Source of the DNA: Capnocytophaga periodontitidis
GTDB lineage: Bacteria > Bacteroidota > Bacteroidia > Flavobacteriales > Flavobacteriaceae
Direction: 5' to 3'
DNA length: 64,000 bases
NCBI RefSeq assembly: GCF_016126015.1
Contig: NZ_JAEFDB010000002.1
Span: forward strand, 62,001-126,000
The notes beneath the pieces are model-generated. The model saw nothing but the letters and a program-made list of their open reading frames with translations, had not been told where the DNA came from and ran no database searches. Of this stretch, positions 1-64,000 are shown piece after piece. How positions within the stretch are numbered: position 1 is the first letter of the stretch; each line of letters begins with the position of its first letter. The position numbers and the translations under genes are program-made.

Positions 1-2
1 AT

Positions 3-377
3 AAAGATAATAAAACAAATAAATACACCAAATATGTAGTGCTAGAATCTGAAATAAAGGTTCAGAGAGAACGCTTTTTAGATCTCACAACAGAAGAAGG
101 AACAAGTATATTACTCTATTTTTTAGATAAATATTTTGGAAAACTAAAAGAATTAGGTAAAGGATTGAATTTTTACGATGGATTGCTGATTAATCTAATG
201 AGAGGCGAAAGAGTTTTTGACATTGATGTTGTCAAAGGAAATTTCTATATTAAATTTGAAAAAGAAAGAAAATATAGGGTTAATTTAAGAACTTGCAACT
301 GTACTATATGTGCTGTTTACAACCCTCATAAAAATATCAAATCAACAAAAGTAATAAATAAAGGAGTTATCAAATGA
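3..377 (+). CDS. Partial hypothetical protein, C-terminal end only
   Basis: Only the last 124 codons are visible. The frame is open to the left edge, so the GTG at 39 is unlikely to be the real start and the gene begins outside the window. The visible part is Lys/Glu-rich, has no membrane segment and carries a Cys-x-Cys-x2-Cys cluster (TCNCTIC) followed by a basic tail. I do not recognise the family. Its stop overlaps the ATG of the following small acidic gene (ATGA), as in translationally coupled pairs. An effector tail followed by its immunity protein is one possible reading, but nothing in the sequence proves it. Confidence 0.6.
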   Translation, partial: KDNKTNKYTKYVVLESEIKVQRERFLDLTTEEGTSILLYFLDKYFGKLKELGKGLNFYDGLLINLMRGERVFDIDVVKGNFYIKFEKERKYRVNLRTCNCTICAVYNPHKNIKSTKVINKGVIK

Positions 378-571
378 AACTATCAGATGTAAAAGAAAAA
401 ATAGATGATTTTTTCGATCGTACTACCCCACAAGAGTTGTACGATTTGTCTCTCCGTTATGGATTTCAAGAAATTGAAGACAAAGATGAAGAAACAATGC
501 ATAATTCTGAAACTTTCTCTTTTTATAGTGAAGATAAAGAGAAAGAAAAGGATGTTTTAGTCATCGCTTAA
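374..571 (+). CDS. Small acidic hypothetical protein
   Basis: This 65-residue protein has no signal peptide or membrane segment and is strongly acidic, especially in the second half (DKDEE, SEDKEKEKD). It starts with an ATG that overlaps the stop of the upstream partial gene by ATGA, so the two are probably co-translated. The family is not recognised. Size, charge and position would suit an immunity or antitoxin partner of the upstream product; this is inference from context only. Confidence 0.6.
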   Translation: MKLSDVKEKIDDFFDRTTPQELYDLSLRYGFQEIEDKDEETMHNSETFSFYSEDKEKEKDVLVIA

Positions 572-598
572 ATTTAAAAAATTAAAAACACTCATAAA

Positions 599-1111
599 AT
601 GAAAAAACTTTTCTTATCTCTCTTCCTTATCGGAAGTCTAATGCTTACCTCTTGTTCTGGCAACTCCCCTAAAACCGTTGCCGAGAAATTTATGACAGCT
701 GTAAACGCTAACAATTTTGATGAAGCTGGCAAATATTGCGATGCTCAAACCTCTCAATTGCTCAAATCATTCAGCGAGTTTATGAAATCTGTGCCTTCAT
801 CCGATGCTAAAAACGAACAATTGTTCAAAGGTTTTAAAATTACCAAAGTTGAAGAAAACGGCGATACAGCTAAAGTATTCTACACTACCGAAGATAGCAA
901 CGGCAAAGAAAACGCCCTCGACCTCAAAAAAGTAGACGGCAAATGGATTGTTTCTATGAACAAAGAAAATAAAGAAAACGGCGGTGGCACTCACGACCAC
1001 GGCGATGGTCACGACCACAATATGCCAGAAATGCAGCCTAATATCGACCCCGATGCCCCCGATATGCCTGCTGATGTAGAAACACAAACCACTACCCCTA
1101 CTAACAAGTAA
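599..1111 (+). CDS. DUF4878-like lipoprotein with His/Asp-rich tail
   Basis: This 170-residue protein begins with a lipoprotein signal peptide (Lys-Lys, hydrophobic core, lipobox LTSC with Cys at about residue 19). The following segment (PKTVAEKFMTAVNANNFDEA and the next about 80 residues) has the pattern of the DUF4878 / NTF2-like fold, common in Bacteroidetes lipoproteins of unknown role. The C-terminal 45 residues are low complexity, with a THDHGDGHDH stretch that could bind metal and then a Pro/Asp/Met-rich tail. It stands alone: the upstream gene ends 27 bp before it and a hairpin follows its stop. Lipoprotein status is well supported; the function is unknown. Confidence 0.8.
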   Translation: MKKLFLSLFLIGSLMLTSCSGNSPKTVAEKFMTAVNANNFDEAGKYCDAQTSQLLKSFSEFMKSVPSSDAKNEQLFKGFKITKVEENGDTAKVFYTTEDSNGKENALDLKKVDGKWIVSMNKENKENGGGTHDHGDGHDHNMPEMQPNIDPDAPDMPADVETQTTTPTNK

Positions 1112-1133
1112 GATTACAACACTTTTAAACTAC

Positions 1134-1206
1134 AACTTTGCCAAAGTTCCCTGCCCCTACGGCTCGCATTGCCCGTGCGGCTCACACCTTTGGCAAAGTT
1201 CTTTTT
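1134..1206 (+). terminator. Stem-loop terminator after the DUF4878 lipoprotein
   Basis: A 13-bp perfect inverted repeat, AACTTTGCCAAAG at 1134-1146 and CTTTGGCAAAGTT at 1188-1200, is followed by a T-rich stretch. The long loop contains a second GC-rich palindromic segment. It lies 22 bp after the stop at 1111. The left arm is part of a short palindrome, AACTTTGCCAAAGTT, that recurs in variant form elsewhere in the window. Confidence 0.6.
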
Positions 1207-1224
1207 ATCCCTAACCTTCTGACA

Positions 1225-1893
1225 ATGAAAAAACTTCTCTTTTTTCTCGCAGCCTTCCTGCTCCTCACCTATGCTGCTTTTCGCATTTTTTTCTATATCG
1301 ACCATCGAAGTGAAGAAAAACAAGTTGCCGAGAACGAGCATTCCCTTCGTCTTACCCCTTCCCAACTCGATTCTCTACAAGAGGGCGATATCATTCTTAG
1401 GCGTGGTTATGGTATATTTAGCGATCTGATTGCTAAACGTCTTAACGACGGTCGTTTTGATGTTACTCACTGTGGTATTCTCTGCCGCAAAAATGGCAAT
1501 TGGTGGGTAATTCACTCCCTCTCTTCCGATGTAAGCAACATCGATGGTATGCAACAACAGCCCTTAAACGCTTTTCTTAAATACTCTATGCCCCAGAAAA
1601 TCTTGATCGTGCGCCCCTTACACAGCACCCCCGAGCAAGGTCGCGCTGTAGTACAACGCGCCGAGCACTACCTGAAAGCTCAAATCCCTTTCGACCATTT
1701 AGGCACTATCGACGAGCCTTCTCAACTTTATTGCACCGAACTCATCTACCAAATTTTAGACAACGACCTTCATTTCGTCGCTTTCCCTACCGATAAAACC
1801 CAACGCCAACAACTTTTCACCACTATGACGACTCTTTACAACCCTAAATACTTCGAGATTATCATCAATACATATCCAAATAAAAAGCAATAA
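1225..1893 (+). CDS. YiiX-type permuted papain-fold cysteine peptidase
   Basis: This 222-residue protein begins at the ATG at 1225. An in-frame upstream ATG at 1138 would place the terminator palindrome inside the coding region and hide the signal anchor, so it was rejected. Residues 3-24 form a hydrophobic anchor. The body matches the permuted NlpC/P60-like YiiX (Peptidase_C92) family: LQEGDIILRRG, the catalytic His in DVTHCGI (His82) and the catalytic Cys in LYCTELIY (Cys170), with the His preceding the Cys as expected for circular permutation. Such proteins are thought to act as amidases or hydrolases at the cell envelope; the substrate is unknown. It is monocistronic. Confidence 0.85.
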   Translation: MKKLLFFLAAFLLLTYAAFRIFFYIDHRSEEKQVAENEHSLRLTPSQLDSLQEGDIILRRGYGIFSDLIAKRLNDGRFDVTHCGILCRKNGNWWVIHSLSSDVSNIDGMQQQPLNAFLKYSMPQKILIVRPLHSTPEQGRAVVQRAEHYLKAQIPFDHLGTIDEPSQLYCTELIYQILDNDLHFVAFPTDKTQRQQLFTTMTTLYNPKYFEIIINTYPNKKQ

Positions 1894-1976
1894 ATCTTAT
1901 AGAAAAATACTAAATTCTCGCTTTTAGTAGAAAAATCTGCCTTTTCTATATTTTGTATAATTTTCTAATTCTCAAA

Positions 1977-2008
1977 TTTGCTAATTTGCTAATTATTTTC
2001 TACCTTTG
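1977..2008 (+). promoter_or_regulatory. Bacteroidetes-type promoter
   Basis: TTTG at 1977-1980, a 20-bp spacer and TACCTTTG at 2001-2008 match the Bacteroidetes sigma-A consensus (TTTG / TAnnTTTG). It sits 28 bp before the start of the broken lipoprotein gene at 2036. The -33 region is embedded in a repeated AATTTGCTAATTTGC sequence seen at other promoters in the window. Confidence 0.6.
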
Positions 2009-2035
2009 TCGCGTAATCCTAAAAACTAACCTTAT

Positions 2036-2535
2036 ATGAAAAAAACTTGTTTATTTTAAACAATTGCAGGACTCTTCTTTTCCTGCCAACGCGAAGAGGC
2101 AGACGCCCCGTTCGCAACCGACACCGATATTTCAGTATTACCCAGTACTGAAACGAAGGCTTCCAACGATGGACTTTTAGGTTGGGTAGCTCTCACAGGG
2201 CAAACCCATATTTCAGCAGAAGAAGCCCAAGAAACCGCTCTCGCTACCGCTATGCAAATGCGTGAAGTAGAGGGTATTGTTACCAAAGCTCCCTTAAAAA
2301 TTGGCTCAATTGAAGTAGTAAAAGGCAACACTCGCAAGCCTTACGTACCTACCAAAGGCAATATATAAATAGAACTCAAGAATATCTTATTTTATTTCAT
2401 AATAATTTCGGTTGGGGTTCTAATTGGGAAAATAAATTGGATTTGAATTTAGATGGCTCAGGTAGAAATAATGATATAGCTATTCTTTATGATTACCAGT
2501 TTAGAAATCATATTATCAAACATTTACTAATCTAA
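2036..2535 (+). pseudogene. Broken lipoprotein gene (nonsense codon plus frameshift)
   Basis: An ATG at 2036 starts a typical lipoprotein signal peptide, but codon 8 is TAA (MKKTCLF-stop). The same frame then continues through a good lipobox (AGLFFSC) to a stop at 2366-2368. From about 2360 the coding signal moves by one base and continues to a TAA at 2533 with the sequence HNNFGWGSNW. The SAEEAQETALATA segment resembles the propeptide of SpeB/C10-type cysteine peptidases, and FGWG resembles the end of such peptidases, but the catalytic core is absent; this family assignment is weak. A promoter is still present upstream. At least two lesions and a probable internal deletion make a functional product unlikely. 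Confidence 0.6.
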
Positions 2536-2540
2536 ATAAT

Positions 2541-2990
2541 ATGAAAAGAACAACTTTAATAGTCCTTGTTATAATCACATTCTTTACTTTAGGATGTAAC
2601 AGAGAAAACAACTATCTATGCTGTTCTCCTCCACCCGATTTTCATCTATTCGTAAACAAATCTTCTTCTCTATATCAAGATTTTTTGGATGATAAAGGGG
2701 AGTTTGACAAACAAAATGTGTATTTCTATCAGCTATTAAACAACAATGAGGAAAGAAAGTACGACACTTTTTCAGTTATTCATACTCCTAAAAAGGAAGG
2801 ATATGCTGTAGTGTACATAAATTCGGCACCTTTCCTATACACAGGAAAAACAGAAACTCTTTACCTTAAAAATAAAGCTAAAACCTACAAAATAGAGTTT
2901 TTAGGTACTATTGGAGAATGCTGTTCTGCTCATTTCCAAGAAATGTATATAGATGGAATTAAAAACAACAATTTTATCTTAGTGAAATAA
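2541..2990 (+). CDS. Small lipoprotein, paralogue 1 of 5
   Basis: This 149-residue protein has a signal peptide with lipobox LGC (Cys at about 19) and a short Cys/Pro-rich stretch, CCSPPPDF. The conserved core is shared with four neighbours: an FVNK(S)...LYQDFLDDKGE segment with FDKQNVYFYQ, a central LYTGKTETLYLKNKAKTYKIEF stretch (about residues 94-115), a Cys-containing turn, and a C-terminal MYIDGIKNN...LVK. The family is not recognised. It is closest to paralogue 3 at 3568. Predicted to be an outer-membrane-anchored lipoprotein. It begins 5 bp after the upstream pseudogene ends. Confidence 0.8.
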   Translation: MKRTTLIVLVIITFFTLGCNRENNYLCCSPPPDFHLFVNKSSSLYQDFLDDKGEFDKQNVYFYQLLNNNEERKYDTFSVIHTPKKEGYAVVYINSAPFLYTGKTETLYLKNKAKTYKIEFLGTIGECCSAHFQEMYIDGIKNNNFILVK

Positions 2991-3041
2991 CCTTAACCCT
3001 TTAGCAGTGAATCCCCTGCCAAAGAGTATAAAAAGTATGTT

Positions 3042-3515
3042 ATGAAAAATCTCTTACTCTTTACAATGCTATTTATAGTAATAGCTTGTAACCAAAACAC
3101 AAAAGAGGATGAAACACCGCCTCCTTGCAGTCTTCCTCCTCCTACTTTCCTTTTGCTTGTAAACAAAAATTCTGAACTCCATAAGGAGTTTGTAAATGAA
3201 AAAGGAGAAATTGACAAAGAGCATATTTCTCTGTACAAAAAAGAAAATAGCCAAAAGAAAATGTATAACATTTCTCCCTATTATACCAGTGTTCCAACAA
3301 ATAAAAATGATTATTTAGTAGTAGCAACACAACTTTGGTTTAAGAATGATGTATATACAGGTAAAACTGAAACCCTCTACCTTCAAAATGCTACCAAAAC
3401 TTATAAGATAGAAGTAAATGGTTATATGGAAAACAATAAGTGTGGAGAGTATGCAGTTACTAATGAAATCCGTGTAGATGGCACTAAAATAGAAGTACCT
3501 TACTTAGCAAAATAA
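3042..3515 (+). CDS. Small lipoprotein, paralogue 2 of 5
   Basis: This 157-residue lipoprotein has its lipidated Cys at about residue 16 (VIAC), then an Asn/Gln/Glu-rich linker (KEDE) and CSLPPPTF. It shares the LLVNKNSELHKEFVNEKGEIDKE and YTGKTETLYLQNATKTYKIE segments with its neighbours and is closest to paralogue 5 at 4688; they share the ending ENNKCGEYAVTNEIRVDGTK almost word for word. The leader (ATGCCAAAG-like spacer then GTATGTTATGAAAAATCTCT) is nearly identical to that of paralogue 3, so the duplication unit included the ribosome-binding region. Function unknown; surface-lipoprotein role inferred from the signal peptide. Confidence 0.8.
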   Translation: MKNLLLFTMLFIVIACNQNTKEDETPPPCSLPPPTFLLLVNKNSELHKEFVNEKGEIDKEHISLYKKENSQKKMYNISPYYTSVPTNKNDYLVVATQLWFKNDVYTGKTETLYLQNATKTYKIEVNGYMENNKCGEYAVTNEIRVDGTKIEVPYLAK

Positions 3516-3521
3516 CTTTAG

Positions 3522-3551
3522 CCCTTTGGTAGATTACTCTCTGCCAAAGGG
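3522..3551 (+). terminator. Intergenic stem-loop between paralogues 2 and 3
   Basis: CCCTTTGGTAGA at 3522-3533 pairs with TCTGCCAAAGGG at 3540-3551 with one G-U pair and a 6-base loop. A degenerate copy (CTTTAGCAG / CCTGCCAAAG) precedes paralogue 2. It lacks a T tract, so it may be an mRNA-processing or stabilising element rather than a true terminator. Confidence 0.4.
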
Positions 3552-3567
3552 TATAAAAAAGTATGTT

Positions 3568-4005
3568 ATGAAAAATCTCTTATTTTTTATAATACTATTA
3601 ACTGTAATAGCCTGTAACAAAAAAAGTGATAATTGCGTAGTACCTCCTCCTTTTTTTACTTTGTTTATAACTAAATCAGCTCCTGAATACCAAGATTTCT
3701 TGAACGATAAAGGAGAAGCTGATAAGGAGAATGTATACTTCTACCAAATTATAGAAAATAGAGCAGAAAAGAAATACAAAACCTTACTATCTATTGATAA
3801 TCCTAATAACAAAGAATATGCTTTAGTAGTTATGGTGAATGGAGAGATTCTATATACAGGAAAGTTAGAAACGCTTTACCTCAAAAATAAAGCTAAAACT
3901 TACAAGATAGAATTTTTAGGTGAGTTGGGTAATTGTGAAGAAGCTTACTTTAAAGAAATGTATATAGATGGCGTAAAAAACAACGATTTCATCTTAGTGA
4001 AATAA
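3568..4005 (+). CDS. Small lipoprotein, paralogue 3 of 5
   Basis: The start at 3568 is preferred over the in-frame ATG at 3526, because 3526 lies in the intergenic hairpin and only the 3568 start gives a lipoprotein signal peptide (MKNLLFFIILL...IAC, Cys at about 16). The 145-residue product carries the family features: VVPPPFF, ITKSAPEYQDFLNDKGEA, LYTGKLETLYLKNKAKTY and a C-terminal MYIDGVKNNDFILVK nearly identical to paralogue 1. Function unknown. Directly downstream lies a MITE-like element. Confidence 0.8.
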   Translation: MKNLLFFIILLTVIACNKKSDNCVVPPPFFTLFITKSAPEYQDFLNDKGEADKENVYFYQIIENRAEKKYKTLLSIDNPNNKEYALVVMVNGEILYTGKLETLYLKNKAKTYKIEFLGELGNCEEAYFKEMYIDGVKNNDFILVK

Positions 4006-4010
4006 CCTTA

Positions 4011-4192
4011 GAGGCTGTCCAAAAAGTCCTAAAATCGCTTTTGCATCATAAACTTTGTCAAAGTTTTGGGACTTTGACAAAGTCTATAAACCTGATAATC
4101 AATCACTTTTAGAGTGTGTTATGTAGGAAAGCCAGCGATAGCTGGGTATGTGTTGCAAACGCCCTCTCAAGAAAAACTTTTAGGACAGCCCC
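4011..4192 (+). mobile_element. MITE-like element with GGCTGTCC terminal inverted repeats
   Basis: The left end GAGGCTGTCCAAAAAGTCC (4011-4029) and the right end ...TTTTAGGACAGCCCC (4178-4192) form imperfect terminal inverted repeats around a 182-bp segment with no coding capacity. GGCTGTCC-type ends are common in IS elements of this bacterial group, so this may be a non-autonomous derivative. Internally it holds AACTTTGTCAAAGTT and GACTTTGACAAAGTC palindromes and a degenerate copy of the TTGCAAACGCCC repeat. It interrupts the lipoprotein array between paralogues 3 and 4. No clear target-site duplication is visible. Confidence 0.5.
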
Positions 4193-4207
4193 ATAAAAAT
4201 AACTACT

Positions 4208-4672
4208 ATGAAAAAAGTAATTTACTACATAACTTTTCTACTTTTATTTACTAATTGTAAAGATAATACCGAAAGATGTATGAATGAGCCTACTTCTTTA
4301 GCTATTATAGTTATGAATAATAAAATGGATAGAAAGGAGTTGGTATACAGTTTTCGGAATGCAACAGAAGAAGCTACTCTATACAAAAGAGTAGATAATA
4401 AAAGAGTAGACATAAGTAAATGCCACGTTGCTAACGGAAATATAGCCATTGCAAGTGCAGGAAGGGCTCTAAAAAACTTCTACACAACAAATGTAGAAAC
4501 TTTTTATTTAGAGTACAATAGCAAGGTAGACACTTTGCAAATAAAAGGAATCTATTATGACGATTCGGGTTGTGGAGATAATGCTTATTTATCAGAGCTG
4601 TATTTCAATCATAAGAAAATAGAGCTCAACCTCATTAGTGATCATACCTATCTAATAGATAATACAAAATAA
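4208..4672 (+). CDS. Small lipoprotein, divergent paralogue 4 of 5
   Basis: This 154-residue lipoprotein has Cys at about residue 17 (FTNC) directly followed by Lys-Asp, which resembles the surface-export signal described for Capnocytophaga lipoproteins. It is the most divergent member of the array: it lacks the Pro-rich stretch after Cys, but keeps the TTNVETFYLEYNSKVDTLQIKG segment in place of the YTGKTETLYL block and a Cys-Gly-Asp turn followed by LSELYFNHKKI. Function unknown. It lies 15 bp downstream of the MITE-like element and 15 bp upstream of paralogue 5. Confidence 0.75.
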   Translation: MKKVIYYITFLLLFTNCKDNTERCMNEPTSLAIIVMNNKMDRKELVYSFRNATEEATLYKRVDNKRVDISKCHVANGNIAIASAGRALKNFYTTNVETFYLEYNSKVDTLQIKGIYYDDSGCGDNAYLSELYFNHKKIELNLISDHTYLIDNTK

Positions 4673-4687
4673 TTAAACCTATTTCCT

Positions 4688-5137
4688 ATGAAAAAAATCT
4701 TATTATTTTCTCTCTTTGCTATTCTATTGAGTTGTAAGGATAGTGAAATATGTTCGCCACCACCTCCTACTTTTAGTATGTGGGTAAACAAAAACTCTGA
4801 GGTTCATAAGGAATTTATCAACGAAAGAGGAAACATCGACTCTACTCATATTGCCTTATATAAACAAGTAGGTAATACAAAGAAAAACTATCCAATAGGA
4901 TTTCTTTATGAAACAGACCCTCGAGGAAACACCTATTTGCATATAGGAACTCAGCTTTGGTTTGAGAACGATGTGTATACAGGTAAAACTGAAACGCTCT
5001 ACCTTCAAAATGCTACCAAAACTTATAAGATAGAAGTAAATGGTTATATGGAAAACGATAAGTGTGGAGAGTATGCTGTAACGAATGAAATCCGTGTAGA
5101 CGGTGTAAAAGTAGAAAATCATTACTTAGCAAAATAA
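4688..5137 (+). CDS. Small lipoprotein, paralogue 5 of 5
   Basis: This 149-residue lipoprotein has lipobox LLSC with Cys16 followed by KDSE, a good match to the Lys-plus-acidic surface-export rule. The Pro-rich CSPPPPTF stretch, WVNKNSEVHKEFINERGNID, YTGKTETLYLQNATKTYK and KCGEYAVTNEIRVDGVKV are nearly identical to paralogue 2, although the region from about residues 60 to 90 differs. Such a mosaic pattern suggests recombination or gene conversion within the array. Function unknown. Confidence 0.8.
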   Translation: MKKILLFSLFAILLSCKDSEICSPPPPTFSMWVNKNSEVHKEFINERGNIDSTHIALYKQVGNTKKNYPIGFLYETDPRGNTYLHIGTQLWFENDVYTGKTETLYLQNATKTYKIEVNGYMENDKCGEYAVTNEIRVDGVKVENHYLAK

Positions 5138-5149
5138 CCTTTATCCTTT

Positions 5150-5677
5150 ATGAAAAATCTCTTATTCTTTACGCTATTGTTTTTTGCATTGCAAATAAGC
5201 GCTCAAGAAGCCTACAACAAAGGTGATGTATTTATTGATGTACAAACAGGTGCTTCGTTTATAGGAGGTATTATTGGCGGAGGTGTACACTATGGAGTGA
5301 CGCCTCGTATCTCGGTAGGCGCTAATCTTTCTAATCAGAGTTTTAACCTCAATAGTAAGTACGAAACCGCTTATGTGCCTGAGCTCAGCGCCGATTTGCA
5401 TTTTGATCATCGCACCACTACCGATTGGTATAGTGGCCTCTCAGTAGGCTACTGCTTTTGGCAAAGCAACACCCCCGATGACGATAGCTCTGGAGGTTGT
5501 GAGACCTCTTCCTCCCCTATCCCCGAAAAATTCAGAAGAGAACACCCCGATAATCTCGCATTGTGGAACGTTCACTTGGGCTTCCGTTACTTCATCTTCA
5601 AAAATGTAGGTCTCAACGGACAAGTAGCTTTTGGCAATGTACTATCATTCAAAGTTGGTGTAAGTGTAAAAATCTAA
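5150..5677 (+). CDS. Outer-membrane beta-barrel protein
   Basis: The 175-residue protein has a cleavable signal peptide (MKNLLFFTLLFFALQISAQ, cleavage after about residue 18). The mature part has alternating hydrophobic/polar strands with Gly-rich turns (FIGGIIGGGVHYGVTPRISVGANL) and ends in an aromatic/hydrophobic strand (LSFKVGVSVKI), typical of small eight-stranded outer-membrane barrels in Bacteroidetes. A Ser/Asp-rich loop (DDDSSGGCETSSSP) contains the only Cys pair besides one in a strand. The first 30 bp of the coding region are nearly identical to the start of the neighbouring lipoproteins, so it may share their expression. Role unknown. Confidence 0.75.
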   Translation: MKNLLFFTLLFFALQISAQEAYNKGDVFIDVQTGASFIGGIIGGGVHYGVTPRISVGANLSNQSFNLNSKYETAYVPELSADLHFDHRTTTDWYSGLSVGYCFWQSNTPDDDSSGGCETSSSPIPEKFRREHPDNLALWNVHLGFRYFIFKNVGLNGQVAFGNVLSFKVGVSVKI

Positions 5678-5785
5678 CCCCCTATCTGTAGAATAGTATA
5701 AAGGAAAGTTTTGCTTAAGTAGTTTAGAAAGTGACTCTATTTGCTACCTTTTCTTGTAAATAGTAACAATATCATCTTTTTCGTT

Positions 5786-5923
5786 TTAGGATTCTGCATA
5801 TAACTTAGGCGATTTATTTTCAGGATAGATAGTTTGCAAAGCCTCACTTACAGTACTATCCTCAACATCTCGTTTGTTTAACCCTTCAGCAGGAAAAGAC
5901 TTTATTGAAAATAATTCTTTCAT
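5786..5923 (-). pseudogene. Duplicated gene fragment (45 codons)
   Basis: On the minus strand an ATG at 5921-5923 opens a 45-codon frame beginning MKELFSIKSFPAEGL and ending at 5786. A near-identical stretch is present at about 9774-9890, where the start has become TTG and the frame runs into different sequence. It is part of a duplicated block of about 200 bp that also includes the 3' end of the 358-residue gene at 9912. I interpret both copies as remnants, perhaps the N-terminus of a lost immunity-type gene. The rest of 5678-6057 contains nothing else that I can identify. Confidence 0.45.
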
Positions 5924-5996
5924 AATTGTAAAATATATTAGTTGTTCTTTTAAGTTTGTCTAATAGATTCATAGCATATTCCTCTTTGGGCAAACT
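5801..5996. repeat. Long direct repeat, left copy
   Basis: This block matches 9774-9988 almost base for base (GATAGTTTGCAAAGCCTCAC and much more on both sides), with a 12-bp deletion near 5950 and scattered substitutions. The right copy includes the real 3' end of the 358-residue gene. The pair brackets the ATPase, the HicB-like gene, the small peptide gene and two immunity-type genes in direct orientation. Confidence 0.8.
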
Positions 5997-6057
5997 TCTT
6001 TTATGATATAATATGCTTCTTTTCTCTTCCTATTTTCTAATAAACTCTCAAGGATAC

Positions 6058-7422
6058 CTACTGCCTGATTTGCGATAATGCAAATAGCGGACATACCCTC
6101 ACCGTGCGCTCTGCTCCTTCTTCAGTATCGGTATAGGTAAACGTTCCAAAGTTCTCTAATGAGGCTCTTATGGCATTCTTTAGCTTCTTTTCGCGCATAA
6201 ACTGCCACAAACTCTTCATTCCTCCTTGTGTGCCTGCTTTTACTTCTAAAGGCAATACTGCCGACTCGTAGGGTATGAGATAATCTACCTCTGCCTGTGC
6301 ATTTTTGGCTCTGCGCACCCAGTAAAACAACTCGTGTCGCATATTGGGGGTGCGGTATCGCAATAGTTCAAGCCCCGCAATCATCTCAGTAAGCGCCCCT
6401 TTGTTTACTAAGTCGGTAGGGTTTTGGGTGAGTATTTGGGTTGTAAGCTCTGTGATGTCGCCTGTCATATCAAGCCAACGGAGTAGCAACCCACTGTCGA
6501 GCAGTAGCATTTTCCTATAAGTAGGGTCGGCTTCACTTCCTAACGGAAGCCCGTTGGCATCGGTGTGCGTTACAGGGGTGATTATACCCGCTAAAATAAG
6601 CAATTCCAACGCTTTTTTTACGTCATTAGTATGGTATCCCCCTCCTCCTACTTGCGAGTATACAAACTTACTGCCTATTTGTAAGGCGACGCTTTGCAGG
6701 GTAAGTCTAAGCAAGGTAGGGTCTACTCTCTTTCGGTATTTAGGAAAATCGTCCTGATAGGTGAGTACAATATCGTCTTGCACCTCTTGGCAAGCCAAAT
6801 AATCGCGTGTGGCTACCCATTTGGCTACTACCTCTGGCATCCCTCCTACCAACATATAAGAGCGAAATAACCCTACTAACTTCTCGTATAAAGGTAATGG
6901 TAAAGGCGCTTCGGCAGTAGCACTATTGCGCGCTTCCAATAGCAAAGTTTCGCCACAAGCCCTTAAAAACTCATCAAAAGTCATTGGGTAGACAAACATA
7001 GAGTGGATACGCCCCACTCCAAAGGTTGGCAATGTTTCGAGAGCAAACTCTAAGAGAGAACCTGCGGCTATCACGTGCAAATCGGGCATATCTTCTTTAA
7101 AAAAACGCAATGCCATAATCGCCTCGCCTGCCGCTTGTATCTCGTCTATAAAAAGCAGTGTTTGCCCAGCGACAATAGGCTTGCCCACCATAGCCGAAAG
7201 CTGAGGCACTATACGCTTTACATCGAGGTCTCCCTGAAAGAGTTGTATAAATGAAGGTTGCTTTTCTAAGTTTATTTCTACGAAATTTTCAAATTGTTTG
7301 CCCAACTCTCTTACTGCTGTCGATTTACCCACCTGACGGGCACCCCTTAACAACAAAGGTTTGCGAGCAGGGCGTAAAGCCCATTCTTTTAGATAGCTAT
7401 CTATTAATCTTGGGTAATACAT
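6058..7422 (-). CDS. AAA-family ATPase with DUF4143 domain
   Basis: This 454-residue protein has an N-terminal P-loop (GARQVGKS, residues 27-34), Walker B (LLFIDEIQ, Asp93-Glu94) and a sensor-like AAGSLLEF, followed by a helical region and a C-terminal nuclease-like DUF4143 domain (RRAKNAQAEVDYLI...LPLEVKAG). This is a large family of predicted ATPases of uncertain function, common in Bacteroidetes accessory regions and abundant in paralogues. Its GC content and codon use are closer to the core genes than to the AT-rich immunity genes beside it. A TATCTTTG -7 element lies on the minus strand at 7456-7463, just upstream of the start. Confidence 0.9.
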   Translation of the reverse strand: MYYPRLIDSYLKEWALRPARKPLLLRGARQVGKSTAVRELGKQFENFVEINLEKQPSFIQLFQGDLDVKRIVPQLSAMVGKPIVAGQTLLFIDEIQAAGEAIMALRFFKEDMPDLHVIAAGSLLEFALETLPTFGVGRIHSMFVYPMTFDEFLRACGETLLLEARNSATAEAPLPLPLYEKLVGLFRSYMLVGGMPEVVAKWVATRDYLACQEVQDDIVLTYQDDFPKYRKRVDPTLLRLTLQSVALQIGSKFVYSQVGGGGYHTNDVKKALELLILAGIITPVTHTDANGLPLGSEADPTYRKMLLLDSGLLLRWLDMTGDITELTTQILTQNPTDLVNKGALTEMIAGLELLRYRTPNMRHELFYWVRRAKNAQAEVDYLIPYESAVLPLEVKAGTQGGMKSLWQFMREKKLKNAIRASLENFGTFTYTDTEEGAERTVRVCPLFALSQIRQ

Positions 7423-7478
7423 CTTATAAAATATAAAGAGTTATATATCAGGCGACAAAGATACAAAATTAAAATTAT

Positions 7479-7570
7479 CCAAAGAAATAATTTGCCGTTT
7501 TTTGCAAAAATCCAAAGAAATAATTTGCCGTTTTTTGTAAAAATCCAAAGAAATAAATTGCTTTTTCTGC
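7479..7570. repeat. 33-bp tandem direct repeat, about 2.7 copies
   Basis: Units begin at 7479, 7512 and 7545 with CCAAAGAAATAATTTGCCGT, followed by a T tract and GCAAAAAT; the third unit is diverged at its end. A partial further copy (TTTTTTGCAAAAATCCAAAG and following bases) lies at 8075-8101 beyond the HicB-like gene. The units lie between the divergent ATPase and HicB-like genes, where they could be regulator binding sites or a duplication scar. Confidence 0.8.
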
Positions 7571-7587
7571 TAAAAGTTACAGAAAAC

Positions 7588-7618
7588 TTGTGTGTAAGTA
7601 AAAAATATTTTACCTTTG
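7588..7618 (+). promoter_or_regulatory. Promoter of the HicB-like gene
   Basis: TTG at 7588-7590, a 20-bp spacer and TACCTTTG at 7611-7618 match the Bacteroidetes promoter consensus. It lies 19 bp before the ATG at 7638. Confidence 0.6.
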
Positions 7619-7637
7619 TAATGTCGAAAAAATAAAT

Positions 7638-8015
7638 ATGAAATACATTTTTATCGTAGAAAAAACCAATACAGGTTATTCAGCTTATGCTGAAAATGCT
7701 AATGTAGCGACTGTAGGCGATACTTATGCCGAGCTAAAAGAAAATATGCTCGAAGCTCTAAATATGCTTTTAGAGGAGGAACAAAAACCTTTAGCTAAAG
7801 AAAGCGATATAGAAATAAAGTTTGATTTAGCACAATTCTTAGAGTATTATAATGGTATTAATATCCTTTCGTTAAGCCAAAAGATAGGTGTAAGTAATAG
7901 CCTTATCTCTCAGTACAAAACTCGTAAAAAATATCCCTCAGAGAAACAAGCTCAAAAAATATTTCAAGGCATAAAATCATACGGTATGGAGTTAGCCTCT
8001 ATTGATTTAGTATAG
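7638..8015 (+). CDS. Orphan HicB-like regulator with HTH domain
   Basis: The 125-residue protein has an N-terminal HicB-type fold (MKYIFIVEKTNTGYSAYAEN...TVGDTYAELKENMLEALNM, residues 1-45) and a C-terminal helix-turn-helix (ILSLSQKIGVSNSLISQYKT, residues 75-95, then RKKYPSEKQAQKI). HicB proteins neutralise the HicA mRNA-interferase and repress their own operon. No HicA-like small basic dsRBD-type gene lies next to it, so it is an orphan antitoxin or stand-alone repressor. It has its own promoter and a strong terminator, and 33-bp repeats flank it on both sides. Confidence 0.8.
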   Translation: MKYIFIVEKTNTGYSAYAENANVATVGDTYAELKENMLEALNMLLEEEQKPLAKESDIEIKFDLAQFLEYYNGINILSLSQKIGVSNSLISQYKTRKKYPSEKQAQKIFQGIKSYGMELASIDLV

Positions 8016-8037
8016 ACTTTATTATTTTTAACACGCT

Positions 8038-8080
8038 GCAAGAGCACACTCGCTAAAAAGTGAGCTCTTGCTTGTTTTTT
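8038..8080 (+). terminator. Rho-independent terminator of the HicB-like gene
   Basis: GCAAGAGC at 8038-8045 and the following CACTCGCT pair with AGTGAGCTCTTGC ending at 8071, followed by TTGTTTTTT. It lies 22 bp after the stop. Confidence 0.8.
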
Positions 8081-8110
8081 GCAAAAATCCAAAGAAATAA
8101 TAAAAAGAAA

Positions 8111-8143
8111 AATTCCCTTGCAAAAAGTGATTGCAAGGGAATT
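8111..8143 (-). terminator. Rho-independent terminator of the small peptide gene
   Basis: AATTCCCTTGCAA and TTGCAAGGGAATT form a 13-bp perfect stem. Read on the minus strand it is followed by TTTTTCTTTTT, and it starts 7 bp after the stop of the 56-residue gene. Confidence 0.8.
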
Positions 8144-8149
8144 AAAAGA

Positions 8150-8320
8150 TTATTTGCTTAGTCCTTTAAAAATTATTCCAGCAATTAATCCTAAGATACT
8201 GGCTCCAGTAGCTGTTACAATCGTCTTGTCTTTAAGAGTTTCTTTGGCTATTTTTTTACCCATTTCAATTCCTTTCTTAAGACCTTGTTGTTCTCCAGCT
8301 CCAAATGCTTTATTACCCAT
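8150..8320 (-). CDS. 56-residue glycine-rich amphipathic/hydrophobic peptide
   Basis: A 57-codon frame runs on the minus strand from ATG 8318-8320 to TAA 8150-8152. The product starts MGNKAFGAGEQQGLKKG, has a Lys-rich amphipathic middle (MGKKIAKETLKDK) and a C-terminal hydrophobic, Gly-rich segment (ATGASILGLIAGIIFKGLSK) that could insert into a membrane. The family is not recognised. It has its own promoter (8636-8666), a leader of about 310 nt and a strong terminator, which argues that it is a real gene. A bacteriocin-like peptide, a small toxin or a membrane regulator are all possible. The longer plus-strand frame here is its shadow. Confidence 0.6.
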   Translation of the reverse strand: MGNKAFGAGEQQGLKKGIEMGKKIAKETLKDKTIVTATGASILGLIAGIIFKGLSK

Positions 8321-8405
8321 AATGTAAAAAGTTTTAAGTTAATACCTACTGTCTGTTGCAGGCTTTTCGGTTTCCGCCTTTGCATTGAGTAAAGACAATA
8401 AAAAA

Positions 8406-8555
8406 ACGTGAAACATTCCTTTTTACTTAATTTTCAGGAGCCCGACCAAAGGCTAAAAGCACAAGTAAAAGGAATGCCCACGTTAAACCGTAGGCATTTC
8501 CATCTTTACATTCCTGTGCTTTTTTAAAAAAATTGGTCGTTTTCTGAAAATCAGG
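8406..8555 (-). promoter_or_regulatory. Candidate attenuator/riboswitch-like leader
   Basis: Read on the minus strand, segment A (GGAAATGCCTACG, about 8500-8488) pairs with segment B (CGTGGGCATTCC, about 8481-8470), inside an outer rod in which CGACCAA pairs with TTGGTCG and TTTTCAG pairs with CTGAAAA. Segment B, extended to ACGTGGGCATTCCTTTTACT, is also complementary to a downstream segment C (AAGTAAAAAGGAATG...CACGT, about 8428-8406), which is followed immediately by TTTTTTT. A:B and B:C are mutually exclusive; B:C plus the T tract looks like an intrinsic terminator and A:B like an antiterminator. No known riboswitch consensus was recognised. The rest of 8321-8715 holds only the promoter and AT-rich leader. 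Confidence 0.55.
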
Positions 8556-8635
8556 AAATAGCAAAGCGAAACGCTATATGTCTTTTTATATTATATCTTT
8601 TTTAAATGCTGTTTAAATATTGTTTAAATTTGGGA

Positions 8636-8666
8636 CAAAAGTAACACTTTTTTTCTAATAAACAAA
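8636..8666 (-). promoter_or_regulatory. Promoter of the structured leader and small peptide gene
   Basis: On the minus strand TTTG (8666-8663), a 19-bp spacer and TACTTTTG (8643-8636) match the Bacteroidetes consensus. Transcription would begin near 8630 and run through the structured leader into the 56-residue gene. Confidence 0.65.
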
Positions 8667-8715
8667 AACTGAAATATACTTTTTTGAAAAACTTTTACTC
8701 AACACGGGGAGGTCT

Positions 8716-9351
8716 TCAAATATTCATATTCTTTTTCCCTCTTCCTATTTCTAGCAATCGCTCAAGAGTAGTTTGCAGTACCTTATTTAGTTTCAGCTGC
8801 CACTGATATTGATAATCTACAACAGGGTCATTCTCATCATCTAAATTTCTCCCTACTGTTTGTACATAGATAATACCATTTTCAACGTGATAATCTCCCA
8901 TTGTATAACACTTCGTTGGTTCTGGGAAAAGTTCTGTAAATTCATTCCCGTATTCATTATAGTCTATCAATATCCTTCTATTGAAATCACCAATACTGAA
9001 AGCTAATTCTTTTTTTTCTAAAGCAATTTCAAAATCCTCATCAATAAAACTCTCTATTATCTTAGTTTCATTCTTTAGTTTCTGAACTAACAGAGCTAAA
9101 TCTATAGCTCCTCCCATAGTGGAGCAGTCCATTTTATATAAGATTTTTCCTACTTGATAGGAGAAAATATCACCTTCTATGGTTGGATTTTCAATAGGCA
9201 CTAAAGTTTCATCGCTATAAGGGGTTTTGTCGAGCATTACCTCCCCTTTTAGTAAACGAAAAACCTCTTCGCCAAAATTGATGTCTAACCAACCCGCTGA
9301 TGGGGTATATTTTAATTGTATATTAGTTGCTTTTTTCTTTACAGTTCTCAT
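8716..9351 (-). CDS. Hypothetical protein, immunity-type
   Basis: The 211-residue frame is taken from ATG 9349-9351 (MRTVKKKATNIQLKYTP); an in-frame ATG 48 bp upstream would overlap the preceding gene. There is no signal peptide or membrane segment. The protein is acidic, with Trp/Tyr-rich strands (SAGWLDINFG, VDYQYQWQLKLNKVLQ) and a Lys-rich C-terminus. The family is not recognised. It follows the 133-residue gene at 9359 by 7 bp, so the two are probably one transcript. Small acidic cytoplasmic proteins in such arrays are usually immunity proteins of polymorphic toxins; that is inference here. Confidence 0.65.
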   Translation of the reverse strand: MRTVKKKATNIQLKYTPSAGWLDINFGEEVFRLLKGEVMLDKTPYSDETLVPIENPTIEGDIFSYQVGKILYKMDCSTMGGAIDLALLVQKLKNETKIIESFIDEDFEIALEKKELAFSIGDFNRRILIDYNEYGNEFTELFPEPTKCYTMGDYHVENGIIYVQTVGRNLDDENDPVVDYQYQWQLKLNKVLQTTLERLLEIGRGKKNMNI

Positions 9352-9358
9352 TGTAGTT

Positions 9359-9760
9359 TTATTTAAAATGGGAATGATAGTGTTTAAAAATAGTATCAAT
9401 ATGGTAAAAATCTTCTAAATTACTTTCATTATAACCTTGTTGCTTTAAATCAACCTGTATTTTTCTCAGTAATTCCAACCAATAAGCAATAAAAACCTCT
9501 CTTTTGATATGAATAGTATCATTAGGAGTATTCAGCTCAGGCAAAAGATGCTTTTTGTGTTTTAAAGCAGTCCAATAAGCATTAATGTAAAATATATCAT
9601 TGTAGGGTTTTATTATCCACTCTGCCATAAACACATTACTCCCCCAATGCACTTTTGTTTCGGATAAAGGTTGTTCATACATATCGTATAGCATTTTGAT
9701 AATATCCCAATAAATATCAGCAACCTCATCGTGCATTTCTAAATCCAAAGCCACCCCCAT
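9359..9760 (-). CDS. Hypothetical protein, immunity-type
   Basis: The 133-residue protein (MGVALDLEMHDEVADIYWDIIKMLYDMYEQPL) is rich in aromatic residues and His, has no signal peptide and appears mostly helical. The family is not recognised. The sequence just upstream of its start is the right copy of the long direct repeat, where the 5' part of another frame is fused, so the original upstream end of this gene may have been altered by recombination. The next gene follows after 7 bp. Confidence 0.6.
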   Translation of the reverse strand: MGVALDLEMHDEVADIYWDIIKMLYDMYEQPLSETKVHWGSNVFMAEWIIKPYNDIFYINAYWTALKHKKHLLPELNTPNDTIHIKREVFIAYWLELLRKIQVDLKQQGYNESNLEDFYHIDTIFKHYHSHFK

Positions 9761-9773
9761 TCCATATCATACA

Positions 9774-9988
9774 TAAGTTAGACGATTTATTTTTAGGATA
9801 GATAGTTTGCAAAGCCTCACTTACAGTACTATCATCAACATCTCGTTTGTTTAACCCTTCAGCAGGAAAAGACTTTATTGAAAATAATTCTTTCAAAATT
9901 GTAAAAATATATTAGTTGTTCTTTTGTATGATTGCTTTAAGTTTGTCTAATAGATTCATAGCATATCCTCCTTGGGGCAAAACTTCTC
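9774..9988. repeat. Long direct repeat, right copy
   Basis: This block is the partner of 5801-5996. It covers a 45-codon fragment frame and, from 9912 rightwards, the last about 25 codons of the 358-residue gene, which is intact here. Because this copy contains the functional gene end, it is probably the parental copy. Confidence 0.8.
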
Positions 9989-10988
9989 TTATTTTAGAAT
10001 GGCATAAAGCCCTTTTAAACTCCCAATCGAAAATAATAAGTGGGTGTGAAAACAAGAGTATAGAGAATTTTATATATTGCTGAAAATTATGCGCTTTTAA
10101 AAAGCCCAAAAAAGCTATGAACTCATCAGGAGTTTTAGCATACTTAAAAAGATAACTATCTATCAAGCATTCACTTTTATATTTAGTTTTAGCACTCCTG
10201 CAAACTTTGTTTTCTATAGTAGGAATTTCTTCTCCCATATAATCTCTCATATAATAATGAGAGGCGCTATTATCTTCATTATCAAAGCTAACTAACTTGT
10301 ATAAATCAATAGCTTTTGAAAGAGATAAGTATAGCTTCTCTCTATCCTCATCTATCTCAAAAAACGTTTTTACAGCCTGCGAAAGCGTAAGCGTTTGCGC
10401 TCCAAAAATAGTGTATACCATTTCTTTTAAGAGAGAATACAAGCATTCTATATCCTTTTTAGCTATTTGGTAATAACATTCTTTCTTGTTTTTTAACTCA
10501 AAAACAGCAGAAAACAGCTTTTCAAAAACCTCTTTTATATCAATAGCTATGTTATCCATAAAATATCCCTGCTTTGTGAGTTGGTTTCTTTCTATAAAAG
10601 TTTCCCCACAAGGGTTAAAGAACAATAAATACTTAAAGGCGTGTTCAGTATTCTCTTTTTTTAGTAACTGAATCAATGAAAAGAACTGTAACCTATCATT
10701 GATATAATGGTTGTCGTAGTAATAAAAAGCTCTTAAACAGACTTCTAAAAGAGAAAAGATATCCTCAAAACAAGAATGAGAAATCTCTGTTTGGAGTTTA
10801 TCATACAAGGCATCGTTTTTCAGTGCATATAGCAGTTCATCGAGTTCTCTCTTTTTAGGCAGTGTAGCCAACAGAAAATCACCTTCCTTATTTTGGTAGT
10901 TTGTAATTTTCAAAAGTTCCTCTTTTTCTTCCTGCTGCTCCCCGCAAAACCTCAACAGAGAGAAATACAATATCTTATTTAAGTCCAT
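9912..10988 (-). CDS. Hypothetical protein of 358 residues
   Basis: This is a cytoplasmic, helix-rich protein with many Leu, Phe, Tyr and Lys residues (for example VCLRAFYYYDNHYINDRLQF and DIECLYSLLKEMVYTIF). There is no signal peptide, no clear membrane segment and no nucleotide-binding or catalytic motif that I can recognise. It ends MNLLDKLKAIIQKNN; that end is duplicated at about 5935-5996. It lies in the minus-strand array of immunity-type genes, 30 bp downstream of the 110-residue gene. Function unknown; a repeat-type helical immunity protein is one possibility. Confidence 0.7.
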   Translation of the reverse strand: MDLNKILYFSLLRFCGEQQEEKEELLKITNYQNKEGDFLLATLPKKRELDELLYALKNDALYDKLQTEISHSCFEDIFSLLEVCLRAFYYYDNHYINDRLQFFSLIQLLKKENTEHAFKYLLFFNPCGETFIERNQLTKQGYFMDNIAIDIKEVFEKLFSAVFELKNKKECYYQIAKKDIECLYSLLKEMVYTIFGAQTLTLSQAVKTFFEIDEDREKLYLSLSKAIDLYKLVSFDNEDNSASHYYMRDYMGEEIPTIENKVCRSAKTKYKSECLIDSYLFKYAKTPDEFIAFLGFLKAHNFQQYIKFSILLFSHPLIIFDWEFKRALCHSKIREVLPQGGYAMNLLDKLKAIIQKNN

Positions 10989-11018
10989 TTTTCTGAAAAT
11001 TAGTGATGCTTTTTTCTT

Positions 11019-11351
11019 CTATTTATTTGAAACAATTATAAAATCAGGACACTTACTTATATAGAATTTTAATCTATCTGAAAGGTCTATTTCTACTCTA
11101 TTTGTTTGAAAATCTACATCTATTATTTCTAAACAAAAAGAATTTAAATCTTCGGGATTTTGTGTTAGCCCTAAATAGAATCCAAGAAAATTATCTGTGA
11201 AAATGAAAGGAATTTCATCACGGAGGTATTTTTCTAACCCGTAAAATTTATTTTTATCTTTAAAAATAATTTCAGATAGAATTTCTCCTATTTCTTCTAT
11301 ATTTTTTTCATAACATTTAAAAAACACTTTTCCAAAAATTTCAATATTCAT
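11019..11351 (-). CDS. Small hypothetical protein, immunity-type
   Basis: The 110-residue protein begins MNIEIFGKVFFKCYEKNIEEIGEIL and has an acidic C-terminal half (CLEIIDVDFQTNRVEIDLSDRL). It has no signal peptide. The alternating strand pattern near the end and the small size fit an alpha/beta immunity protein, but no family is recognised. It lies 30 bp upstream of the 358-residue gene and probably shares its transcript. The 118-bp gap on its other side contains a GGCG...CGCC palindrome. Confidence 0.6.
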   Translation of the reverse strand: MNIEIFGKVFFKCYEKNIEEIGEILSEIIFKDKNKFYGLEKYLRDEIPFIFTDNFLGFYLGLTQNPEDLNSFCLEIIDVDFQTNRVEIDLSDRLKFYISKCPDFIIVSNK

Positions 11352-11411
11352 ATTTCAATATTTTTATAGTATTACAGCTCCTTCTTCTTTTAGTACTTGA
11401 GTCCCCCTGCT

Positions 11412-11434
11412 GGCGCGAGCGTGTAACTCTCGCC
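11412..11434. repeat. Short dispersed palindrome (GCGCGAGC type)
   Basis: CCTGCTGGCGCGAGC followed by GTGTAACTCTCGCC forms an imperfect stem-loop. Related copies lie at 12842-12864 and 22128-22148, all in minus-strand intergenic gaps of accessory genes. Confidence 0.6.
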
Positions 11435-11468
11435 TTATCAATGAGGATTTAACAACACATCTGATATA

Positions 11469-12121
11469 TTACCCTTTTTGCCAAAAACCTACTATGATAT
11501 TGCTTATTTTATGGTTATTTATCTTTCCATAGAAATAAATGATACCATTAAGAAATGGTTTGTTTCCTTTTACTTGTCCTTTTTGATATGAACTTTCATC
11601 AAATTGAAATATAAAATCAAAATTATTAGTCTTTAAGTTAGAAAAATAATAATCTTCTTCTTGTAATAACGACGGATTACCCCCTATTTTATTTCCATAA
11701 ACATTTTCAAAAAAAGATTCTTCCTCTTCTTCATCTTCAATTTCTTCAATATCTTCTTGTAAATTTCCTATGACAAGTTTTCTACCTACAATATTTGAAT
11801 TAGAAAAAGATGAAATTCCTTCTTTTCTGTCAGAAAAAGGGTGTGCAATACATAAAATATTATGTTTGGGATACAAAGTGTCTTCTATTTTTTAGGAATA
11901 AAAACAGAAAATTCTGTATCTATTTCTTTTATCAAATCATTACTTATAGTCATAAAGTAGAGATGATTTGTCAAGTTCAATTCACGAATACGCTGCTCAG
12001 AAAAGAAAATAGGTTCATTCCCTCCTATTCTACTACCTGAAACAGTATCTTTTTCAGTGATTTGAAAACTCATTGATTTATTTCTTACAATGAATAAATC
12101 GTTAAAAATATCTTGTGACAT
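11469..12121 (-). pseudogene. YwqG-like (DUF1963) protein broken by a frameshift
   Basis: Two adjacent minus-strand frames, 12121-11885 (78 codons, starting MSQDIFNDLF) and 11876-11469 (135 codons), form one protein of about 216 residues if one A is added to the A6 run at 11888-11893: ...SVFIPKK then IEDTLYPKHNIL. The joined product has two related motifs, SRIGGNEPIFF and NKIGGNPSLLQ, followed by FDFIFQFDESSY and LNGIIYFYG, which resembles the YwqG/DUF1963 family found in immunity and antitoxin-like contexts. The break is in a homopolymer, so phase variation or sequencing error are alternatives to a true pseudogene. An acidic run (EDIEEIEDEEEEE) lies in the second half. Confidence 0.65.
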
Positions 12122-12201
12122 AATATAAACAATTAATGTAATCTATGTTTTTGAACATAGATAATGGCTTGTTTTCTTAATTCTCTTGTTTCTTTACTGC
12201 A

Positions 12202-12813
12202 CTATTTACTTTCTTGCAAAGGAATAAAGCGCAAACAATTATCTGTATAGGTTTCTATAAGGTTTTTGAATTTCTCCGAAGCTATAATACTGCCACATTT
12301 AAATAAGTCGTATTTTACTTCAGCTGCTTTGATATGATGATGAGTATGATTTTCGTAATCAGATTTATCTGATACTACTTCAAATATTTTTCCTTGTTGA
12401 GCCAAACCTAAACTATAATATGAATGAGAAATAAGGTCTAAGAATTTAGGATTGTGTTTTCTACCTTCTATATAGTTGATAGGCTCTCCTCCTCGAGGGT
12501 ATATTTTAGGATTCGGAGCGTTCAAATCCCACTGCTGCCAATCTATATCTACCAATTTAGTAAATTCAGTAGGGTGTACTTTTTCAATACCCTTGATATC
12601 GTTGTTAAGCAATAAGTCTTTTATATCCTCACGAACTACTATATAGTTTGAGATAGTAGTGTATATTTCAGGAATATACGGAGCAGCACGTTCTATTTTG
12701 TGTACTTCAGTAATTTCGTAATTTTCATCCATTACAGAAAGTAATCCTTCAAAAAGGGTATTCCCATAGTCGCCCCAAGGCATTTTTCGATTTTTTATGA
12801 TATAATATTTCAT
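12202..12813 (-). CDS. Imm11-like immunity protein
   Basis: The 203-residue cytoplasmic protein begins MKYYIIKNRKMPWGDYGN and ends KCGSIIASEKFKNLIETYTDNCLRFIPL. The ending, in which a domain reports a gene or strand with SEKFK..IE..... RFIP, matches the pattern of Imm11 (DUF1629) immunity proteins of polymorphic toxin systems. A Trp/Pro-rich central segment (DWQQWDLNAPNPKIYPRGG) is also present. After the TAG stop the same frame continues open for 22 codons, so a slightly longer ancestral form is possible. The upstream gap contains a GCGCGAGC palindrome. Confidence 0.6.
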   Translation of the reverse strand: MKYYIIKNRKMPWGDYGNTLFEGLLSVMDENYEITEVHKIERAAPYIPEIYTTISNYIVVREDIKDLLLNNDIKGIEKVHPTEFTKLVDIDWQQWDLNAPNPKIYPRGGEPINYIEGRKHNPKFLDLISHSYYSLGLAQQGKIFEVVSDKSDYENHTHHHIKAAEVKYDLFKCGSIIASEKFKNLIETYTDNCLRFIPLQESK

Positions 12814-12841
12814 ATTAGTGATGTTTATTCGTTCTCTTGCT

Positions 12842-12864
12842 GGCGCGAGCTTGTAGCTCGTGCC
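12842..12864. repeat. Short dispersed palindrome (GCGCGAGC type)
   Basis: GGCGCGAGC - TTGTA - GCTCGTGCC forms a nearly perfect stem with a 5-base loop. It lies between the Imm11-like gene and the 263-residue gene and is a copy of the elements at 11412 and 22128. Confidence 0.7.
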
Positions 12865-12894
12865 TAGTATAATAAGGTGAGTTCATCTGGAATA

Positions 12895-13686
12895 TTACCA
12901 ACTTGTAATCGGTCGGTGTATATTTTTCCAAAAAGAAGCTACATATTCATTGTAAAAACACAACTTTGTTAAGTTATCTCCTTCAATACTAATTCCTAAA
13001 GCAGGTATAACTATCCAATGACCGTGATATAATACTTTTTCAGTGCTTATAAGTCTTTTTATATCTTTATCATTATTCAAATCATAATCTTTTACGAGTA
13101 TTTTATCAAATAAATGAGGCGTTTTTACATATATACTACAAAGCTGCTGATTGTAAAATTCAAACAATAAAGAAGTACTTTCAAATATTTTCTTCCCTCC
13201 TATTCCTTCAATAGGTGTTGAGGTAAGGTGGTATTCCTTTTGAAAATCCTCTAAGGTCGTATTAAATACAAATTGATTAACTACTTTAAAAGGATTTAAT
13301 TCCAATATATTAGAACACCTCAGCAAGCTATCTTCTATTAGTTTATTTTCTTTTGGAATGTATAAATCTACTAATGAACTATCAAAAACTAATACTTGTG
13401 CAAAGATTTTGTTTTTAAAATCAATGTACAACGACAGCTGTAAGTTGGGATAAATATAGAAGTCTCCATCTATAATTGGCTTTTCTTGTGTGATGGTATC
13501 AAGAGTAGCTACTGTAACCACTTTGCCATATACTTCCATCTCTTTTACATCACGAACAGAAATAGTTTGAATACGTTTGTTTTCTATTTCAAAGAAAAAT
13601 GTAAGAGTGTTAGTTTCTACCCTTGTTTTATTGGAGAAATCTCCCACTTGAAATGTATCAATCTTCCCTTTTTCGATATGAATCAT
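12895..13686 (-). CDS. Hypothetical protein of 263 residues, immunity-type
   Basis: The protein is cytoplasmic and beta-rich, with repeated hydrophobic strands separated by charged turns (NTLTFFFEIENKRIQTISV, LQLSLYIDFKNKIFAQVLVF) and a C-terminal WIVIPALGISIEGDNLTKLCFYNEYVASFW segment. It has no signal peptide, membrane segment or known catalytic motif. The two halves have a similar strand pattern, which suggests a duplicated domain. The family is not recognised. It lies in the immunity array; the gap upstream (13687-13815) contains only a 14-codon frame. Confidence 0.65.
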   Translation of the reverse strand: MIHIEKGKIDTFQVGDFSNKTRVETNTLTFFFEIENKRIQTISVRDVKEMEVYGKVVTVATLDTITQEKPIIDGDFYIYPNLQLSLYIDFKNKIFAQVLVFDSSLVDLYIPKENKLIEDSLLRCSNILELNPFKVVNQFVFNTTLEDFQKEYHLTSTPIEGIGGKKIFESTSLLFEFYNQQLCSIYVKTPHLFDKILVKDYDLNNDKDIKRLISTEKVLYHGHWIVIPALGISIEGDNLTKLCFYNEYVASFWKNIHRPITSW

Positions 13687-13815
13687 AGTCTATGTTTTAA
13701 TTGTATATTCTACGGCTAAATGTTTTTGGATTTTAGACTTAAGTCATTGTTTGTTAGCTTAATGATGCCTATATCTCCGTTCTTGTTTTGTTAATTTACT
13801 CATTATATTAATTGT

Positions 13816-14220
13816 TTATGTGAATCGCACTTTTGAATATTCTTTTATTGCAGAAGTAAGTTTCTCTATAGTACTACAAATTTGGTTTTCACTAAATAGT
13901 TCCTCTACTTTTAGCAAATTTGTTGCTACTTCCTCTTGGTAAGAAAGTTCTTTTATTTCTTCAAATCTTCTCTCTGGATATAGAACTTTTAAAATATAGA
14001 AAAAGTCAAAGGAAACCTTTTTCTCTAATAGTTCTTTTGTTGTAACTGCTATTGATAAAACACCTTTCTCTATTGAAAAATTAAAGATAAGCCCTACTTC
14101 TGGATGGATACAGGTCAAAGATGAAAACAATAAACCTTCATCCTCAACAAGTTCATCTCTATACCCTTTATCATATAATAGGCTATATTCTTTACGTATT
14201 TTATTTCTTATATGTAACAT
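13816..14220 (-). CDS. Small hypothetical protein, immunity-type
   Basis: The 134-residue protein (MLHIRNKIRKEYSLLYDKGYRDEL) has an N-terminal strand-rich part (LIFNFSIEKGVLSIAVTTKELL) and a helical C-terminus (NQICSTIEKLTSAIKEYSKV). There is no signal peptide. No known family is recognised. It lies 71 bp downstream of the SUKH-type gene and in the same orientation. Confidence 0.6.
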   Translation of the reverse strand: MLHIRNKIRKEYSLLYDKGYRDELVEDEGLLFSSLTCIHPEVGLIFNFSIEKGVLSIAVTTKELLEKKVSFDFFYILKVLYPERRFEEIKELSYQEEVATNLLKVEELFSENQICSTIEKLTSAIKEYSKVRFT

Positions 14221-14291
14221 CTTTTAGAAATATAATCTTTTTCCCATTACAACTAATACCTTTTGTAAAAGCCAAATGAATGGCAAGTTTA

Positions 14292-14867
14292 CTACTCCCA
14301 TTCATCAATTGAAAGCCTTTCCCAAAAATTCTCAAAACTCAAGCCTATAAGCCATAAATTTTGAAATTTAGCCTCTTCAGGCATCATCATACCTGTTTCT
14401 TCTAAATAATCTTCTTCATCCCATTCTACATTACCATCCCAAAAATATACTTTTTCAAAGTTTGTTGAATCTAAACACAAAACAATTAGATTCCCCATTC
14501 CATCATCTGCTATTGGCAAGAATTTGGCAGGCATTCTCTTTTTAAATTCTTTCAATGTTTTAACAAGGTCGTAGTCAGTTCCTTTTCCAAAAAAAACACT
14601 CAAACTTGTTTCTTCAAAAGTGTAATTAGGAATATCTATATCCTCTGGATGTTGATATTCAGCTTCTTCTGTAAAGGGTACTACTTTTAATAAGTTATTA
14701 GGTGTTGATACCCCATATTTAGTAGCAAATAGTTTATAAGAAGAAGGAATTTGCTCTCCAACTAATTTTTCTACTTTTGCCCAATACTCCTCATTAGGGT
14801 AAGTTTGCTTTCTTGGATAAAGAGGAACTATTCCTCCTAATTTTTCAATTATTTTATCTATATTCAT
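14292..14867 (-). CDS. SMI1/KNR4 (SUKH) family immunity protein
   Basis: The 191-residue protein matches the SUKH fold: an N-terminal helix (MNIDKIIEKLGG), the hallmark EKLVGEQIPSSYKLFATKYGV segment (residues 33-53; xxLGxxLPxxYKxFxxxxNG in the family), FLPIADDGMGNLIVLCLD (residues 116-133) and a C-terminal VYFWDGNVEWDEEDY followed by LSFENFWERL. SUKH proteins are the largest group of immunity proteins in bacterial polymorphic toxin systems and bind their cognate nuclease toxin. No toxin gene adjoins it. It is the first gene of the minus-strand array; upstream is a non-coding region of about 590 bp. Confidence 0.85.
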   Translation of the reverse strand: MNIDKIIEKLGGIVPLYPRKQTYPNEEYWAKVEKLVGEQIPSSYKLFATKYGVSTPNNLLKVVPFTEEAEYQHPEDIDIPNYTFEETSLSVFFGKGTDYDLVKTLKEFKKRMPAKFLPIADDGMGNLIVLCLDSTNFEKVYFWDGNVEWDEEDYLEETGMMMPEEAKFQNLWLIGLSFENFWERLSIDEWE

Positions 14868-15200
14868 TTTAATGATGTTTTGTTTTTCTAATTTTTAATA
14901 AGCACCTTTGCTGACTATCATTCATTTATAGCTTTGTTGCCTATCTAATTTCACCCAATAGAATATATCACCACACATTTTGAGAAAGGAAATGTGATAG
15001 GCTTCTCTGCAATACCAATCAGAGTTTCAATAGCTTTTCACCGCAAAAGAAAGAAAATTAAATGAATTTTACAAACTTCCGCTAAGTTTTCTGCCAATTT
15101 TGCTAATTTGCTATTTTTCTCACAAGACAACTACTAACAGAAGGACGCCTCGAAGTCTTCTTAATATTATTCATACAGAAGGTTAAAAATGTTAATTCTC

Positions 15201-15231
15201 TTGACAAGTAAATAAGAAAGTATTAGCTTTG
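15201..15231 (+). promoter_or_regulatory. Promoter without a downstream gene
   Basis: TTG at 15201-15203, a 20-bp spacer and TAGCTTTG at 15224-15231 match the Bacteroidetes consensus. No protein-coding frame of useful length follows; a terminator-like hairpin lies about 130 bp downstream. Confidence 0.55.
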
Positions 15232-15237
15232 TAGCGC

Positions 15238-15420
15238 AAAAATGATAAATGGTTTGCCTATGAAACACACTATAAACGTAGGTATATAGGTCAATAGAGT
15301 GATAACCTATAGCTTACTATAACAACATTACTAAAAGTATCGCTCTCAAACTTAATTACAATTTTAACTTCGTCAGAGTTCTAAAAGCCTTTTGAGCTAC
15401 AAACTTTGACGAAGTTTTTT
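15238..15420 (+). ncRNA. Candidate small RNA
   Basis: A transcript from the promoter at 15201-15231 would run about 185 nt to a stem-loop: AACTTCGTCAGAGTT (15366-15380) pairs with AACTTTGACGAAGTT (15402-15416), followed by a T tract. An internal hairpin, TATAGGT...ACCTATA, lies at about 15282-15308. The only frame is 15 codons (MINGLPMKHTINVGI). The family is not recognised. The left part of this gene-free stretch (14868-15200) is AT-rich with no other feature I can support. Confidence 0.45.
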
Positions 15421-15426
15421 ATCATA

Positions 15427-15457
15427 AAAAAGCCCCTGCTTGCGCGAGGGGCTTTTT
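15427..15457. terminator. Bidirectional rho-independent terminator
   Basis: AAAAAGCCCC (15427-15436) and GGGGCTTTTT (15448-15457) form a perfect stem with an 11-base loop, with A and T tracts usable in both directions. It ends the 77-residue gene on the minus strand and backs up the candidate small RNA on the plus strand. Confidence 0.85.
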
Positions 15458-15458
15458 A

Positions 15459-15692
15459 CTATGGGGTGAAGATAAGATTCTCCACCAAGTCGCTATCGAC
15501 GTTTTTAGTGATAGAATTCGCTTTCTCATTAAATGGGGTCGAGTAAAGAAAATCTTCACTGCCTAAATGTCCAGTGGACATTTCGTCGGGGTTTGTCTCG
15601 GCAACTCTTGTAGTTCCAGACAGTTCATTCAATTCTTCGGAAACAATCCCTTCAAAGGAATTGCTTTTCCTCTTCTTTTCTTCATTTTTCAT
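15459..15692 (-). CDS. Small hydrophilic hypothetical protein
   Basis: The 77-residue protein (MKNEEKKRKSNSFEGIVSEELNEL) is polar and probably disordered, with no signal peptide, membrane segment or recognisable motif; Ser, Thr, Glu and Asn dominate. Its stop codon abuts a strong terminator and an A-rich region precedes the ATG, which supports a real gene. It lies downstream of the glycogen cluster by 54 bp. Function unknown. Confidence 0.5.
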   Translation of the reverse strand: MKNEEKKRKSNSFEGIVSEELNELSGTTRVAETNPDEMSTGHLGSEDFLYSTPFNEKANSITKNVDSDLVENLIFTP

Positions 15693-15746
15693 TTTGTCTG
15701 TTTTTAAATTATTATTAAATCTTTCAGCTATCCTGATGCCTAATAT

Positions 15747-16934
15747 CTAATTTTTTACTCTTTCAATAAAATCGCTGAGCACATTCATATAATTGATGAA
15801 AGCTTCGTAGGGCGAATCGTAGGGTAGGAGGTACTTGTGATAATCGGCGCCTGAAAAGAGTTTGGTACGCATAAAATAGAAATGCTCGCTACCTTGCAAT
15901 CGACTGTAATCTTCAATGAGGTCGGCATTCTTTTTCTTTCTTACCAAAGGTTGTACTTTAAAGAGCTCGTTAAAAGCTTCTTTTTGCAATTCGTTACCGA
16001 GCCAAGAGGTGGTGTCGCGCTCTTCGTCTGTCCACGAAATAGGGTAGGGCACAGGCAATACATCTTTAGCGGGGTGCTTTTTGGCTACTTCTTTAGGTAA
16101 CAAAAACTGATAGTTAGGGTTTGCTAACATATTTTCTATGAAGTAACGCAAGAAGTCGAAAATGCCGCTTTGAGCATTGTTGTAATACCCTATAACTTCG
16201 TAGTTCATAAAGAGATTGAGCACTTCAGTATCTTGCAAACTGCTTTCTACCCAAGAGACGTATTTTTCGGAAGTGAGGGGGTATTCACTCCAGTTTCTAT
16301 CAGAAAAACGATTGGCGATATCATCACTTAGCTTGCTGTTTTTGAGCAAGAGGTTGAGATTTTCGTCGAGAGCATTTTTATAAACGAAATTGGGGCTCTT
16401 CCAACCTAATATGTGCTTAGCGCCATCGGTGAGCATTGTTTTGAAACCAAGTTTTGCTACGCGTTCACCTATTTTATCGGAATAGATAAGAGAGGTATTG
16501 CGGAAAGTTACGGGTTTTTTGCCAAAAAGCTGTTTGATAGTAGTGCTGTGGCGTTTTACCTGTTGCTCAAACTCATCGGTATCTTCAGAAAGTGAAGCCA
16601 ACGAATGCGAATAAGTCTCTGCCAGAAACTCTACACTACCGGTTTGGGCGAGTTCTTGGAAAGAGCGTATCACCTCAGGTGTGTGCATTTCGAGCTGGTC
16701 GATAGCACTCCCTGTGATAGAAAACGCAACTTTGAACTTGCCTTCGTGTTTTTTGATGAGTTCTAACAAGAGGGCATTGGCAGGCAAATAGCAATGTTCG
16801 GCTAAATCTTCAAGCTCTGAACGATTGGCGTAATTATCGAAATAGTTGTGTTTCTTACCTATGTCAAAGAATTGATATTTTCTAAGACGTTCAGGGTGAT
16901 GGATTTGGAAATAGATACAAATAGACTTTTTCAT
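15747..16934 (-). CDS. GH57 alpha-amylase-like protein with altered motif
   Basis: The 395-residue protein has the GH57 features ICIYFQIHHPERLRKY (region 1), FSITGSAIDQLE (region 2) and VEFLAETYSHSL with the expected nucleophile Glu106 (region 3). In place of the family's MDYETFGEH, which carries the second catalytic Asp, it has MNYEVIGYY (about residues 243-251): Asp is Asn and the following residues differ. GH57 proteins act on alpha-1,4 glucans, but Bacteroidetes amylase-like members lacking a catalytic residue are known, and this may be one. It lies 8 bp downstream of the glycosyltransferase in a glycogen cluster. Confidence 0.85.
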   Translation of the reverse strand: MKKSICIYFQIHHPERLRKYQFFDIGKKHNYFDNYANRSELEDLAEHCYLPANALLLELIKKHEGKFKVAFSITGSAIDQLEMHTPEVIRSFQELAQTGSVEFLAETYSHSLASLSEDTDEFEQQVKRHSTTIKQLFGKKPVTFRNTSLIYSDKIGERVAKLGFKTMLTDGAKHILGWKSPNFVYKNALDENLNLLLKNSKLSDDIANRFSDRNWSEYPLTSEKYVSWVESSLQDTEVLNLFMNYEVIGYYNNAQSGIFDFLRYFIENMLANPNYQFLLPKEVAKKHPAKDVLPVPYPISWTDEERDTTSWLGNELQKEAFNELFKVQPLVRKKKNADLIEDYSRLQGSEHFYFMRTKLFSGADYHKYLLPYDSPYEAFINYMNVLSDFIERVKN

Positions 16935-16942
16935 CGTTGGTT

Positions 16943-18232
16943 TTATATTAAAGATTCGTAAATGTTTTTAAGTTTTAAAGAGGCATTTTCCCATTTGAGT
17001 CGGTTTACCTCGTCGTAGCCCTCGCGTTGCATATAATGAGCAAGTGTAGGGTAAGCTAAAATGCCATAGATAGCATCAGCAAGGGCGTTGATATCCCAAT
17101 AATCTACTTTGATAGCGTGGTGTAAAACCTCAGCTACCCCCGATTGTTTGGAGATAATTGTAGGCACGCCTGAGCGCATTGCTTCCAAAGGAGAAATTCC
17201 AAAAGGCTCGGATACTGAGGGCATTACATACACATCGCTGTATTGAAACATACGCTGTACATCGTTACCTCTGAGGAACCCTGTAAAGTGGAAGCGGGTG
17301 CCCAATCCTAATTGTGCTACACGGCGCACTAAGGGGTTCATCTTTTCACCACTACCAGCCATTACAAAGCGCACGTTAGGCATACGTTTCATCACTTTGG
17401 CAGCTGCCTCTACAAAGTACTCAGGGCCTTTTTGCAGGGTGATACGCCCTAAGAAAGTAACGATTTTATCTTTCACGCCGCGTTCTTCTTTGGCATCGGT
17501 TTCGGTTTTGAAATCAACAGCATTGTGTACGGTAATCACTTTTTCGGCAGGGATACCGTATTTTTCAATAACGATATTGCGTGTCCAGTTACTCACGGTT
17601 ACCACCCTATCGGCAGCTTCCATACCGCGTTTTTCGATGTCGTAAACCAAAGTATTACGGTTGTACTCGCCCCCGCGGTCGTACTCGGTAGCGTGTACGT
17701 GTACGATAAGGGGTTTGCCCGAAATCTTCTTGGCGATGATACCCGCACTATAAGTAAGCCAGTCGTGGGCGTGAATTACGTCGAACTCATAGCGTTGGGC
17801 AACAGTGCCTGCTACTAAGGCATAACGGTACACTTCTTCCATTAGGTTGGCGCCGTATTTACCCGAAAACTGAAATTTGTTGTGATACGAAATGCGCTCG
17901 CGGTGTTCGCCCTCTTTGAGGTAGGCATCGCGTTCGCGAGCGAAGGTTTCGGGGTCGAGGTAAGGCACGAGGTTTGAGCCTATCTCCATAAAGTTGATGT
18001 GTTTCCAGAAATCTTCAATCTTTTCGGTGTTTTGCAACATCTCTACATCGCTGGCATTGATAATTTTCGCCACGCTGCCATCCTCATCACCAGAGGCTTT
18101 CGGCATTACAAACAGCACTTTCACGCCGTTTTTAGCCAATCCTTGGGCGATACCCAAGCAGGCTGTTCCTAATCCCCCGCTGATATGAGGGGGGAATTCC
18201 CATCCAAACATTAATACTCTTGCATTCTTCAT
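16943..18232 (-). CDS. Glycosyltransferase, probable glycogen synthase
   Basis: The 429-residue protein has the GT-B fold of the GT4/GT5 families. The N-terminal domain has MFGWEFPPHISGGLGTACLG, the glycine-rich acceptor/nucleotide loop, and HVHATEYDRGG; the C-terminal domain has FLGRITLQKGPEYFVEAA and the E-x7-E motif SEPFGISPLEAM near residue 355. It is expected to extend alpha-1,4 glucan chains from a nucleotide-sugar donor. It is followed after 8 bp by the GH57 gene and belongs to the cluster with the debranching and branching enzymes, although a broken KilA-N gene now separates it from the debranching enzyme. ADP-glucose pyrophosphorylase is not in the window. Confidence 0.85.
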   Translation of the reverse strand: MKNARVLMFGWEFPPHISGGLGTACLGIAQGLAKNGVKVLFVMPKASGDEDGSVAKIINASDVEMLQNTEKIEDFWKHINFMEIGSNLVPYLDPETFARERDAYLKEGEHRERISYHNKFQFSGKYGANLMEEVYRYALVAGTVAQRYEFDVIHAHDWLTYSAGIIAKKISGKPLIVHVHATEYDRGGEYNRNTLVYDIEKRGMEAADRVVTVSNWTRNIVIEKYGIPAEKVITVHNAVDFKTETDAKEERGVKDKIVTFLGRITLQKGPEYFVEAAAKVMKRMPNVRFVMAGSGEKMNPLVRRVAQLGLGTRFHFTGFLRGNDVQRMFQYSDVYVMPSVSEPFGISPLEAMRSGVPTIISKQSGVAEVLHHAIKVDYWDINALADAIYGILAYPTLAHYMQREGYDEVNRLKWENASLKLKNIYESLI

Positions 18233-18292
18233 ACGCTTTTAATTTATCTTTTCCCAACTCTCCTCTATGGAGGGGACAAGAAGGGTGTTGTT

Positions 18293-19073
18293 TTAATTCA
18301 ACTGTTTAATTGCTTTGTTCTTTACTAAAGATTTCATTTGAGTAATAGCAACTTTATTGAGTTCTTTAAGTCTTTCCGAAGGAACAATTCCTTGTTCTAT
18401 AAGTAAGGCATTAATACTTTCCATATTACTTAAAACTACTAATTGTTCTAAAGAAGCATAATCTCGTACATTTCCTTTTTTGTCAGGATTACTTTCTCTC
18501 CATTCTTTAGCGGTAAGTCCAAAAAGGGCTACATTCAGTAAATCGGCTTCGTCAGCATAAACAAAATTAGCTTGTTGTTTAGTAATTTCTTTTGGAATCA
18601 AATTATCTCTAATAGCATCAGTGTGAATGTGATAATTGATTTTAGATAAGGTTCGTTGTAAGTTCCATTCTAATTTTAACTGACTTGTTTCGTCTTCTTT
18701 TAAACGTTGAAACTCTTTGATAATATAGAGTTTAAATTCAATTGAAATCCACGAAGCAAACTCTAAAGCAATATCTTTATGGGCAAATGTTCCTCTCTAT
18801 CCATTTTTTAGGTGTCATTACAAAGCTATTTAGTCCCGCTTGTTTTCTAAACCCGTCGAATTCGACGGGTTTAAAATTAGGATTGTAAATGCTTTCCCAA
18901 AAACCCAATAGTTCAATCGTGTTGCGATTTCTAAGCCAATTCTTTATGATGTCGTCTGTATGTTCAGCATCTTTATAGCGAGCTATATCAGTAAGAGAAA
19001 TATAGTCGTTGTAATTAACTTCATACCATACAATATCAAATCCTTGTACACTAATAGTTTTATTTTTTGCCAT
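18293..19073 (-). pseudogene. KilA-N domain protein gene with internal deletion
   Basis: Minus-strand frame 19073-18777 encodes ISVQGFDIVWYEVNYNDY...SLTDIARYKD...FVMTPKKWIER, the first half of a KilA-N DNA-binding protein, then stops after NICP. A one-base-shifted frame resumes at once with TFAHKDIALEFASWISIEF and runs to a stop at 18293. Intact relatives carry about 13-17 residues (an AIGI..SKSGR..G type loop) between WIE and TFAHKD, so a deletion of about 40-50 bp with loss of frame explains the break. It interrupts the glycogen cluster, 6 bp from the debranching enzyme stop, which suggests a late insertion. Confidence 0.8.
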
Positions 19074-19078
19074 ACCTC

Positions 19079-21025
19079 TTACTTCTTATCTGTAAGTAGC
19101 CATTGAGCGCGCAATATTTCGGCAACGTTTTTGGCGTTGGAAATACAACCACGGGGGTGGAATGGTGGATTACCGTCGTAAATGGCAGAAATGAGTCCGA
19201 CACCGTGAGTGTTGATTTCTTCTTCAAAATTTTCTAAGAAAGCTTTGCCATCAGGGATGTAGCTATCGCCAAAGAGTTTGAGGTTCGCTTCTACATAGAA
19301 CCCTACAAACCAAGGATGTACTGAACCGTTGAAAGTGGCTTTATCTCTCACAAATACATTACCTACACTCTCACCTTCGTAACGTGGACTCTCGGGTGAC
19401 AAACTGCGCAAGCCTTTGGGAGTGAGCAACTCTTGAGTGATAATTGCTAACACTTTGCGTTGGCGTTTTTCGGTGAGTGGTGAATAATCGAGGGCACAAG
19501 CGAGTAGCTGATTAGGGCGAACTTCGGTGTTTTGCTGAGTGCGGTTAGCGTAATCGGCTAAGTATTTTTCGCTTTCAATCCAAAATATTTGATTGAAGCT
19601 CTCGGCAATAGTTTCGGGCATAGTGCCCCATTCGGATAAGAAAGTTTTGTCCTTTACATCTTCGGCTAAAGCCAAAGCATAACATACGGCATTGTACCAC
19701 AAGGCATTCACCTCCACTACATACCCATTGCGCGGTACGATAGCTCCGTAGTTGTTTTCGGCGTTGAACCAAGTAAGCGGATGGCTGAGGTCGTCACTCC
19801 ATATAAGTCCGTTGTCGTCCATACGCATTGTTTTGTGTTCACGACTTTTGAAGGTATTGAGGATAGCTTTGAGGGTCTCGCCGTACTCTTTCCAGATTTG
19901 TTTTTTTGTTCTTGTGGTTTCTTTTTCGTATTGTTGGAGTGTCCAGAAGAACCACAACGAGGTGTCGGCATCAAACACAGGGTTCACCACGTGGGTGCTG
20001 ATGTCGCGGGCGAAACGTCCGTTATAGCAATATTTGAGAGCTGATTGTAGCACTTCTTCAAATATTTTGGCGGTACTGCCAGAAAGAGCGATACCAGGGA
20101 GTGCGATAAAGGTATCGCGGGTGGTGCTGTCGTACCAGTGATAACCCGCCTTGATGCGTGTTTCGCCTGCCTTGTGAATGATAAACTGAGAGGCGGTGTA
20201 TTGCAAGCATTCTTCAAACGAATTGCGGTCGGCGCGTTCTTTGAGGAATTTGGTAAAGTCCTTTGCGAGGTTTTTAGGATTGGCTTCCTCTAAGCTGGCA
20301 GAGAAGACAATGCTTTCGCCTTTTTTGAGACTTACCTCAAAAGCTCCGACACTCAACAAATCTTCTTGGAAGTCGTAGCCGCGTTCTTTTTCTTTGGTGT
20401 AATAGATGTTGTTGTTCCAGTAGGCAGCGCCATCAAAATTAGCGGGTTTGCTGAGCTGCATATACAAGTAAGGAAACTCAGGGTACAACTTGGTACGCAC
20501 GCCACCATCAACCGCTTCTACTTGGGTGTTAGCCACAGGGTTTTGCTTGCTAAGCGAATGGATATCGCGGAAAGCCAATAGGGGGTTCAAGCGCAAGAGT
20601 GTAGCTGAATGAGCGTCTTCCAAAGTATAGCGGATGAGTACTTGTGGAGCATTGTGTACCATCAAGATTTCTTTTTTGAGCACGACACCACCTACTTGAT
20701 AAGTGATGGCAAAGGCTTTTTCGTAAGAAATATCCACGATATACTTATGTCCGCGAGGTTCATAAGTGCCTTCGTACTTATGAACGCCAAAGTTGAAGTC
20801 GCGTCCGTGTTGTAGGATTGTTTCGTCGAGAGATGAGAGCATCACATAATTTTTACCTCTGAATTTTTCGATAGGTACGACGAGTAGCCCGTGGTATTTA
20901 CGGGTGTTGCAAAATACGAGGGTAGAGGAGCAGTAACCTCCACCGCGGTTAGTACCGAGAAACTCTCTATCGAGAGAATACTCAAGGTTAATTAACTGGT
21001 CTTTTTTGAATGATAGATAACACAT
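19079..21025 (-). CDS. Glycogen debranching enzyme (amylo-alpha-1,6-glucosidase)
   Basis: The 648-residue protein is a bacterial GDE-type enzyme that hydrolyses alpha-1,6 branch points. The N-terminal domain has EFLGTNRGGGYCSSTLVFCNTRKYHGLLV (residues 21-49), and the C-terminal (alpha/alpha)6 barrel has ETRIKAGYHWYDSTTRDTFIALPG, FDADTSLWFFW, the RNGYVVEVNALWYNAV stretch and EVRPNQLLAC. The length is normal for the family. No signal peptide is present, so it acts in the cytoplasm. It belongs to the same minus-strand cluster as the glycosyltransferase and the branching enzyme, although other genes have been inserted on both sides. Confidence 0.9.
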   Translation of the reverse strand: MCYLSFKKDQLINLEYSLDREFLGTNRGGGYCSSTLVFCNTRKYHGLLVVPIEKFRGKNYVMLSSLDETILQHGRDFNFGVHKYEGTYEPRGHKYIVDISYEKAFAITYQVGGVVLKKEILMVHNAPQVLIRYTLEDAHSATLLRLNPLLAFRDIHSLSKQNPVANTQVEAVDGGVRTKLYPEFPYLYMQLSKPANFDGAAYWNNNIYYTKEKERGYDFQEDLLSVGAFEVSLKKGESIVFSASLEEANPKNLAKDFTKFLKERADRNSFEECLQYTASQFIIHKAGETRIKAGYHWYDSTTRDTFIALPGIALSGSTAKIFEEVLQSALKYCYNGRFARDISTHVVNPVFDADTSLWFFWTLQQYEKETTRTKKQIWKEYGETLKAILNTFKSREHKTMRMDDNGLIWSDDLSHPLTWFNAENNYGAIVPRNGYVVEVNALWYNAVCYALALAEDVKDKTFLSEWGTMPETIAESFNQIFWIESEKYLADYANRTQQNTEVRPNQLLACALDYSPLTEKRQRKVLAIITQELLTPKGLRSLSPESPRYEGESVGNVFVRDKATFNGSVHPWFVGFYVEANLKLFGDSYIPDGKAFLENFEEEINTHGVGLISAIYDGNPPFHPRGCISNAKNVAEILRAQWLLTDKK

Positions 21026-21029
21026 ATTT

Positions 21030-21117
21030 CAATTAACAATTTACGATTAATAATTAACACGTTTCAATTAACAATTGACAAATTTGAGTTACAATTGTTA
21101 TTTATAGTTCATTGTTC
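21030..21117. repeat. ATTAACAATT-type intergenic repeats
   Basis: The gap contains repeated CAATTAACAATT and ATTAACACG-type units in tandem. The same family, read on the other strand as TTAATTGTTAATTG, lies before the genes at 31645, 51236 and 55523 and on both sides of the 124-residue gene at 21119. Confidence 0.6.
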
Positions 21118-21118
21118 A

Positions 21119-21493
21119 CTATTTATTATTCATTGAAGTTTTAATATTTTCTTTTTTAGTTTTTACTATTGAGATAAGTAATTTTAGAATTTCTTTGCAG
21201 TCATTTATTATTGATTTATATTCTTTTTCAGTAAGGTGTTGAGTTGCATATAATAGGTCTAACCAATATTCAGTTTCATTAGTCTCTTTAAGAGCTATAT
21301 GTAACTTATGGATAAAGTCATTGTCACTTTCAGCGTATTCTGATTCTCTAATACAAGCACCTATGGAAGTAGCAGACCTTACTAACTGCTTAGTAATTAA
21401 AAATTCTTTTTTATCTTCTCTTAATAATTTTACAAGTTTGACTATACGAATAGCGAAATCAAAAGACTTTTCTTTAACAATATTGTTCTTCAT
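21119..21493 (-). CDS. Four-helix bundle protein (23S rRNA IVP type)
   Basis: The 124-residue protein (SFDFAIRIVKLVKLLREDKKEF...LVRSATSIGACIRESEYAESDNDFIHKLHIALKETNETEYWL) matches the four-helix bundle family PF05635, originally found inside intervening sequences of 23S rRNA genes but frequently chromosomal in Bacteroidetes. It includes the conserved R-SATSIGA, ES and KETNETEYWL motifs. Function unknown; it may bind nucleic acid. ATTAACAATT repeats on both sides and its position inside the glycogen cluster suggest an inserted gene. Confidence 0.85.
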   Translation of the reverse strand: MKNNIVKEKSFDFAIRIVKLVKLLREDKKEFLITKQLVRSATSIGACIRESEYAESDNDFIHKLHIALKETNETEYWLDLLYATQHLTEKEYKSIINDCKEILKLLISIVKTKKENIKTSMNNK

Positions 21494-21578
21494 AATTAAT
21501 GGTTATTTCAATTGATGGTTGGTACTGTTTACACTACAAACCTTGTTAATTGTTCATTATTAATTGTTCATTGATAAT

Positions 21579-22091
21579 TTAACTTTCGTCTCTCCCAAAA
21601 TTTGCAATCTTTCCATCGATGATTGTAAAGTAATAGATTACCGATGATTCTACTACTACATCGTGTTCTTTTAAGTAGTAGGAGTACAGCAGATGCAGGG
21701 TGAAAACACAACCTTTTGGGTAAAAGCTTATATAGATTTTGTTTTTTGCATTGCTGGCTTGCTTGGCAAACTCTGGAGGTACTAACTTGTAATGGTATGT
21801 TCTTTCAAAAGTTGTTGTATCAGCGACTTGTGTGCTGAGGTCTTTTTCAATATCACTTAAATACTTGTTGAGTATCGCTGGAGTGATATTCACCGTTTCA
21901 TCTCGGTTTCTTTCAGCGTATTGTTCTGCGGTTGTAGTTTCTATCTTTCTAAAGAGCTCGGCTTGCAAGTTTTTGTTTTTTAATGATAAAAAGACCTTAA
22001 AATTACAATCCTCAGCCTTCTGTGCTGTTATTGGTTGACAAGTGAAACACAAAAAAACTAATGAGGGTAATATGTAATTGACAATTGACAA
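21579..22091 (-). CDS. Exported hypothetical protein
   Basis: The 170-residue protein starts with a signal peptide (MSIVNYILPSLVFLCFTCQPITAQ, cleavage after about residue 23). The mature part is about 145 residues with two Cys (EDCNF and KGCVF), which may form a disulfide, and ends in a beta-rich VESSVIYYFTIIDGKIANFG. The family is not recognised. It has no obvious partner; the preceding gap contains a GCACGAGC palindrome. Export is well supported; function is unknown. Confidence 0.65.
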   Translation of the reverse strand: MSIVNYILPSLVFLCFTCQPITAQKAEDCNFKVFLSLKNKNLQAELFRKIETTTAEQYAERNRDETVNITPAILNKYLSDIEKDLSTQVADTTTFERTYHYKLVPPEFAKQASNAKNKIYISFYPKGCVFTLHLLYSYYLKEHDVVVESSVIYYFTIIDGKIANFGRDES

Positions 22092-22127
22092 TGAATAATT
22101 TTTAATAATAGGTTGTACCCCCTGCTA

Positions 22128-22148
22128 GCACGAGCTTGTAGCTCGTGC
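22128..22148. repeat. Short dispersed palindrome (GCACGAGC type)
   Basis: GCACGAGC - TTGTA - GCTCGTGC forms a perfect 8-bp stem with a 5-base loop, preceded by CCCCTGCTA. It is the best-preserved copy of the family at 11412 and 12842; a half copy (AGAGCTTGTAG) follows at about 22159. Confidence 0.7.
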
Positions 22149-22185
22149 TCTAACACACAAAGAGCTTGTAGTCCTTATCTATATT

Positions 22186-22764
22186 TTAGTTGTTTGTATC
22201 AATTTCTAACACAGTATTCATATCATCACGATAATTTTTAGCACTACTGTATTTCCATTCCCAAGCATTATCTACAAAACCGCTCTTTACAGGTTTTTTA
22301 GATGGTAAATCAATGATTTTAAATCTTTCATCTGTTATCATTTTGATAATGCCTTTTTGTTCAAGAGTTGGTAGAAATTTTTTCATTACTTCTTTTCGAA
22401 CTTCATTTTGAGAAAAATCACAAATAGACCATTCACTTCCAAAATTACTATAGTAAACCTCTATTTTGTGTATGAAATCATCAATAATTTCTTCTTTTTT
22501 TACAAGAACACTCTCTGATCGTAAATCTTCTTTTAAAGGTAGTTTTTCAGGGTGAAAAATAAAAATAGTATCACCATCATTTACTAAAGAGATATACCCT
22601 TTTTCCTGCCATTTCAATAAGGTGGGTAATACTTTGTTGTAATTATCTCTAAAGTGCCTATTTACCCCATCGATTAATCTCCAATTAATTATAGGGCTTA
22701 TCAAGTAAATATGATCACGATAAATAGTATCTAACAATATACCAATGAGTCTTTTAAGTTTCAT
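22186..22764 (-). CDS. Hypothetical protein of 192 residues
   Basis: The start at ATG 22762-22764 (MKLKRLIGILLDTIY) is preferred; an in-frame ATG 57 bp upstream overlaps the branching enzyme and gives an unlikely leader. The protein has no signal peptide. It contains two similar stretches, LPTLLKWQEKGYISLVNDGDTIFIF and LPTLEQKGIIKMITDERFKII, which look like repeated winged-helix modules, so a DNA-binding or regulatory role is possible. The family is not recognised. It lies between the inserted genes and glgB. Confidence 0.6.
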   Translation of the reverse strand: MKLKRLIGILLDTIYRDHIYLISPIINWRLIDGVNRHFRDNYNKVLPTLLKWQEKGYISLVNDGDTIFIFHPEKLPLKEDLRSESVLVKKEEIIDDFIHKIEVYYSNFGSEWSICDFSQNEVRKEVMKKFLPTLEQKGIIKMITDERFKIIDLPSKKPVKSGFVDNAWEWKYSSAKNYRDDMNTVLEIDTNN

Positions 22765-22810
22765 AATGTTTTTCTCAAAACGTGAGGTACTATTTGAGCC
22801 ATAACCTTTG

Positions 22811-24775
22811 TCAATTGTCAAATTTTAGCACTATTCCAATTCTCGCGGGTATATATAGTGACAGCAAATTCTCATTACCGGTATACTGTGTGAAATGTTC
22901 TACGCTCTCATCAATGCGGTTATCGCCTCCAAAGGCGGGGTTATCAGTATTCAGTACCGTTGTGTATTTACCGGCTGGCACATCAAACTGATAATCGGTG
23001 TAGGAGGTGGTGGGGTTGAAGCTGAAAACAAATAAGTACCCACTGCGCTCGAATATGAGTAGCTGTCGCTCAATGTCGCGCACTAAAACACGAGGCTCAC
23101 GGTCGAGGAATTTGCTCTCGGCGGCAAAGTGTATCATCGCGCTATCAAAAGCGTTGAGGTATTTAAACTTCAGGTTAGAGTCGTCTACCAAACTCCATAG
23201 CCTGCGTGCGTGTGCATAGCTCCAGTTGTTGCCAGCACGCGGAAAGTCGATCCACTCAGGGTGTCCCCATTCATTGCCCATAAAGTTGAGGTATCCCCCA
23301 CCTGCGGTACCAAGAGTTACCAAACGTATCATCTTGTGGAGTGCCATCGCACGGTCGATGATGAGACTGTGGTCGAACACGCTCATACCCGTATACACTT
23401 CCTTATCAGTAAGCCAGAAAAATATCGTTTTATCACCTACGAGGGCTTGGTCGTGGCTTTCGGCATAACTGATGGTGCGCTCTTCGGCGCGCTTGTTCGT
23501 CAGTTCGTAATAGATATTGCCTACGTGCCACTGTTCATCGGGGACTTCTTTGAGGAGCTTAATCCAATAATCGGGAATGCCCATACTCAGCTTGTAATCG
23601 AAGCCTACGCCTTTTTCAGCAATAGGCGAAGCAAGACCGGGCAATCCGCTCATCTCTTCGGCAATGGTCAGCGCTTCGGGGTAGAGCTCGTGAATAAGTT
23701 GGTTAGCCATAGTGAGATACACCAAAGCGTCGTCGTCCTCATTGCCATCATAATAGAAACTATAATCGGTAAAGGCTTTGCCTAAACCGTGATCGTAATA
23801 AATCATACTGGTAACGCCGTCGAAGCGGAAACCGTCGAAGCGATATTCTTCTAACCAATACTTACAGTTAGAAAGTAAAAAATTCAGTACTTGGGGCTTA
23901 CCATAGTCAAAACAGCGGGAGTCCCAAGCAGGGTGTTTACCGCGCTCACCGCGGTGGAAGTAAAGATAGTCGGTACCGTCGAAGAGGCTGAGCCCTTCTG
24001 CTTCATTGCTTACCGAATGCGAGTGTACAATGTCTAATAGTACACGTATGCCCAAGCCGTGGGCAGCATCGATGAGTTCTTTGAGTTCTTCGGGCGTACC
24101 AAAACGTGAACTCACCGCAAAGAAGTTAGCTACCTGATAGCCAAAAGAACCGTAGTAAGGGTGTTCTTGTATTGCCATCAGCTGGAGGGTGTTATAGCCC
24201 AAAGCTGCGATACGAGGTAGTACATAGAGGCGGAACTCTATAAAGGTACTCACGCGCTGGTGCTCAGTACTCATCCCTATATGTGCTTCGTAGATAAGCG
24301 GGTGTGAAGTAGCTTTGGGGCGCTGGTGTTGCCAGTGGTAGGGGTGCTCGGGACACCACACTTGGGCGGAAAACACCTTGGTATAATCGTCCTGCACAGC
24401 GCGGGTAGTATGTGAGGGGAGGCGTTCGCCACTGCCTCCTTCCCATTCCACAAGTAGTTTGTAGAGCATTTCGTGGCGGAGGATATTAGCAGGAACACGC
24501 AATTCCCAGTCTTGGTCGTTGATTTTAGTAAATGAAAAGTGATTGTTTTTTTGCCAGTCGTTGCTATCGCAAAGAAGAAAGATAGCTGTTGCATTTGGAG
24601 CCCACTCACGTAGCACCCATTCTGTATGAGTACGGTGCAGACCGTAATAGAGGTGCGAATTACAAGCATCGGCGAGGCGCGAAGCGTCCCCTTGCACTCT
24701 ATGAAGGACATCGATAAAGTGCTGATGTCTTCCCTGAATAACAGGGAGGTAGGGTAGTAAAAGTGGGTCGTTCAT
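22811..24775 (-). CDS. glgB: 1,4-alpha-glucan branching enzyme
   Basis: The 654-residue protein is a GH13 enzyme that transfers alpha-1,4 chains to alpha-1,6 branch points. The N-terminal CBM48 region (HRTHTEWVLREWAPNATAIFL) precedes the barrel with LQLMAIQEHPYYGSFGYQ, DIVHSHS, the nucleophile Asp319 in FRFDGVTSM, the acid/base Glu373 in TIAEEMSG, and Asp442 in ESHDQ, followed by the C-terminal all-beta domain. The EEMSGLPGLASPI and FRFDGVTSMIYYDHG motifs resemble the eukaryote-like branching enzymes of Bacteroidetes more than E. coli GlgB. It is the first gene of the minus-strand glycogen cluster. The 358-bp gap upstream contains AT-rich sequence and, on the plus strand, the M48 peptidase promoter. 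Confidence 0.95.
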   Translation of the reverse strand: MNDPLLLPYLPVIQGRHQHFIDVLHRVQGDASRLADACNSHLYYGLHRTHTEWVLREWAPNATAIFLLCDSNDWQKNNHFSFTKINDQDWELRVPANILRHEMLYKLLVEWEGGSGERLPSHTTRAVQDDYTKVFSAQVWCPEHPYHWQHQRPKATSHPLIYEAHIGMSTEHQRVSTFIEFRLYVLPRIAALGYNTLQLMAIQEHPYYGSFGYQVANFFAVSSRFGTPEELKELIDAAHGLGIRVLLDIVHSHSVSNEAEGLSLFDGTDYLYFHRGERGKHPAWDSRCFDYGKPQVLNFLLSNCKYWLEEYRFDGFRFDGVTSMIYYDHGLGKAFTDYSFYYDGNEDDDALVYLTMANQLIHELYPEALTIAEEMSGLPGLASPIAEKGVGFDYKLSMGIPDYWIKLLKEVPDEQWHVGNIYYELTNKRAEERTISYAESHDQALVGDKTIFFWLTDKEVYTGMSVFDHSLIIDRAMALHKMIRLVTLGTAGGGYLNFMGNEWGHPEWIDFPRAGNNWSYAHARRLWSLVDDSNLKFKYLNAFDSAMIHFAAESKFLDREPRVLVRDIERQLLIFERSGYLFVFSFNPTTSYTDYQFDVPAGKYTTVLNTDNPAFGGDNRIDESVEHFTQYTGNENLLSLYIPARIGIVLKFDN

Positions 24776-25071
24776 AATGTTTGGTATTCTGGCTACGGAA
24801 AAGTCAAGTTGTTGGCTTTTAGGTAAGTCAATTAAATTCGGCGTAAAATTAATATATTTTTTTGAATACTACCAAATTTTTCTGAGAAAAATTTTTATAA
24901 TTTTAAGTTTATAGGTTGTAAAATGCGGTTTTTCAGAGAGAGAGACTAAAGGAAATGTTAATTGTTATAGGATTTTATAGAGAGTGTAATAGGTGTTTTA
25001 AGCTAAAAAGGGCAGAAATTTTATAATTTTTGAAGCATAATAGGGATATTTCCCATTTGCTAATTTCCCAA

Positions 25072-25103
25072 TTTGCTAATTTGCTAATTATCCATTATTT
25101 TTG
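25072..25103 (+). promoter_or_regulatory. Promoter of the M48 peptidase gene
   Basis: TTTG (25072-25075), a 20-bp spacer and TATTTTTG (25096-25103) fit the Bacteroidetes consensus. It is preceded by the AATTTGCTAATTTGCTAATT repeat. Confidence 0.55.
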
Positions 25104-25133
25104 CGCTTAATAAACATATAAAACCTAATAAAT

Positions 25134-25997
25134 ATGAATCCATTCTTCCTCTACATTATTTATGTGATTGCCATTTTTGCTTTGAAAACCTTCGTGGCAT
25201 ACCTTTCATTCAAGATAGATAAAAAGAAAAAATATGCTTTTACAGATCTTTTTATATGGAAAGATGAGCTGTTTGACAGTGCTGTAGTCTCGTTAATTTT
25301 TATTCTTATAATGTTGTTTTTTAGTCATATACAGTTTGTAAATGCAATGGCTGTAATAATGTTAGCACTTATTAATTCTTACTATTTTTTGATTGTACCT
25401 TTAAGGGCATTATTTCAAAAAAAGAAGTATTTAAAAAATGAAGAAATTGAGTCCTTTTTGCGAAATGAAGGGTATTCGTATCGCATACGCATCATTAAAG
25501 GAAAAATTGAAAATGCTTTTGCTACAGGAATTTTCCCGTTTACCAAAACAATCCTTATAGGAGAACCTCTAAGCGAAAAAATGACTGATAATGAACTAAA
25601 AGGGGTCGTTTTTCACGAAATAGGACATCTGAAATTAGGACATTTGTACAAAATGTTTTTCCTGAATATGGTAAGCTCTATTATCCTTGTTTTTCTATAT
25701 GGTTTCTCTATGAAAATTATTGAAAGTCAACATTATAGAGATACGATTATGGAGCCTGTTATGGTAGCGCTAGTGGGGCTCATTTATGGCGTTATTGCTT
25801 TTATACTTATCCCGTATTTTTTTCAACGCCGATTAGAATATCAAGCAGATGCATTTGCTGTGAGAAAAGTAGGAGCAGAGCAATACGTTCAAACACTTAA
25901 AAAACTCAATGAAATCACTGAAAACAAGATGATGAAAGGAAGTGTAACCCATCCTTCTCTAAAAAATAGAATTAAAAATGCCTATAATACTCGCTAA
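25134..25997 (+). CDS. M48-family membrane metallopeptidase
   Basis: The 287-residue protein has four or five membrane segments (near residues 3-23, 50-65, 70-93, 175-198 and 210-232). The catalytic HEIGH (His161-Glu162-His165) lies in VVFHEIGHLKLGH, and the third zinc ligand is Glu in RRLEYQADAFAV, where the Asp is also conserved. This is the HtpX/Ste24-like M48 group, with the active site facing the cytoplasm. Such peptidases process or degrade membrane proteins. It stands alone with its own promoter. Confidence 0.9.
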   Translation: MNPFFLYIIYVIAIFALKTFVAYLSFKIDKKKKYAFTDLFIWKDELFDSAVVSLIFILIMLFFSHIQFVNAMAVIMLALINSYYFLIVPLRALFQKKKYLKNEEIESFLRNEGYSYRIRIIKGKIENAFATGIFPFTKTILIGEPLSEKMTDNELKGVVFHEIGHLKLGHLYKMFFLNMVSSIILVFLYGFSMKIIESQHYRDTIMEPVMVALVGLIYGVIAFILIPYFFQRRLEYQADAFAVRKVGAEQYVQTLKKLNEITENKMMKGSVTHPSLKNRIKNAYNTR

Positions 25998-26054
25998 TAA
26001 TTAGCATCGCGCAATTGACTCATCTGCAAATTGCCAAATTTACTAATTTACTAA

Positions 26055-26085
26055 TTTGCTAATTTGCTAATTATTACTATCTTTG
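26055..26085 (+). promoter_or_regulatory. Promoter of the BtrH-domain gene
   Basis: TTTG (26055-26058), a 19-bp spacer and TATCTTTG (26078-26085). Only 11 bp separate the -7 element from the ATG at 26097, so the transcript is nearly leaderless. The -33 part sits in an AATTTGCTAATTTGC repeat. Confidence 0.6.
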
Positions 26086-26096
26086 CCCGATTTTAT

Positions 26097-27119
26097 ATGG
26101 CAACAATAGATTTTAAACATCGACAATCGGCGCACTGTGAAAATGGTGTAGCCTCTAATTTGTTATATTTCAATGGCGTTCAGCTAAGTGAGCCTATGGT
26201 TTTTGGTATTGGCTCCGGACTCTTGTTCTTCTATTTCCCTTGGATAAGAGTCAATGAAGCACCCGCTATTAGCTACCGCACGATGCCGGGGCATATCTTT
26301 AGTAAAGTAGCTAAAAGATTAGGTTTTAAGGTAAAACGCCAAAAATTTTCTTCCCCCGAAAAGGCACAACAAGCCCTCGACGACAATCTTGCAAAAGGCA
26401 TCCCCTCTGGTTTGCAAGTAGGGGTGTTCAACTTGCCTTATTTCCCCGATGAATACCGTTTTCACTTCAATGCACACAACTTAGTGGTTTATGGCAAAGA
26501 AGACGGCAAGTACCTCATCAGCGATCCGGTGATTCCACACGTTACCACGCTTACCCCCGAAGAACTCACCAAAGTGCGCTTCCCCAGTGGGGTGTTAGCT
26601 CCTAAAGGACATTTGTATTATCCCACTCATCTGCCTAAAGAACTTTCATTAGAAAAGGCAATATGGAAGGGTATCAAGCAAACGTGCAGTACGATGCTCG
26701 CTCCCGTGCCTATAGTGGGGGTGGCAGGCATCAAGACAGTTAGCAAGGATATACTGAAATGGTACCGCAAGAAAGGTGCAAAAACCACCAATCACTACCT
26801 CGCCCAGCTGATACGTATGCAGGAAGAAGTAGGTACAGGAGGGGCAGGTTTTAGGTTTATCTACGGCGCTTTCTTGCAAGAAGCTGGCAAACTCCTGAAA
26901 AACGATGCTTTAATAGAACTCTCTAAAGAAATTACCGATATCGGTGATGCGTGGCGCGACTTTGCAGTAGCCATAGCCCGCGTATACAAGAACCGCAGTA
27001 CCCAAGCCGATGTGTATAACGCCCTCTCACAGCAGTTGTACGCTATAGCCGAGAGAGAGGAAACGTTTTTTAAGAAACTGAAAGCGGTAGGTCGTAGCAC
27101 GACAAGCAAACATAAATAA
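26097..27119 (+). CDS. BtrH N-terminal domain protein (C39-like fold)
   Basis: The 340-residue protein is taken from the ATG at 26097, downstream of the promoter; an in-frame ATG at 26064 lies upstream of the -7 element and was rejected. It begins FKHRQSAHCENGVASNLLYFNG, the BtrH_N pattern, with a potential Cys nucleophile at about residue 14; HNLVVYGKEDGKYLISDPV (about residues 125-143) supplies the His/Asp. The C-terminal half is helical (DUF4872-like). BtrH is an acyltransferase in butirosin synthesis; the role of these Bacteroidetes proteins is unknown. The next gene follows after 14 bp. Confidence 0.7.
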   Translation: MATIDFKHRQSAHCENGVASNLLYFNGVQLSEPMVFGIGSGLLFFYFPWIRVNEAPAISYRTMPGHIFSKVAKRLGFKVKRQKFSSPEKAQQALDDNLAKGIPSGLQVGVFNLPYFPDEYRFHFNAHNLVVYGKEDGKYLISDPVIPHVTTLTPEELTKVRFPSGVLAPKGHLYYPTHLPKELSLEKAIWKGIKQTCSTMLAPVPIVGVAGIKTVSKDILKWYRKKGAKTTNHYLAQLIRMQEEVGTGGAGFRFIYGAFLQEAGKLLKNDALIELSKEITDIGDAWRDFAVAIARVYKNRSTQADVYNALSQQLYAIAEREETFFKKLKAVGRSTTSKHK

Positions 27120-27133
27120 TACAAATAAACGAT

Positions 27134-28498
27134 ATGAAAAAATGCATCATTTTCTTAGCACTATTTTGTTGTTCTTTTAGTTGGGGACAACGGAAAGTAA
27201 TCTTGGATACCATTCAGAAGTTCATCAAAGCACGTATTGACGACCAAAAAATTAAAGCCCCTGTTGATGATTTTTTTGCTAATTACCTCAGTGCCAAACC
27301 TATTAGTGAGGGTGAATTATGGGAAGACAAAGCGGGTATTTGTATGGATGTACTTAATGAGAAAAACCGTGTGGTATATTATCCCGCAAAGTTTGATGTA
27401 AGTTCTATCAATATAAGTTTCAATGCTTTTAGCATAGAAGACCAAGAAGACCCTGCAGGAAGAGAACAATATATACAACAATTTCTGAAAAACGAAAGAA
27501 GCAAGATACAGAAATCGGCCTACTTTAACCACGTAAAATACCAATATTTAAACTATAAGACTAAGAAATTTGAAATTAATACAGGTGATATTTTGATTGA
27601 AAATAAACGCCATAGTACTTTTTTTAGAAGCAAAGGCGACTATGTTTATGGATTAGCCGTAGCTAATACACACCTCCGCAATATGGGTAAGGCTATTTTC
27701 AAATTGTATATCTTTGATAAAAAACTACTTTCTCCTGAAGCCCAAAGTGAAATTCAGCAAAAACGAAACACCTCTTCTACAATTGACAAAACCGATTTCC
27801 CTCTGTATCACAACAAACGTATAAACGAATTAATTACGCTGCTCAAAGACCTTCTCAAAAGCGACCCTACCTATAAAAAAGACCAAAAACTGGTAGATAT
27901 TTATAACAAACTGAAGGAAGAAGAACCTTTAGATAGAGAGAATATTAGGTTAGTACAAAATGACCTTGTTTACCTCGCTGATTTGAAAATAAAAGAAACC
28001 TCAGAAAATAAGTGGTATGTATATGACCTGCGCAATATCGCCCATTTGGCAGCCCACTCATTAGCTGATATCTACTATGGTAATAAGGACTACCCAATGG
28101 CTGAAAAGTATTTCTTGAAAGCCTTGTACGATACCCCTTATGAAGACAGAAGTGCTACCACTGTAAAAAAAGATAACGAACGCATTTTCCTTGATTTAGT
28201 GGATATTTATGAAGCACAAAACAAAACAGATGCTGCGATTGCTCACTTGTTGCCTCTCTTAGCATCATATTATTATGAAAAGAAAAGCAATGAAAAATTA
28301 ATAGCTTATATCCCTAATGAAAAATCATCTCACGCTACATTTGAGAAAGATATACGTAAAGCCCTACTTTCAGCACGCACCACTGATGATGGCAATATCG
28401 AAATAACGTTTAGAGGACATAAAGTAGCTTTTTGGTATCATAACATACCACAATTTTTAGAGGTAGTGAGGAATGGCGACTTTTATAAAAGTTTGTGA
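27134..28498 (+). CDS. Exported TPR-containing protein
   Basis: The 454-residue protein has a signal peptide (MKKCIIFLALFCCSFSWGQ, cleavage after about residue 18). The N-terminal 200 residues are not recognised; a Gln/Lys-rich linker precedes about 200 residues that contain helical repeats resembling TPRs (HSLADIYYGNKDYPMAEKYFLKALYDTPYEDRS, then ERIFLDLVDIYEAQNKTDAAIAHLLPLL). The C-terminus returns to beta structure. It is probably periplasmic or outer-membrane associated and could scaffold a complex. It is 14 bp downstream of the BtrH-domain gene and probably in its operon. Confidence 0.75.
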   Translation: MKKCIIFLALFCCSFSWGQRKVILDTIQKFIKARIDDQKIKAPVDDFFANYLSAKPISEGELWEDKAGICMDVLNEKNRVVYYPAKFDVSSINISFNAFSIEDQEDPAGREQYIQQFLKNERSKIQKSAYFNHVKYQYLNYKTKKFEINTGDILIENKRHSTFFRSKGDYVYGLAVANTHLRNMGKAIFKLYIFDKKLLSPEAQSEIQQKRNTSSTIDKTDFPLYHNKRINELITLLKDLLKSDPTYKKDQKLVDIYNKLKEEEPLDRENIRLVQNDLVYLADLKIKETSENKWYVYDLRNIAHLAAHSLADIYYGNKDYPMAEKYFLKALYDTPYEDRSATTVKKDNERIFLDLVDIYEAQNKTDAAIAHLLPLLASYYYEKKSNEKLIAYIPNEKSSHATFEKDIRKALLSARTTDDGNIEITFRGHKVAFWYHNIPQFLEVVRNGDFYKSL

Positions 28499-28527
28499 TT
28501 TTATGTGAGAAAGCAAAAATCAAAAAC

Positions 28528-28557
28528 TTGTAAGTAAAAAATAAATCCTTATATTTG
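28528..28557 (+). promoter_or_regulatory. Promoter of the broken lipoprotein gene
   Basis: TTG (28528-28530), a 19-bp spacer and TATATTTG (28550-28557) match the Bacteroidetes consensus, 34 bp before the ATG at 28592. Confidence 0.6.
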
Positions 28558-28591
28558 CAGAATTAATAATTTTAAAAAAAACATAATAAAA

Positions 28592-29032
28592 ATGAAAAAG
28601 CTGATAAGCGTAACGTTTGTATTATTGCTACTCTGATCAGCAGTTACTTTAGTCTCTTGCGGAAAAGACGATGATAAAAAAGGCGGGAGTGAAGCCCCAG
28701 AAGGTACTCGAGAACTCTCCCAAAACGGTATTACTGCCAAAATAGTTCAAGAACGATGGGGAGGAGCTGGTGGTAACACGGTACTATATGTAAATTTGTT
28801 ATTGACAAAGTCTAATGCCAATGCTAAACCAACAGGAAAAGTTTATATGCAAGCGAGAACTACCGATGGACAAGTTTTGCAATCTTGGAGCAATGGTGTT
28901 GAAGGGCAAGGCGCAGAATTTGGAAGTCGTTGGATTGGAAATGAACACCACCTTGAATTTTCATTTGCCCTCCTAAACGGAAAACAAATGAAAGCAAACT
29001 CTGTAACCATTTCAAAAATTGAAGTGAACTAA
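28592..29032 (+). pseudogene. Lipoprotein gene with TGA in the signal peptide
   Basis: A 147-codon frame from ATG 28592 encodes a lipoprotein signal peptide MKKLISVTFVLLLL, then TGA at codon 15, then SAVTLVSC with a perfect lipobox and GKDDDKKGG, which fits the surface-export signal. The remaining about 110 residues are uninterrupted to TAA at 29030-29032 and look like a beta-rich domain (TVLYVNLLLTKSNANAKPTGKVYMQART...). A single nonsense change in the signal peptide is the only lesion, and the promoter is intact. Readthrough, a recent mutation or a sequencing error are possible. Function unknown. Confidence 0.7.
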
Positions 29033-29114
29033 AGTTAAGTGAGGAGTGAAAAGATAAATGAAAACCCAAAGATGCTCCCAAAACTCCGATTTTAAAAACT
29101 ACTGATTTATAAAA

Positions 29115-31586
29115 ATGAACAAAATCAACCTTTTACTATTGATGTCACTGACGGCTATAAATGGCTGGACTCAAGAACAAACCCTCCAAAAAGGGTGGAA
29201 ATTTACCCGTGAGGACAAACCGGTGTTCTCACAAACCAATTACAACGATGCTAAATGGCAACGCGTTACCATACCTCACGATTGGGCTATTTACGGTCCT
29301 TTTGATATGGAAAACGATATCCAGCGCACTGCCATCAAGCAGGACGGACAAAAAGCGGCTATTGAGCATACGGGGCGCACAGGTGGCTTGCCTTTTGTAG
29401 GCGTAGGCTGGTACCGCACGCAGTTCAACGTGCCTGAACTTACGTCCGATAAGCAAGTGTTTGTACAGTTTGATGGGGCGATGAGTAACCCCGAAGTGTT
29501 CGTAAACGGACAAAAAGCGGGTGAATGGCACAACGGCTACAACACTTTCTTTTTGGATATCACTCCTTACGTAAAAGCCAATAACAACACTTTGGCAGTG
29601 CGCCTCAACAACCTTACCCAGATGTCGCGTTGGTATCCAGGGGCAGGCTTGTACCGCAATGTGCATATTATTACTAAAAACAAGACGCATATCCCTATCT
29701 GGGGTGTGCAGATTACCACCCCCGAAATAACAAATAACTTCGCCAAAGTAATAGTAAATACGGAGTTCGTAGCTGATAAGAAGACTTCAGTTGCGGCAGA
29801 AACTGTTATTTTCAATAATCAAGGAGAAAGAGTAGCGTATGCTAATACCAAAGCAACTCCTTACACTACCGATAAGATTTCAGCAGAACTGTATATTGAT
29901 AATCCTCGCTTGTGGGACATCGGCAAGCCGTACCTCTATAAAGCGGTTACCAAGCTTTATGAAGGCGATACTGTAAAAGATGAAGTAACCACTACTTTTG
30001 GAGTTCGCTCTATCGAACTCAAGCCTAACGATGGTCTGTACCTCAACGGGCGCAAAATCAAAATACAAGGGGTGTGTATGCACCACGATTTAGGGGCGCT
30101 GGGCGCTGCGGTAAACGAGAGTGCTATACGCCGACAAATACAAATGATGCAGGATATGGGGGTGAATGCTATCCGCACTTCACACAATATGCCCGCCCCT
30201 GAATATGTCCGCTTAGCCGACGAATTAGGGATGCTACTCGCCGTAGAGAGTTTCGATGAATGGGCTATCCCCAAAGTGGAAAATGGCTATCACTTGTACT
30301 TCAAAGAATGGGCTGAAAAAGACCTTGCAAACCTTGTAAAACACTACCGCAACAACCCTAGCGTACTGATGTGGTTCATCGGTAATGAGGTGGAAGAACA
30401 GAGTGTAGAAAGTGGCTCGCAAGTAGCGCGCTATTTGCAAGATATCATCAAAAAATACGATACTACCCGCCCCGTGAGCAATGGTATGGATAGACCCCAC
30501 GATGTGCTTAAAAACAATATGGCAGCAACGATGCAGCTAATGGGGTTCAATTACCGCCCGTTTAAGTACAAAGAGGCTTACCGGAAGTTGCCACAACAGC
30601 TTATTTTGGGTAGTGAAACCGCTTCAACGGTGAGCTCGCGCGGCGTGTATAAGTTCCCCGTAGAGCGCAATTCAATGGCTAAATACCCCGATATGCAATC
30701 GTCGTCTTATGACGTAGAACACTGCGGTTGGTCAAACTTGCCCGAAGACGACTGGATACATCAAGAGGATTTGCCTTATACTGTAGGAGAATTTATCTGG
30801 ACAGGTTTCGACTATCTCGGCGAACCTACTCCTTACTATGTAGAATGGCCATCCCATAGTTCCTATTTTGGAGCAGTAGATTTGGCTGGGCTACCCAAAG
30901 ACCGCTTCTATCTCTACCGCTCGCATTGGAATAAGGAAGCCGAAACCTTGCATATCCTCCCTCATTGGAATTGGGAAGGGCGTGAAGGTGAAACAACTCC
31001 TATCTTCGTTTATACTAATTATCCTTCTGCCGAATTGTTTATCAATGGCAAAAGCCAAGGAAAGCGCTCTAAAGACCTCTCTATAAAATTAGAAGAGGAA
31101 GAAAAAGACGGCAATCCGTCAGACCTCAATCGCCAAAAGCGTTACCGCCTGATGTGGATGGATACTAAGTACGAACCTGGTACTGTGAAAGTAGTAGCCT
31201 ATGATGCTAATGGTAAGGCAGTAGCCGAAAAAGAAATACGTACCGCTGGCAAGCCTTATGCTTTGCGCCTTAGCACTGAATACAAAACAGAACTCACTCC
31301 TAATAGTAAAGACCTCGCTTTCATCACCGTAGAAGCGGTAGATAAGGACGGCAATTTATGCCCAACAGTGAATGACCTTGTGCAGTTCAGCGTTAAAGGT
31401 GCTGGTTTTTATAAAGCAGCTGCTAATGGCGATGCTACTTGCACCGACCAATTCCACTTACCTAAAATGCACCTTTTCAACGGAAAATTAGTGATGATGG
31501 TACAAGCAGGAGATAAATCAGGTGTAATAAACATAGAGGCTAAGACTAAGAAATTGAAAGGAAAAATTGATATAATGGTAAGATAA
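29115..31586 (+). CDS. GH2 beta-galactosidase-like glycosidase
   Basis: The 823-residue exported protein (signal peptide to about residue 19, INGWTQ) has the GH2 order: jelly-roll (WKFTREDKPVF...IPHDWAIYGPF), immunoglobulin-like domain, TIM barrel, then DUF4982-like and C-terminal beta domains. The barrel contains IRTSHNMPAPEYVRLADELGML, the acid/base Glu425 in GNEVEE and the nucleophile Glu501 in LILGSETAS. It is expected to remove terminal beta-linked galactose or a related sugar from host glycans in the periplasm, in keeping with a lifestyle of feeding on glycoproteins. It lies alone, followed by repeats and the MORN protein. Confidence 0.9.
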   Translation: MNKINLLLLMSLTAINGWTQEQTLQKGWKFTREDKPVFSQTNYNDAKWQRVTIPHDWAIYGPFDMENDIQRTAIKQDGQKAAIEHTGRTGGLPFVGVGWYRTQFNVPELTSDKQVFVQFDGAMSNPEVFVNGQKAGEWHNGYNTFFLDITPYVKANNNTLAVRLNNLTQMSRWYPGAGLYRNVHIITKNKTHIPIWGVQITTPEITNNFAKVIVNTEFVADKKTSVAAETVIFNNQGERVAYANTKATPYTTDKISAELYIDNPRLWDIGKPYLYKAVTKLYEGDTVKDEVTTTFGVRSIELKPNDGLYLNGRKIKIQGVCMHHDLGALGAAVNESAIRRQIQMMQDMGVNAIRTSHNMPAPEYVRLADELGMLLAVESFDEWAIPKVENGYHLYFKEWAEKDLANLVKHYRNNPSVLMWFIGNEVEEQSVESGSQVARYLQDIIKKYDTTRPVSNGMDRPHDVLKNNMAATMQLMGFNYRPFKYKEAYRKLPQQLILGSETASTVSSRGVYKFPVERNSMAKYPDMQSSSYDVEHCGWSNLPEDDWIHQEDLPYTVGEFIWTGFDYLGEPTPYYVEWPSHSSYFGAVDLAGLPKDRFYLYRSHWNKEAETLHILPHWNWEGREGETTPIFVYTNYPSAELFINGKSQGKRSKDLSIKLEEEEKDGNPSDLNRQKRYRLMWMDTKYEPGTVKVVAYDANGKAVAEKEIRTAGKPYALRLSTEYKTELTPNSKDLAFITVEAVDKDGNLCPTVNDLVQFSVKGAGFYKAAANGDATCTDQFHLPKMHLFNGKLVMMVQAGDKSGVINIEAKTKKLKGKIDIMVR

Positions 31587-31644
31587 CCTCAGTACAACAT
31601 ATTTACTAATTGTTAATTATTAATTGTTAATTGTTAATTGAAAT

Positions 31645-32451
31645 ATGAAATCTCTATTTTTATCCATTAGTTTGCTGTTTGTCAGCACCTCATTCGCCCA
31701 AAAACTACTCCCTGAAAGAGATGTCCGTCAGCAAGTATTTGCAGGTGAGAAGTTTTTTAAACTCTACACTACCGATGAACCTCTTGACGGAGCTTACAAA
31801 GTAGTGATGAGTGGCGGCGCTTATTACGAAGCAACCTTTGTAGAGGGGCGCATCAATGGTGCTTACAAACGCTATAACGGTGAGGGTAAACTCACCGCCG
31901 AGGAACACTACAAGAATGGTAAAAACGACGGTACTTGGAAATATTACAACGATAAAGGAAAACTCATATCCCTCAAAAATTACAAGGATGGAAAGCCTTG
32001 GGGCAAATGGCAACTCTGGGATGACGATGCCGAGGGGTTGCAATCAGAATCTGATTACAAAGGCGAAAAAAATTACACCCTGCGCATATATTATGACAAC
32101 GGCAAACTCTCCGAAGAACATACTTACAAAGAAGGTAAAGAAGATGGCTCTCAAAAGTATTACCAAAGGGAAGGCTATTTGTCAAAAGAACTTTTGAAAG
32201 AAAACGGTGAGCTCGTTTTGTATAAAACCTATCATTCCAATGGTAAGTTATATTCTGAAATGCCTTATAAGGACGGTAAGAAAAACGGAAAAAGCGTTAT
32301 CTATTATCCTAATGGTAAGATTACCGAAGAAGGCACTTATAAAAACAACAGAAAAGAGGGCGTTTGGAAATACTATAACCAAGCCGGCCGACTCACCTCT
32401 GAAGAAACTTACGACCACGACAATATCGTAAAAACCGTTAATTACAACTAA
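31645..32451 (+). CDS. Exported MORN-repeat protein (YwqK-like)
   Basis: The 268-residue protein has a signal peptide (MKSLFLSISLLFVSTSFAQ). The mature part consists of about seven MORN-2 repeats of about 23 residues (NGAYKRYNGEGKLTAEEHYKNGK, DGTWKYYNDKGKLISLKNYKDGK, NGKSVIYYPNGKITEEGTYKNNR, EGVWKYYNQAGRLTSEETY). Such YwqK-type proteins are frequent in Bacteroidetes; some are antitoxins but exported ones have no known role. The preceding gap contains a run of TTAATTGTTAATTG repeats. Confidence 0.9.
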   Translation: MKSLFLSISLLFVSTSFAQKLLPERDVRQQVFAGEKFFKLYTTDEPLDGAYKVVMSGGAYYEATFVEGRINGAYKRYNGEGKLTAEEHYKNGKNDGTWKYYNDKGKLISLKNYKDGKPWGKWQLWDDDAEGLQSESDYKGEKNYTLRIYYDNGKLSEEHTYKEGKEDGSQKYYQREGYLSKELLKENGELVLYKTYHSNGKLYSEMPYKDGKKNGKSVIYYPNGKITEEGTYKNNRKEGVWKYYNQAGRLTSEETYDHDNIVKTVNYN

Positions 32452-32492
32452 AAATCCTAACCCCCCTAACCTCTAATAAATTAATTTATTAT

Positions 32493-33284
32493 ATGAAACT
32501 CAAAAACGCAATCACTCTCAGCGCCGTAGCTTTGACTACAGCCTTCACTTCTGGTAACCTTTACGCTCAGAAGAAAAAATCAAAAACTAAAAAAGCACAA
32601 GAAGAGACCGTTATAGGCGTCCAAAGAGGCTCTAACTACGGTGACCCTAAAGATGTAAAAGCCGAAGCAGGTGCTTTTGCTATTGTACCTTTAAAGTACA
32701 AATATTTCGGTTTAGAAGAATATATTGATGAGGAAACAATGTTCATCCATTTCTCTAAACACTATGTAGCTTATCTGAACAACCTCAACAAGGCGGTAGC
32801 AGGTACTCCTCAAGCACAAATGAGCATCGAGGAACTCCTTCGCACGCTTGATATGAACAATGCAACCTTGCGTAACAATGCTGGTGGTTACTACAATCAC
32901 AATATGTATTTTGCAGGGATGTCACGCAGTGGCGGAAGCCCTAAAGGAGCCTTAGCAGCCGCTATCGATCGCGATTTTGGCAGCTTTGATAACTTCAAAA
33001 AAGCCTTTGCCGAAGCAGGTGCCAAACGTTTTGGTTCTGGTTGGGCTTGGTTAGTAGTCAATAACGGTAAATTACAAGTCGTGAGCACTGCCAATCAAGA
33101 TAACCCATTGATGCCAGGTTTAGGTGTATCAGGTATTCCTATATTAGCAATGGATGTATGGGAACACGCTTATTACTTGAAATATCAAAACCGCCGTGGC
33201 GATTACATCAATAACTTTTTCAACGTAATCGATTGGGATGTAGCCGAACAACTCTATCAAAAAGCAATTACCCCTAAACCCTAA
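32493..33284 (+). CDS. Exported Fe/Mn superoxide dismutase
   Basis: The 263-residue enzyme carries a 25-residue signal peptide (LTTAFTSGNLYAQ) and a Lys-rich linker (KKKSKTKKAQEE) before a complete Fe/Mn-SOD domain. The metal ligands are His in FIHFSKHYVAY, His in GGYYNHNMYF, and Asp/His in AMDVWEHAYYLKY; RFGSGWAWLV and the RRGDYINNFFNVIDW end are also conserved. It disproportionates superoxide; export points to protection against external oxidants such as a phagocyte burst. Most SODs in this family are cytoplasmic, so the signal peptide is notable. It is monocistronic; the 244-bp gap after it contains dispersed repeats. Confidence 0.92.
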   Translation: MKLKNAITLSAVALTTAFTSGNLYAQKKKSKTKKAQEETVIGVQRGSNYGDPKDVKAEAGAFAIVPLKYKYFGLEEYIDEETMFIHFSKHYVAYLNNLNKAVAGTPQAQMSIEELLRTLDMNNATLRNNAGGYYNHNMYFAGMSRSGGSPKGALAAAIDRDFGSFDNFKKAFAEAGAKRFGSGWAWLVVNNGKLQVVSTANQDNPLMPGLGVSGIPILAMDVWEHAYYLKYQNRRGDYINNFFNVIDWDVAEQLYQKAITPKP

Positions 33285-33309
33285 TTGCACAAAACATCGT
33301 ATATTTCCT

Positions 33310-33413
33310 CATCAAAAGAATCGCTTTTGCGGCTTGCCCCTTCCCTTCGGGAGGGGAACGGGGTAGGCATTCGATAATCAATCGCTTTATGTAGGGGCGT
33401 TTTGCAAACGCCC
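33310..33413. repeat. Cluster of dispersed palindromic repeats
   Basis: The gap holds a CCCCTTCCCTTCGGGAGGGG-type hairpin and then GATAATCAATCGCTTT followed by GTAGGGGCG and GGGCGTTTTGCAAACGCCC (33395-33413). The second part recurs at 4093, 45325 and 52099. It lies between the superoxide dismutase and aldolase genes. Confidence 0.6.
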
Positions 33414-33493
33414 TTATTTCGAACAGCCTCAACGGAAGTAGGCATTTTAAAAGAAGTTGTTGGATTAATTTTTTTTATTTGAAAAATAAGTTG

Positions 33494-33501
33494 TACCTTT
33501 G
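33494..33501 (+). promoter_or_regulatory. -7 element of the aldolase promoter
   Basis: TACCTTTG at 33494-33501 lies 27 bp before the start codon. No -33 TTTG at the usual 19-20 bp spacing was found. Confidence 0.4.
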
Positions 33502-33528
33502 TAGCATAATTTTAAAAACTTAATAACA

Positions 33529-34419
33529 ATGAACGCAAAACAATTTGAACAAATGAAAAATAGCAAGGGCTTTATTGCAGCTCTTGACCAAAGTGGTGGT
33601 AGTACCCCTAAAGCTCTTAAACTCTATGGCGTAACTGAAGACCAATACAGCAACGAGGAACAAATGTTTGACCTCATTCACCAAATGAGAACACGAATTA
33701 TCAAAAGCCCCGCCTTTTCTCACAAAAAAATTATAGGCGCTATCTTGTTTGAACAAACTATGGATAGACAAATCGATGGTAAATACACCGCCGACTATCT
33801 TTGGGACGAAAAACAAGTCGTTCCTTTCCTAAAAGTAGACAAAGGATTGGAACCCCTCGATAACGACGGCGTTCAACTGATGAAACCTATCACAGGACTC
33901 ACCGAACTATTAACCCGCGCTAACGAACGCCATATCTTTGGAACTAAAATGCGATCAGTGATTAAAAAAGCTTCTCCCGAAGGTATCGCACGAGTGGTTG
34001 ACCAACAATTCGAGGTCGCTAAGCAAATAATAGCCGCTGGTTTGGTGCCTATCATAGAACCCGAAGTAGATATCAACATCCCCGATAAATCTCCCGCCGA
34101 GGCTATCTTGCGCGACGAAATTAGAAAACATTTAGATACCCTCCCCGCCACTGCCAATGTGATGCTCAAACTCTCTTTGCCTACCATCAACAATTTGTAC
34201 AAAGAGTTTACTCACCACCCCCGTGTAGTGCGCGTAGTAGCTCTTTCAGGAGGTTATCCACGTGAAAAAGCCAATGCCATCCTCGCCGAAAACAAAGGGG
34301 TAATTGCAAGTTTCTCTCGCGCCCTTACCGAGGGGCTCTCAGCAACTCAAACCGATGAGCAGTTCAACAACACCTTAGCTCACACCGTCGAAGGAATTTA
34401 CGAAGCCTCTGTGAAATAA
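33529..34419 (+). CDS. fda: Fructose-bisphosphate aldolase, class I
   Basis: The 296-residue enzyme belongs to the bacterial class I aldolases typified by the staphylococcal Fda: [21 protein letters not shown] at the N-terminus, [26 protein letters not shown], and the Schiff-base Lys in VMLKLSLP (about residue 212). It cleaves fructose 1,6-bisphosphate to dihydroxyacetone phosphate and glyceraldehyde 3-phosphate without a metal. It is the glycolytic gene of the window; the next gene follows after 25 bp. Confidence 0.92.
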
Positions 34420-34444
34420 TATCAAAACTAAAATAGTAACGCGA

Positions 34445-35434
34445 ATGAAAGAAGCATTAGAACACGACCTCATCACTTTAGCTACCGAAATCCTCGCTAA
34501 CGAAGGTGAGTGGAACCTCGCTCAACTAAACAAACAAGCTCACAAAATTACCGAGAAAATCGCTATTCTCACTTTTGTGGAAAAATACTATCAAACACTT
34601 GGAGCTTCAGAAGACCGTATGCACCGCACTATGCGAAAAGTATCCGATTTTATCGATGAAAATCAAGAAGAAGATATCTTTGATATACAAGTAGAAGCTT
34701 CCGAAGTGCACCCTCTCACTGCCCCTGAAACAGCCGCTAAAGAAACTCCTAAAAAAGAACCCGCTTCTCAACCTGCCTTTGTAGCAATGGAGCCTGCCCC
34801 TATCACAAAAGAGGAAAAACCAGCTCCTGCCGAGAAACCTATTGTTAAACGCATTTTGCAAGAGGAATCCTATTCAGAACCTAATTGGGCAAAACCAACA
34901 AGTCGATTACAAACTGCAACAGCCGATCAACCAATTGAAAAACCTCAACCAATTGAAAAACCTCAACCAATTGAAAAACCAAAACCTGTCGAAACTGCTG
35001 CAGTAGCATTTGAAATCGAGCAACCCGCCATCGAACAATCTGAACAGTTTATCCAGCAACCTCAGTATACTGATGAGCAACGCCTCCTCAAGCAAACTCC
35101 TTCCTTAGAAGAGTTCATCTCTCAAAGCAAAAACACTGTTTTCGATAAAAAAGATACTACCGATGATGTGAAACCCACACAATCACTCAATGATAAGTTT
35201 GGAAAAACTCTCCAAATAGGTTTGAATGATAAGTTAGCCTTTGTGCAAAGACTCTTCTTCGGTAGTGAAAGTGAGTATAATAAGGTAGTAAAACACTTGG
35301 GCGAATTAAACTCTATGCAAGACGCCGTTCTCTATATCGAGCAACAAGTAAAACCTACTTACAACTATTGGAAAGGCAAAGAAGAGTACGAACAACGCTT
35401 CCTCGACCTCGTTCTTAAACGTTTTGAAGTCTAA
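34445..35434 (+). CDS. Conserved hypothetical flavobacterial protein with Pro/Glu linker
   Basis: The 329-residue protein has an N-terminal helical domain (LITLATEILANEGEWNLAQLNKQAH), a long disordered Pro/Glu/Lys linker with three tandem QPIEKP repeats (DNA unit CAACCAATTGAAAAACCT at 34928-34981), and a compact C-terminal domain (IGLNDKLAFVQRLFFGSESEYNKVVKHLGEL...YEQRFLDLVLKRF). This architecture is conserved in flavobacteria, without known function, next to rsmI. Its stop overlaps the rsmI ATG (TAATG), so the two are translationally coupled. Confidence 0.75.
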   Translation: MKEALEHDLITLATEILANEGEWNLAQLNKQAHKITEKIAILTFVEKYYQTLGASEDRMHRTMRKVSDFIDENQEEDIFDIQVEASEVHPLTAPETAAKETPKKEPASQPAFVAMEPAPITKEEKPAPAEKPIVKRILQEESYSEPNWAKPTSRLQTATADQPIEKPQPIEKPQPIEKPKPVETAAVAFEIEQPAIEQSEQFIQQPQYTDEQRLLKQTPSLEEFISQSKNTVFDKKDTTDDVKPTQSLNDKFGKTLQIGLNDKLAFVQRLFFGSESEYNKVVKHLGELNSMQDAVLYIEQQVKPTYNYWKGKEEYEQRFLDLVLKRFEV

Positions 35435-36105
35435 TGAGCAAACTCTATTTGATTCCTACCCCTATTGGAAATTTAGAGGATATAACACTGCGTGCCCTCA
35501 ATTTACTCAAAGAAGTAGATATTATCTTAGCCGAAGATACTCGCACCAGTAGCAAGCTCCTCAAACACTACAATATTCGCACCCCTATGCAAAGCTACCA
35601 CCTGTTCAACGAACATAAGGTGGTAGATAGTTGGGTGCAGCGTATCAAAGGAGGAACAACTGTCGCCCTCATTACCGATGCCGGTACCCCTGCCATTTCC
35701 GACCCTGGATTTCTGCTCTCTCGCGCTTGTATTGCTGAGGGAGTGGATGTGGAATGCTTGCCAGGTGCTACAGCTTTTGTCCCCGCCTTAGTAAATAGTG
35801 GATTGCCCAACGACCGCTTTGTGTTTGAAGGTTTCCTACCCGATAAAAAAGGTCGCCAAACTCGACTCTCACAGCTCGCCACCGAAACCAAAACAATGAT
35901 TTTCTACGTTTCCCCTCACAAACTCCTCAAAACCCTCACCGATTTTATCGCTACTTTCGGTGCCAACCGCCCCGCAAGTCTATCGCGTGAACTCACCAAA
36001 GTCCACGAGGAAACCAAACGCGGAACCCTCCAAGAATTATTGGATTTTTATAAAGATAAAAACGTAAAAGGTGAAATAGTGATGATTGTTTCAGGTAATA
36101 AGTAA
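35434..36105 (+). CDS. rsmI: 16S rRNA (cytidine-2'-O)-methyltransferase RsmI
   Basis: The 223-residue protein matches RsmI: LYLIPTPIGNLEDITLRAL at the N-terminus, IILAEDTRTSSKLLKHY, ALITDAGTPAISDPG and FVFEGFLPDKKGRQ, the tetrapyrrole-methylase fold. It methylates the 2'-OH of C1402 in 16S rRNA using S-adenosylmethionine. It overlaps the preceding gene by one base. The family is usually about 220-290 residues, so this is the shorter form typical of Bacteroidetes. Confidence 0.95.
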   Translation: MSKLYLIPTPIGNLEDITLRALNLLKEVDIILAEDTRTSSKLLKHYNIRTPMQSYHLFNEHKVVDSWVQRIKGGTTVALITDAGTPAISDPGFLLSRACIAEGVDVECLPGATAFVPALVNSGLPNDRFVFEGFLPDKKGRQTRLSQLATETKTMIFYVSPHKLLKTLTDFIATFGANRPASLSRELTKVHEETKRGTLQELLDFYKDKNVKGEIVMIVSGNK

Positions 36106-36119
36106 CAAGTAACAGCTAA

Positions 36120-36262
36120 CAGAATCACTTTTGCGTCGCTACATTCCCCCTCTTTGAGGGGGGTAGGGGGGAGGTTTTATCGTAGAGGCTTGCGTCACTA
36201 CATTCCCCCTCTTTGAGGAAGTCCGTGAGAACGGAGTATGTGGTAGTGGGGAGGTTTTCTGA
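36120..36262. repeat. CCCCCTCTTTGAGG repeat cluster
   Basis: Two related units begin CTACATTCCCCCTCTTTGAGG at about 36138 and 36200 and continue to GGGGAGGTTTT. Similar CCCTTCGGGGG or CCTCTTCGAGGGG hairpins occur at about 33340, 40735 and 57689. No gene is present. Confidence 0.6.
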
Positions 36263-36298
36263 CAGAGGTACTCTAATAAATATCAACCTATAAAAACT

Positions 36299-36721
36299 AT
36301 GAATAACCTTATTCCTTACAATCCTAAATTAAGAGAATTCGCCCGATTTTTGCGCAATAATAGTACTTTCCCAGAGATACTTCTATGGAAAGAAATTAAA
36401 AATAAATCCTTAAGAGTAGAATTTAAACGACAAGTCCCTATATTAGAATATATTGTCGATTTCTATTGTCAAGAATTAAAGTTAGTTATTGAAATAGATG
36501 GTCATATCCACGATTTTAGATATGTAGAAGATAAAAATCGACAAAATCAAATGGAAAAATATGGATTAACTTTCATTCGTTTTTCAAATGAGGAAATTAA
36601 AACAAATATGTTTAGTGTAGTGTTGTCATTGGAAAGTAAAATAGAGGAATTAAAACGAGAAAATTTTATTAGATATTATTCAAAAAATGCTTTTATTATC
36701 TATAGAAACCTCAGGACTTAA
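36299..36721 (+). CDS. DUF559 (Vsr-like) endonuclease-domain protein
   Basis: The 140-residue protein matches DUF559: REFARFLRNNSTFPEILLWKEIKNK at the N-terminus, and the PD-(D/E)XK-type core YIVDFYCQELKLVIEIDGHIHD (about residues 47-68), then GLTFIRFSNEEI. The role is unknown; related to the very-short-patch repair nuclease. Its 3' end overlaps tsaB by 35 bp in another frame. Relatives are often mobile accessory genes in Bacteroidetes; the GC-poor sequence compared with rsmI and tsaB supports recent insertion. Confidence 0.85.
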   Translation: MNNLIPYNPKLREFARFLRNNSTFPEILLWKEIKNKSLRVEFKRQVPILEYIVDFYCQELKLVIEIDGHIHDFRYVEDKNRQNQMEKYGLTFIRFSNEEIKTNMFSVVLSLESKIEELKRENFIRYYSKNAFIIYRNLRT

Positions 36722-37322
36722 CTGTTCTGTAGCCTTGTCAAAGGATAATCATATTCTCGCTGAAAAGTCCGAGAATACGGGTAAATTCACTCACTCTGAG
36801 AATCTACACCTCTTTATAGAAGCCGTGATGCAACAAGCCTCATTGCCCCTCACCGCCTTAGATGCAATAGCGGTAAGTGCTGGAGCAGGTTCATATACCG
36901 GTTTACGCATAGGAATTGCTACTGCTAAAGGTCTCTGTTTTGCCTTAGAGAAACCCCTTATAGCAATTCCTACCCTCCAGATTCTCGCTCATCAAGCCCA
37001 AGCCGATTGCATTATCGCAATGCTCGATGCCCGCCGTATGGAAGTGTATAGTGCAGTCTTTAATAGCCAATATGAGTTCGTAACCCCCACCGAAGCCAAA
37101 ATCCTCGATGAACACAGTTATCAAGAAGAATTAAATAAAGGAAAAGTAACTTTCTTAGGTGATGGAAGTAATAAATTCGCTGCTATTTGTAAACATCCCA
37201 ATGCCGTTTTTATTCCCAATGCTTTTCCTCAAGCCAAAGATATGCTCCCTTTTGCTATCGCAAAATACAACGCTCAAGACTTTGAAGATATTGCTTACTT
37301 CGAACCTACCTACTTAAAATAG
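36687..37322 (+). CDS. tsaB: tRNA threonylcarbamoyladenosine biosynthesis protein TsaB
   Basis: The 211-residue protein has the ASKHA signatures LLLSIETSGLNCSVALS and VSAGAGSYTGLRIGIATAKGL (about residues 63-83). TsaB partners with TsaD and TsaE to make the t6A modification of ANN-decoding tRNAs. The start ATG lies inside the DUF559 gene by 35 bp; no later Met would preserve the first motif, so the overlap is real. The two partner genes are not in the window. Confidence 0.93.
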   Translation: MLLLSIETSGLNCSVALSKDNHILAEKSENTGKFTHSENLHLFIEAVMQQASLPLTALDAIAVSAGAGSYTGLRIGIATAKGLCFALEKPLIAIPTLQILAHQAQADCIIAMLDARRMEVYSAVFNSQYEFVTPTEAKILDEHSYQEELNKGKVTFLGDGSNKFAAICKHPNAVFIPNAFPQAKDMLPFAIAKYNAQDFEDIAYFEPTYLK

Positions 37323-37361
37323 ACGTTTTTTGTTAAAATTGTTAATTATCATAGCTACAAA

Positions 37362-37392
37362 TTTGCTAATTGGCAAATTATTTATACTTTTG
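37362..37392 (+). promoter_or_regulatory. Promoter of menA, nearly leaderless
   Basis: TTTG (37362-37365), a 19-bp spacer and TACTTTTG (37385-37392). The ATG at 37401 is only 8 bp beyond the -7 element, so the mRNA probably starts at or within a few bases of the start codon. Confidence 0.6.
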
Positions 37393-37400
37393 TGCCTTAA

Positions 37401-38312
37401 ATGAAAGTAATTACACTCATCAAAGCAGCGCGACTCCGCACTTTGCCCCTTTCAGTAGCAGGAATTATCACAGGGAGTGCGTTAGCTTATCGCTATGACC
37501 CTTCGGCGTTTAGCTGGCAAATATTCGCTTGGGCATTGCTTACAACTATACTGTTTCAAGTGCTTTCTAATTTTGCTAATGACTATGGCGATGGTGTGAA
37601 AGGCACTGATAATGAACATCGTTTAGGGCCTCAGCGCGCTTTACAAAGCGGAGCTATAAGTCGCTTGCAACTCAAGCGCGTTATACTCATTACCGCAGGA
37701 CTCTCTATACTCTCAGCATTAATACTTATCTACTTAGCTTTTGGTTGGGAAAACCTGCTCTATATAGTGATATTCTTTGTGTTAGGATTATTGTGTGTAG
37801 TAGCAGCTATCAAATACACAGTAGGAAGTTCAGCTTATGGCTATCGCGGTTTAGGCGACCTCTTTGTGTTCGTATTCTTTGGATTGGTGAGCGTGGTAGG
37901 CAGTGAGTTTCTCTACTCACAAACCCTCCAATGGATTACTTTTCTACCTGCTATCTCTATAGGATTGTTAAGTGTAGCAGTGTTGAACCTCAACAATATG
38001 CGTGACTACGAGAACGACCAGCGTTCAGGCAAACACACTTTAGTAGTGAAAATGGGAATTTCGCTTGCTAAGTACTATCATTACTATTTAGTAGTGTTGG
38101 CAATGCTTGCCCTACTCAGTTTTTCAGTACTGCGCCTGCAAATGCGTTGGGAATTGCTCTATCTGTTAGCTTTCTTTCCTTTGGTGGTACATTTGCTTTC
38201 AGTAAAGCGCAACAACGATCTTAAGCTTTTGGATAAAGAACTAAAAGTAGTCGCTCTGAGCACCTTTTTGCTCTCAGTACTCTTTTTTATAGGAATATAT
38301 ATCAGTAAATAA
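37401..38312 (+). CDS. menA: 1,4-dihydroxy-2-naphthoate polyprenyltransferase
   Basis: The 303-residue membrane protein has about eight transmembrane segments and the UbiA-family Asp-rich motifs NFANDYGDGVKGTD (about residues 58-71) and NLNNMRDYENDQRSGKHTL (about residues 195-213). KAARLRTLPLSVAGIITGS at the N-terminus is typical of MenA. It joins the polyprenyl tail to dihydroxynaphthoate in menaquinone synthesis at the inner membrane, consistent with a menaquinone-based respiratory chain. The next gene follows after 32 bp. Confidence 0.92.
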   Translation: MKVITLIKAARLRTLPLSVAGIITGSALAYRYDPSAFSWQIFAWALLTTILFQVLSNFANDYGDGVKGTDNEHRLGPQRALQSGAISRLQLKRVILITAGLSILSALILIYLAFGWENLLYIVIFFVLGLLCVVAAIKYTVGSSAYGYRGLGDLFVFVFFGLVSVVGSEFLYSQTLQWITFLPAISIGLLSVAVLNLNNMRDYENDQRSGKHTLVVKMGISLAKYYHYYLVVLAMLALLSFSVLRLQMRWELLYLLAFFPLVVHLLSVKRNNDLKLLDKELKVVALSTFLLSVLFFIGIYISK

Positions 38313-38344
38313 AATACTCATACTTAAAGAATTATCTAATTACT

Positions 38345-39025
38345 ATGGAAATTACTTTTTACGGACACGCCAGCATAGGGATAAAAATAGGTGAAACTCA
38401 CTTACTCGTCGATCCTTTTATCTCCGAAAACCCTTTAGCGAGTGATATCGATATCAATCAAATAAAAGCCGATTATATCCTCATCACTACGGCTGGGCAA
38501 GATCATACTTGGGATGTAGAGAAGATTGCCAAACGCACTAAAGCTCAAATCATCTCTAATTTCGAGATTGCTCGCTACTTTTTCAACCTTGGTATTGAGA
38601 ACAGCCACCCTATGGATTTAGGTGGAACTTTCAATTTCCCTTTTGGTTCTGTGAAAATGGTATCGGCGTTGCACTCTTCTACCTTTGAAAATGGTAGTGA
38701 TGGAGGTGCTGCTTGCGGATTTGTGATCAAAACTCCCGATAAAACAATTTACATTGCGGGCAGTACCGCCTTGCATTTCGATATGCAGCTTATTCCAGTG
38801 CGTTACAAGCTTGATTTAGCTGTATTACCTGTAGGTGGTAACTTCACTATGGACGTAGAAGATGCTATTATGGCTTCCGATTTCGTAAAGTGTAATAAAA
38901 TATTAGGATATCACTACAATACAATGTCGCATATCAAAATAGATAAAGATGCCGCCGTACGTAGCTTCAAAGCCAAAGGCAAAGAACTCATACTTTTAGG
39001 CGTAGGACAAATTGTAGTAGTATAA
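38345..39025 (+). CDS. UPF0173 metallo-hydrolase-like protein lacking metal ligands
   Basis: The 226-residue protein has the UPF0173 (YtkL-type metallo-beta-lactamase fold) backbone: MEITFYGHASIGIKIGETHLLVDPF, IISNFEIARYF, VKMVSALHSST (His109), and GVGQIVVV at the end. The family's THxHxDH motif is here TTAGQDH (residues 48-54), with the two first His missing, and the GDTAL Asp is Ser (GSTAL, residue 139). His54 and Asp53 remain. A two-metal site cannot be complete. The protein may be a non-catalytic paralogue or bind one metal. It stands between menA and the higBA module. Confidence 0.85.
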   Translation: MEITFYGHASIGIKIGETHLLVDPFISENPLASDIDINQIKADYILITTAGQDHTWDVEKIAKRTKAQIISNFEIARYFFNLGIENSHPMDLGGTFNFPFGSVKMVSALHSSTFENGSDGGAACGFVIKTPDKTIYIAGSTALHFDMQLIPVRYKLDLAVLPVGGNFTMDVEDAIMASDFVKCNKILGYHYNTMSHIKIDKDAAVRSFKAKGKELILLGVGQIVVV

Positions 39026-39054
39026 TTTACTTAGTGTACTAACCCTCTAAAAAC

Positions 39055-39095
39055 GCCAAAGGTCATAGCATAACACTATGACCTTTGGCAAAGTT
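39055..39095 (+). terminator. Stem-loop terminator, first copy
   Basis: GCCAAAGGTCATAG (39055-39068) pairs with CTATGACCTTTGGC (39076-39089), 7-base loop, followed by AAAGTTTTTTA. The core is duplicated at 39671-39717 beyond the higBA genes. Confidence 0.8.
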
Positions 39096-39107
39096 TTTTA
39101 TAGTTCA

Positions 39108-39137
39108 TTGTTAATTGAAAATTATTTATTACTTTTG
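39108..39137 (+). promoter_or_regulatory. Promoter of the higBA module
   Basis: TTG (39108-39110), a 19-bp spacer and TACTTTTG (39130-39137), 22 bp before the ATG at 39160. Confidence 0.55.
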
Positions 39138-39159
39138 CCATAACTTTATAACCACTCAA

Positions 39160-39456
39160 ATGAGAATTATAGCTAAAAAAACCATTGTTGAATTTTACAC
39201 ACAACATTCCGAAGCTAAATTTCCTTTGGAAGATTGGTATAGAAAAACTATTGTTGCCGAATGGTCTTGTTTTGCAGATATTAAAAAAGACTTCAATAGT
39301 GTAGATGCTGTAGGAAATGGTAGATTTGTTTTCAATATCAAAGCCAACCACTTTAGAATAGTAGTACATATACTATTTGTACCTAAAATAATATATATCC
39401 GTTTTATCGGTACTCATAAAGAATATGATAGAATTGAAAATATAGATAAAATATAA
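39160..39456 (+). CDS. higB: HigB-family mRNA interferase toxin
   Basis: The start at 39160 is preferred over an in-frame ATG at 39115, which lies upstream of the promoter -7 element. The 98-residue protein begins MRIIAKKTIVEFYTQHSEAK and contains PLEDWYRKTIVAEWSCFADIK, FNIKANHFRIVVHILFV and YIRFIGTHKEYDRIE, the HigB_toxin pattern (RelE superfamily). It would cleave mRNA on the ribosome unless neutralised by the antitoxin that follows after 4 bp. All conserved basic and aromatic positions I know of appear intact. Confidence 0.9.
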   Translation: MRIIAKKTIVEFYTQHSEAKFPLEDWYRKTIVAEWSCFADIKKDFNSVDAVGNGRFVFNIKANHFRIVVHILFVPKIIYIRFIGTHKEYDRIENIDKI

Positions 39457-39460
39457 CATT

Positions 39461-39658
39461 ATGATAAAAAATGAAATGCAATACAACGCTATAATGAAAC
39501 GCATAGGTGAGCTTTTGCAAATAGTAGATGATAATACTCACGAAAGTAACCCTGATTATATAGAATTAATGATTCTTACAGATCTTGTAGAAGCCTATGA
39601 AGATATGTATTACCCTATAGAAAATACACTATCAAGTCAGTCATTACCTGTCTCCTAA
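39461..39658 (+). CDS. HigA-like antitoxin, C-terminally shortened
   Basis: The 65-residue protein begins MIKNEMQYNAIMKRIGELLQIVDDNT, the N-terminal helices of the HigA-type antitoxin that accompanies this HigB family in Bacteroidetes. It then reads LTDLVEAYEDMYYPIENTLSS and stops. Usual relatives continue for about 60 residues with a Cro/C1-type helix-turn-helix, which is absent here. The remaining part may still bind the toxin, but autoregulation by DNA binding would be lost. A stem-loop duplicated from the upstream side follows the stop. Confidence 0.8.
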   Translation: MIKNEMQYNAIMKRIGELLQIVDDNTHESNPDYIELMILTDLVEAYEDMYYPIENTLSSQSLPVS

Positions 39659-39670
39659 CTCCGAATCTCT

Positions 39671-39717
39671 AAAAACGCGAAAGGTCATAGCATAACACTA
39701 TGACCTTTCGCGTTTTT
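39671..39717. terminator. Stem-loop terminator, second copy (20-bp perfect stem)
   Basis: AAAAACGCGAAAGGTCATAG (39671-39690) pairs perfectly with its complement at 39698-39717 around a 7-base loop, and works in both directions. Its core, from CTCTAAAAACGC to CTATGACCTTT, is a copy of the element at 39055-39095. Confidence 0.85.
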
Positions 39718-39736
39718 CTTACTTCTTAACTCTTAC

Positions 39737-40642
39737 CTAATAAGTAAATTCCTTGCTTCCTACTATCACTCCATCTCTCTTTACAACAGCTTTCTGTGGG
39801 TATTCATTTTTGAAATACTCGTAAGTGGTCTCTTCCACGTAATCTTGTCCCGAAATATTAGGGTATTTCACTGTTTTCTTAGTGATATTGTTACGACTAT
39901 AACCTTCTTGTAAGAAAAACTCTGGGTGGGTCATTCTATACGAAAAAAGTAAGTAACGAGGGTTAGTCTTGTTGTCGTAAGTGTAAGTAGTAATAGAAGT
40001 CTTACCATTTTCAGTACGTGTGTGCTCTTTCACGGTTTCGTTGTAGTTGAGCACATACTTATCGGTAGCAACTACAGTAGTTTTAGGTCTATACCCTACC
40101 GTTTCTGTACGAACAGAAGTTTCTGTATTCACTTCATTAAGACCAAACTTGTAGGTAATGATTGTATAAACTGTAGTTTCAGATGATGTCTTTTTAGTTT
40201 TAACATACTCCGAAAGCAGACGACCATCGTATTTATACTCCTCTATGATAGGATATGCCTTACCTACTTCAGTAGTTGTTTTTTTCTTGATACTTCCCCT
40301 TTGAGTATACTCGTTGTACACAGTTTCGCTCTTTTGTATACCGCTTTCTTTGTATACAGTTTTAGTGGGGAAAGACCCATCGTATGAGTTTTCAAACTCC
40401 GAAGTAGGGATTTTACTCGTTGCAACTGTATCAACAGTCATTTTCTCTAATAAGCCTATACCAGTGTTGCGATATTTATACTCGCTGGTAATGCTCATTG
40501 TGTGGGTGCCTTGCACAGGTAAGATGGTTTCTACAATCTTATCTGCCAAATAAATAGGGTCTTTTTCTGGTTGATAGTCATCTTTGTCATTACAAGCGAC
40601 TAATAGCCCTACTGCCAAAAGTAATAAACTCACTCGTCTCAT
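39737..40642 (-). CDS. Surface-type lipoprotein with YD-like strand repeats
   Basis: The 301-residue lipoprotein has a signal peptide with LLVAC (Cys17) followed by NDKDDYQ, a match to the Lys/Asp-rich export signal for surface display. The mature part is a series of beta-strand segments rich in Thr, Tyr, Lys and Glu (SEYKYRNTG, TVYNEYTQRGS, EEYKYDGRLLSEY, TTYTYDNKTNPRYL, ETTYEYFKNEYPQ) that resemble YD/RHS-type beta-hairpin units. Function unknown. It ends 20 bp from the second stem-loop. No partner gene is evident. Confidence 0.75.
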   Translation of the reverse strand: MRRVSLLLLAVGLLVACNDKDDYQPEKDPIYLADKIVETILPVQGTHTMSITSEYKYRNTGIGLLEKMTVDTVATSKIPTSEFENSYDGSFPTKTVYKESGIQKSETVYNEYTQRGSIKKKTTTEVGKAYPIIEEYKYDGRLLSEYVKTKKTSSETTVYTIITYKFGLNEVNTETSVRTETVGYRPKTTVVATDKYVLNYNETVKEHTRTENGKTSITTYTYDNKTNPRYLLFSYRMTHPEFFLQEGYSRNNITKKTVKYPNISGQDYVEETTYEYFKNEYPQKAVVKRDGVIVGSKEFTY

Positions 40643-40781
40643 TGTATAATATTATTTAATTGATTTTCTTTTAGAAAGAATATAGTTCTATATTAAAATA
40701 AATTATCTTATAAGTACTTGTTTTTTGAAGATTGTCCCTCTTCGAGGGGACGGAGGCTATACTATAAAAGCCGCAAAAATC

Positions 40782-40811
40782 TTGCCATATTCACATTATT
40801 TATTACTTTTG
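40782..40811 (+). promoter_or_regulatory. Promoter of the Big_5 lipoprotein gene
   Basis: TTG (40782-40784), a 19-bp spacer and TACTTTTG (40804-40811), 25 bp before the ATG at 40837. Confidence 0.6.
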
Positions 40812-40836
40812 CAAATTAGAAATTCGTATTTTAGCT

Positions 40837-42483
40837 ATGAAACATCGTTTACCCATACTCCTCTCTCTCCTTATCGCCCTCACCCTTTGGCAATGTGCCC
40901 GCCGCGGCTCTCCCACTGGTGGTCCTAAAGATGTTACCCCGCCGGTACTCTTGCAATCTGTGCCCAAATCGGGGGCTATGAAGTTCCACGGCAAGAAAAT
41001 ACGTTTGCAGTTCGATGAGTTTGTGGTAACTAAAGATATCCGCAAGCAGCTCATCATCTCTCCTCCTATGAAAACTTTTCCTATCATTTCGCCTACTTCG
41101 GCTTCTAAATGGTTAGAAATTAATATCGTTGATACTCTTAAACCTAATACTACCTACGTGCTGAACTTCGGTAATAGCATTCAGGATTACAACGAAGGCA
41201 ACCCGATTTCCGATTTCAAATATGTGTTTTCTACCGGTAGCACTCTCGATTCACTGTGGTATGAGGGAGACATCGCCGATGCAATCGCTCCTAAACCCGA
41301 TAATTTCGTGACTGTGATGCTCTATCCTTACAACGAGCAGTATAACGACTCATTGGTGTATAAAACGCAACCTACTTATGTAACCAATACCCTCGACAGC
41401 CTCGATAGTTTTGTGCTCGAATACCTCAAAGAGGGCAAATACAAACTCATCGCTCTCAAAGAAAAAAGCCCTAATTATATCTTCAATCCTAAGGACGACA
41501 AAATTGCTTTTATGGACGAACCTATCACCGTTGCCGATTTGAAAGGCAGTCCACAAGGTTTTTACCCTAAATTGCGCTTATTCAAAGAAGTGCCTCCTTA
41601 CAAGGCGCATCGCCCTACACAAGCTGCTGGCAACCGCGTGCAATTTGGCTTTGAAGGCAAAACCGATAGCGTACAAATCAAGCCTATCTCTCCCGTAACT
41701 CCCGATTTTAAATATACTATCTCCAAAGACCCTAAGAAAGATACACTCAACTTTTGGTATACCCCTAAACAAAAAGATTCTTTGGTATTTACTATTACCA
41801 AAAAACAGAAAACCGATACGTTTAAAGTCCGTTTAAAGGAGATGAAAAACGATAGCTTGCAAATAGAAAACCTCTTTTCGGGCGACTTGCCTATGTACAA
41901 GGACTTTGGCTTCAAGAGCAATATCCCTATCGTAAAAACTGACCCCTCTAAACTGAAAGTTTTCGCTGGCAAAGACTCTACAGCGGTGGCTATTCCGTTC
42001 AAAACGCGCTTAGCCCCCAATAATTTAGAGTACTATCTCTTATTCGATAAGAAAAACGACGAGACCTACCGCATTGAAGCCCTCCCTAATGCCCTCACCG
42101 ATTTTTTCGGACATACGAACGATACCCTAAAAGTAACCGTGCGCACTAAAAAACTCGAAGAGGTAGCTATCCTAAAAATGCACCTCAACACTGCCGAAAA
42201 CACACTGCAATATCCACTTATACTGCAACTTACCAATGAGAAGGCAACGGAAGTGCTCCGCGAAATTTATATCGAAAAACCTCTGCCCGAATATCTGTTC
42301 GAGAATGTAACACCTGGTAAATTCCGCTTGCGACTCATTGAAGATAAGAACAAAAACCAGCAATGGGATACCGGTAGTTTCTTAGAACATCGGCAACCCG
42401 AGCGGGTGTGGTATATGCCTAAAGAAATAGAACTCCGCGCCAATTGGGAAGTTGAAGAAAATTGGCAAATCACTAACCCCTAA
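40837..42483 (+). CDS. Big_5 (SbsA-type Ig-like) domain lipoprotein
   Basis: The 548-residue protein has a lipoprotein signal peptide (Cys20 in LWQC followed by ARRGSPTGGPKDVTPP). The first domain, PPVLLQSVPKSGAMKFHGKKIRLQFDEFVV (residues 34-64) to NTTYVLNFGNSIQDYNEGNPI, is the Big_5 fold. Several further beta-rich domains follow, and the C-terminal part (EPYRIE...LEDKNKNQQWDTGSF) has a possible Ca-binding DKNKNQQWD loop. The protein is conserved in flavobacteria and probably attached to the outer membrane; its role is unknown. The gene is followed by a short palindrome and polA. Confidence 0.85.
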   Translation: MKHRLPILLSLLIALTLWQCARRGSPTGGPKDVTPPVLLQSVPKSGAMKFHGKKIRLQFDEFVVTKDIRKQLIISPPMKTFPIISPTSASKWLEINIVDTLKPNTTYVLNFGNSIQDYNEGNPISDFKYVFSTGSTLDSLWYEGDIADAIAPKPDNFVTVMLYPYNEQYNDSLVYKTQPTYVTNTLDSLDSFVLEYLKEGKYKLIALKEKSPNYIFNPKDDKIAFMDEPITVADLKGSPQGFYPKLRLFKEVPPYKAHRPTQAAGNRVQFGFEGKTDSVQIKPISPVTPDFKYTISKDPKKDTLNFWYTPKQKDSLVFTITKKQKTDTFKVRLKEMKNDSLQIENLFSGDLPMYKDFGFKSNIPIVKTDPSKLKVFAGKDSTAVAIPFKTRLAPNNLEYYLLFDKKNDETYRIEALPNALTDFFGHTNDTLKVTVRTKKLEEVAILKMHLNTAENTLQYPLILQLTNEKATEVLREIYIEKPLPEYLFENVTPGKFRLRLIEDKNKNQQWDTGSFLEHRQPERVWYMPKEIELRANWEVEENWQITNP

Positions 42484-42495
42484 CAAACTATGTAC

Positions 42496-42515
42496 GGGCG
42501 AATTGCAATTCGCCC
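42496..42515. repeat. 20-bp perfect palindrome
   Basis: GGGCGAATTGCAATTCGCCC is a perfect palindrome in the 50-bp gap before polA. It is the AATT version of the GGGCGTTT-TGC-AAACGCCC family found at 33395 and 45346. Confidence 0.75.
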
Positions 42516-42533
42516 CTACCAATGATATATAAA

Positions 42534-45320
42534 ATGAAAAAACGCCTTTTCCTCCTCGATGCTTATGCCCTTATTTTCAGGGGTTATTACGCTTTTATCA
42601 AGAACCCGCGCATCAATTCCAAAGGATTGAATACTTCGGCGATTCTCGGCTTTATGAACTCCCTTTTCGAGGTGATTAAAAAAGAAAAACCCGACCATCT
42701 CGCTGTCGCTTTCGACAAAGGAGGGAGCGTAGCACGCACCGAACTCTTTACCGACTATAAAGCCAATCGCGAGGAAACCCCCGAAGCGATTCGTTTGGCT
42801 ATCCCCTATATCCACGAAATACTCAAGGCTTTGCACATCCCTATCATCGAAAAAGAGGGCTATGAAGCCGATGATATCATCGGAACACTCTCTAAACAAG
42901 CCGAAGCTCAAGATTACCAAGTGTTTATGGTAACCCCCGATAAAGATTATGCGCAGCTGGTGAGCGACAATATCTTTATGTACCGACCTGCGCGCTCGGG
43001 CAATGATATCGAAATTTGGGGCGTGAAAGAGGTGCAAGAGAAATTTGAAGTGCAAAACCCTTTGCAGGTGATTGATTTCCTCGGTATGATGGGCGATGCT
43101 GTCGATAATATTCCTGGGCTGCCTGGGGTAGGCGAGAAGACCGCCAAAAAGCTACTCGCCGATTTTGGCTCTATGGAAAATCTCCTCGCTAATACTGATA
43201 AACTAAAAGGCAAACTCCGTGAAAATATAGAAAATAACAAGGAAAAAGGCTTGCTCTCCAAACAATTGGCAACTATTATGCTCGATGCGCCGGTAACTTT
43301 TGATGAAGCCGATTTTGCAATGTCCCAACCCGATTTTGAAGCGGTGGGCAAGATTTTCGATGAGTTAGAATTCCGCCAGTTGCTACAAAATTTCCTAAAA
43401 ACCTACCAACCAGAAGCTGTGGTACAAACTCCCCCTAAGGCTGCTTCAGGGCAGCTGGATTTGTTCTCGCAAGGCGACCTCTTTGCGCAACCGCAATTGG
43501 TGAGCGATAAGAAAAACAGCAGCAATACTCCTCATTTCTACCAATTAGCCGATACCCCAATGGCACAACAACTCTTGTTGCAAAGCCTATTGCAACAAAC
43601 TGAAGTGTGTTTTGATACCGAAACTACTAATATAAACGCTCTCGAAGCCGAATTAGTAGGGATATCCTTCTGCTGGGCAGCTCATAAAGGGCATTATTTG
43701 CCATTTCCTAAAGAAAAAGAAGCGGCTACTAAGCTCATAGAGCAATTCCGTCCGTTTTTTGAGAATGAACAGATAGCCAAAGTAGGTCAGAATTTGAAAT
43801 ACGACCTCAAAGTGTTGCAAAACTACGGTGTTGAGGTACAGGGCGCACTCTTCGATACGATGATAGCTCATTACTTGCTAAATCCTGATATGCGCCACAA
43901 TATGGATGTCCTCAGCGAAACCTACCTGAACTATACACCTATTGCTATCGAGAGCCTTATTGGCAAAGGGAAAACCCAACGCTCTATGCGCACCGTGCCT
44001 ATCGATGAGGTAAAGGAATACGCGGTGGAAGATGCCGATGTTACTTGGCAACTCAAAAACGTGTTCCAAAGCCAAATGCCCCAAGTAAATGCCCAAAAAA
44101 TCTATACCGATTTAGAAGCGCCTCTCATCAAAGTGTTGGCAGCTATGGAACGCGAAGGGGTAAACCTCGATGTGGATTTTTTAAAAGAATACGCTAAAAC
44201 CTTAGATGCCGATATTGCCCAACTCGAAACAACTATAGCCGAGCAGGCTGGCGAGACTTTCAATTTGGCATCGCCTAAACAACTCGGCGACATTCTCTTT
44301 GAAAAACTGAAGATTGACAGCAAACCGAAAAAGACGAAAACTGGTCAGTATGCTACTTCCGAAGAGGTTTTAGCGCCTTTTGCAGCCAAACATAAAATCG
44401 TAGCCGATATATTGGAGTGGCGACAAGTGCAGAAACTCAAATCTACTTATGTAGATGCCTTGCCTTTAGAGGTAAATAAAAGTACGGGTCGTGTGCATAC
44501 TACCTATATGCAAACAGTAGCGGCTACAGGTCGACTCAGTAGCAACAACCCTAACTTGCAGAATATCCCTATCCGCACCCCTCGTGGGCAGCAGGTGCGC
44601 AAGGCGTTTATCGCTCGCAATCCCGATTATGTGCTCCTCTCTGCCGACTATTCGCAAATAGAACTCCGCATCATCGCTGCCCTCAGCGAAGAACACAATA
44701 TGATTGAGTCCTTCCTCCGCAATGAGGATATTCACCGTTCTACAGCGGCAAAGGTGTTCCACGTGCCTTTAGAAGAGGTAACCCGCGAGCAACGTAGCCA
44801 CGCCAAAACAGTGAATTTTGGGATTATTTATGGCGTATCGGCATTTGGGCTATCTGCACAAACCGACCTCTCCCGATCCGAAAGCAAAGAACTGATAGAC
44901 ACTTATTACGCTACCTATCCTAACCTGCGCAACTATATCAATAAACAAATAGAGTTTGCCCGACAACACGGCTATGTAGAAACCATTTTAGGCAGACGCC
45001 GTTATTTGCCCGATATTCATTCACATAACCAAGTAGTACGTGGAGGCGCTGAGCGCAACGCCGTGAATGCCCCTATACAAGGCTCAGCAGCCGATATTAT
45101 CAAAATCGCAATGATACGCATATACAACCAGTTGCAAGCCCAAAAACTCCAAACCCGTATGCTCCTCCAAGTACACGACGAGTTGGTGTTCGATGTCCCT
45201 AAAACCGAATTAGAACTCGTAAAACCCCTTGTCAAAGAAGCTATGGAAAACGCCTTTACCCTTGCCGTTCCCCTCGTCGCCGATTTAGGCGTAGGTAACA
45301 ATTGGCTCGACGCACATTAG
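42534..45320 (+). CDS. polA: DNA polymerase I
   Basis: The 928-residue protein starts at ATG 42534 (MKKRLFLLDAYALIFRGYYAF); an ATG 12 bp upstream is less likely. The 5'-3' exonuclease domain has DKDYAQLV and the helix-hairpin-helix GLPGVGEKTAKKLL. The 3'-5' exonuclease domain retains the DxE motif in CFDTETTNINAL. The polymerase domain has motif A DYSQIELRIIAAL, motif B KTVNFGIIYGVS and motif C VHDELVFD. It fills gaps in repair and removes RNA primers. Length and motifs are normal for the family. A GGGCG palindrome lies on both sides of the gene. Confidence 0.97.
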   Translation: MKKRLFLLDAYALIFRGYYAFIKNPRINSKGLNTSAILGFMNSLFEVIKKEKPDHLAVAFDKGGSVARTELFTDYKANREETPEAIRLAIPYIHEILKALHIPIIEKEGYEADDIIGTLSKQAEAQDYQVFMVTPDKDYAQLVSDNIFMYRPARSGNDIEIWGVKEVQEKFEVQNPLQVIDFLGMMGDAVDNIPGLPGVGEKTAKKLLADFGSMENLLANTDKLKGKLRENIENNKEKGLLSKQLATIMLDAPVTFDEADFAMSQPDFEAVGKIFDELEFRQLLQNFLKTYQPEAVVQTPPKAASGQLDLFSQGDLFAQPQLVSDKKNSSNTPHFYQLADTPMAQQLLLQSLLQQTEVCFDTETTNINALEAELVGISFCWAAHKGHYLPFPKEKEAATKLIEQFRPFFENEQIAKVGQNLKYDLKVLQNYGVEVQGALFDTMIAHYLLNPDMRHNMDVLSETYLNYTPIAIESLIGKGKTQRSMRTVPIDEVKEYAVEDADVTWQLKNVFQSQMPQVNAQKIYTDLEAPLIKVLAAMEREGVNLDVDFLKEYAKTLDADIAQLETTIAEQAGETFNLASPKQLGDILFEKLKIDSKPKKTKTGQYATSEEVLAPFAAKHKIVADILEWRQVQKLKSTYVDALPLEVNKSTGRVHTTYMQTVAATGRLSSNNPNLQNIPIRTPRGQQVRKAFIARNPDYVLLSADYSQIELRIIAALSEEHNMIESFLRNEDIHRSTAAKVFHVPLEEVTREQRSHAKTVNFGIIYGVSAFGLSAQTDLSRSESKELIDTYYATYPNLRNYINKQIEFARQHGYVETILGRRRYLPDIHSHNQVVRGGAERNAVNAPIQGSAADIIKIAMIRIYNQLQAQKLQTRMLLQVHDELVFDVPKTELELVKPLVKEAMENAFTLAVPLVADLGVGNNWLDAH

Positions 45321-45345
45321 CTTTTATAGTATGTTATGTATGTAG

Positions 45346-45364
45346 GGGCGTTTTGCAAACGCCC
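45346..45364. repeat. GGGCG palindrome after polA
   Basis: GGGCGTTT-TGC-AAACGCCC forms an 8-bp stem with a 3-base loop, preceded by TATGTAGG. The same unit is at 33395-33413, with degenerate forms at 4153 and 52131. Confidence 0.75.
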
Positions 45365-45436
45365 TTAAAGAAAAAAATTCGGATAACTTCTTTAAAATTA
45401 AACGTTATCCCCTTGTCAATTGTTAATTCTCAATTT

Positions 45437-45970
45437 ATGTACAAAACCCTTCCTAAAAAACGCTATCAAAAAACCTTGAGTATTCTCAAGCGATATGCTC
45501 CTCAGGGGAGTACAATCCTCGATATAGGGGTAGAAAATCCTTTTTCAACGATTATGAAAGAGGAAGGTTATACGGTGCTTAATACTACCGGTCAGGATTT
45601 AGATTTCGAGGCAAATACCCTTCAGAATTTTCAATCCGATTTCACTACCGCTTTAGAGATTTTAGAACATTTGGTAAACCCTTTGGCTGTACTGCAAAAT
45701 GTCCCTACAAATAAAATATTGATTACAGTACCTTTGCGACTTTGGTTTGCCAAAGCCTACCGCAATACTGCCGACCCCCGCGACTGTCATTACCACGAGT
45801 TTGAAGATTGGCAATTAGATATGCTGTTAGAAAAAGCAGGATTTCGGATTGTATATAGAGAAAAATGGACGCACCCCGTGAAGAAGTTAGGCTTGCGTCC
45901 GCTGTTGCGATATTTCACTAATAGATATTATGCCGTAGTAGCCGAGAGAATTAACAAATTAGAAAATTAG
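45437..45970 (+). CDS. SAM-dependent methyltransferase
   Basis: The start at ATG 45437 (MYKTLPKKRYQKTLSILKRY) is preferred; an in-frame ATG at 45302 would read through the palindrome and overlap polA. The 177-residue protein has a shortened class I methyltransferase fold: SAM-binding TILDIGVENPFSTI (about residues 27-40), TALEILEHLVNPLAVL (motif post-I / acidic loop) and CHYHEFEDWQLDMLLEKAGF. The substrate is unknown. It precedes the antiporter gene by 19 bp. Confidence 0.8.
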   Translation: MYKTLPKKRYQKTLSILKRYAPQGSTILDIGVENPFSTIMKEEGYTVLNTTGQDLDFEANTLQNFQSDFTTALEILEHLVNPLAVLQNVPTNKILITVPLRLWFAKAYRNTADPRDCHYHEFEDWQLDMLLEKAGFRIVYREKWTHPVKKLGLRPLLRYFTNRYYAVVAERINKLEN

Positions 45971-45989
45971 CAGATTAGCAAATTATAAA

Positions 45990-47273
45990 ATGACGAAAAA
46001 AACAACAATAGTAAGTATTATCCCGCTACTCATATTCGTAGCTATATTTTTAGGTAGTGGTATTTATTTTGATAATTTCTATTCATTGCCAGCACCTATT
46101 ATTGCGCTTTTTGCAGTGGTAGTAGCTTTGCTTATCTACCGCGCACCTCTCAATCAAAAGATAGCCCTTTTCTTCAGAGGGGCAGGCAATAGCAATGTGT
46201 TGCAGATGTGTGTAATAGCTCTTTTGGCAGGTGCTTTTGCTTCGGTAGCCAAAGCCTCTGGCAGCATCGATAGCATAGTGAATATGGGGATGTACTACAT
46301 TTCACCCGAATACTTCCCCGTAGGTATTTTTGTAATTGCTTCTTTCCTCTCGTTTGCAACAGGAACCTCGGTAGGTACCATTATGACCCTTTCGCCTATT
46401 GTCTTCAATTTAGCTTTTGAAAGTCATTCTAATACTGCCCTTATAGGGGCTGCGTTGCTTTGTGGCGCGATGTTTGGCGACAATCTGTCCCTTATTTCCG
46501 ATACTACTATTGCCGCCACCCAATCGTTAGGCTGCAAGATGAGTGATAAGATGAAAACCAATGCTCAAATAGCACTTCCCGTTGCGCTGCTATCGGCGGT
46601 AATTCTCTTTTTTATTGGCAACCCAGGAGCAACGACCTTCACTCATAGCGAAGCCTATCACACCTTCAATCCCTTGCTTATTTTGCCTTATGTAGCAGTA
46701 GTGGTCATTTCGCTTTTTGGAGTAAATGTATTCGTGTCACTGTTCTTGGGAGTTGTTTTCTCAGGTGTTATGGGATTCTCCTACAACAAGTTCTCTTTCT
46801 TAGAATTTACCCAACACACTTACAAAGGCTTTATGGATATGGCTGATATCTTCTTCCTCTACTTCATCATTGGCGGATTAGCCTTTTTAGTAGAGCGTTT
46901 TGGCGGCATTCAATTTCTGATGAACCTTGTTGCCAAACGCATCAAGAGTGGCGCTTCAGCCTTGCTGGGAATGGGCTTTTTAGTAACTGTTGCCGATGTG
47001 TGTGTAGCGAATAACACGGTGGCAATTCTCATCGTTTCTAAAATAAGTAAGCGCATAGCCGAGCAATTCCAAATACCCCTCCGCAATGCGGCTTCAGTAT
47101 TAGATATCTTCTCGTGTTATGCGCAAGGTCTCATTCCTTATGGAGCACAAGTGATCGCCCTATACCAATTTGCCCATACGATGGACTATTTATCTTTGGT
47201 AGGGTACTCAGTCTATCTTCACCTTTTACTTATAGCTACTTTAGTGTATATAAAAGTAAGAGGAAAAGTTTAA
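45990..47273 (+). CDS. NhaC-family Na+/H+ antiporter
   Basis: The 427-residue integral membrane protein has about 11-12 membrane segments. ATGTSVGTIMTLSPI (about residues 120-135), GAMFGDNLSLISDTTIAAT (about residues 153-171) and VADVCVANNTVAILI are the conserved Asp- and Ser-containing cores of the NhaC family. It is predicted to exchange Na+ for H+ across the inner membrane. The length is on the short side of the family (about 430-480). It lies 19 bp downstream of the methyltransferase gene. Confidence 0.88.
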   Translation: MTKKTTIVSIIPLLIFVAIFLGSGIYFDNFYSLPAPIIALFAVVVALLIYRAPLNQKIALFFRGAGNSNVLQMCVIALLAGAFASVAKASGSIDSIVNMGMYYISPEYFPVGIFVIASFLSFATGTSVGTIMTLSPIVFNLAFESHSNTALIGAALLCGAMFGDNLSLISDTTIAATQSLGCKMSDKMKTNAQIALPVALLSAVILFFIGNPGATTFTHSEAYHTFNPLLILPYVAVVVISLFGVNVFVSLFLGVVFSGVMGFSYNKFSFLEFTQHTYKGFMDMADIFFLYFIIGGLAFLVERFGGIQFLMNLVAKRIKSGASALLGMGFLVTVADVCVANNTVAILIVSKISKRIAEQFQIPLRNAASVLDIFSCYAQGLIPYGAQVIALYQFAHTMDYLSLVGYSVYLHLLLIATLVYIKVRGKV

Positions 47274-47276
47274 TAA

Positions 47277-47963
47277 CTACAATGTTGCTAAAGAAAGAGA
47301 GGTGGTTTCAGGGGCTTCCCATTGAGGTTTTTGTATTGCTTCAATGTGTGAGGTATCGTAACCCGCAAACGCTTTAAGGTAGTGTTGCAAGGTAACGCCA
47401 TTGCCATCGGCAAAGTTATATCCCCCTTGATGTTTGAAGAATTTCTTCACTGAACTCTCACCAGCCAAGTGAGCGGCTGCCAATATCCCCGATTCAGTAA
47501 TGTGAATCCCGTTGATAGTTTTGCCTACATATTTTTTAATTTCTTTGCGCAAAAACCATTTGGTGCGCTGTAAGCTCAACACAAACACTTGTTCTTGTTG
47601 TTCAGGAGAGTTCAAAAATTGTTGGGTATCAGTTACGCCATAGAAGTGAAGGGCGCGTTTCCCAAATTGATATTTCCCCATATAGCCAAAACGGTTTACA
47701 ATAGTGTAGTTACCGCGTGATTCGCGATAGGCTAAAGCTTCTTTAAATCCAATAAATGTTTTTCCTGTGTGGAGAGTAAAAGAAGTGGGAAGTAGTGTGC
47801 TATTCGCAGTTGCTTCTGCTGGCATAGCGGTGGCCATTTGAGGTACATCAACTACAAAAGTAGATGGAATTGTGATTACTTTTGTCTCTTCATCTTTGAT
47901 CGTAAAACCTAAAAAGGCAAAGACCATTACTGCAAAAAAATACCTCTTTTTAACTAATTTCAT
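47277..47963 (-). CDS. Lytic-transglycosylase-like exported protein
   Basis: The 228-residue protein has an N-terminal hydrophobic anchor (residues 8-21) followed by a linker. The catalytic domain begins at GFKEALAYRESRGNYTIVNRFGYMGKYQFG (about residues 84-113), where Glu in YRESRGNY corresponds to the catalytic Glu of SLT-type lysozyme folds, and GKYQFG to the usual G.MQ motif. The C-terminal AAHLAGESSVKKFF and LQHYLKAFAGYD fit the same fold. It may cleave peptidoglycan. It faces the antiporter gene tail to tail with only 3 bp between them. Confidence 0.8.
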   Translation of the reverse strand: MKLVKKRYFFAVMVFAFLGFTIKDEETKVITIPSTFVVDVPQMATAMPAEATANSTLLPTSFTLHTGKTFIGFKEALAYRESRGNYTIVNRFGYMGKYQFGKRALHFYGVTDTQQFLNSPEQQEQVFVLSLQRTKWFLRKEIKKYVGKTINGIHITESGILAAAHLAGESSVKKFFKHQGGYNFADGNGVTLQHYLKAFAGYDTSHIEAIQKPQWEAPETTSLSLATL

Positions 47964-48121
47964 AAATTTTGTTTTCTTTAAGACTGACGGTTTTCTACAA
48001 GAGAAAAAGCCTGCTTAAAATTATTTCGGCGGCAAAATTACAAAAATTATGCCAAGTACCAAAATTTAGAGTTCGTTTTTTTTATTTTCCCCGTCCCAAA
48101 ACCAATTTGCTCATTTCCTCA

Positions 48122-48152
48122 TTTGCTCATTTGCTAATTTTCTCTATCTTTG
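48122..48152 (+). promoter_or_regulatory. Promoter of the IPT/TIG lipoprotein gene
   Basis: TTTG (48122-48125), a 19-bp spacer and TATCTTTG (48145-48152), within the repeated CTCATTTGCTCATTTGCTAATTT region. The start codon lies 54 bp downstream. Confidence 0.6.
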
Positions 48153-48206
48153 CACCGTGTAACATCAGCTTGAAGTTTCGGCTTCTGCTTAAAAACTTAA
48201 TTTATA

Positions 48207-49793
48207 ATGAAAAAGATATACGCTTTATGTGTTCTTTTTCTTGCTTTAGCGTGCAAGAAAGACAACGATGAAACCCCTTTGTTAAGTAGTGAAAAAAATA
48301 TTCTTTCATTTACCTTTATTGTAGAAGGTACTACTTATACCAGTACAATCAGTAATACCGCCATTACTGCCCAATTACCCGAAGATACCAATCTTACCAC
48401 TCTTACCCCTACCATCACCTTCTCTAAAGGGGCTACTGTAACTCCTAATAGCGGTGTAGCTCAAGATTTCTCTAAAGAAGTAAGCTATACCGTAACTGCC
48501 GAAGATAAAAGCACTAAAATCTACAAAGTGCTCATAACTACCGAAAAAACACCACAGCCTAATGAGCCTATACAAATTGGCCACGTCCCTAATGAATATA
48601 CTACAAATAAAGCTGGAGGCGAGGTAGTTTATTTTGATGTCAATACCTTGCCCGTCAAAAAAGAACAGATAAAAGTCGAACTCGTTAAACGCCGTCCTCC
48701 ATTTGATACTTACTCCCTTAAAGTACAAAAAATCGATAAAAAAGAAAGACGTGTATATGTAGTATTACCTCCCACTTATAAAAATGGCGAATACTACTTC
48801 AAGGCAACTTTTGATAAAGAAGAAGTAGAAAGCGGCGTTTTTACCTTAGATAGCGGTGAGATAGTACTGAATGTGTTAGATGTTATTATGTTCGAACCTG
48901 TTACTTCCTTAGCAACTACCGAATTGCAAACCTTTAAAACAGTGGTATATGCTAATACTGAAGCCTTGAAAAAATATACTTATTATCTGAGAAAAGACAC
49001 CCACGACTACCAACTTACAGTGAGTGACATCTCCAATTATAACATCCAATTTAAGATGTTCAATACACCTGCAGGAGCATTTAGCGGAGGTAACGACTTT
49101 AAGTTTGTAGTAAAAGGTGGCACTAAAGAACAAGTACTTCCTTTTGTGAATAGTGAAAAGCAACCTATAACAATAGAACCCGTTCACACCCCCGTAATCA
49201 AAGCACTTTCTAAAACAACACTCAAAGCAGGTGATGAACTAACAGTTACAGGAGAGTATTTTGCTTATACCGGTATGAATCATATTGGTAATTATAAATT
49301 TTGTACTTTGCTTTTGATGCAAGGTAATGAAGTGAAAGCAACACTTTATCCTTCGTATAAAACACCTACTGAGGCTACTTTTAAAATAGGAAACGAGGTT
49401 ACTGCTGGCAAATACAAGGTCGTCCTCTCCTCTCAAGTGTTATTAAAATCAGAACCTTTTAGCCAAGAAATTACCATTCAAAAAACGACCGCTACCCCCT
49501 CTGCACGCCTAAAGGTTACTAAAGCTGAGGTTATAGATGAGAATGCTACTTTCTTCCGCAAGCAAGTGATGATTACTTTTAATGAAACTATAGATAGTGC
49601 TCGTATAGAAGCCATTGTATTCCCTAATTTGAGAATAGAAAATGTTATAAGATACCCTAAAACTATAAGTTCACATACTCTATCAGATAATGAATACAAC
49701 TATTTAGTAAACGAACTCCCCAAAGGTTATGTAATCATTAAGGAAAATGGCAAAGAATACCAAGCAGAGTTTTCTTTGGTAAAAGGAAATTAA
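48207..49793 (+). CDS. DUF5018-like / IPT-TIG lipoprotein
   Basis: The 528-residue lipoprotein has Cys16 (LALAC) followed by KKDNDET, a strong match to the Capnocytophaga surface-export signal. The first domain, NILSFTFIVEGTTYTSTI...VTAEDKSTKIYKVLI (residues 28-108), is a DUF5018-type Ig-like domain. The IPT/TIG domain is PVIKALSKTTLKAGDELTVTGEYF (about residues 331-354) and is followed by another beta domain. Such proteins are surface glycan-binding or adhesive lipoproteins, often encoded in utilization loci; here it stands alone. The preceding sequence contains the CTAATTTG promoter repeat. Confidence 0.85.
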   Translation: MKKIYALCVLFLALACKKDNDETPLLSSEKNILSFTFIVEGTTYTSTISNTAITAQLPEDTNLTTLTPTITFSKGATVTPNSGVAQDFSKEVSYTVTAEDKSTKIYKVLITTEKTPQPNEPIQIGHVPNEYTTNKAGGEVVYFDVNTLPVKKEQIKVELVKRRPPFDTYSLKVQKIDKKERRVYVVLPPTYKNGEYYFKATFDKEEVESGVFTLDSGEIVLNVLDVIMFEPVTSLATTELQTFKTVVYANTEALKKYTYYLRKDTHDYQLTVSDISNYNIQFKMFNTPAGAFSGGNDFKFVVKGGTKEQVLPFVNSEKQPITIEPVHTPVIKALSKTTLKAGDELTVTGEYFAYTGMNHIGNYKFCTLLLMQGNEVKATLYPSYKTPTEATFKIGNEVTAGKYKVVLSSQVLLKSEPFSQEITIQKTTATPSARLKVTKAEVIDENATFFRKQVMITFNETIDSARIEAIVFPNLRIENVIRYPKTISSHTLSDNEYNYLVNELPKGYVIIKENGKEYQAEFSLVKGN

Positions 49794-49857
49794 ATCTCAT
49801 TTTCTCAGAGCCTCTCAGAGTCTCTCCCTACTATCAACAAATCGATAAATTAACTAT

Positions 49858-50628
49858 ATGAAACCCATTGAACGAGCGGCACGTCTATTTGCCGACATCA
49901 ACGAACTGCTGATTTCCAGCGGTGCCAATACCCGTAGAGTAGAACGCAATGTAGAACGCATCTCTAATGCCCTTAACTACCATTGCGAAAACTTCTATTC
50001 ACACGCTGCTATTGTGCTTACTGTGCAGGATAAAGCTACAGGCGAAAAGGAAACTATCGTCCGTACAATCCCTCATCACGGTGTGAACTTTAGTGCTATT
50101 TCCGATATTAGTATCCTCTCGTGGGAAGCAATTGAAAAAAAACTCCCTATCGAAGAAATTGAAGAACAAGTTGCAACGATTAAAGCCAAACCTCATTACA
50201 ATATGTATGTGATGTGGTTCTTCGTATCGGTAGCAGGAGGTTCGTTAGCCTATGTATTTGGTAAAGAACAAGCTAGTTATACCGAGTTTGCAATGTCGTT
50301 TATAGCAACCTTATTAGGTTTAGCGGGACGTCGTATCCTGCAGTTGCGCAAGTTCAATGTGTATATCTGTTGGGGATGGGCTGCTTTTGTGTCGGTAGCC
50401 GTGATGAGTATCTTCCGTTTGGCGGGAGTAGAGCAGTACCACAACGCCTTAGCCGCTTGTGTGTTGTGGTTAGTGCCTGGAGTACCTCTTATCAACGGAT
50501 TTATCGATATGCTCTCTGGCTGTATTGTAGCAGGGATAGCTAAACTCACACACGCGGCTATCTTGGTTTTTATGATTTCATTAGGTTTTTATTTAGCTTT
50601 ACTATTATTTGGTTATGAACTTCCTTGA
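49858..50628 (+). CDS. Threonine/serine exporter, ThrE N-terminal-type subunit
   Basis: The 256-residue protein matches the first half of ThrE (DUF1212): a cytoplasmic part with LLISSGANTRRVERNVERISNAL and DISILSWEAIEKKL, followed by about five membrane segments from residue 115 (MWFFVSVAGGSLAYVFG, LGLAGRR, CVLWLVPGVPLINGFIDMLSG). The LVPGVPLINGFID motif is conserved in the family. In Corynebacterium ThrE is one polypeptide; here the two halves are separate genes overlapping by 14 bp. It exports threonine or serine; threonine dehydratase lies 5 kb downstream. Confidence 0.9.
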   Translation: MKPIERAARLFADINELLISSGANTRRVERNVERISNALNYHCENFYSHAAIVLTVQDKATGEKETIVRTIPHHGVNFSAISDISILSWEAIEKKLPIEEIEEQVATIKAKPHYNMYVMWFFVSVAGGSLAYVFGKEQASYTEFAMSFIATLLGLAGRRILQLRKFNVYICWGWAAFVSVAVMSIFRLAGVEQYHNALAACVLWLVPGVPLINGFIDMLSGCIVAGIAKLTHAAILVFMISLGFYLALLLFGYELP

Positions 50629-51196
50629 TGTATTTTTAGGATTAGCCGAACGCATCTTTTGGTCGATGTGGATTTCTATTGGCTTTGCTTTATTGTTCAA
50701 CACTCCCCGTCGTGCCTTGTGGATTACAGGCGTATTAGGCGGTATAGGTTGGGGCATTAAGTTTATACTTTTAGGTACAGTGATGCCCGAGCAAATCGTG
50801 ATTACCTCCTTTTTAGGAGCTTGTGCCGTGGGGCTCTTGGCGGTCTATTTCGCTCATCGCGTACATACACCTCCTATTGTGTTTACGATACCTGCCGTTA
50901 TCAATATGATTCCTGGTAAATACGGCTATGAGTTTATGATGAAAATCATCCAAATAGTAACCGTTGAAACCCGTCAGGATGAAACCCTCGACCTGCTTTA
51001 TCAAACTTTTAAACTCGGTTTGCAAACAGGTTTTATTACTATGTGTTTAGCCTTTGGAGTGATTACCCCTATGTTACTCTTCAATACCTATTCGGTAAAA
51101 GGTAAAGACCTCAACGATTTTATCAAACGCCGCTTAACACGCAAAAAAACAAAAGCCGAATTAGAAGGAAAAGTAGAAGAAAATGAACCCGTATAA
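50615..51196 (+). CDS. Threonine/serine exporter, DUF3815-type subunit
   Basis: The 193-residue protein starts at ATG 50615 (MNFLDVFLGLAERIF), 14 bp inside the preceding gene; a TTG at 50609 is less likely. Four or five membrane segments carry ALWITGVLGGIGWGIKFIL, ITSFLGACAVGLLAVYFAHR, and the conserved PAVINMIPGKYGYEFM (about residues 98-113), the second half of the ThrE exporter. The C-terminus is Lys/Glu-rich and cytoplasmic. The two genes together should form one transporter. Confidence 0.9.
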   Translation: MNFLDVFLGLAERIFWSMWISIGFALLFNTPRRALWITGVLGGIGWGIKFILLGTVMPEQIVITSFLGACAVGLLAVYFAHRVHTPPIVFTIPAVINMIPGKYGYEFMMKIIQIVTVETRQDETLDLLYQTFKLGLQTGFITMCLAFGVITPMLLFNTYSVKGKDLNDFIKRRLTRKKTKAELEGKVEENEPV

Positions 51197-51235
51197 TGTT
51201 AATTGTGTAACGTGTTAATTGTTAATTGAATAAAT

Positions 51236-52057
51236 ATGCCCGAATTCTCAGCTATTGATTTTGAAAGTCTGATTAAAGATTGGATTAAAGGACTCATCAA
51301 TTTCGCCCCTACTATGATCGGGGCTATTGCCCTCTATTTTATAGGGCGTTACATCATCCGTTTTATTGTAAAACTCCTCAAAGGATTGATGGAACGCCGT
51401 GGAGTAGACCTCGCTTTGCAAGGTTTTTTGTTACAAGTAGTCCGCTGGATACTCTATATTGCGCTCTTCCTCACCATTGTACAGGTGATAGGCTTGCCCG
51501 CAACCCAGTTTATCGCAATCATCACCAGTGGTTTTGTAGCAGTAGGCTTGGCGTTACAAGGATCGTTGTCTAACTTCGCTAGCGGGATAATGATACTCAT
51601 TTTCAAACCTTTCCGCGTAGGCGATGTAATCGAAGGTAATGGCGAAAAAGGAACCGTGAAAAACATCGGTCTCTTTGCTACAACCCTCAACAAAGCCGAT
51701 AACGAACAAGCGATAATCCCTAACACCCAGCTGTTTAGCAATAGTATTATCAACTACAGCAGGGAAGAAAAACGCCGTGTGTACGTGCTTGTAGGTATAG
51801 GGTATAGTTCCGATATCCAAAAAGCCCGTGAAGTGCTCTTGCAAATTGCCAAAGAGGAAGTCAAAGCCCTTCCTGAGCCCGCTCCTGTGGTTTATGTAGA
51901 TGCCTTAGCCGATAGTTCCGTAAATATGTCGTTGCGCTATTGGTGTCTCACTCCCGACTATTGGGAGTGCTATTTCCGCACTATAGAAGCTATCAAAAAC
52001 CGCTTCGATGCCGCCGGTATAGAAATTCCATTCCCTCAAGTGCAAGTACATCAATAA
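51236..52057 (+). CDS. mscS: Small-conductance mechanosensitive channel MscS
   Basis: The 273-residue protein has three membrane segments: residues 17-38, 60-83 and the pore helix about 88-115, AIITSGFVAVGLALQGSLSNFASGIMILIFKPFRVGDVI, with the Gly/Ala packing pattern of MscS TM3. The cytoplasmic vestibule contains DNEQAIIPNTQLFSNSIINYS and the end QVQVHQ. It releases solutes on hypo-osmotic shock. The length equals that of E. coli MscS. A run of TTAATTGTTAATTG repeats precedes it. Confidence 0.95.
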   Translation: MPEFSAIDFESLIKDWIKGLINFAPTMIGAIALYFIGRYIIRFIVKLLKGLMERRGVDLALQGFLLQVVRWILYIALFLTIVQVIGLPATQFIAIITSGFVAVGLALQGSLSNFASGIMILIFKPFRVGDVIEGNGEKGTVKNIGLFATTLNKADNEQAIIPNTQLFSNSIINYSREEKRRVYVLVGIGYSSDIQKAREVLLQIAKEEVKALPEPAPVVYVDALADSSVNMSLRYWCLTPDYWECYFRTIEAIKNRFDAAGIEIPFPQVQVHQ

Positions 52058-52098
52058 AGTAAGAAAGCGGCTCGCACCTTTGGCAAAGTTGATTACCT

Positions 52099-52148
52099 GA
52101 TAATCATTCGCTTTTTCAGTATATTGTAGGGGCTAATGGCAATTAGCC
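52099..52148. repeat. Dispersed GATAATC/GGGGC repeat unit
   Basis: GATAATCATTCGCTTT followed by TGTAGGGGCTAAT and ATTAGCC is a variant copy of the repeat at 33375 and 4093; GGCTAAT-GGCA-ATTAGCC (52131-52148) is the palindrome. A CTTTGGCAAAGTTG half-palindrome precedes it. Confidence 0.6.
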
Positions 52149-52253
52149 TCACTATTTAATTACAATCTTATATAAAGGAATTATCAAAAAGAAATTAGTA
52201 ATTAAAGTGTTAAAATAATGTTAAAAAAATTTTTTTTATTGCTAATTTATATA

Positions 52254-52261
52254 TACTTTTG
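52254..52261 (+). promoter_or_regulatory. -7 element upstream of the first LRR lipoprotein
   Basis: TACTTTTG at 52254-52261 lies 32 bp before the start codon; TTG at 52239-52241 is too close for the usual 19-bp spacing, so the -33 element is uncertain. Confidence 0.4.
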
Positions 52262-52293
52262 TTTCATCTTAACATCTAAAAAAATAAGTCATA

Positions 52294-53091
52294 ATGAAGA
52301 ACATTTTATTATTAGCTACGGTAGCCTTAACATTTGCCAGCTGTAGCAAAAGTGACGACAATATCTCTTCGGATAACTACGAGCTAAGTAATGATGGTCG
52401 TACTCTTGTGAAGTGGACAAATAGCAATACTACCACTCTTGATATGCAAGCCGATGGTAACTTGCAGAAAGTAAATTTTATAGGGAATAACGCTTTCAGA
52501 ATGAAAGAAGCTCTTACTTCTATTACCTTTCCTAAGGACTTATACCGAATAGGAACAGAGGCTTTTTATGCAACTAACCTCAGTGGAGGGGTGAAGTTCA
52601 ATGTCAATTCAGAAACTGAAGTTAATTTTGGATCACAAGTTTTTGCTCGTACTAATATTACAACAATAGAACTTCCTAATGCCAATGGAATAAGTGATAG
52701 GATGTTTGAATCTTGTCAGTCTTTAAAAGAAGTTAAACATCAAAGAATGATAAGAGTAATAGGTAGTTATGCTTTTAGTAACTGTAGATCTCTTGAATAC
52801 TTGTTTTTTCACGATTCATATCTTACAAAGGTAGAGCAAGGAGCTTTTGCAAATTGTGAAAAGTTAAGAGCTGTAACTTTGCCTCTATTGGTTACTGAGA
52901 TAGGAGATGTAGCCTTTGCTAATTGCAATGCTTTAGAGTCAATTACTATTAATGCTAAAACTCCTCCAACTTTGGGTGAAGATGTATTCTATGGAGTGAA
53001 GAATATTCCTAGAATTTATGTATTTAGCAGAGATGCTTACATAAATGCTCCAGGTTGGAGTAAATATGCCAATAGAATATATTCTAAATAA
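52294..53091 (+). CDS. BspA-like leucine-rich-repeat surface lipoprotein 1
   Basis: The 265-residue lipoprotein has Cys17 (FASC) followed by SKSDD. A short N-terminal segment (YELSNDGRTLVKWTNSNTTTLDMQAD, residues 29-54) is shared with the other two copies. It is followed by LRR_5 (BspA-type) repeats with the pattern IGxxAFxxCxxLxxIxLP (VIGSYAFSNCRSLEYL, VEQGAFANCEKLRAVTLP, IGDVAFANCNALESITI). BspA proteins bind fibronectin, fibrinogen or other cells in oral bacteria. The C-terminus has the VFSRDAYINAPGWSKYA end. Three paralogues lie in 52.3-55.3 kb. Confidence 0.9.
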   Translation: MKNILLLATVALTFASCSKSDDNISSDNYELSNDGRTLVKWTNSNTTTLDMQADGNLQKVNFIGNNAFRMKEALTSITFPKDLYRIGTEAFYATNLSGGVKFNVNSETEVNFGSQVFARTNITTIELPNANGISDRMFESCQSLKEVKHQRMIRVIGSYAFSNCRSLEYLFFHDSYLTKVEQGAFANCEKLRAVTLPLLVTEIGDVAFANCNALESITINAKTPPTLGEDVFYGVKNIPRIYVFSRDAYINAPGWSKYANRIYSK

Positions 53092-53098
53092 TATTTTG

Positions 53099-53128
53099 TT
53101 GTTAATTGCTCTTTATTTACTACCTTTG
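53099..53128 (+). promoter_or_regulatory. Promoter of LRR lipoprotein 2
   Basis: TTG (53099-53101), a 19-bp spacer and TACCTTTG (53121-53128), 32 bp before the ATG at 53161. Confidence 0.55.
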
Positions 53129-53160
53129 TGGTGTTTTTAATATCATAAAATGATTATGCA

Positions 53161-53976
53161 ATGAAAAAAATCTTCTTTTTGGTTTTCATAACTATCGCTT
53201 TAGCAGCTTGTTCCAAAAGCAATGACGACAGCGCAAATGTGCCCGAAACCGACTACCAGCTCAGTGCCGATGGCTTAACCTTAGTCAAATGGCTCAATCC
53301 TCTTACCTCTGGTATCAATATGCAAGCTGATAGCCGTTTGCGTGAAGTGAATACTATTGGCGAAAAAGCCTTTAAAGATTGCAGCCGACTCCAATCCGTC
53401 ATCTTCCCCGATAACCTCAAAGAAATCAATACCGAAGCCTTTGCTGGAACCGATCTCCGCACTTCAGTAGTCTTCAATTCTTATTCCGATGTAGTGTTTG
53501 GCGAAAGAGTTTTTAGCAATACCCGTATCACCTCAATAACACTTCCTAAAACCAAAGAGTTGTCGGCTGAAATTTTTGCAAATTGTACTGCCTTGAAAAA
53601 CATTACTTTTGCAAAGACAGGTAAAATCGGCAGAGGGGCTTTTAAAGGCTGTACAGCCATTGAACAAATCGACCTCTCTCAAGCTGAAGCTATTGCCATA
53701 GGTGCAGAGACTTTTGCCGGTTGTAAACGCCTCAAAAAAGTGATTCTCTCGGTAACAATGAACCTCAAACCTATAGGTGACAAAGCTTTTGCCAACTGTG
53801 AGTCCTTAGAAAATCTCACCGTACTCGCGCTTTATCCCCCCTATTTTGAAGGTAACCCTTTTCAAGGCATCTCTTATCCCACAGTTTACGTGCCCGCTAC
53901 TCCCGATGATTTGATTGATATATACAAAAGAGATTCCCAATGGAAAGCATTAGCTGATAAAATTCATAAACTATAG
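53161..53976 (+). CDS. BspA-like leucine-rich-repeat surface lipoprotein 2
   Basis: The 271-residue lipoprotein has Cys17 (LAAC) followed by SKSNDDS. It has the shared YQLSADGLTLVKWLNPLTSGINMQADS leader and LRR_5 repeats (IGEKAFKDCSRLQSVIFPDNLKEIN, AEIFANCTALKNITF, IGRGAFKGCTAIEQIDLS, IGDKAFANCESLENLTV). The C-terminal YVPATPDDLIDIYKRDSQWKALADKI resembles those of the other copies. It is GC-richer than copy 1. It is expected on the cell surface as an adhesin. Confidence 0.9.
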   Translation: MKKIFFLVFITIALAACSKSNDDSANVPETDYQLSADGLTLVKWLNPLTSGINMQADSRLREVNTIGEKAFKDCSRLQSVIFPDNLKEINTEAFAGTDLRTSVVFNSYSDVVFGERVFSNTRITSITLPKTKELSAEIFANCTALKNITFAKTGKIGRGAFKGCTAIEQIDLSQAEAIAIGAETFAGCKRLKKVILSVTMNLKPIGDKAFANCESLENLTVLALYPPYFEGNPFQGISYPTVYVPATPDDLIDIYKRDSQWKALADKIHKL

Positions 53977-54005
53977 CTAAAGCATTGATTTTTCTTACAC
54001 TAACA

Positions 54006-54035
54006 TTGCTGATTGATTTTTATTCCATACATTTG
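54006..54035 (+). promoter_or_regulatory. Promoter of the toxin-antitoxin pair
   Basis: TTG (54006-54008), a 19-bp spacer and TACATTTG (54028-54035), 19 bp before the antitoxin ATG at 54055. Confidence 0.55.
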
Positions 54036-54054
54036 CAACAAAATTATAGAAACT

Positions 54055-54225
54055 ATGGAAGCAGAACTTATAAATGATGTCCTAACTGAAGATACACTTC
54101 TTTTTGAACAACAAAAAGAGGCCAAAAGATATAGCATACAAAAAGGATTAGAGGAAGATAAAGCAGGTCTACATATTCCTCAAGAAGAAGTAGAACGTGA
54201 AATGGAAGCGATATTATGGTCGTAG
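54055..54225 (+). CDS. Type II antitoxin (small, acidic)
   Basis: The 56-residue protein starts at ATG 54055 (MEAELINDVLTEDTLLFEQQKEAKRY); the in-frame ATG at 54013 lies upstream of the -7 element. It is acidic and probably helical, without a clear DNA-binding domain, and ends DKAGLHIPQEEVEREMEAILWS. The stop TAG overlaps the start of the toxin gene by 10 bp. The arrangement is typical of RelE/ParE modules in Bacteroidetes. The antitoxin should bind the toxin with its C-terminal part. Confidence 0.8.
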   Translation: MEAELINDVLTEDTLLFEQQKEAKRYSIQKGLEEDKAGLHIPQEEVEREMEAILWS

Positions 54226-54518
54226 TTTGGACTCCTAAAGCAAAGGAGGAACTGAAAGAAATTCTTATCTATTGGAAAAAAAGAAATAGAAGCAATGCTT
54301 ATTCAGTTAAACTAAACGCTGAAGCACAAAAAGTAGCTAAGTCTCTTATTAGAGATCCATATATTTGGCCTATAGAAGAAGATTATGAAGATGTTCGCTC
54401 TGTTTTAGTATTTTACAATTACTCTATTTTCTATAGAGTAGAGGATAATATCATTCGTATTCTTTCTTTTTGGGACAATCGTAGAAATCCGGATAGTTTA
54501 GATTTATTTGATTTTTAA
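54216..54518 (+). CDS. RelE/ParE-family toxin
   Basis: The 100-residue protein begins VVVWTPKAKEELKEILIYWKKRNRSNAYSVKL and continues with VAKSLIRDPYIWPIEE, YEDVRSVLVFYNYSIFYRV and IIRILSFWDNRRNPDSL. This is the RelE/ParE superfamily pattern with the family's conserved Arg in RSVLV and in DNRRNP. It overlaps the antitoxin by 10 bp and lies 2 bp before LRR lipoprotein 3. It inhibits growth by mRNA cleavage or gyrase poisoning; sequence alone does not decide which. Confidence 0.9.
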   Translation: MVVVWTPKAKEELKEILIYWKKRNRSNAYSVKLNAEAQKVAKSLIRDPYIWPIEEDYEDVRSVLVFYNYSIFYRVEDNIIRILSFWDNRRNPDSLDLFDF

Positions 54519-54520
54519 AA

Positions 54521-55330
54521 ATGAAAAACCTTACCCTTTTTACTCTTATCTTTGTCGCTTTGGTAAGTTGTTCTAAGAGCGATAACAGCAATACCCCTGC
54601 CCCTCATCGCTCTACCCCCGATTACGACATCTCAGCCGATGGTCGTACCCTCATCAAATGGAAAAACCCTAATACTACCGAGTTGGATATGCAAGCCGAT
54701 AGTGAGTTGAGGCGCGTCAATACTATTGCTAAAGAGGCTTTTAAAGAACATCAAAATCTCCAATCGATTACTTTCCCTAACAACCTCAAAGAAATAGAAG
54801 AAAGTGCTTTTGAAGAAGCTAGCCTCAGTGGTACTGTTACTTTCAATACCAACGCTACAGTAGTTTTTGGCGATAAAGCTTTCTTCAAAACAAAAATTAG
54901 AAAACTCTCCCTTCCTAATGTAAAAAGACTGCCCTATAGCGTATTATCAATGTCTTATAATCTCGAAGAATTACACTTCAATAAAGTAGAAATATTAGGA
55001 TTTGGCGCTATTGGGTGGAATTATCTAAAAGAAATTAACTTAGAAAATACAGGTATTACCGAAATAGAAACTGTCGGTATTTCGGGCTGTACTGAGGTAG
55101 AGAATATCGTCCTTCCCGCTACAATCAAAGTCATAGGATACGATTCTTTTTGGCATTGCAAACGTCTCAAAACAATTACTATTAATGCTGTAAATCCCCC
55201 TACTTTAACCAATTACCCTTTCAAAGATACTAATTTGCAAAAGGTATATGTACCCCAAGCCTCAGTAGAGAAATATAAAGCAGCACCCTTTTGGAAAGAT
55301 TTCGCCGCTAAAATTCAAGCAAAACCATAA
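54521..55330 (+). CDS. BspA-like leucine-rich-repeat surface lipoprotein 3
   Basis: The 269-residue lipoprotein has Cys17 (LVSC) followed by SKSDNSN and a Pro/Ser/Thr-rich linker. The YDISADGRTLIKWKNPNTTELDMQADS leader is shared with the other copies, but the repeats are degenerate (IAKEAFKEHQNLQSITFPNNLKEIEESAF, then IGWNYLKEINLEN). The end VYVPQASVEKYKAAPFWKDFAAKIQ is like copy 2. It starts 2 bp after the toxin stop and has no promoter that I can see between them, so it may be transcribed with the toxin-antitoxin pair. Confidence 0.88.
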   Translation: MKNLTLFTLIFVALVSCSKSDNSNTPAPHRSTPDYDISADGRTLIKWKNPNTTELDMQADSELRRVNTIAKEAFKEHQNLQSITFPNNLKEIEESAFEEASLSGTVTFNTNATVVFGDKAFFKTKIRKLSLPNVKRLPYSVLSMSYNLEELHFNKVEILGFGAIGWNYLKEINLENTGITEIETVGISGCTEVENIVLPATIKVIGYDSFWHCKRLKTITINAVNPPTLTNYPFKDTNLQKVYVPQASVEKYKAAPFWKDFAAKIQAKP

Positions 55331-55522
55331 TAATTAACATCAGTTCGATATAACAGAATATTGATTTACAGCTTTATATCATAATATATTCACAAAATAA
55401 TTCACCGTCAGGTGAAAATTCGTGTTTCACATACCCAGCTGTGAGCCCTCGCTGGCTTTGTGGGAGATTAAAAATATTTTACTAATTGTTAATTGTTAAC
55501 TATCAATTGTTAATTAAAAATT

Positions 55523-56704
55523 ATGAACTTTACCACAGCTCGTGAGCACCTTAAAAATGTGCTCCTTCCCACTCCCCTCATCTACAGTCCTATCTTCAGT
55601 GAAGAATCAGGAAACAATATCTACATCAAACCCGAAAATCTCCAAAAAACAGGAGCTTTCAAAATTCGTGGCGCTTATAACAAAATGCTCAAACTCACCG
55701 AAGCTGAAAAACAACGCGGGGTTATTGCTTCTTCGGCGGGCAATCATGCCCAAGGGGTTGCTTATGCAGCCCGCGAGTTGGGTATCAAAGCGGTGATTGT
55801 AATGCCTAAAACTACCCCGCTCATCAAAGTGCAGTCTACTAAAAAATACGGTGCTGAAGTGGTGCTCTACGGCGATGTGTACGATGATGCTTACCAAAAA
55901 GCCAAAGAGTTAGAAGAAAAAGAAGGCTATGTATTTGTGCATCCTTTCAACGACCCCGATGTGCTTGAAGGTCAAGGTACTATTGCCCTCGAAATCCTCG
56001 AACAGTTACCTCAAACCGATGTGATAGTCGTACCTATAGGTGGTGGCGGACTCATCTCGGGGATTGCCTGCGCTGCTAAACAAATAAAACCCGAAATAAA
56101 AATCGTAGGAGTAGAACCCTCAGGCGCTGCTTCGGCTACCGAAGCGCTTAAGAAAAATAAACTCGTTACCCTGCCCGAAGCCAATACCATCGCCGATGGT
56201 ACTGCCGTAAAACGCATAGGTGAACTCAATTTCGAGTATATCAAAAAATACGTAGATGAGGTAGTAACTGTCGATGATTATGAACTTACTGAAGCCTTCT
56301 TGTTGCTCACTGAGAAACACAAAATTATCGCCGAAAACTCAGGGGTTTTGCCTTTGGCTGCCCTTAAAAAACTCACCGACCGCAATAAGAATGTCGTGCC
56401 TGTAGTGAGTGGTGGCAATATCGATGTGCTGATGATTTCCTCAATGATAAACAAAGGATTGGTGAGCCGCGATCGTATTTTTAACTTCTCAGTAAGCATC
56501 CCCGACCGCCCTGGTGAACTCGCTAAAATTACCCACATCATTGCCGATGTAGGCGCTAATATCGTCAAACTCGCTCACAATCAGTTTAAAAACCTTTCTC
56601 GTTTCCGCGATAAAGAAGTACTTATCACCGTTGAAACTAATGGTACCGACCACATCCAGCAGTTAGTACAAGCCTTTGAAGAAAGAGGTTACGCAATCAA
56701 GTAA
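55523..56704 (+). CDS. ilvA: Threonine dehydratase with ACT domain
   Basis: The 393-residue PLP enzyme has the Lys in KTGAFKIRGAYN (about residues 42-53), SAGNHAQGVA, and GGGGLISGIAC. A short C-terminal ACT domain (IFNFSVSIPDRPGELAKITHIIADVGANI, from about residue 319) indicates allosteric regulation, as in the TdcB/ilvA intermediate form of about 400 residues. It deaminates threonine to 2-oxobutanoate and ammonia. It can feed isoleucine synthesis or threonine catabolism. The preceding gap contains TTAATTGTTAATTG-type repeats and a TTCACATACCCAGCTGTGA-like segment. Confidence 0.92.
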   Translation: MNFTTAREHLKNVLLPTPLIYSPIFSEESGNNIYIKPENLQKTGAFKIRGAYNKMLKLTEAEKQRGVIASSAGNHAQGVAYAARELGIKAVIVMPKTTPLIKVQSTKKYGAEVVLYGDVYDDAYQKAKELEEKEGYVFVHPFNDPDVLEGQGTIALEILEQLPQTDVIVVPIGGGGLISGIACAAKQIKPEIKIVGVEPSGAASATEALKKNKLVTLPEANTIADGTAVKRIGELNFEYIKKYVDEVVTVDDYELTEAFLLLTEKHKIIAENSGVLPLAALKKLTDRNKNVVPVVSGGNIDVLMISSMINKGLVSRDRIFNFSVSIPDRPGELAKITHIIADVGANIVKLAHNQFKNLSRFRDKEVLITVETNGTDHIQQLVQAFEERGYAIK

Positions 56705-56772
56705 GAGATAAGAGGTATGAGGTAGGTGAGTAAAGCCAGTGAAGAGCATAGTAACCTTCTATCCCCTATCTC

Positions 56773-57480
56773 CTAAAATCCCAAATAGAACTCTTTTGTA
56801 AGTGCTTTATACTCTTCGGTATATACCCCTCGTTCTTTTTCAATAGTAAGAATATGAGTGGGGTAGGAGGGTTGAGGAGTGCGGGCAAAGAGCATCATAC
56901 TGCGTTTGAGTTCGCTTTGTGCATTGCCGCGTGTATGAGTGATTTGTTGAGGAAAAAGTCCGAAAGTAGCTGCCAAAGTGATAAATCTTTCACTTTCGGT
57001 ATATGGAAGAATAACGCTAAACTTCCCTTCAACGGCTAACAAACGATTGACTCCCTCTAAGAGTTGTTTAGGAGGTAGAGCATCGCTAAAACGAGCGGTG
57101 TTGCGTGCTTTTTCAGGAGTTTTATAATCGGTAGGGTAGAAGGGAGGGTTAGAGATAATTAAGTCGTAAGGCTCATCTATTTCAGTGAAAAACTCTTCAA
57201 ACGATGCGTGATAACAAAAAAGTCGGTCGCCCCACGGACTTGCTTCAAAATTTTCAGTACATTCTATATAAGCACTTTCATCAATTTCCACAGCATCAAT
57301 CGTCATTGCATCACAGCGTTGGGCGAGCATTAGGGCGAGTAAGCCTGTGCCAGCCCCAATATCTAAAATACTTTCAGGTTGCTCTATAGGCGTCCACGCG
57401 CCGAGGAGTACGCTATCAGTGCCTATTTTCATTGCACTTTGAGTCTGCTTTACACTAAATTGTTTAAATTGAAAGGTCAT
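56773..57480 (-). CDS. trmN6: tRNA1(Val) (adenine-37-N6)-methyltransferase
   Basis: The 235-residue protein matches TrmN6 (YfiC): FQFKQFSVKQTQSAMKIGTDSVLLGAW at the N-terminus, SAM-binding ILDIGAGTGLLALMLAQR (about residues 38-55), DAVEIDESAY, and the N6-adenine methylase motif IISNPPFYPT (about residues 108-117). It methylates N6 of A37 of tRNA-Val. The upstream region on its strand is a tandem repeat of about 8 bp. The gene converges with ilvA. Confidence 0.93.
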   Translation of the reverse strand: MTFQFKQFSVKQTQSAMKIGTDSVLLGAWTPIEQPESILDIGAGTGLLALMLAQRCDAMTIDAVEIDESAYIECTENFEASPWGDRLFCYHASFEEFFTEIDEPYDLIISNPPFYPTDYKTPEKARNTARFSDALPPKQLLEGVNRLLAVEGKFSVILPYTESERFITLAATFGLFPQQITHTRGNAQSELKRSMMLFARTPQPSYPTHILTIEKERGVYTEEYKALTKEFYLGF

Positions 57481-57485
57481 AGTTG

Positions 57486-57569
57486 TCAGGTATTAGGTAT
57501 CAGGTATCAGGTATCAGGTTTCAGGTATCAGGTTTCAGGTGTTAGGTTTCAGGTGTTAGGTTTCAGGGT
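57486..57569. repeat. Tandem array of about ten 8-bp units
   Basis: Units such as TATCAGGT, TTTCAGGT, TATTAGGT and GTTAGGTT repeat without a break from 57486 to 57569, with an 8-bp period. It is directly upstream of the trmN6 start (57480), so changes in copy number could move its promoter. The rest of 57570-57940 contains a CCCTTCGGGGG hairpin, GTAATTTGTAATTTG repeats and AT-rich DNA with no gene. Confidence 0.75.
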
Positions 57570-57945
57570 TCAGAGTTTTCGCCGCAAAAATAGCAATAAT
57601 CCCCTAATACCCAAATCGTCAAATTGTTAAATTGTCAAATCATCAAATTCCCCCAACTCCAATCTCTAAAACTACTTATTCTCCAGATAGTCCCCCTTCG
57701 GGGGTTCGGGGGCTACTCGTCTCTCGTCATTCGTAATTTGTAATTTGTAATTCGTCATTTATATGGTTTTTCTGTTAAAACCACTCTTTTTATTGTCATT
57801 TCTGTGTTAAAAAGAAAAACATTCCAACTTCCTTTTATTTGCTAATGATTTATATTATGTAAACGCTTTTTTCATCTTCTTTTTTCTATATAAATTAACA
57901 AATATAACTTTTTTTCGTTATCTTTAAAAATCATTTGTTTTTTCC

Positions 57946-57976
57946 TTGTTTCGTTTTAGGTAAATTTATACTTTTG
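57946..57976 (+). promoter_or_regulatory. Promoter of the SusC/SusD/GH18 operon
   Basis: TTG (57946-57948), a 20-bp spacer and TACTTTTG (57969-57976), 26 bp before the ATG at 58003. No anti-sigma/ECF-type regulator genes are found upstream. Confidence 0.6.
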
Positions 57977-58002
57977 CACCGTCAATTTTTAACATTTATT
58001 TT

Positions 58003-61000
58003 ATGAATTACCCTAAGCTATTCTTTGTGTTTAGTGTCTTTTTCTTACTTTTTGGAGGACTCTATGCACAAGATAAAACGGTAACGGGTGTCGTTACCGA
58101 TGAAAGCAAAACCCCGCTCATCGGGGTGAGTGTGGTGGTAAAAGGCACTACACATGGTGTTTCTACCGACTTTGATGGGAAATTTACCCTCCAAGCCAAA
58201 GAAGGTGAAACAATTGAATTTAGTTCAGTGGGATATGTCGCTCAAGACAAAAAAGTAACAGGAGCTGGCAAAACACTGAATATGAATGTTGTCCTTAAAG
58301 AGGAAACCCAGCAACTCTCCGAGGTGGTGGTAACCGCATTAGGTATCAAACGTGAAGAAAAAGCGTTGAGCTACAATGTGCAACAGGTGAAGTCCGAAGA
58401 ACTCACCAAAGTGAAAGCTCCTAACTTTGTAAACAGCCTCAATGGTAAAGTTGCAGGGGTTACTATCAACAAAAGTGCTTCAGGGCCAGGAGGTGCTACT
58501 CGTGTGATAATGCGCGGTGAGAAATCTATTGAAGGTAGTAACAACGTGCTTTATGTGGTAGACGGGATTCCGCTTTTCAATACCCAAGCAGGTGGCGACA
58601 ATAGCGGTATCAAAGGTGAAGGTCGTGTAGGTAGTGAAGGTATCGCCGACTTCAACCCTGAGGATATTGAGAGCATCTCGGTGCTTAGTGGTCCTTCGGC
58701 GGCTGCCCTCTATGGTAGTAATGCCGCCAATGGGGTGATTCTTATCAATACCAAAAAAGGTAAAGAAGGCAAAATGCAAATTTCACTCTCTTCTACTACC
58801 GAGTTTAGCAAACCTTTTATATTGCCTGAATTCCAAAATACCTATGGCAACCGCAGTGGGCAATATAGCAGTTGGGGTAGTAAATTGGCAACTCCTAGCA
58901 GCTATGATCCTGCAAAAGACTTCTTTGAAACAGGTACTAACTTTATCAACTCGCTCACCCTCACAGCGGGTAATAAAACCAATCAAACCTTCTTCTCAGC
59001 AGCGAGTACTAACAATAATGGCGTAGTGCCTAACAATAGTTACCACCGTTATAATTTCACAGTGCGTAACACTACATCACTATTTGAGGATAAATTGCAG
59101 TTAGATTTAGGAGCTTCGTATGTCAAACAGAAAGATATGAATATGGTCTCTCAAGGTGAGTATTGGAACCCTATTGTAGCCGCTTATCTCTACCCTCGTG
59201 GTGAGGATTTTGAAAAAATAAAAACCTTTGAACGTTACGATACTTCTCGTTATTTCGCTACCCAATATTGGCCTCTCAGCGAAAGTAGATTTGCTCCTCA
59301 AAACCCTTATTGGACAGCTTATCGCAACTTAGCGTCTAACAACAAAGACCGATTTATGTTCAATGCAGGACTTACCTACAAAATCACCTCTTGGGCAAAT
59401 GTTGCAGCACGCGCTCGCTTAGACAAAAGCTATATCAATTTTGAACGCAAACTCTACGCCTCATCAAATGAGATTTTTGCCAAACCTAATGGCGCTTATG
59501 AATATGCCAATTACAACGACCACCAATTCTATTCCGATATCATTGGTACGATCAACAAACAGTTTTTTGACGATTGGAGCCTAATGCTCAACCTTGGGGG
59601 TAGCTATTCTGATTTTGATGCAGTAGAACGCGGCTACGGTGGTAACTTGCAATTAGTGCCTAACCTATTTGCTATCCAAAATATTACACCTTCCGAAGGT
59701 AAAATAACCGAAAAATACGGTGACGCTCGCCGACGTAATGTGGCTGTGTTCGGAAATGCCGAAATTGGTTTCAAACGTTGTGCTTACCTTACTCTCTCAG
59801 GACGTAATGAGTGGGATTCTCGCTTAGTAAATTCAGCTGAAGAATCTTATTTCTATCCTTCAATTGGTTTTTCTGCCGTGATTTCCGAAATGGGTGAGAT
59901 GCCTGCTTTCTTGAATTATTTCAAAGTCAGAAGTTCATATACTGAAGTGGCTTCCCCTATCGCGTGGTCAGGTCGTACTCCTGGTACTATTACCCAAAAA
60001 ATCGTCGGTGGGGTAATCAAACCTGAAGAAATATATCCTTATGCCGATTTCAAAGCCGAACGTACGAAATCCTATGAATTAGGGCTTAGCTTGCGCCTCT
60101 TCAAACACTTCAATATCGAGTCTACTTGGTATCGCTCTAATACTTACAACCAAACTTTTATCGCTAACCTACCAGAATCTACAGGTTATAAATATATCTA
60201 TTTGCAAGCAGGTGATGTACAAAATAGTGGTATAGAATTGAGTGTAGGCTATCGCAACCAAATAGGCGGTGTAGATATTGCTAGTTCAGTATCTTATACT
60301 CGTAATAAAAACGTGATTAAGAAGATGGTGAAAAACTATAAACATCCTTTTATTCAACAACCTTTCAATATCGATGAAGTGAGCAAAGAAAATGGTAGAA
60401 CTATCTTGAAAGTTGGCGGAAGCATCAGCGATGTATACGCTTCTAAATTCTTGAAAAAAGACAATCAGGGGTATATCAATATTCCTGAAAGTGGCGATAT
60501 CACTCTTGAAGATACTAAACCTGTCTATTTAGGCAAAACTACTCCCGATTTCCTTTTGGGTTGGAACAACTCTTTTGGCTATAAAGGTTTTGGTTTGAGT
60601 TTCCTTGTCAGCGGTCGTTTTGGAGGTATCGTAACCTCTTCTACCCAAGCGATTTTAGACCGTTTTGGAGTCTCTAAAGCCTCTGCTCTTGCCCGCGACA
60701 ATGGTGGGGTCGAACTCTCTGGTCAAGGTAAGTACGACACTAAAAAATACTATGAATTAGTAGGTACAGGCGAAAGTAATTTGGCAGGATACTACACTTA
60801 CGATGCTACCAATGTACGCTTGCAAGAGTTATCAGTGAGCTATACCTTCCCTACCAAATGGTTTAAAAAGAAAATCGATGAGCTCACTGTATCAGTTATC
60901 GGCAACAACGTTTGGATGATCTACAACAAAGCTCCTTTCGATCCCGAGCTTACCCCTTCTACCGCTACTTACGGTCAAGGGAACGACTATTTTATGCAAC

Positions 61001-61044
61001 CTAGTTTGCGTAGCATAGGATTTAATGTAAAAGTAAAATTGTAA
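58003..61044 (+). CDS. SusC/RagA-family TonB-dependent outer-membrane transporter
   Basis: The 1013-residue protein has a signal peptide (GLYAQ, cleavage at about residue 22), a carboxypeptidase-like beta domain (VTGVVTDESKTPLIGVSVVVKGTTHG, residues 26-51), the SusC TonB-box region (LSEVVVTALGIKREEKALSY, residues 105-124), a plug (IMRGEKSIEGSNNVLYVVDGIP, SGPSAAALYGSNAANGVILI) and a large barrel ending NVKVKL. It should import glycan oligosaccharides with TonB energy together with the SusD that follows after 4 bp. It heads an operon resembling the C. canimorsus gpd locus for N-glycan harvesting. Confidence 0.95.
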   Translation: MNYPKLFFVFSVFFLLFGGLYAQDKTVTGVVTDESKTPLIGVSVVVKGTTHGVSTDFDGKFTLQAKEGETIEFSSVGYVAQDKKVTGAGKTLNMNVVLKEETQQLSEVVVTALGIKREEKALSYNVQQVKSEELTKVKAPNFVNSLNGKVAGVTINKSASGPGGATRVIMRGEKSIEGSNNVLYVVDGIPLFNTQAGGDNSGIKGEGRVGSEGIADFNPEDIESISVLSGPSAAALYGSNAANGVILINTKKGKEGKMQISLSSTTEFSKPFILPEFQNTYGNRSGQYSSWGSKLATPSSYDPAKDFFETGTNFINSLTLTAGNKTNQTFFSAASTNNNGVVPNNSYHRYNFTVRNTTSLFEDKLQLDLGASYVKQKDMNMVSQGEYWNPIVAAYLYPRGEDFEKIKTFERYDTSRYFATQYWPLSESRFAPQNPYWTAYRNLASNNKDRFMFNAGLTYKITSWANVAARARLDKSYINFERKLYASSNEIFAKPNGAYEYANYNDHQFYSDIIGTINKQFFDDWSLMLNLGGSYSDFDAVERGYGGNLQLVPNLFAIQNITPSEGKITEKYGDARRRNVAVFGNAEIGFKRCAYLTLSGRNEWDSRLVNSAEESYFYPSIGFSAVISEMGEMPAFLNYFKVRSSYTEVASPIAWSGRTPGTITQKIVGGVIKPEEIYPYADFKAERTKSYELGLSLRLFKHFNIESTWYRSNTYNQTFIANLPESTGYKYIYLQAGDVQNSGIELSVGYRNQIGGVDIASSVSYTRNKNVIKKMVKNYKHPFIQQPFNIDEVSKENGRTILKVGGSISDVYASKFLKKDNQGYINIPESGDITLEDTKPVYLGKTTPDFLLGWNNSFGYKGFGLSFLVSGRFGGIVTSSTQAILDRFGVSKASALARDNGGVELSGQGKYDTKKYYELVGTGESNLAGYYTYDATNVRLQELSVSYTFPTKWFKKKIDELTVSVIGNNVWMIYNKAPFDPELTPSTATYGQGNDYFMQPSLRSIGFNVKVKL

Positions 61045-61048
61045 TGTT

Positions 61049-62647
61049 ATGAAAAAGAGATTATTTATATATACCTCTATAGCTCTTGCAGCGATTTCTT
61101 GTAATAAATTTGAAGAAATCAATACCGATGCCTTTGGGGTAACCCAAGAAATGGGTAAGAGAGATGGTATTACTATTGGGGCAAAAATTACCTCTATGCA
61201 AGCTCAAGTAGTACCTGTAGGTACGCAAGCTGATGGTACAAGTGTTATAAACCAATACCAAGTTGCTTACCACTTAGCAGCCGATACTTGGAGTGGCTAT
61301 TTCGCCCAAAACCAAGATTGGGACAACGGGAAAAACAATACTACCTATTTCCTATTAGAAAGATGGTATGAAGCCTCTTATAGTAGCTCTTATACTAAAA
61401 TGTTGCCCCTTTGGAGTAGTGTGAAAGAAGATGCCGAAAAGAGTAACTTTCCCGAAGCTTTTGCTTTAGCTCAAATACTCAAAATTTCCGCTTGGCACAA
61501 AGCTACCGATATGTTCGGCCCTATTCCTTACAAACAAGCTGGTAAAGGCTTGCTAAGAGTGCCTTATGATAGCCAAGAAGAGGTATATCAAGCATTTTTT
61601 GACGACCTTACTGCGGCTATTGCAGTATTGCAAACCAAATACAACCAAGGAGGTGCCTTGTTGCCTAACTACGATGCTGTATATGCAGGCGATGTAGGCA
61701 AATGGATTAAGTATGCTAATTCACTAATGTTGCGTTTGGCAATGCGCATCCGCTATGCCGCTCCTGCCAAAGCACAACAATATGCCGAACAAGCTATCAA
61801 TCAAACTTTAGGAGTGATGACCGATAAAGCTGATGAGGCTAAAATGAGAGAAGGTGCGGGACTTAGTTTTGTAAATAATATCGAAACCTTTGCAAACCAA
61901 TATGGAGAGTGCCGTATGGGTTCTTCTATGTTCTCTTATTTAGTAGGTTATGAAGATCCTCGTTTGATGAAATATTTCAAACCTAGTGATAGTCGATACG
62001 CTCAAAATGTACCTTTTGCTGGAGCTAAATATCAAGCTTTACCTACGGGAGCAGGTTGGAAATCAACATCTTTTAAAAGTTTCTCTATGCCTAATATAGA
62101 AAAAACTACTCCTACCTATTGGATGCGCGCTTCCGAAGTGTATTTCCTAAGAGCGGAAGGCGCTTTAATCGGATGGAATATGGGAGGAACTGCCGAAGAT
62201 TTGTACAAAAAAGGTGTAGAGACTTCTTTTGCTGAGAACGATATCAATGTAGCTCAAGCAGATACTTATCTCACTTCAGGTAAAGAACCTGCTGACTATT
62301 ATGCTAGCTGGTTAGGAAATGCCGATGCCCCTACTCAAGCTACTACTCAGTGGCAAGGTACTAACGAAGAAAAATTAGAAAAAATTATCACTCAAAAGTG
62401 GATTGCTCTTTACCCTAATGGTCAAGAAGCGTGGACTGAATGGCGTCGTACAGGCTACCCTAAACTGCATAAAGTAACCCAAAATGCTAGCGGTGGAGTC
62501 ATCTCTTCCGAAAAAGGAGTACGCCGTATCCCTTACCCCGAAAGCAAACTCACTGGCGAAGATAGAGTGTATTTAGCACGTGCGCTACAACTCTTAGGCG
62601 GTGCCAATACTGGTGCTACCAAAGTTTGGTGGGATAAAAAGAACTAA
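61049..62647 (+). CDS. SusD/RagB-like glycan-binding lipoprotein
   Basis: The 532-residue protein has a lipoprotein signal peptide with Cys18 (AAISC) followed by NKFEEINTDAFG, where Lys and two Glu fit the Capnocytophaga surface-export signal. The body matches the SusD-like group found with Gpd-type systems (PF12771-like): YLLERWYEASYSS, KATDMFGPIPY, ALAQILKISAWH (TPR helices), YWMRASEVYFLRAEGAL and TEWRRTGYPKL. It forms the lid of the SusC transporter and binds the released glycan. It is separated from the GH18 gene by 13 bp. Confidence 0.93.
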   Translation: MKKRLFIYTSIALAAISCNKFEEINTDAFGVTQEMGKRDGITIGAKITSMQAQVVPVGTQADGTSVINQYQVAYHLAADTWSGYFAQNQDWDNGKNNTTYFLLERWYEASYSSSYTKMLPLWSSVKEDAEKSNFPEAFALAQILKISAWHKATDMFGPIPYKQAGKGLLRVPYDSQEEVYQAFFDDLTAAIAVLQTKYNQGGALLPNYDAVYAGDVGKWIKYANSLMLRLAMRIRYAAPAKAQQYAEQAINQTLGVMTDKADEAKMREGAGLSFVNNIETFANQYGECRMGSSMFSYLVGYEDPRLMKYFKPSDSRYAQNVPFAGAKYQALPTGAGWKSTSFKSFSMPNIEKTTPTYWMRASEVYFLRAEGALIGWNMGGTAEDLYKKGVETSFAENDINVAQADTYLTSGKEPADYYASWLGNADAPTQATTQWQGTNEEKLEKIITQKWIALYPNGQEAWTEWRRTGYPKLHKVTQNASGGVISSEKGVRRIPYPESKLTGEDRVYLARALQLLGGANTGATKVWWDKKN

Positions 62648-62660
62648 CGTTTAAAATACT

Positions 62661-63806
62661 ATGAAAGTTATGAAGTATATATCTAAAGCTATTACTATAG
62701 CAATACTTGCAATAGGGCTATCCCTCACTTCTTGCAGCAAGTGGACGGAAATTGAGCCTAAAGAAATAGACCACAACGGGGGTGCCAATACCCTCAGCCC
62801 CGAAGAGCGCGATGCGCATTATGCTTCCTTGCGCGCTTGGAAAAAAACTGCCGAAAACTATGGTCGCCCCGTGTCCTTTGGTTGGTTTAGTAACTGGTCG
62901 CCCGAAGGTAGTGTGCGCAAGGGCTATTTATCTGCTTTGCCCGATAGTATCGATATGGTATCAATGTGGAGTGGCCCCTTTGGTATCAGCGAAGCTAAAA
63001 AAGCCGATAAAGCTTATGTGCAAAAGGTAAAAGGTACTAAAGTGTTTGTGTGCTTTATCTTGCACAATATCGGTACAGGTATCACCCCTTCTTCAATCGC
63101 CGATAAAATAAAAGCTGAAAACCCAGGTGACTCTCAAGCGATGCTCAACGATAAAATCAAAAAAGCACAAGAAGCCTATTGGGGCTATACCAGTGGCGTA
63201 CAAAGCTCTACCGACCATATTGCCGCTATTAGAAAATATGCCAAAGCGCTCTGCGATACTATCGTAAAATACGATTACGATGGGCTTGATATCGACTGGG
63301 AACCCGATGGTGCTGGCGATGGTTTCGGTAACCTAAAAGGTGGTTATGAAAGAGGTGAGTATTTGCACGTTTTGGTAGAAGAACTCGGTAAATACTTAGG
63401 CCCTAAAGCTACTGTCGATACAGGCAAACGTCGCTATTTGTTAGTAGATGGTGAATTGTGGAATGTGAAAAAAGAATCAGCTCCTTATTTTGATTATTTT
63501 ATCTCTCAAGCCTATGGTGATAGATATCTTGATTATAGGGTACAAGGAGTTAAAAATGCTTTTGGAAAGTATTACAATACCCGCAAACACATTTTTACTG
63601 AAAATTTTGAGTCTCATTCACAAACAGGAGGAGCTTTGCTCGACCAAGCTGAATATAATTCATCTGAAGGACCTAAAGGAGGTGTAGGCGCTTATCGTAT
63701 GGATAACGACTACGACAATCAGCCCGATTATAAATGGATGCGCAAAGCTATCTATTTGATGCATAAATCTTATGCCGAGTATATGAAAAAACATCCACAA
63801 CCCTAA
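62661..63806 (+). CDS. GH18 endo-beta-N-acetylglucosaminidase, surface lipoprotein
   Basis: The 381-residue lipoprotein has a signal peptide with Cys25 (LTSC) and then SKWTEIEPKEIDH. The catalytic domain contains PVSFGWFSNWSPEGS and the GH18 motif YDGLDIDWEPD, with catalytic Glu214 and Asp212; FDYFISQAYGDR is conserved also. These enzymes cut the chitobiose core of N-linked glycans. In Capnocytophaga canimorsus the comparable enzyme (GpdG) releases N-glycans from host IgG and other glycoproteins. Its place after SusC and SusD predicts that products are captured at once. Confidence 0.92.
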   Translation: MKVMKYISKAITIAILAIGLSLTSCSKWTEIEPKEIDHNGGANTLSPEERDAHYASLRAWKKTAENYGRPVSFGWFSNWSPEGSVRKGYLSALPDSIDMVSMWSGPFGISEAKKADKAYVQKVKGTKVFVCFILHNIGTGITPSSIADKIKAENPGDSQAMLNDKIKKAQEAYWGYTSGVQSSTDHIAAIRKYAKALCDTIVKYDYDGLDIDWEPDGAGDGFGNLKGGYERGEYLHVLVEELGKYLGPKATVDTGKRRYLLVDGELWNVKKESAPYFDYFISQAYGDRYLDYRVQGVKNAFGKYYNTRKHIFTENFESHSQTGGALLDQAEYNSSEGPKGGVGAYRMDNDYDNQPDYKWMRKAIYLMHKSYAEYMKKHPQP

Positions 63807-63818
63807 AACTACAGCCTT

Positions 63819-64000
63819 ATGAAATTTATAAAATATTGTATAGGAATCTTCGCTTTCTTGGCTCTGAACGCTTGTAAAGACAAAGAAAACGAATTGTTGG
63901 AAACCAAAGTCTATTTTGAGCAAGCCCAACAACGACTCAAATTAGAAGATAATGTTAGTAGTCACGCTTTCAACATCACAGCTCGTATCTCTAATATCAG
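63819..64000 (+). CDS. DUF1735-like lipoprotein, partial (right edge)
   Basis: Only the first 60 codons are seen. A lipoprotein signal peptide ends at Cys19 (LNAC) followed by KDKENELL, a strong surface-export signal. The next part, KVYFEQAQQRLKLEDNVSSHAFNITARIS, resembles the N-terminal DUF1735 (BT_3987-like) Ig domain found in surface glycan-binding lipoproteins of Bacteroidetes utilization loci. It follows the GH18 gene by 12 bp, in the same position as the accessory Gpd lipoproteins. The gene continues beyond the window. Confidence 0.75.
   Translation, partial: MKFIKYCIGIFAFLALNACKDKENELLETKVYFEQAQQRLKLEDNVSSHAFNITARISNI

Follow-up and report, generated by a model that had tools for sequence, protein, structure and literature searches.

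A leader RNA with two conserved alternative pairings upstream of a small peptide gene in Capnocytophaga periodontitidis, probably a cis-acting transcription attenuator

On the minus strand of the window (i.e., the whole stretch of 64,000 nucleotides analysed here), a promoter is followed by a strongly structured leader and then by the frame of a 56-residue peptide. This locus raises two questions: is the leader a switch, and does it belong to the peptide? A first-pass annotation had answered both positively: the leader would contain mutually exclusive antiterminator and terminator helices within a second long-range stem, and a small membrane peptide would be under its control. All the parts listed in it (promoter, complementarity of segments A, B and C, seven T, small frame and terminators) were found in the DNA itself at their minus-strand positions. 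From 5' to 3' the leader segments are D1, D2, P1, P2, P3, E, A, B, P3', P5 (with P2' in its loop), P1', C and the U tract.

The locus and its parts

The features are given below with window coordinates and, after the semicolon, the basis of each.

8636..8666, minus strand: promoter, TTTG (8666-8663), 19 nt and TACTTTTG (8643-8636); sequence
8565..8575, minus strand: small hairpin D1, AGCG-UUU-CGCU; 92.2% of cells paired in the genus copies, with little variation
8552..8565, minus strand: D2, 5' strand of helix D2:E; swap tests, column counts being weaker
8544..8553, minus strand: 5' strand of P1 (TTTTCAG/CTGAAAA), rod; two-sided change and swap tests
8533..8544, minus strand: GAAAA and 5' strand of P2, CGACCAA (8539-8533; partner TTGGTCG); rod covariation
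8515..8524, minus strand: 5' strand of P3, rod; two-sided change and swap tests
8504..8516, minus strand: E, 3' strand of helix D2:E; swap tests
8489..8507, minus strand: A, 5' strand of P4 (antiterminator arm), with GGAAATGCCTACG at 8501-8489; covariation and swap tests
8463..8482, minus strand: B, the shared strand, with partner A (rod) or C (terminator); CGTGGGCATTCC at 8482-8471, pairing extending to 8463
8455..8463, minus strand: 3' strand of P3; rod covariation
8439..8454, minus strand: P5 hairpin, AGCC-UUUGGUC-GGGCU, with the 3' strand of P2 (8449-8443) in its loop; covariation score
8428..8437, minus strand: 3' strand of P1; rod covariation
8407..8428, minus strand: C, AAGTAAAAAGGAATGTTTCACG, 3' strand of the terminator; covariation and swap tests
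8400..8406, minus strand: U tract, seven T; sequence
8343..8380, minus strand: DUF805b-like RNA element (RF02914); 31.4 bits, E 7.3e-7
8150..8320, minus strand: 56-aa ORF with a hydrophobic C-terminus; ORF list
8111..8143, minus strand: terminator-like hairpin 3' of the 56-aa gene, with a T-rich tail; sequence

The promoter matches the Bacteroidetes consensus TTTG / TAnnTTTG, as given in an extract of PMC7366714. The motif TAnnTTTG lies at most 150 nt upstream of 28 of the 41 leader copies found in the genus (mononucleotide-shuffled sequences: mean 3.1, maximum 10), and the full pair TTTG-N18-22-TAnnTTTG upstream of 9 of them (shuffled: 0.07).

The stretch 8632-8394 is much more stable than its shuffled counterparts, with a minimum free energy (MFE) of -67.9 kcal/mol (z -6.5; 0/200 shuffles as low).

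Conservation of the two pairing states

In one state, B is paired with A and the leader forms a rod of helices P1, P2, P3 and P4 (i.e., A:B). The first covariance model was built from four copies, with only these rod helices declared as pairs. Since the genus and family alignments were fitted to the rod, the following counts are favoured: (i) in 39 distinct genus copies, 95.3% of the cells are paired (slid controls: 35-45%) and two-sided change is observed in 37 of the 45 pairs (shuffled: 23.5); (ii) in 79 distinct family copies, 93.4% are paired, with 976 two-sided cells vs. 275 in shuffles and a score of 0.725 vs. 0.197. The stem described as enclosing the switch is present as P1 and P2; it is better read as the base of the antiterminator rod than as a second switch element.

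In the other state, B is paired with C, and the helix has 20 pairs with small bulges in the window copy. B:C was never declared as pairs to any model, and it was counted on the rod-fitted genus alignment. On this alignment, 87.6% of its cells are paired (slid: 40-59%; shuffled: 82.0%), two-sided cells amount to 51 vs. 15.1 in shuffles and the score is 0.273 vs. 0.179. Next to P3 the helix weakens, with 79.4% of the cells paired. U-rich ends were found for 149 of the 161 copies, the other 12 being exceptions, compared with 245 of 751 control windows.

Both helices were also compared by a swap test, i.e., the duplex energy of a strand with its own partner vs. that with partners taken from copies less than 70% identical; this 70% rule removes relatedness partly, while the shuffles used above ignore it. 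Two sets were used: the 79 distinct family copies, and 79 further copies found by model R3 and outside every model build. Each line below gives native/swapped energies for the family set, then for the further set.

B:C: -22.8/-14.4; -17.9/-12.5
A:B: -19.4/-14.0; -17.7/-13.9
P1: -10.7/-3.1; -11.8/-4.1
P2: -10.5/-4.0; -10.2/-4.5
P3: -10.0/-2.9; -10.7/-3.7
D2:E: -12.4/-6.6; -11.8/-7.5
A:C (control): -7.8/-8.1; -9.4/-8.8
D2:B (control): -5.1/-5.2; -5.5/-5.0
E:C (control): -5.0/-5.7; -5.9/-6.0

The three controls are near flat. The native duplex is more stable than the mean swap in 77 (family) and 78 (further) of 79 copies for B:C, 74 and 70 for A:B, and 79 and 78 for D2:E; for the controls A:C, D2:B and E:C, the values are 34, 28 and 29 of 79 in the family set and 50, 51 and 35 of 79 in the further set. 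It ranks among the best 5% of swaps, in the same order of sets, in 34 and 38 copies for B:C, 33 and 19 for A:B, 41 and 27 for D2:E, 25 and 37 for P2, 71 and 71 for P1, and 72 and 70 for P3. The 5'-3' pairing D:C, present in the MFE of the window copy, was dropped (native/swapped -9.6/-9.1 in the family set, -8.5/-8.8 in the further set).

A:B and B:C are both conserved by compensatory change. Since both persist in copies changed on the two strands, the claim that they are mutually exclusive antiterminator and terminator arrangements is strongly supported.

Three smaller elements complete this description. P5 covaries, with a score of 0.621 vs. 0.197 in shuffles and 109 two-sided cells vs. 40; its counts of pairs and pair types are no higher than in shuffles. 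P5 presumably cannot coexist with the full P2 of the rod. GAAA and UUU(C), which flank the 5' strand of P2, can close a further hairpin, P6 (at least 4 pairs), in 143 of 161 copies, and in 847 of 3220 control places. The column counts for D2:E are weak, a score about as high being obtained for D1 plus D2:E at slide +2; this helix would belong to the terminator state, to which it is assigned by exclusion. In addition, a second hairpin 3' of the U tract, with a loop complementary to C, was noticed at L114, L116, L119, L137, L164 and L188; the support for it is partial, as 27 of 161 copies have a native pairing that ranks among the best 5% of swaps.

Proposed mechanism and alternative explanations

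When the window transcript 8630-8400 is folded with the rod forced, an energy of -63.7 kcal/mol is obtained, vs. -51.9 kcal/mol with the terminator forced, a gap which is overstated because the rod-forced fold contains the unsupported D:C pairing. Judged by MFE, the partner of B is A in 138 of the 161 copies and C in the other 23. In these folding models readthrough looks like the thermodynamic default, and since B:A is favoured in most copies, termination would need kinetics or a trigger.

On this evidence, the leader probably represents a new RNA class, which would attenuate transcription in cis by switching between two states. The transcript would start near 8630. In state 1, the long rod would form, B being paired to A (P4) atop P3, P2 and P1; C would be left free, no terminator would arise, and the polymerase would continue through the DUF805b-like element into the 56-aa gene. 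In state 2, B:C would form the terminator directly 5' of the U tract, with the P5 hairpin in its loop and, putatively, D2:E. B:C would then stop transcription, the two states would interconvert, and a trigger, whether a small molecule, a protein or a physical signal, would shift the balance between them. Since each strand of P2 can be part of a small hairpin of its own (P5 or P6), a kissing contact between the two hairpin loops may start the rod and then open into it.

Attenuator features are indeed found here: (i) exclusive helices with a shared strand are conserved; (ii) a terminator stem with a U tract precedes a co-oriented gene. At 153 of 161 loci, the first ORF of 100 aa or more after the element lies on the same strand; at 6 it is on the opposite strand, and at 2 there is none. 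The element itself is inside a frame of at least 100 aa in 3 of 161. This bears on a different explanation, namely a stand-alone trans-acting small RNA with its own terminator, the downstream gene being incidental. The promoter motif and the U tract would suit such an RNA. However, the next ORF is co-oriented at 153/161 loci, while the previous ORF is co-oriented at 32 of the 54 A8 loci having one (orientation was taken from A8 loci, the A12 stretches being too short upstream). Moreover, a plain small RNA would not need a strand B common to terminator and rod. This explanation is thus unlikely, and the leader probably acts in cis.

A second explanation is attenuation mediated by the ribosome through a leader peptide. 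ATG frames of at least 8 codons start in 27 of 39 genus copies, 58 of 79 family copies and 57 of 79 further copies, and one start column, inside segment C, is common to 17 of the 39 genus copies. Nevertheless, the commonest start column is found in only 18 of 79 family copies and 8 of 79 further copies, and the frame differs between copies because B contains either four or five U in a row. No widely conserved leader frame being found across the family, the leader was not classed among ribosome-mediated attenuators, and a role of this kind is very improbable.

Two further explanations were considered. The leader may be a riboswitch sensing a metabolite or an ion, in which the rod, whose internal loops are strongly conserved, would be the aptamer and B:C the expression platform; this is possible, though somewhat doubtful. 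Conserved unpaired stretches mixed with covarying helices, several copies per genome heading different genes, and a platform with a shared strand all speak for it. On the contrary, the downstream genes have no theme pointing to a ligand, and no Rfam riboswitch model matches at gathering score, nor at E 0.5 in 20 family loci. Alternatively, a conserved RNA-binding or antitermination protein may hold one of the two states, an explanation that deserves attention without being the expected one. NusG-paralogue and LicT-type systems are models for such a leader, and their typical clients are accessory genes, a point counted in its favour. The small conserved hairpins D1, P5 and P6 could be the binding sites.

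Known RNA families and distribution

The leader would be a new class working like an attenuator. No match overlapping it was found at the gathering scores of Rfam 15, a library that includes Flavo-1, whether in the window, in 20 genus loci or in 20 further loci, and no match overlapped a leader in 20 family loci at E <=0.5. At E <=5, the region 8000-8760 gives overlaps under the gathering score, the best being BSnc120 (E 0.31; 18.5 of 114 bits) and Phe_leader (E 0.55; 21.4 of 55 bits), both taken as chance. The one convincing match at this loose threshold is the DUF805b-like element, located between the U tract and the start codon; at gathering scores, no Rfam family matches anywhere in the window. 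No description of this leader RNA is present among the titles and abstract openings listed in searches of open-licence literature, which does not prove novelty in print.

As in attenuator-type riboswitch leaders, one strand (here B) pairs either upstream or with C beside the U tract, and here both pairings covary. The leader differs from them in two respects: no known class model matches at gathering score, and what competes with the terminator is a long rod, each P2 strand of which can be part of a small hairpin. T-box leaders also work by exchange between antiterminator and terminator, and the present leader has a UGGU stretch in the P5 loop. However, this stretch changes in diverged copies, and the T-box model has no match at 8000-8760 (E <=5) or in the 20 family loci (E <=0.5).

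The DUF805b family (RF02914), cis-regulatory by its Rfam type, reportedly comes from a 2017 survey. Of the 41 genus copies of the leader, 19, including that of the window, are followed by DUF805b at a distance of at most 100 nt; it differs from the leader as a separate 35-nt element. The segment 8380-8343 scores 31.4 bits for a gathering score of 35.6; it is a probable, weak member, since DUF805b exceeds the gathering score 3' of the leader in 10 of the 20 genus loci scanned. Among the 66 genus matches listed, 47 adjoin none of the 41 leaders; one of these 47, on G001:C20, adjoins a partial BLAST match. DUF805b was therefore rejected as a part of the switch, as it also stands alone. By eye, the tail of the DUF805b-like element has an 8-base complementarity to A.

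Flavo-1 (RF01705) and 6S-Flavo (RF01685), RNAs of the Bacteroidetes marked as not cis-regulatory in an extract of PMC2864571, share the phylum of the leader; neither was matched in any Rfam scan of leader loci.

The genome of the window contains seven copies of the leader by BLAST, including that of the window, and nine matches to the final model. In Capnocytophaga, the first model finds 41 sense copies and four antisense shadows, with copies in 14 of 20 genomes. Since the rod is highly symmetric, antisense strands match models R1-R3 weakly, and their removal was required before counting. Copies were found in 37 of 397 family genomes (model R2), and in 76 of 296 order genomes and 44 of 296 phylum genomes (model R3), in samples which overlap and whose stricter filters lose weak matches. 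A DNA pattern search of named genomes, the pattern picking one sequence form of P2, gave 107 stretches: a sense R3 match is present in 74 (54/80 and 20/27) and absent in 33. The 74 positive stretches are 39 Bacteroidota and 35 contigs of metagenome-assembled genomes (MAG), the latter labelled Kiritimatiellae (14), Verrucomicrobia (6), Lentisphaerae (4), Bacillota (1) and uncultured bacterium (10). At one locus (L243:1046-1128, plus strand) a match to the rteR small RNA, an RNA of conjugative elements, was noticed (79.6 bits).

A phage or plasmid origin was considered and rejected: the window copy has no blastn match in phage and plasmid records, and the pattern has three viral matches, none of which matches model R3.

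A leader with so much compensatory change, with several copies per genome in some genera and unmatched in Rfam 15, is unusual. Its broad distribution suggests a common signal, and the covariance models built here make the class searchable.

Downstream genes and the 56-residue peptide

The view of a unit centred on a membrane peptide is not supported, since the genes headed by the leader are numerous and unrelated, and the peptide stands alone in the genomes searched. No Pfam family passes the cut-off for the 56-aa ORF (best E 0.21), and no relative of the peptide was found outside its own genome in 20 genus or 120 family genomes. The conserved entity is the leader rather than the peptide. As for regulated control, attenuation in cis is supported by the U tract and the promoter motif, and by the orientation of the gene that follows; the interpretation as a whole is partly supported.

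In Bacteroidota, the downstream genes have no single Pfam theme or pathway among the 148 of 161 loci with a usable ORF. Response regulators (7/73) and TonB plug domains (7/73) were found in one set; in the other, with 25 of 54 families listed, BNR repeats (5), TonB plug (3), collagen repeats (3) and DUF805 (2) were found among 75. By eye, many of the downstream frames are lipoprotein-like. Two type III methyltransferases were found as well, and this type accounts for 4 of 9 Bacteroidota ORFs picked from named loci, to which L165 is added. A defence theme in Bacteroidota was rejected, PADLOC matches being few. Twelve loci (L198, L203, L205, L206, L208, L209, L212, L213, L215, L216, L219 and L220) precede, by eye, apparent paralogues of one small protein, whose frame begins about 60-330 nt past the element.

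In the MAG loci, two ORFs were considered downstream of the leader, namely the first non-overlapping ones of 90 aa or more whose start is no further than 1,200 nt away. A DNA methyltransferase gene follows the leader in 21 of 35, a raw count and not one of independent events, since the pattern fixes one form of P2, some loci share a genome and the RNAs are similar. Among the first 25 loci, 16 have such a gene, as follows.

EcoRI-type methyltransferase: L254, L257, L259, L267, L319
D12 methyltransferase: L263, L273, L290
Eco57I methyltransferase: L251, L291, L318
N6 methyltransferase: L253, L270, L302
N6/N4 methyltransferase: L269, L314

DpnII endonucleases and GmrSD domains were also found in these 25, two of each, with one of the GmrSD domains at L264. 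The last ten loci, with one ORF per locus, agree with them (methyltransferase in 5 of 10): L339 and L342 are of EcoRI type, L332 and L338 of N6/N4 type and L351 of N6 type (22.2 bits vs. 20.4). L343 has a TdeIII restriction endonuclease, while the single ORF at each of L327, L334, L336 and L344 is neither a methyltransferase nor a restriction endonuclease. L307 has just 146 nt of room for a downstream ORF. The presence of five methylase families suggests a repeated association with the leader. To our knowledge, how methylation is timed before restriction in cells acquiring a restriction-modification system is an open question. The MAG clients are mostly methyltransferases of restriction-modification kinds, and an RNA switch ahead of a methylase is directly testable.

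A wider reading, held tentatively and at slightly less than an even chance, would make the leader an ancient, undescribed two-state RNA class of Bacteroidota and of bacteria of the Kiritimatiellae/Verrucomicrobia type. It would gate mobile and accessory genes by attenuation, i.e., restriction-modification in the latter, and surface proteins, TonB receptors, response regulators, sigma factors and some methyltransferases in Bacteroidota, in response to one common host signal and with a kissing-hairpin start.

Two neighbours of the leader in the window may be mentioned. A 125-aa ORF at 7638-8015 (plus strand) has a weak HTH_3 similarity, under the cut-off, and by eye the look of a HicB-type antitoxin. 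An AAA_14/DUF4143 ATPase is encoded at 6058-7422 (minus strand), and an AAA_14/DUF4143 gene is also found about 600 nt past the MAG leader L282.
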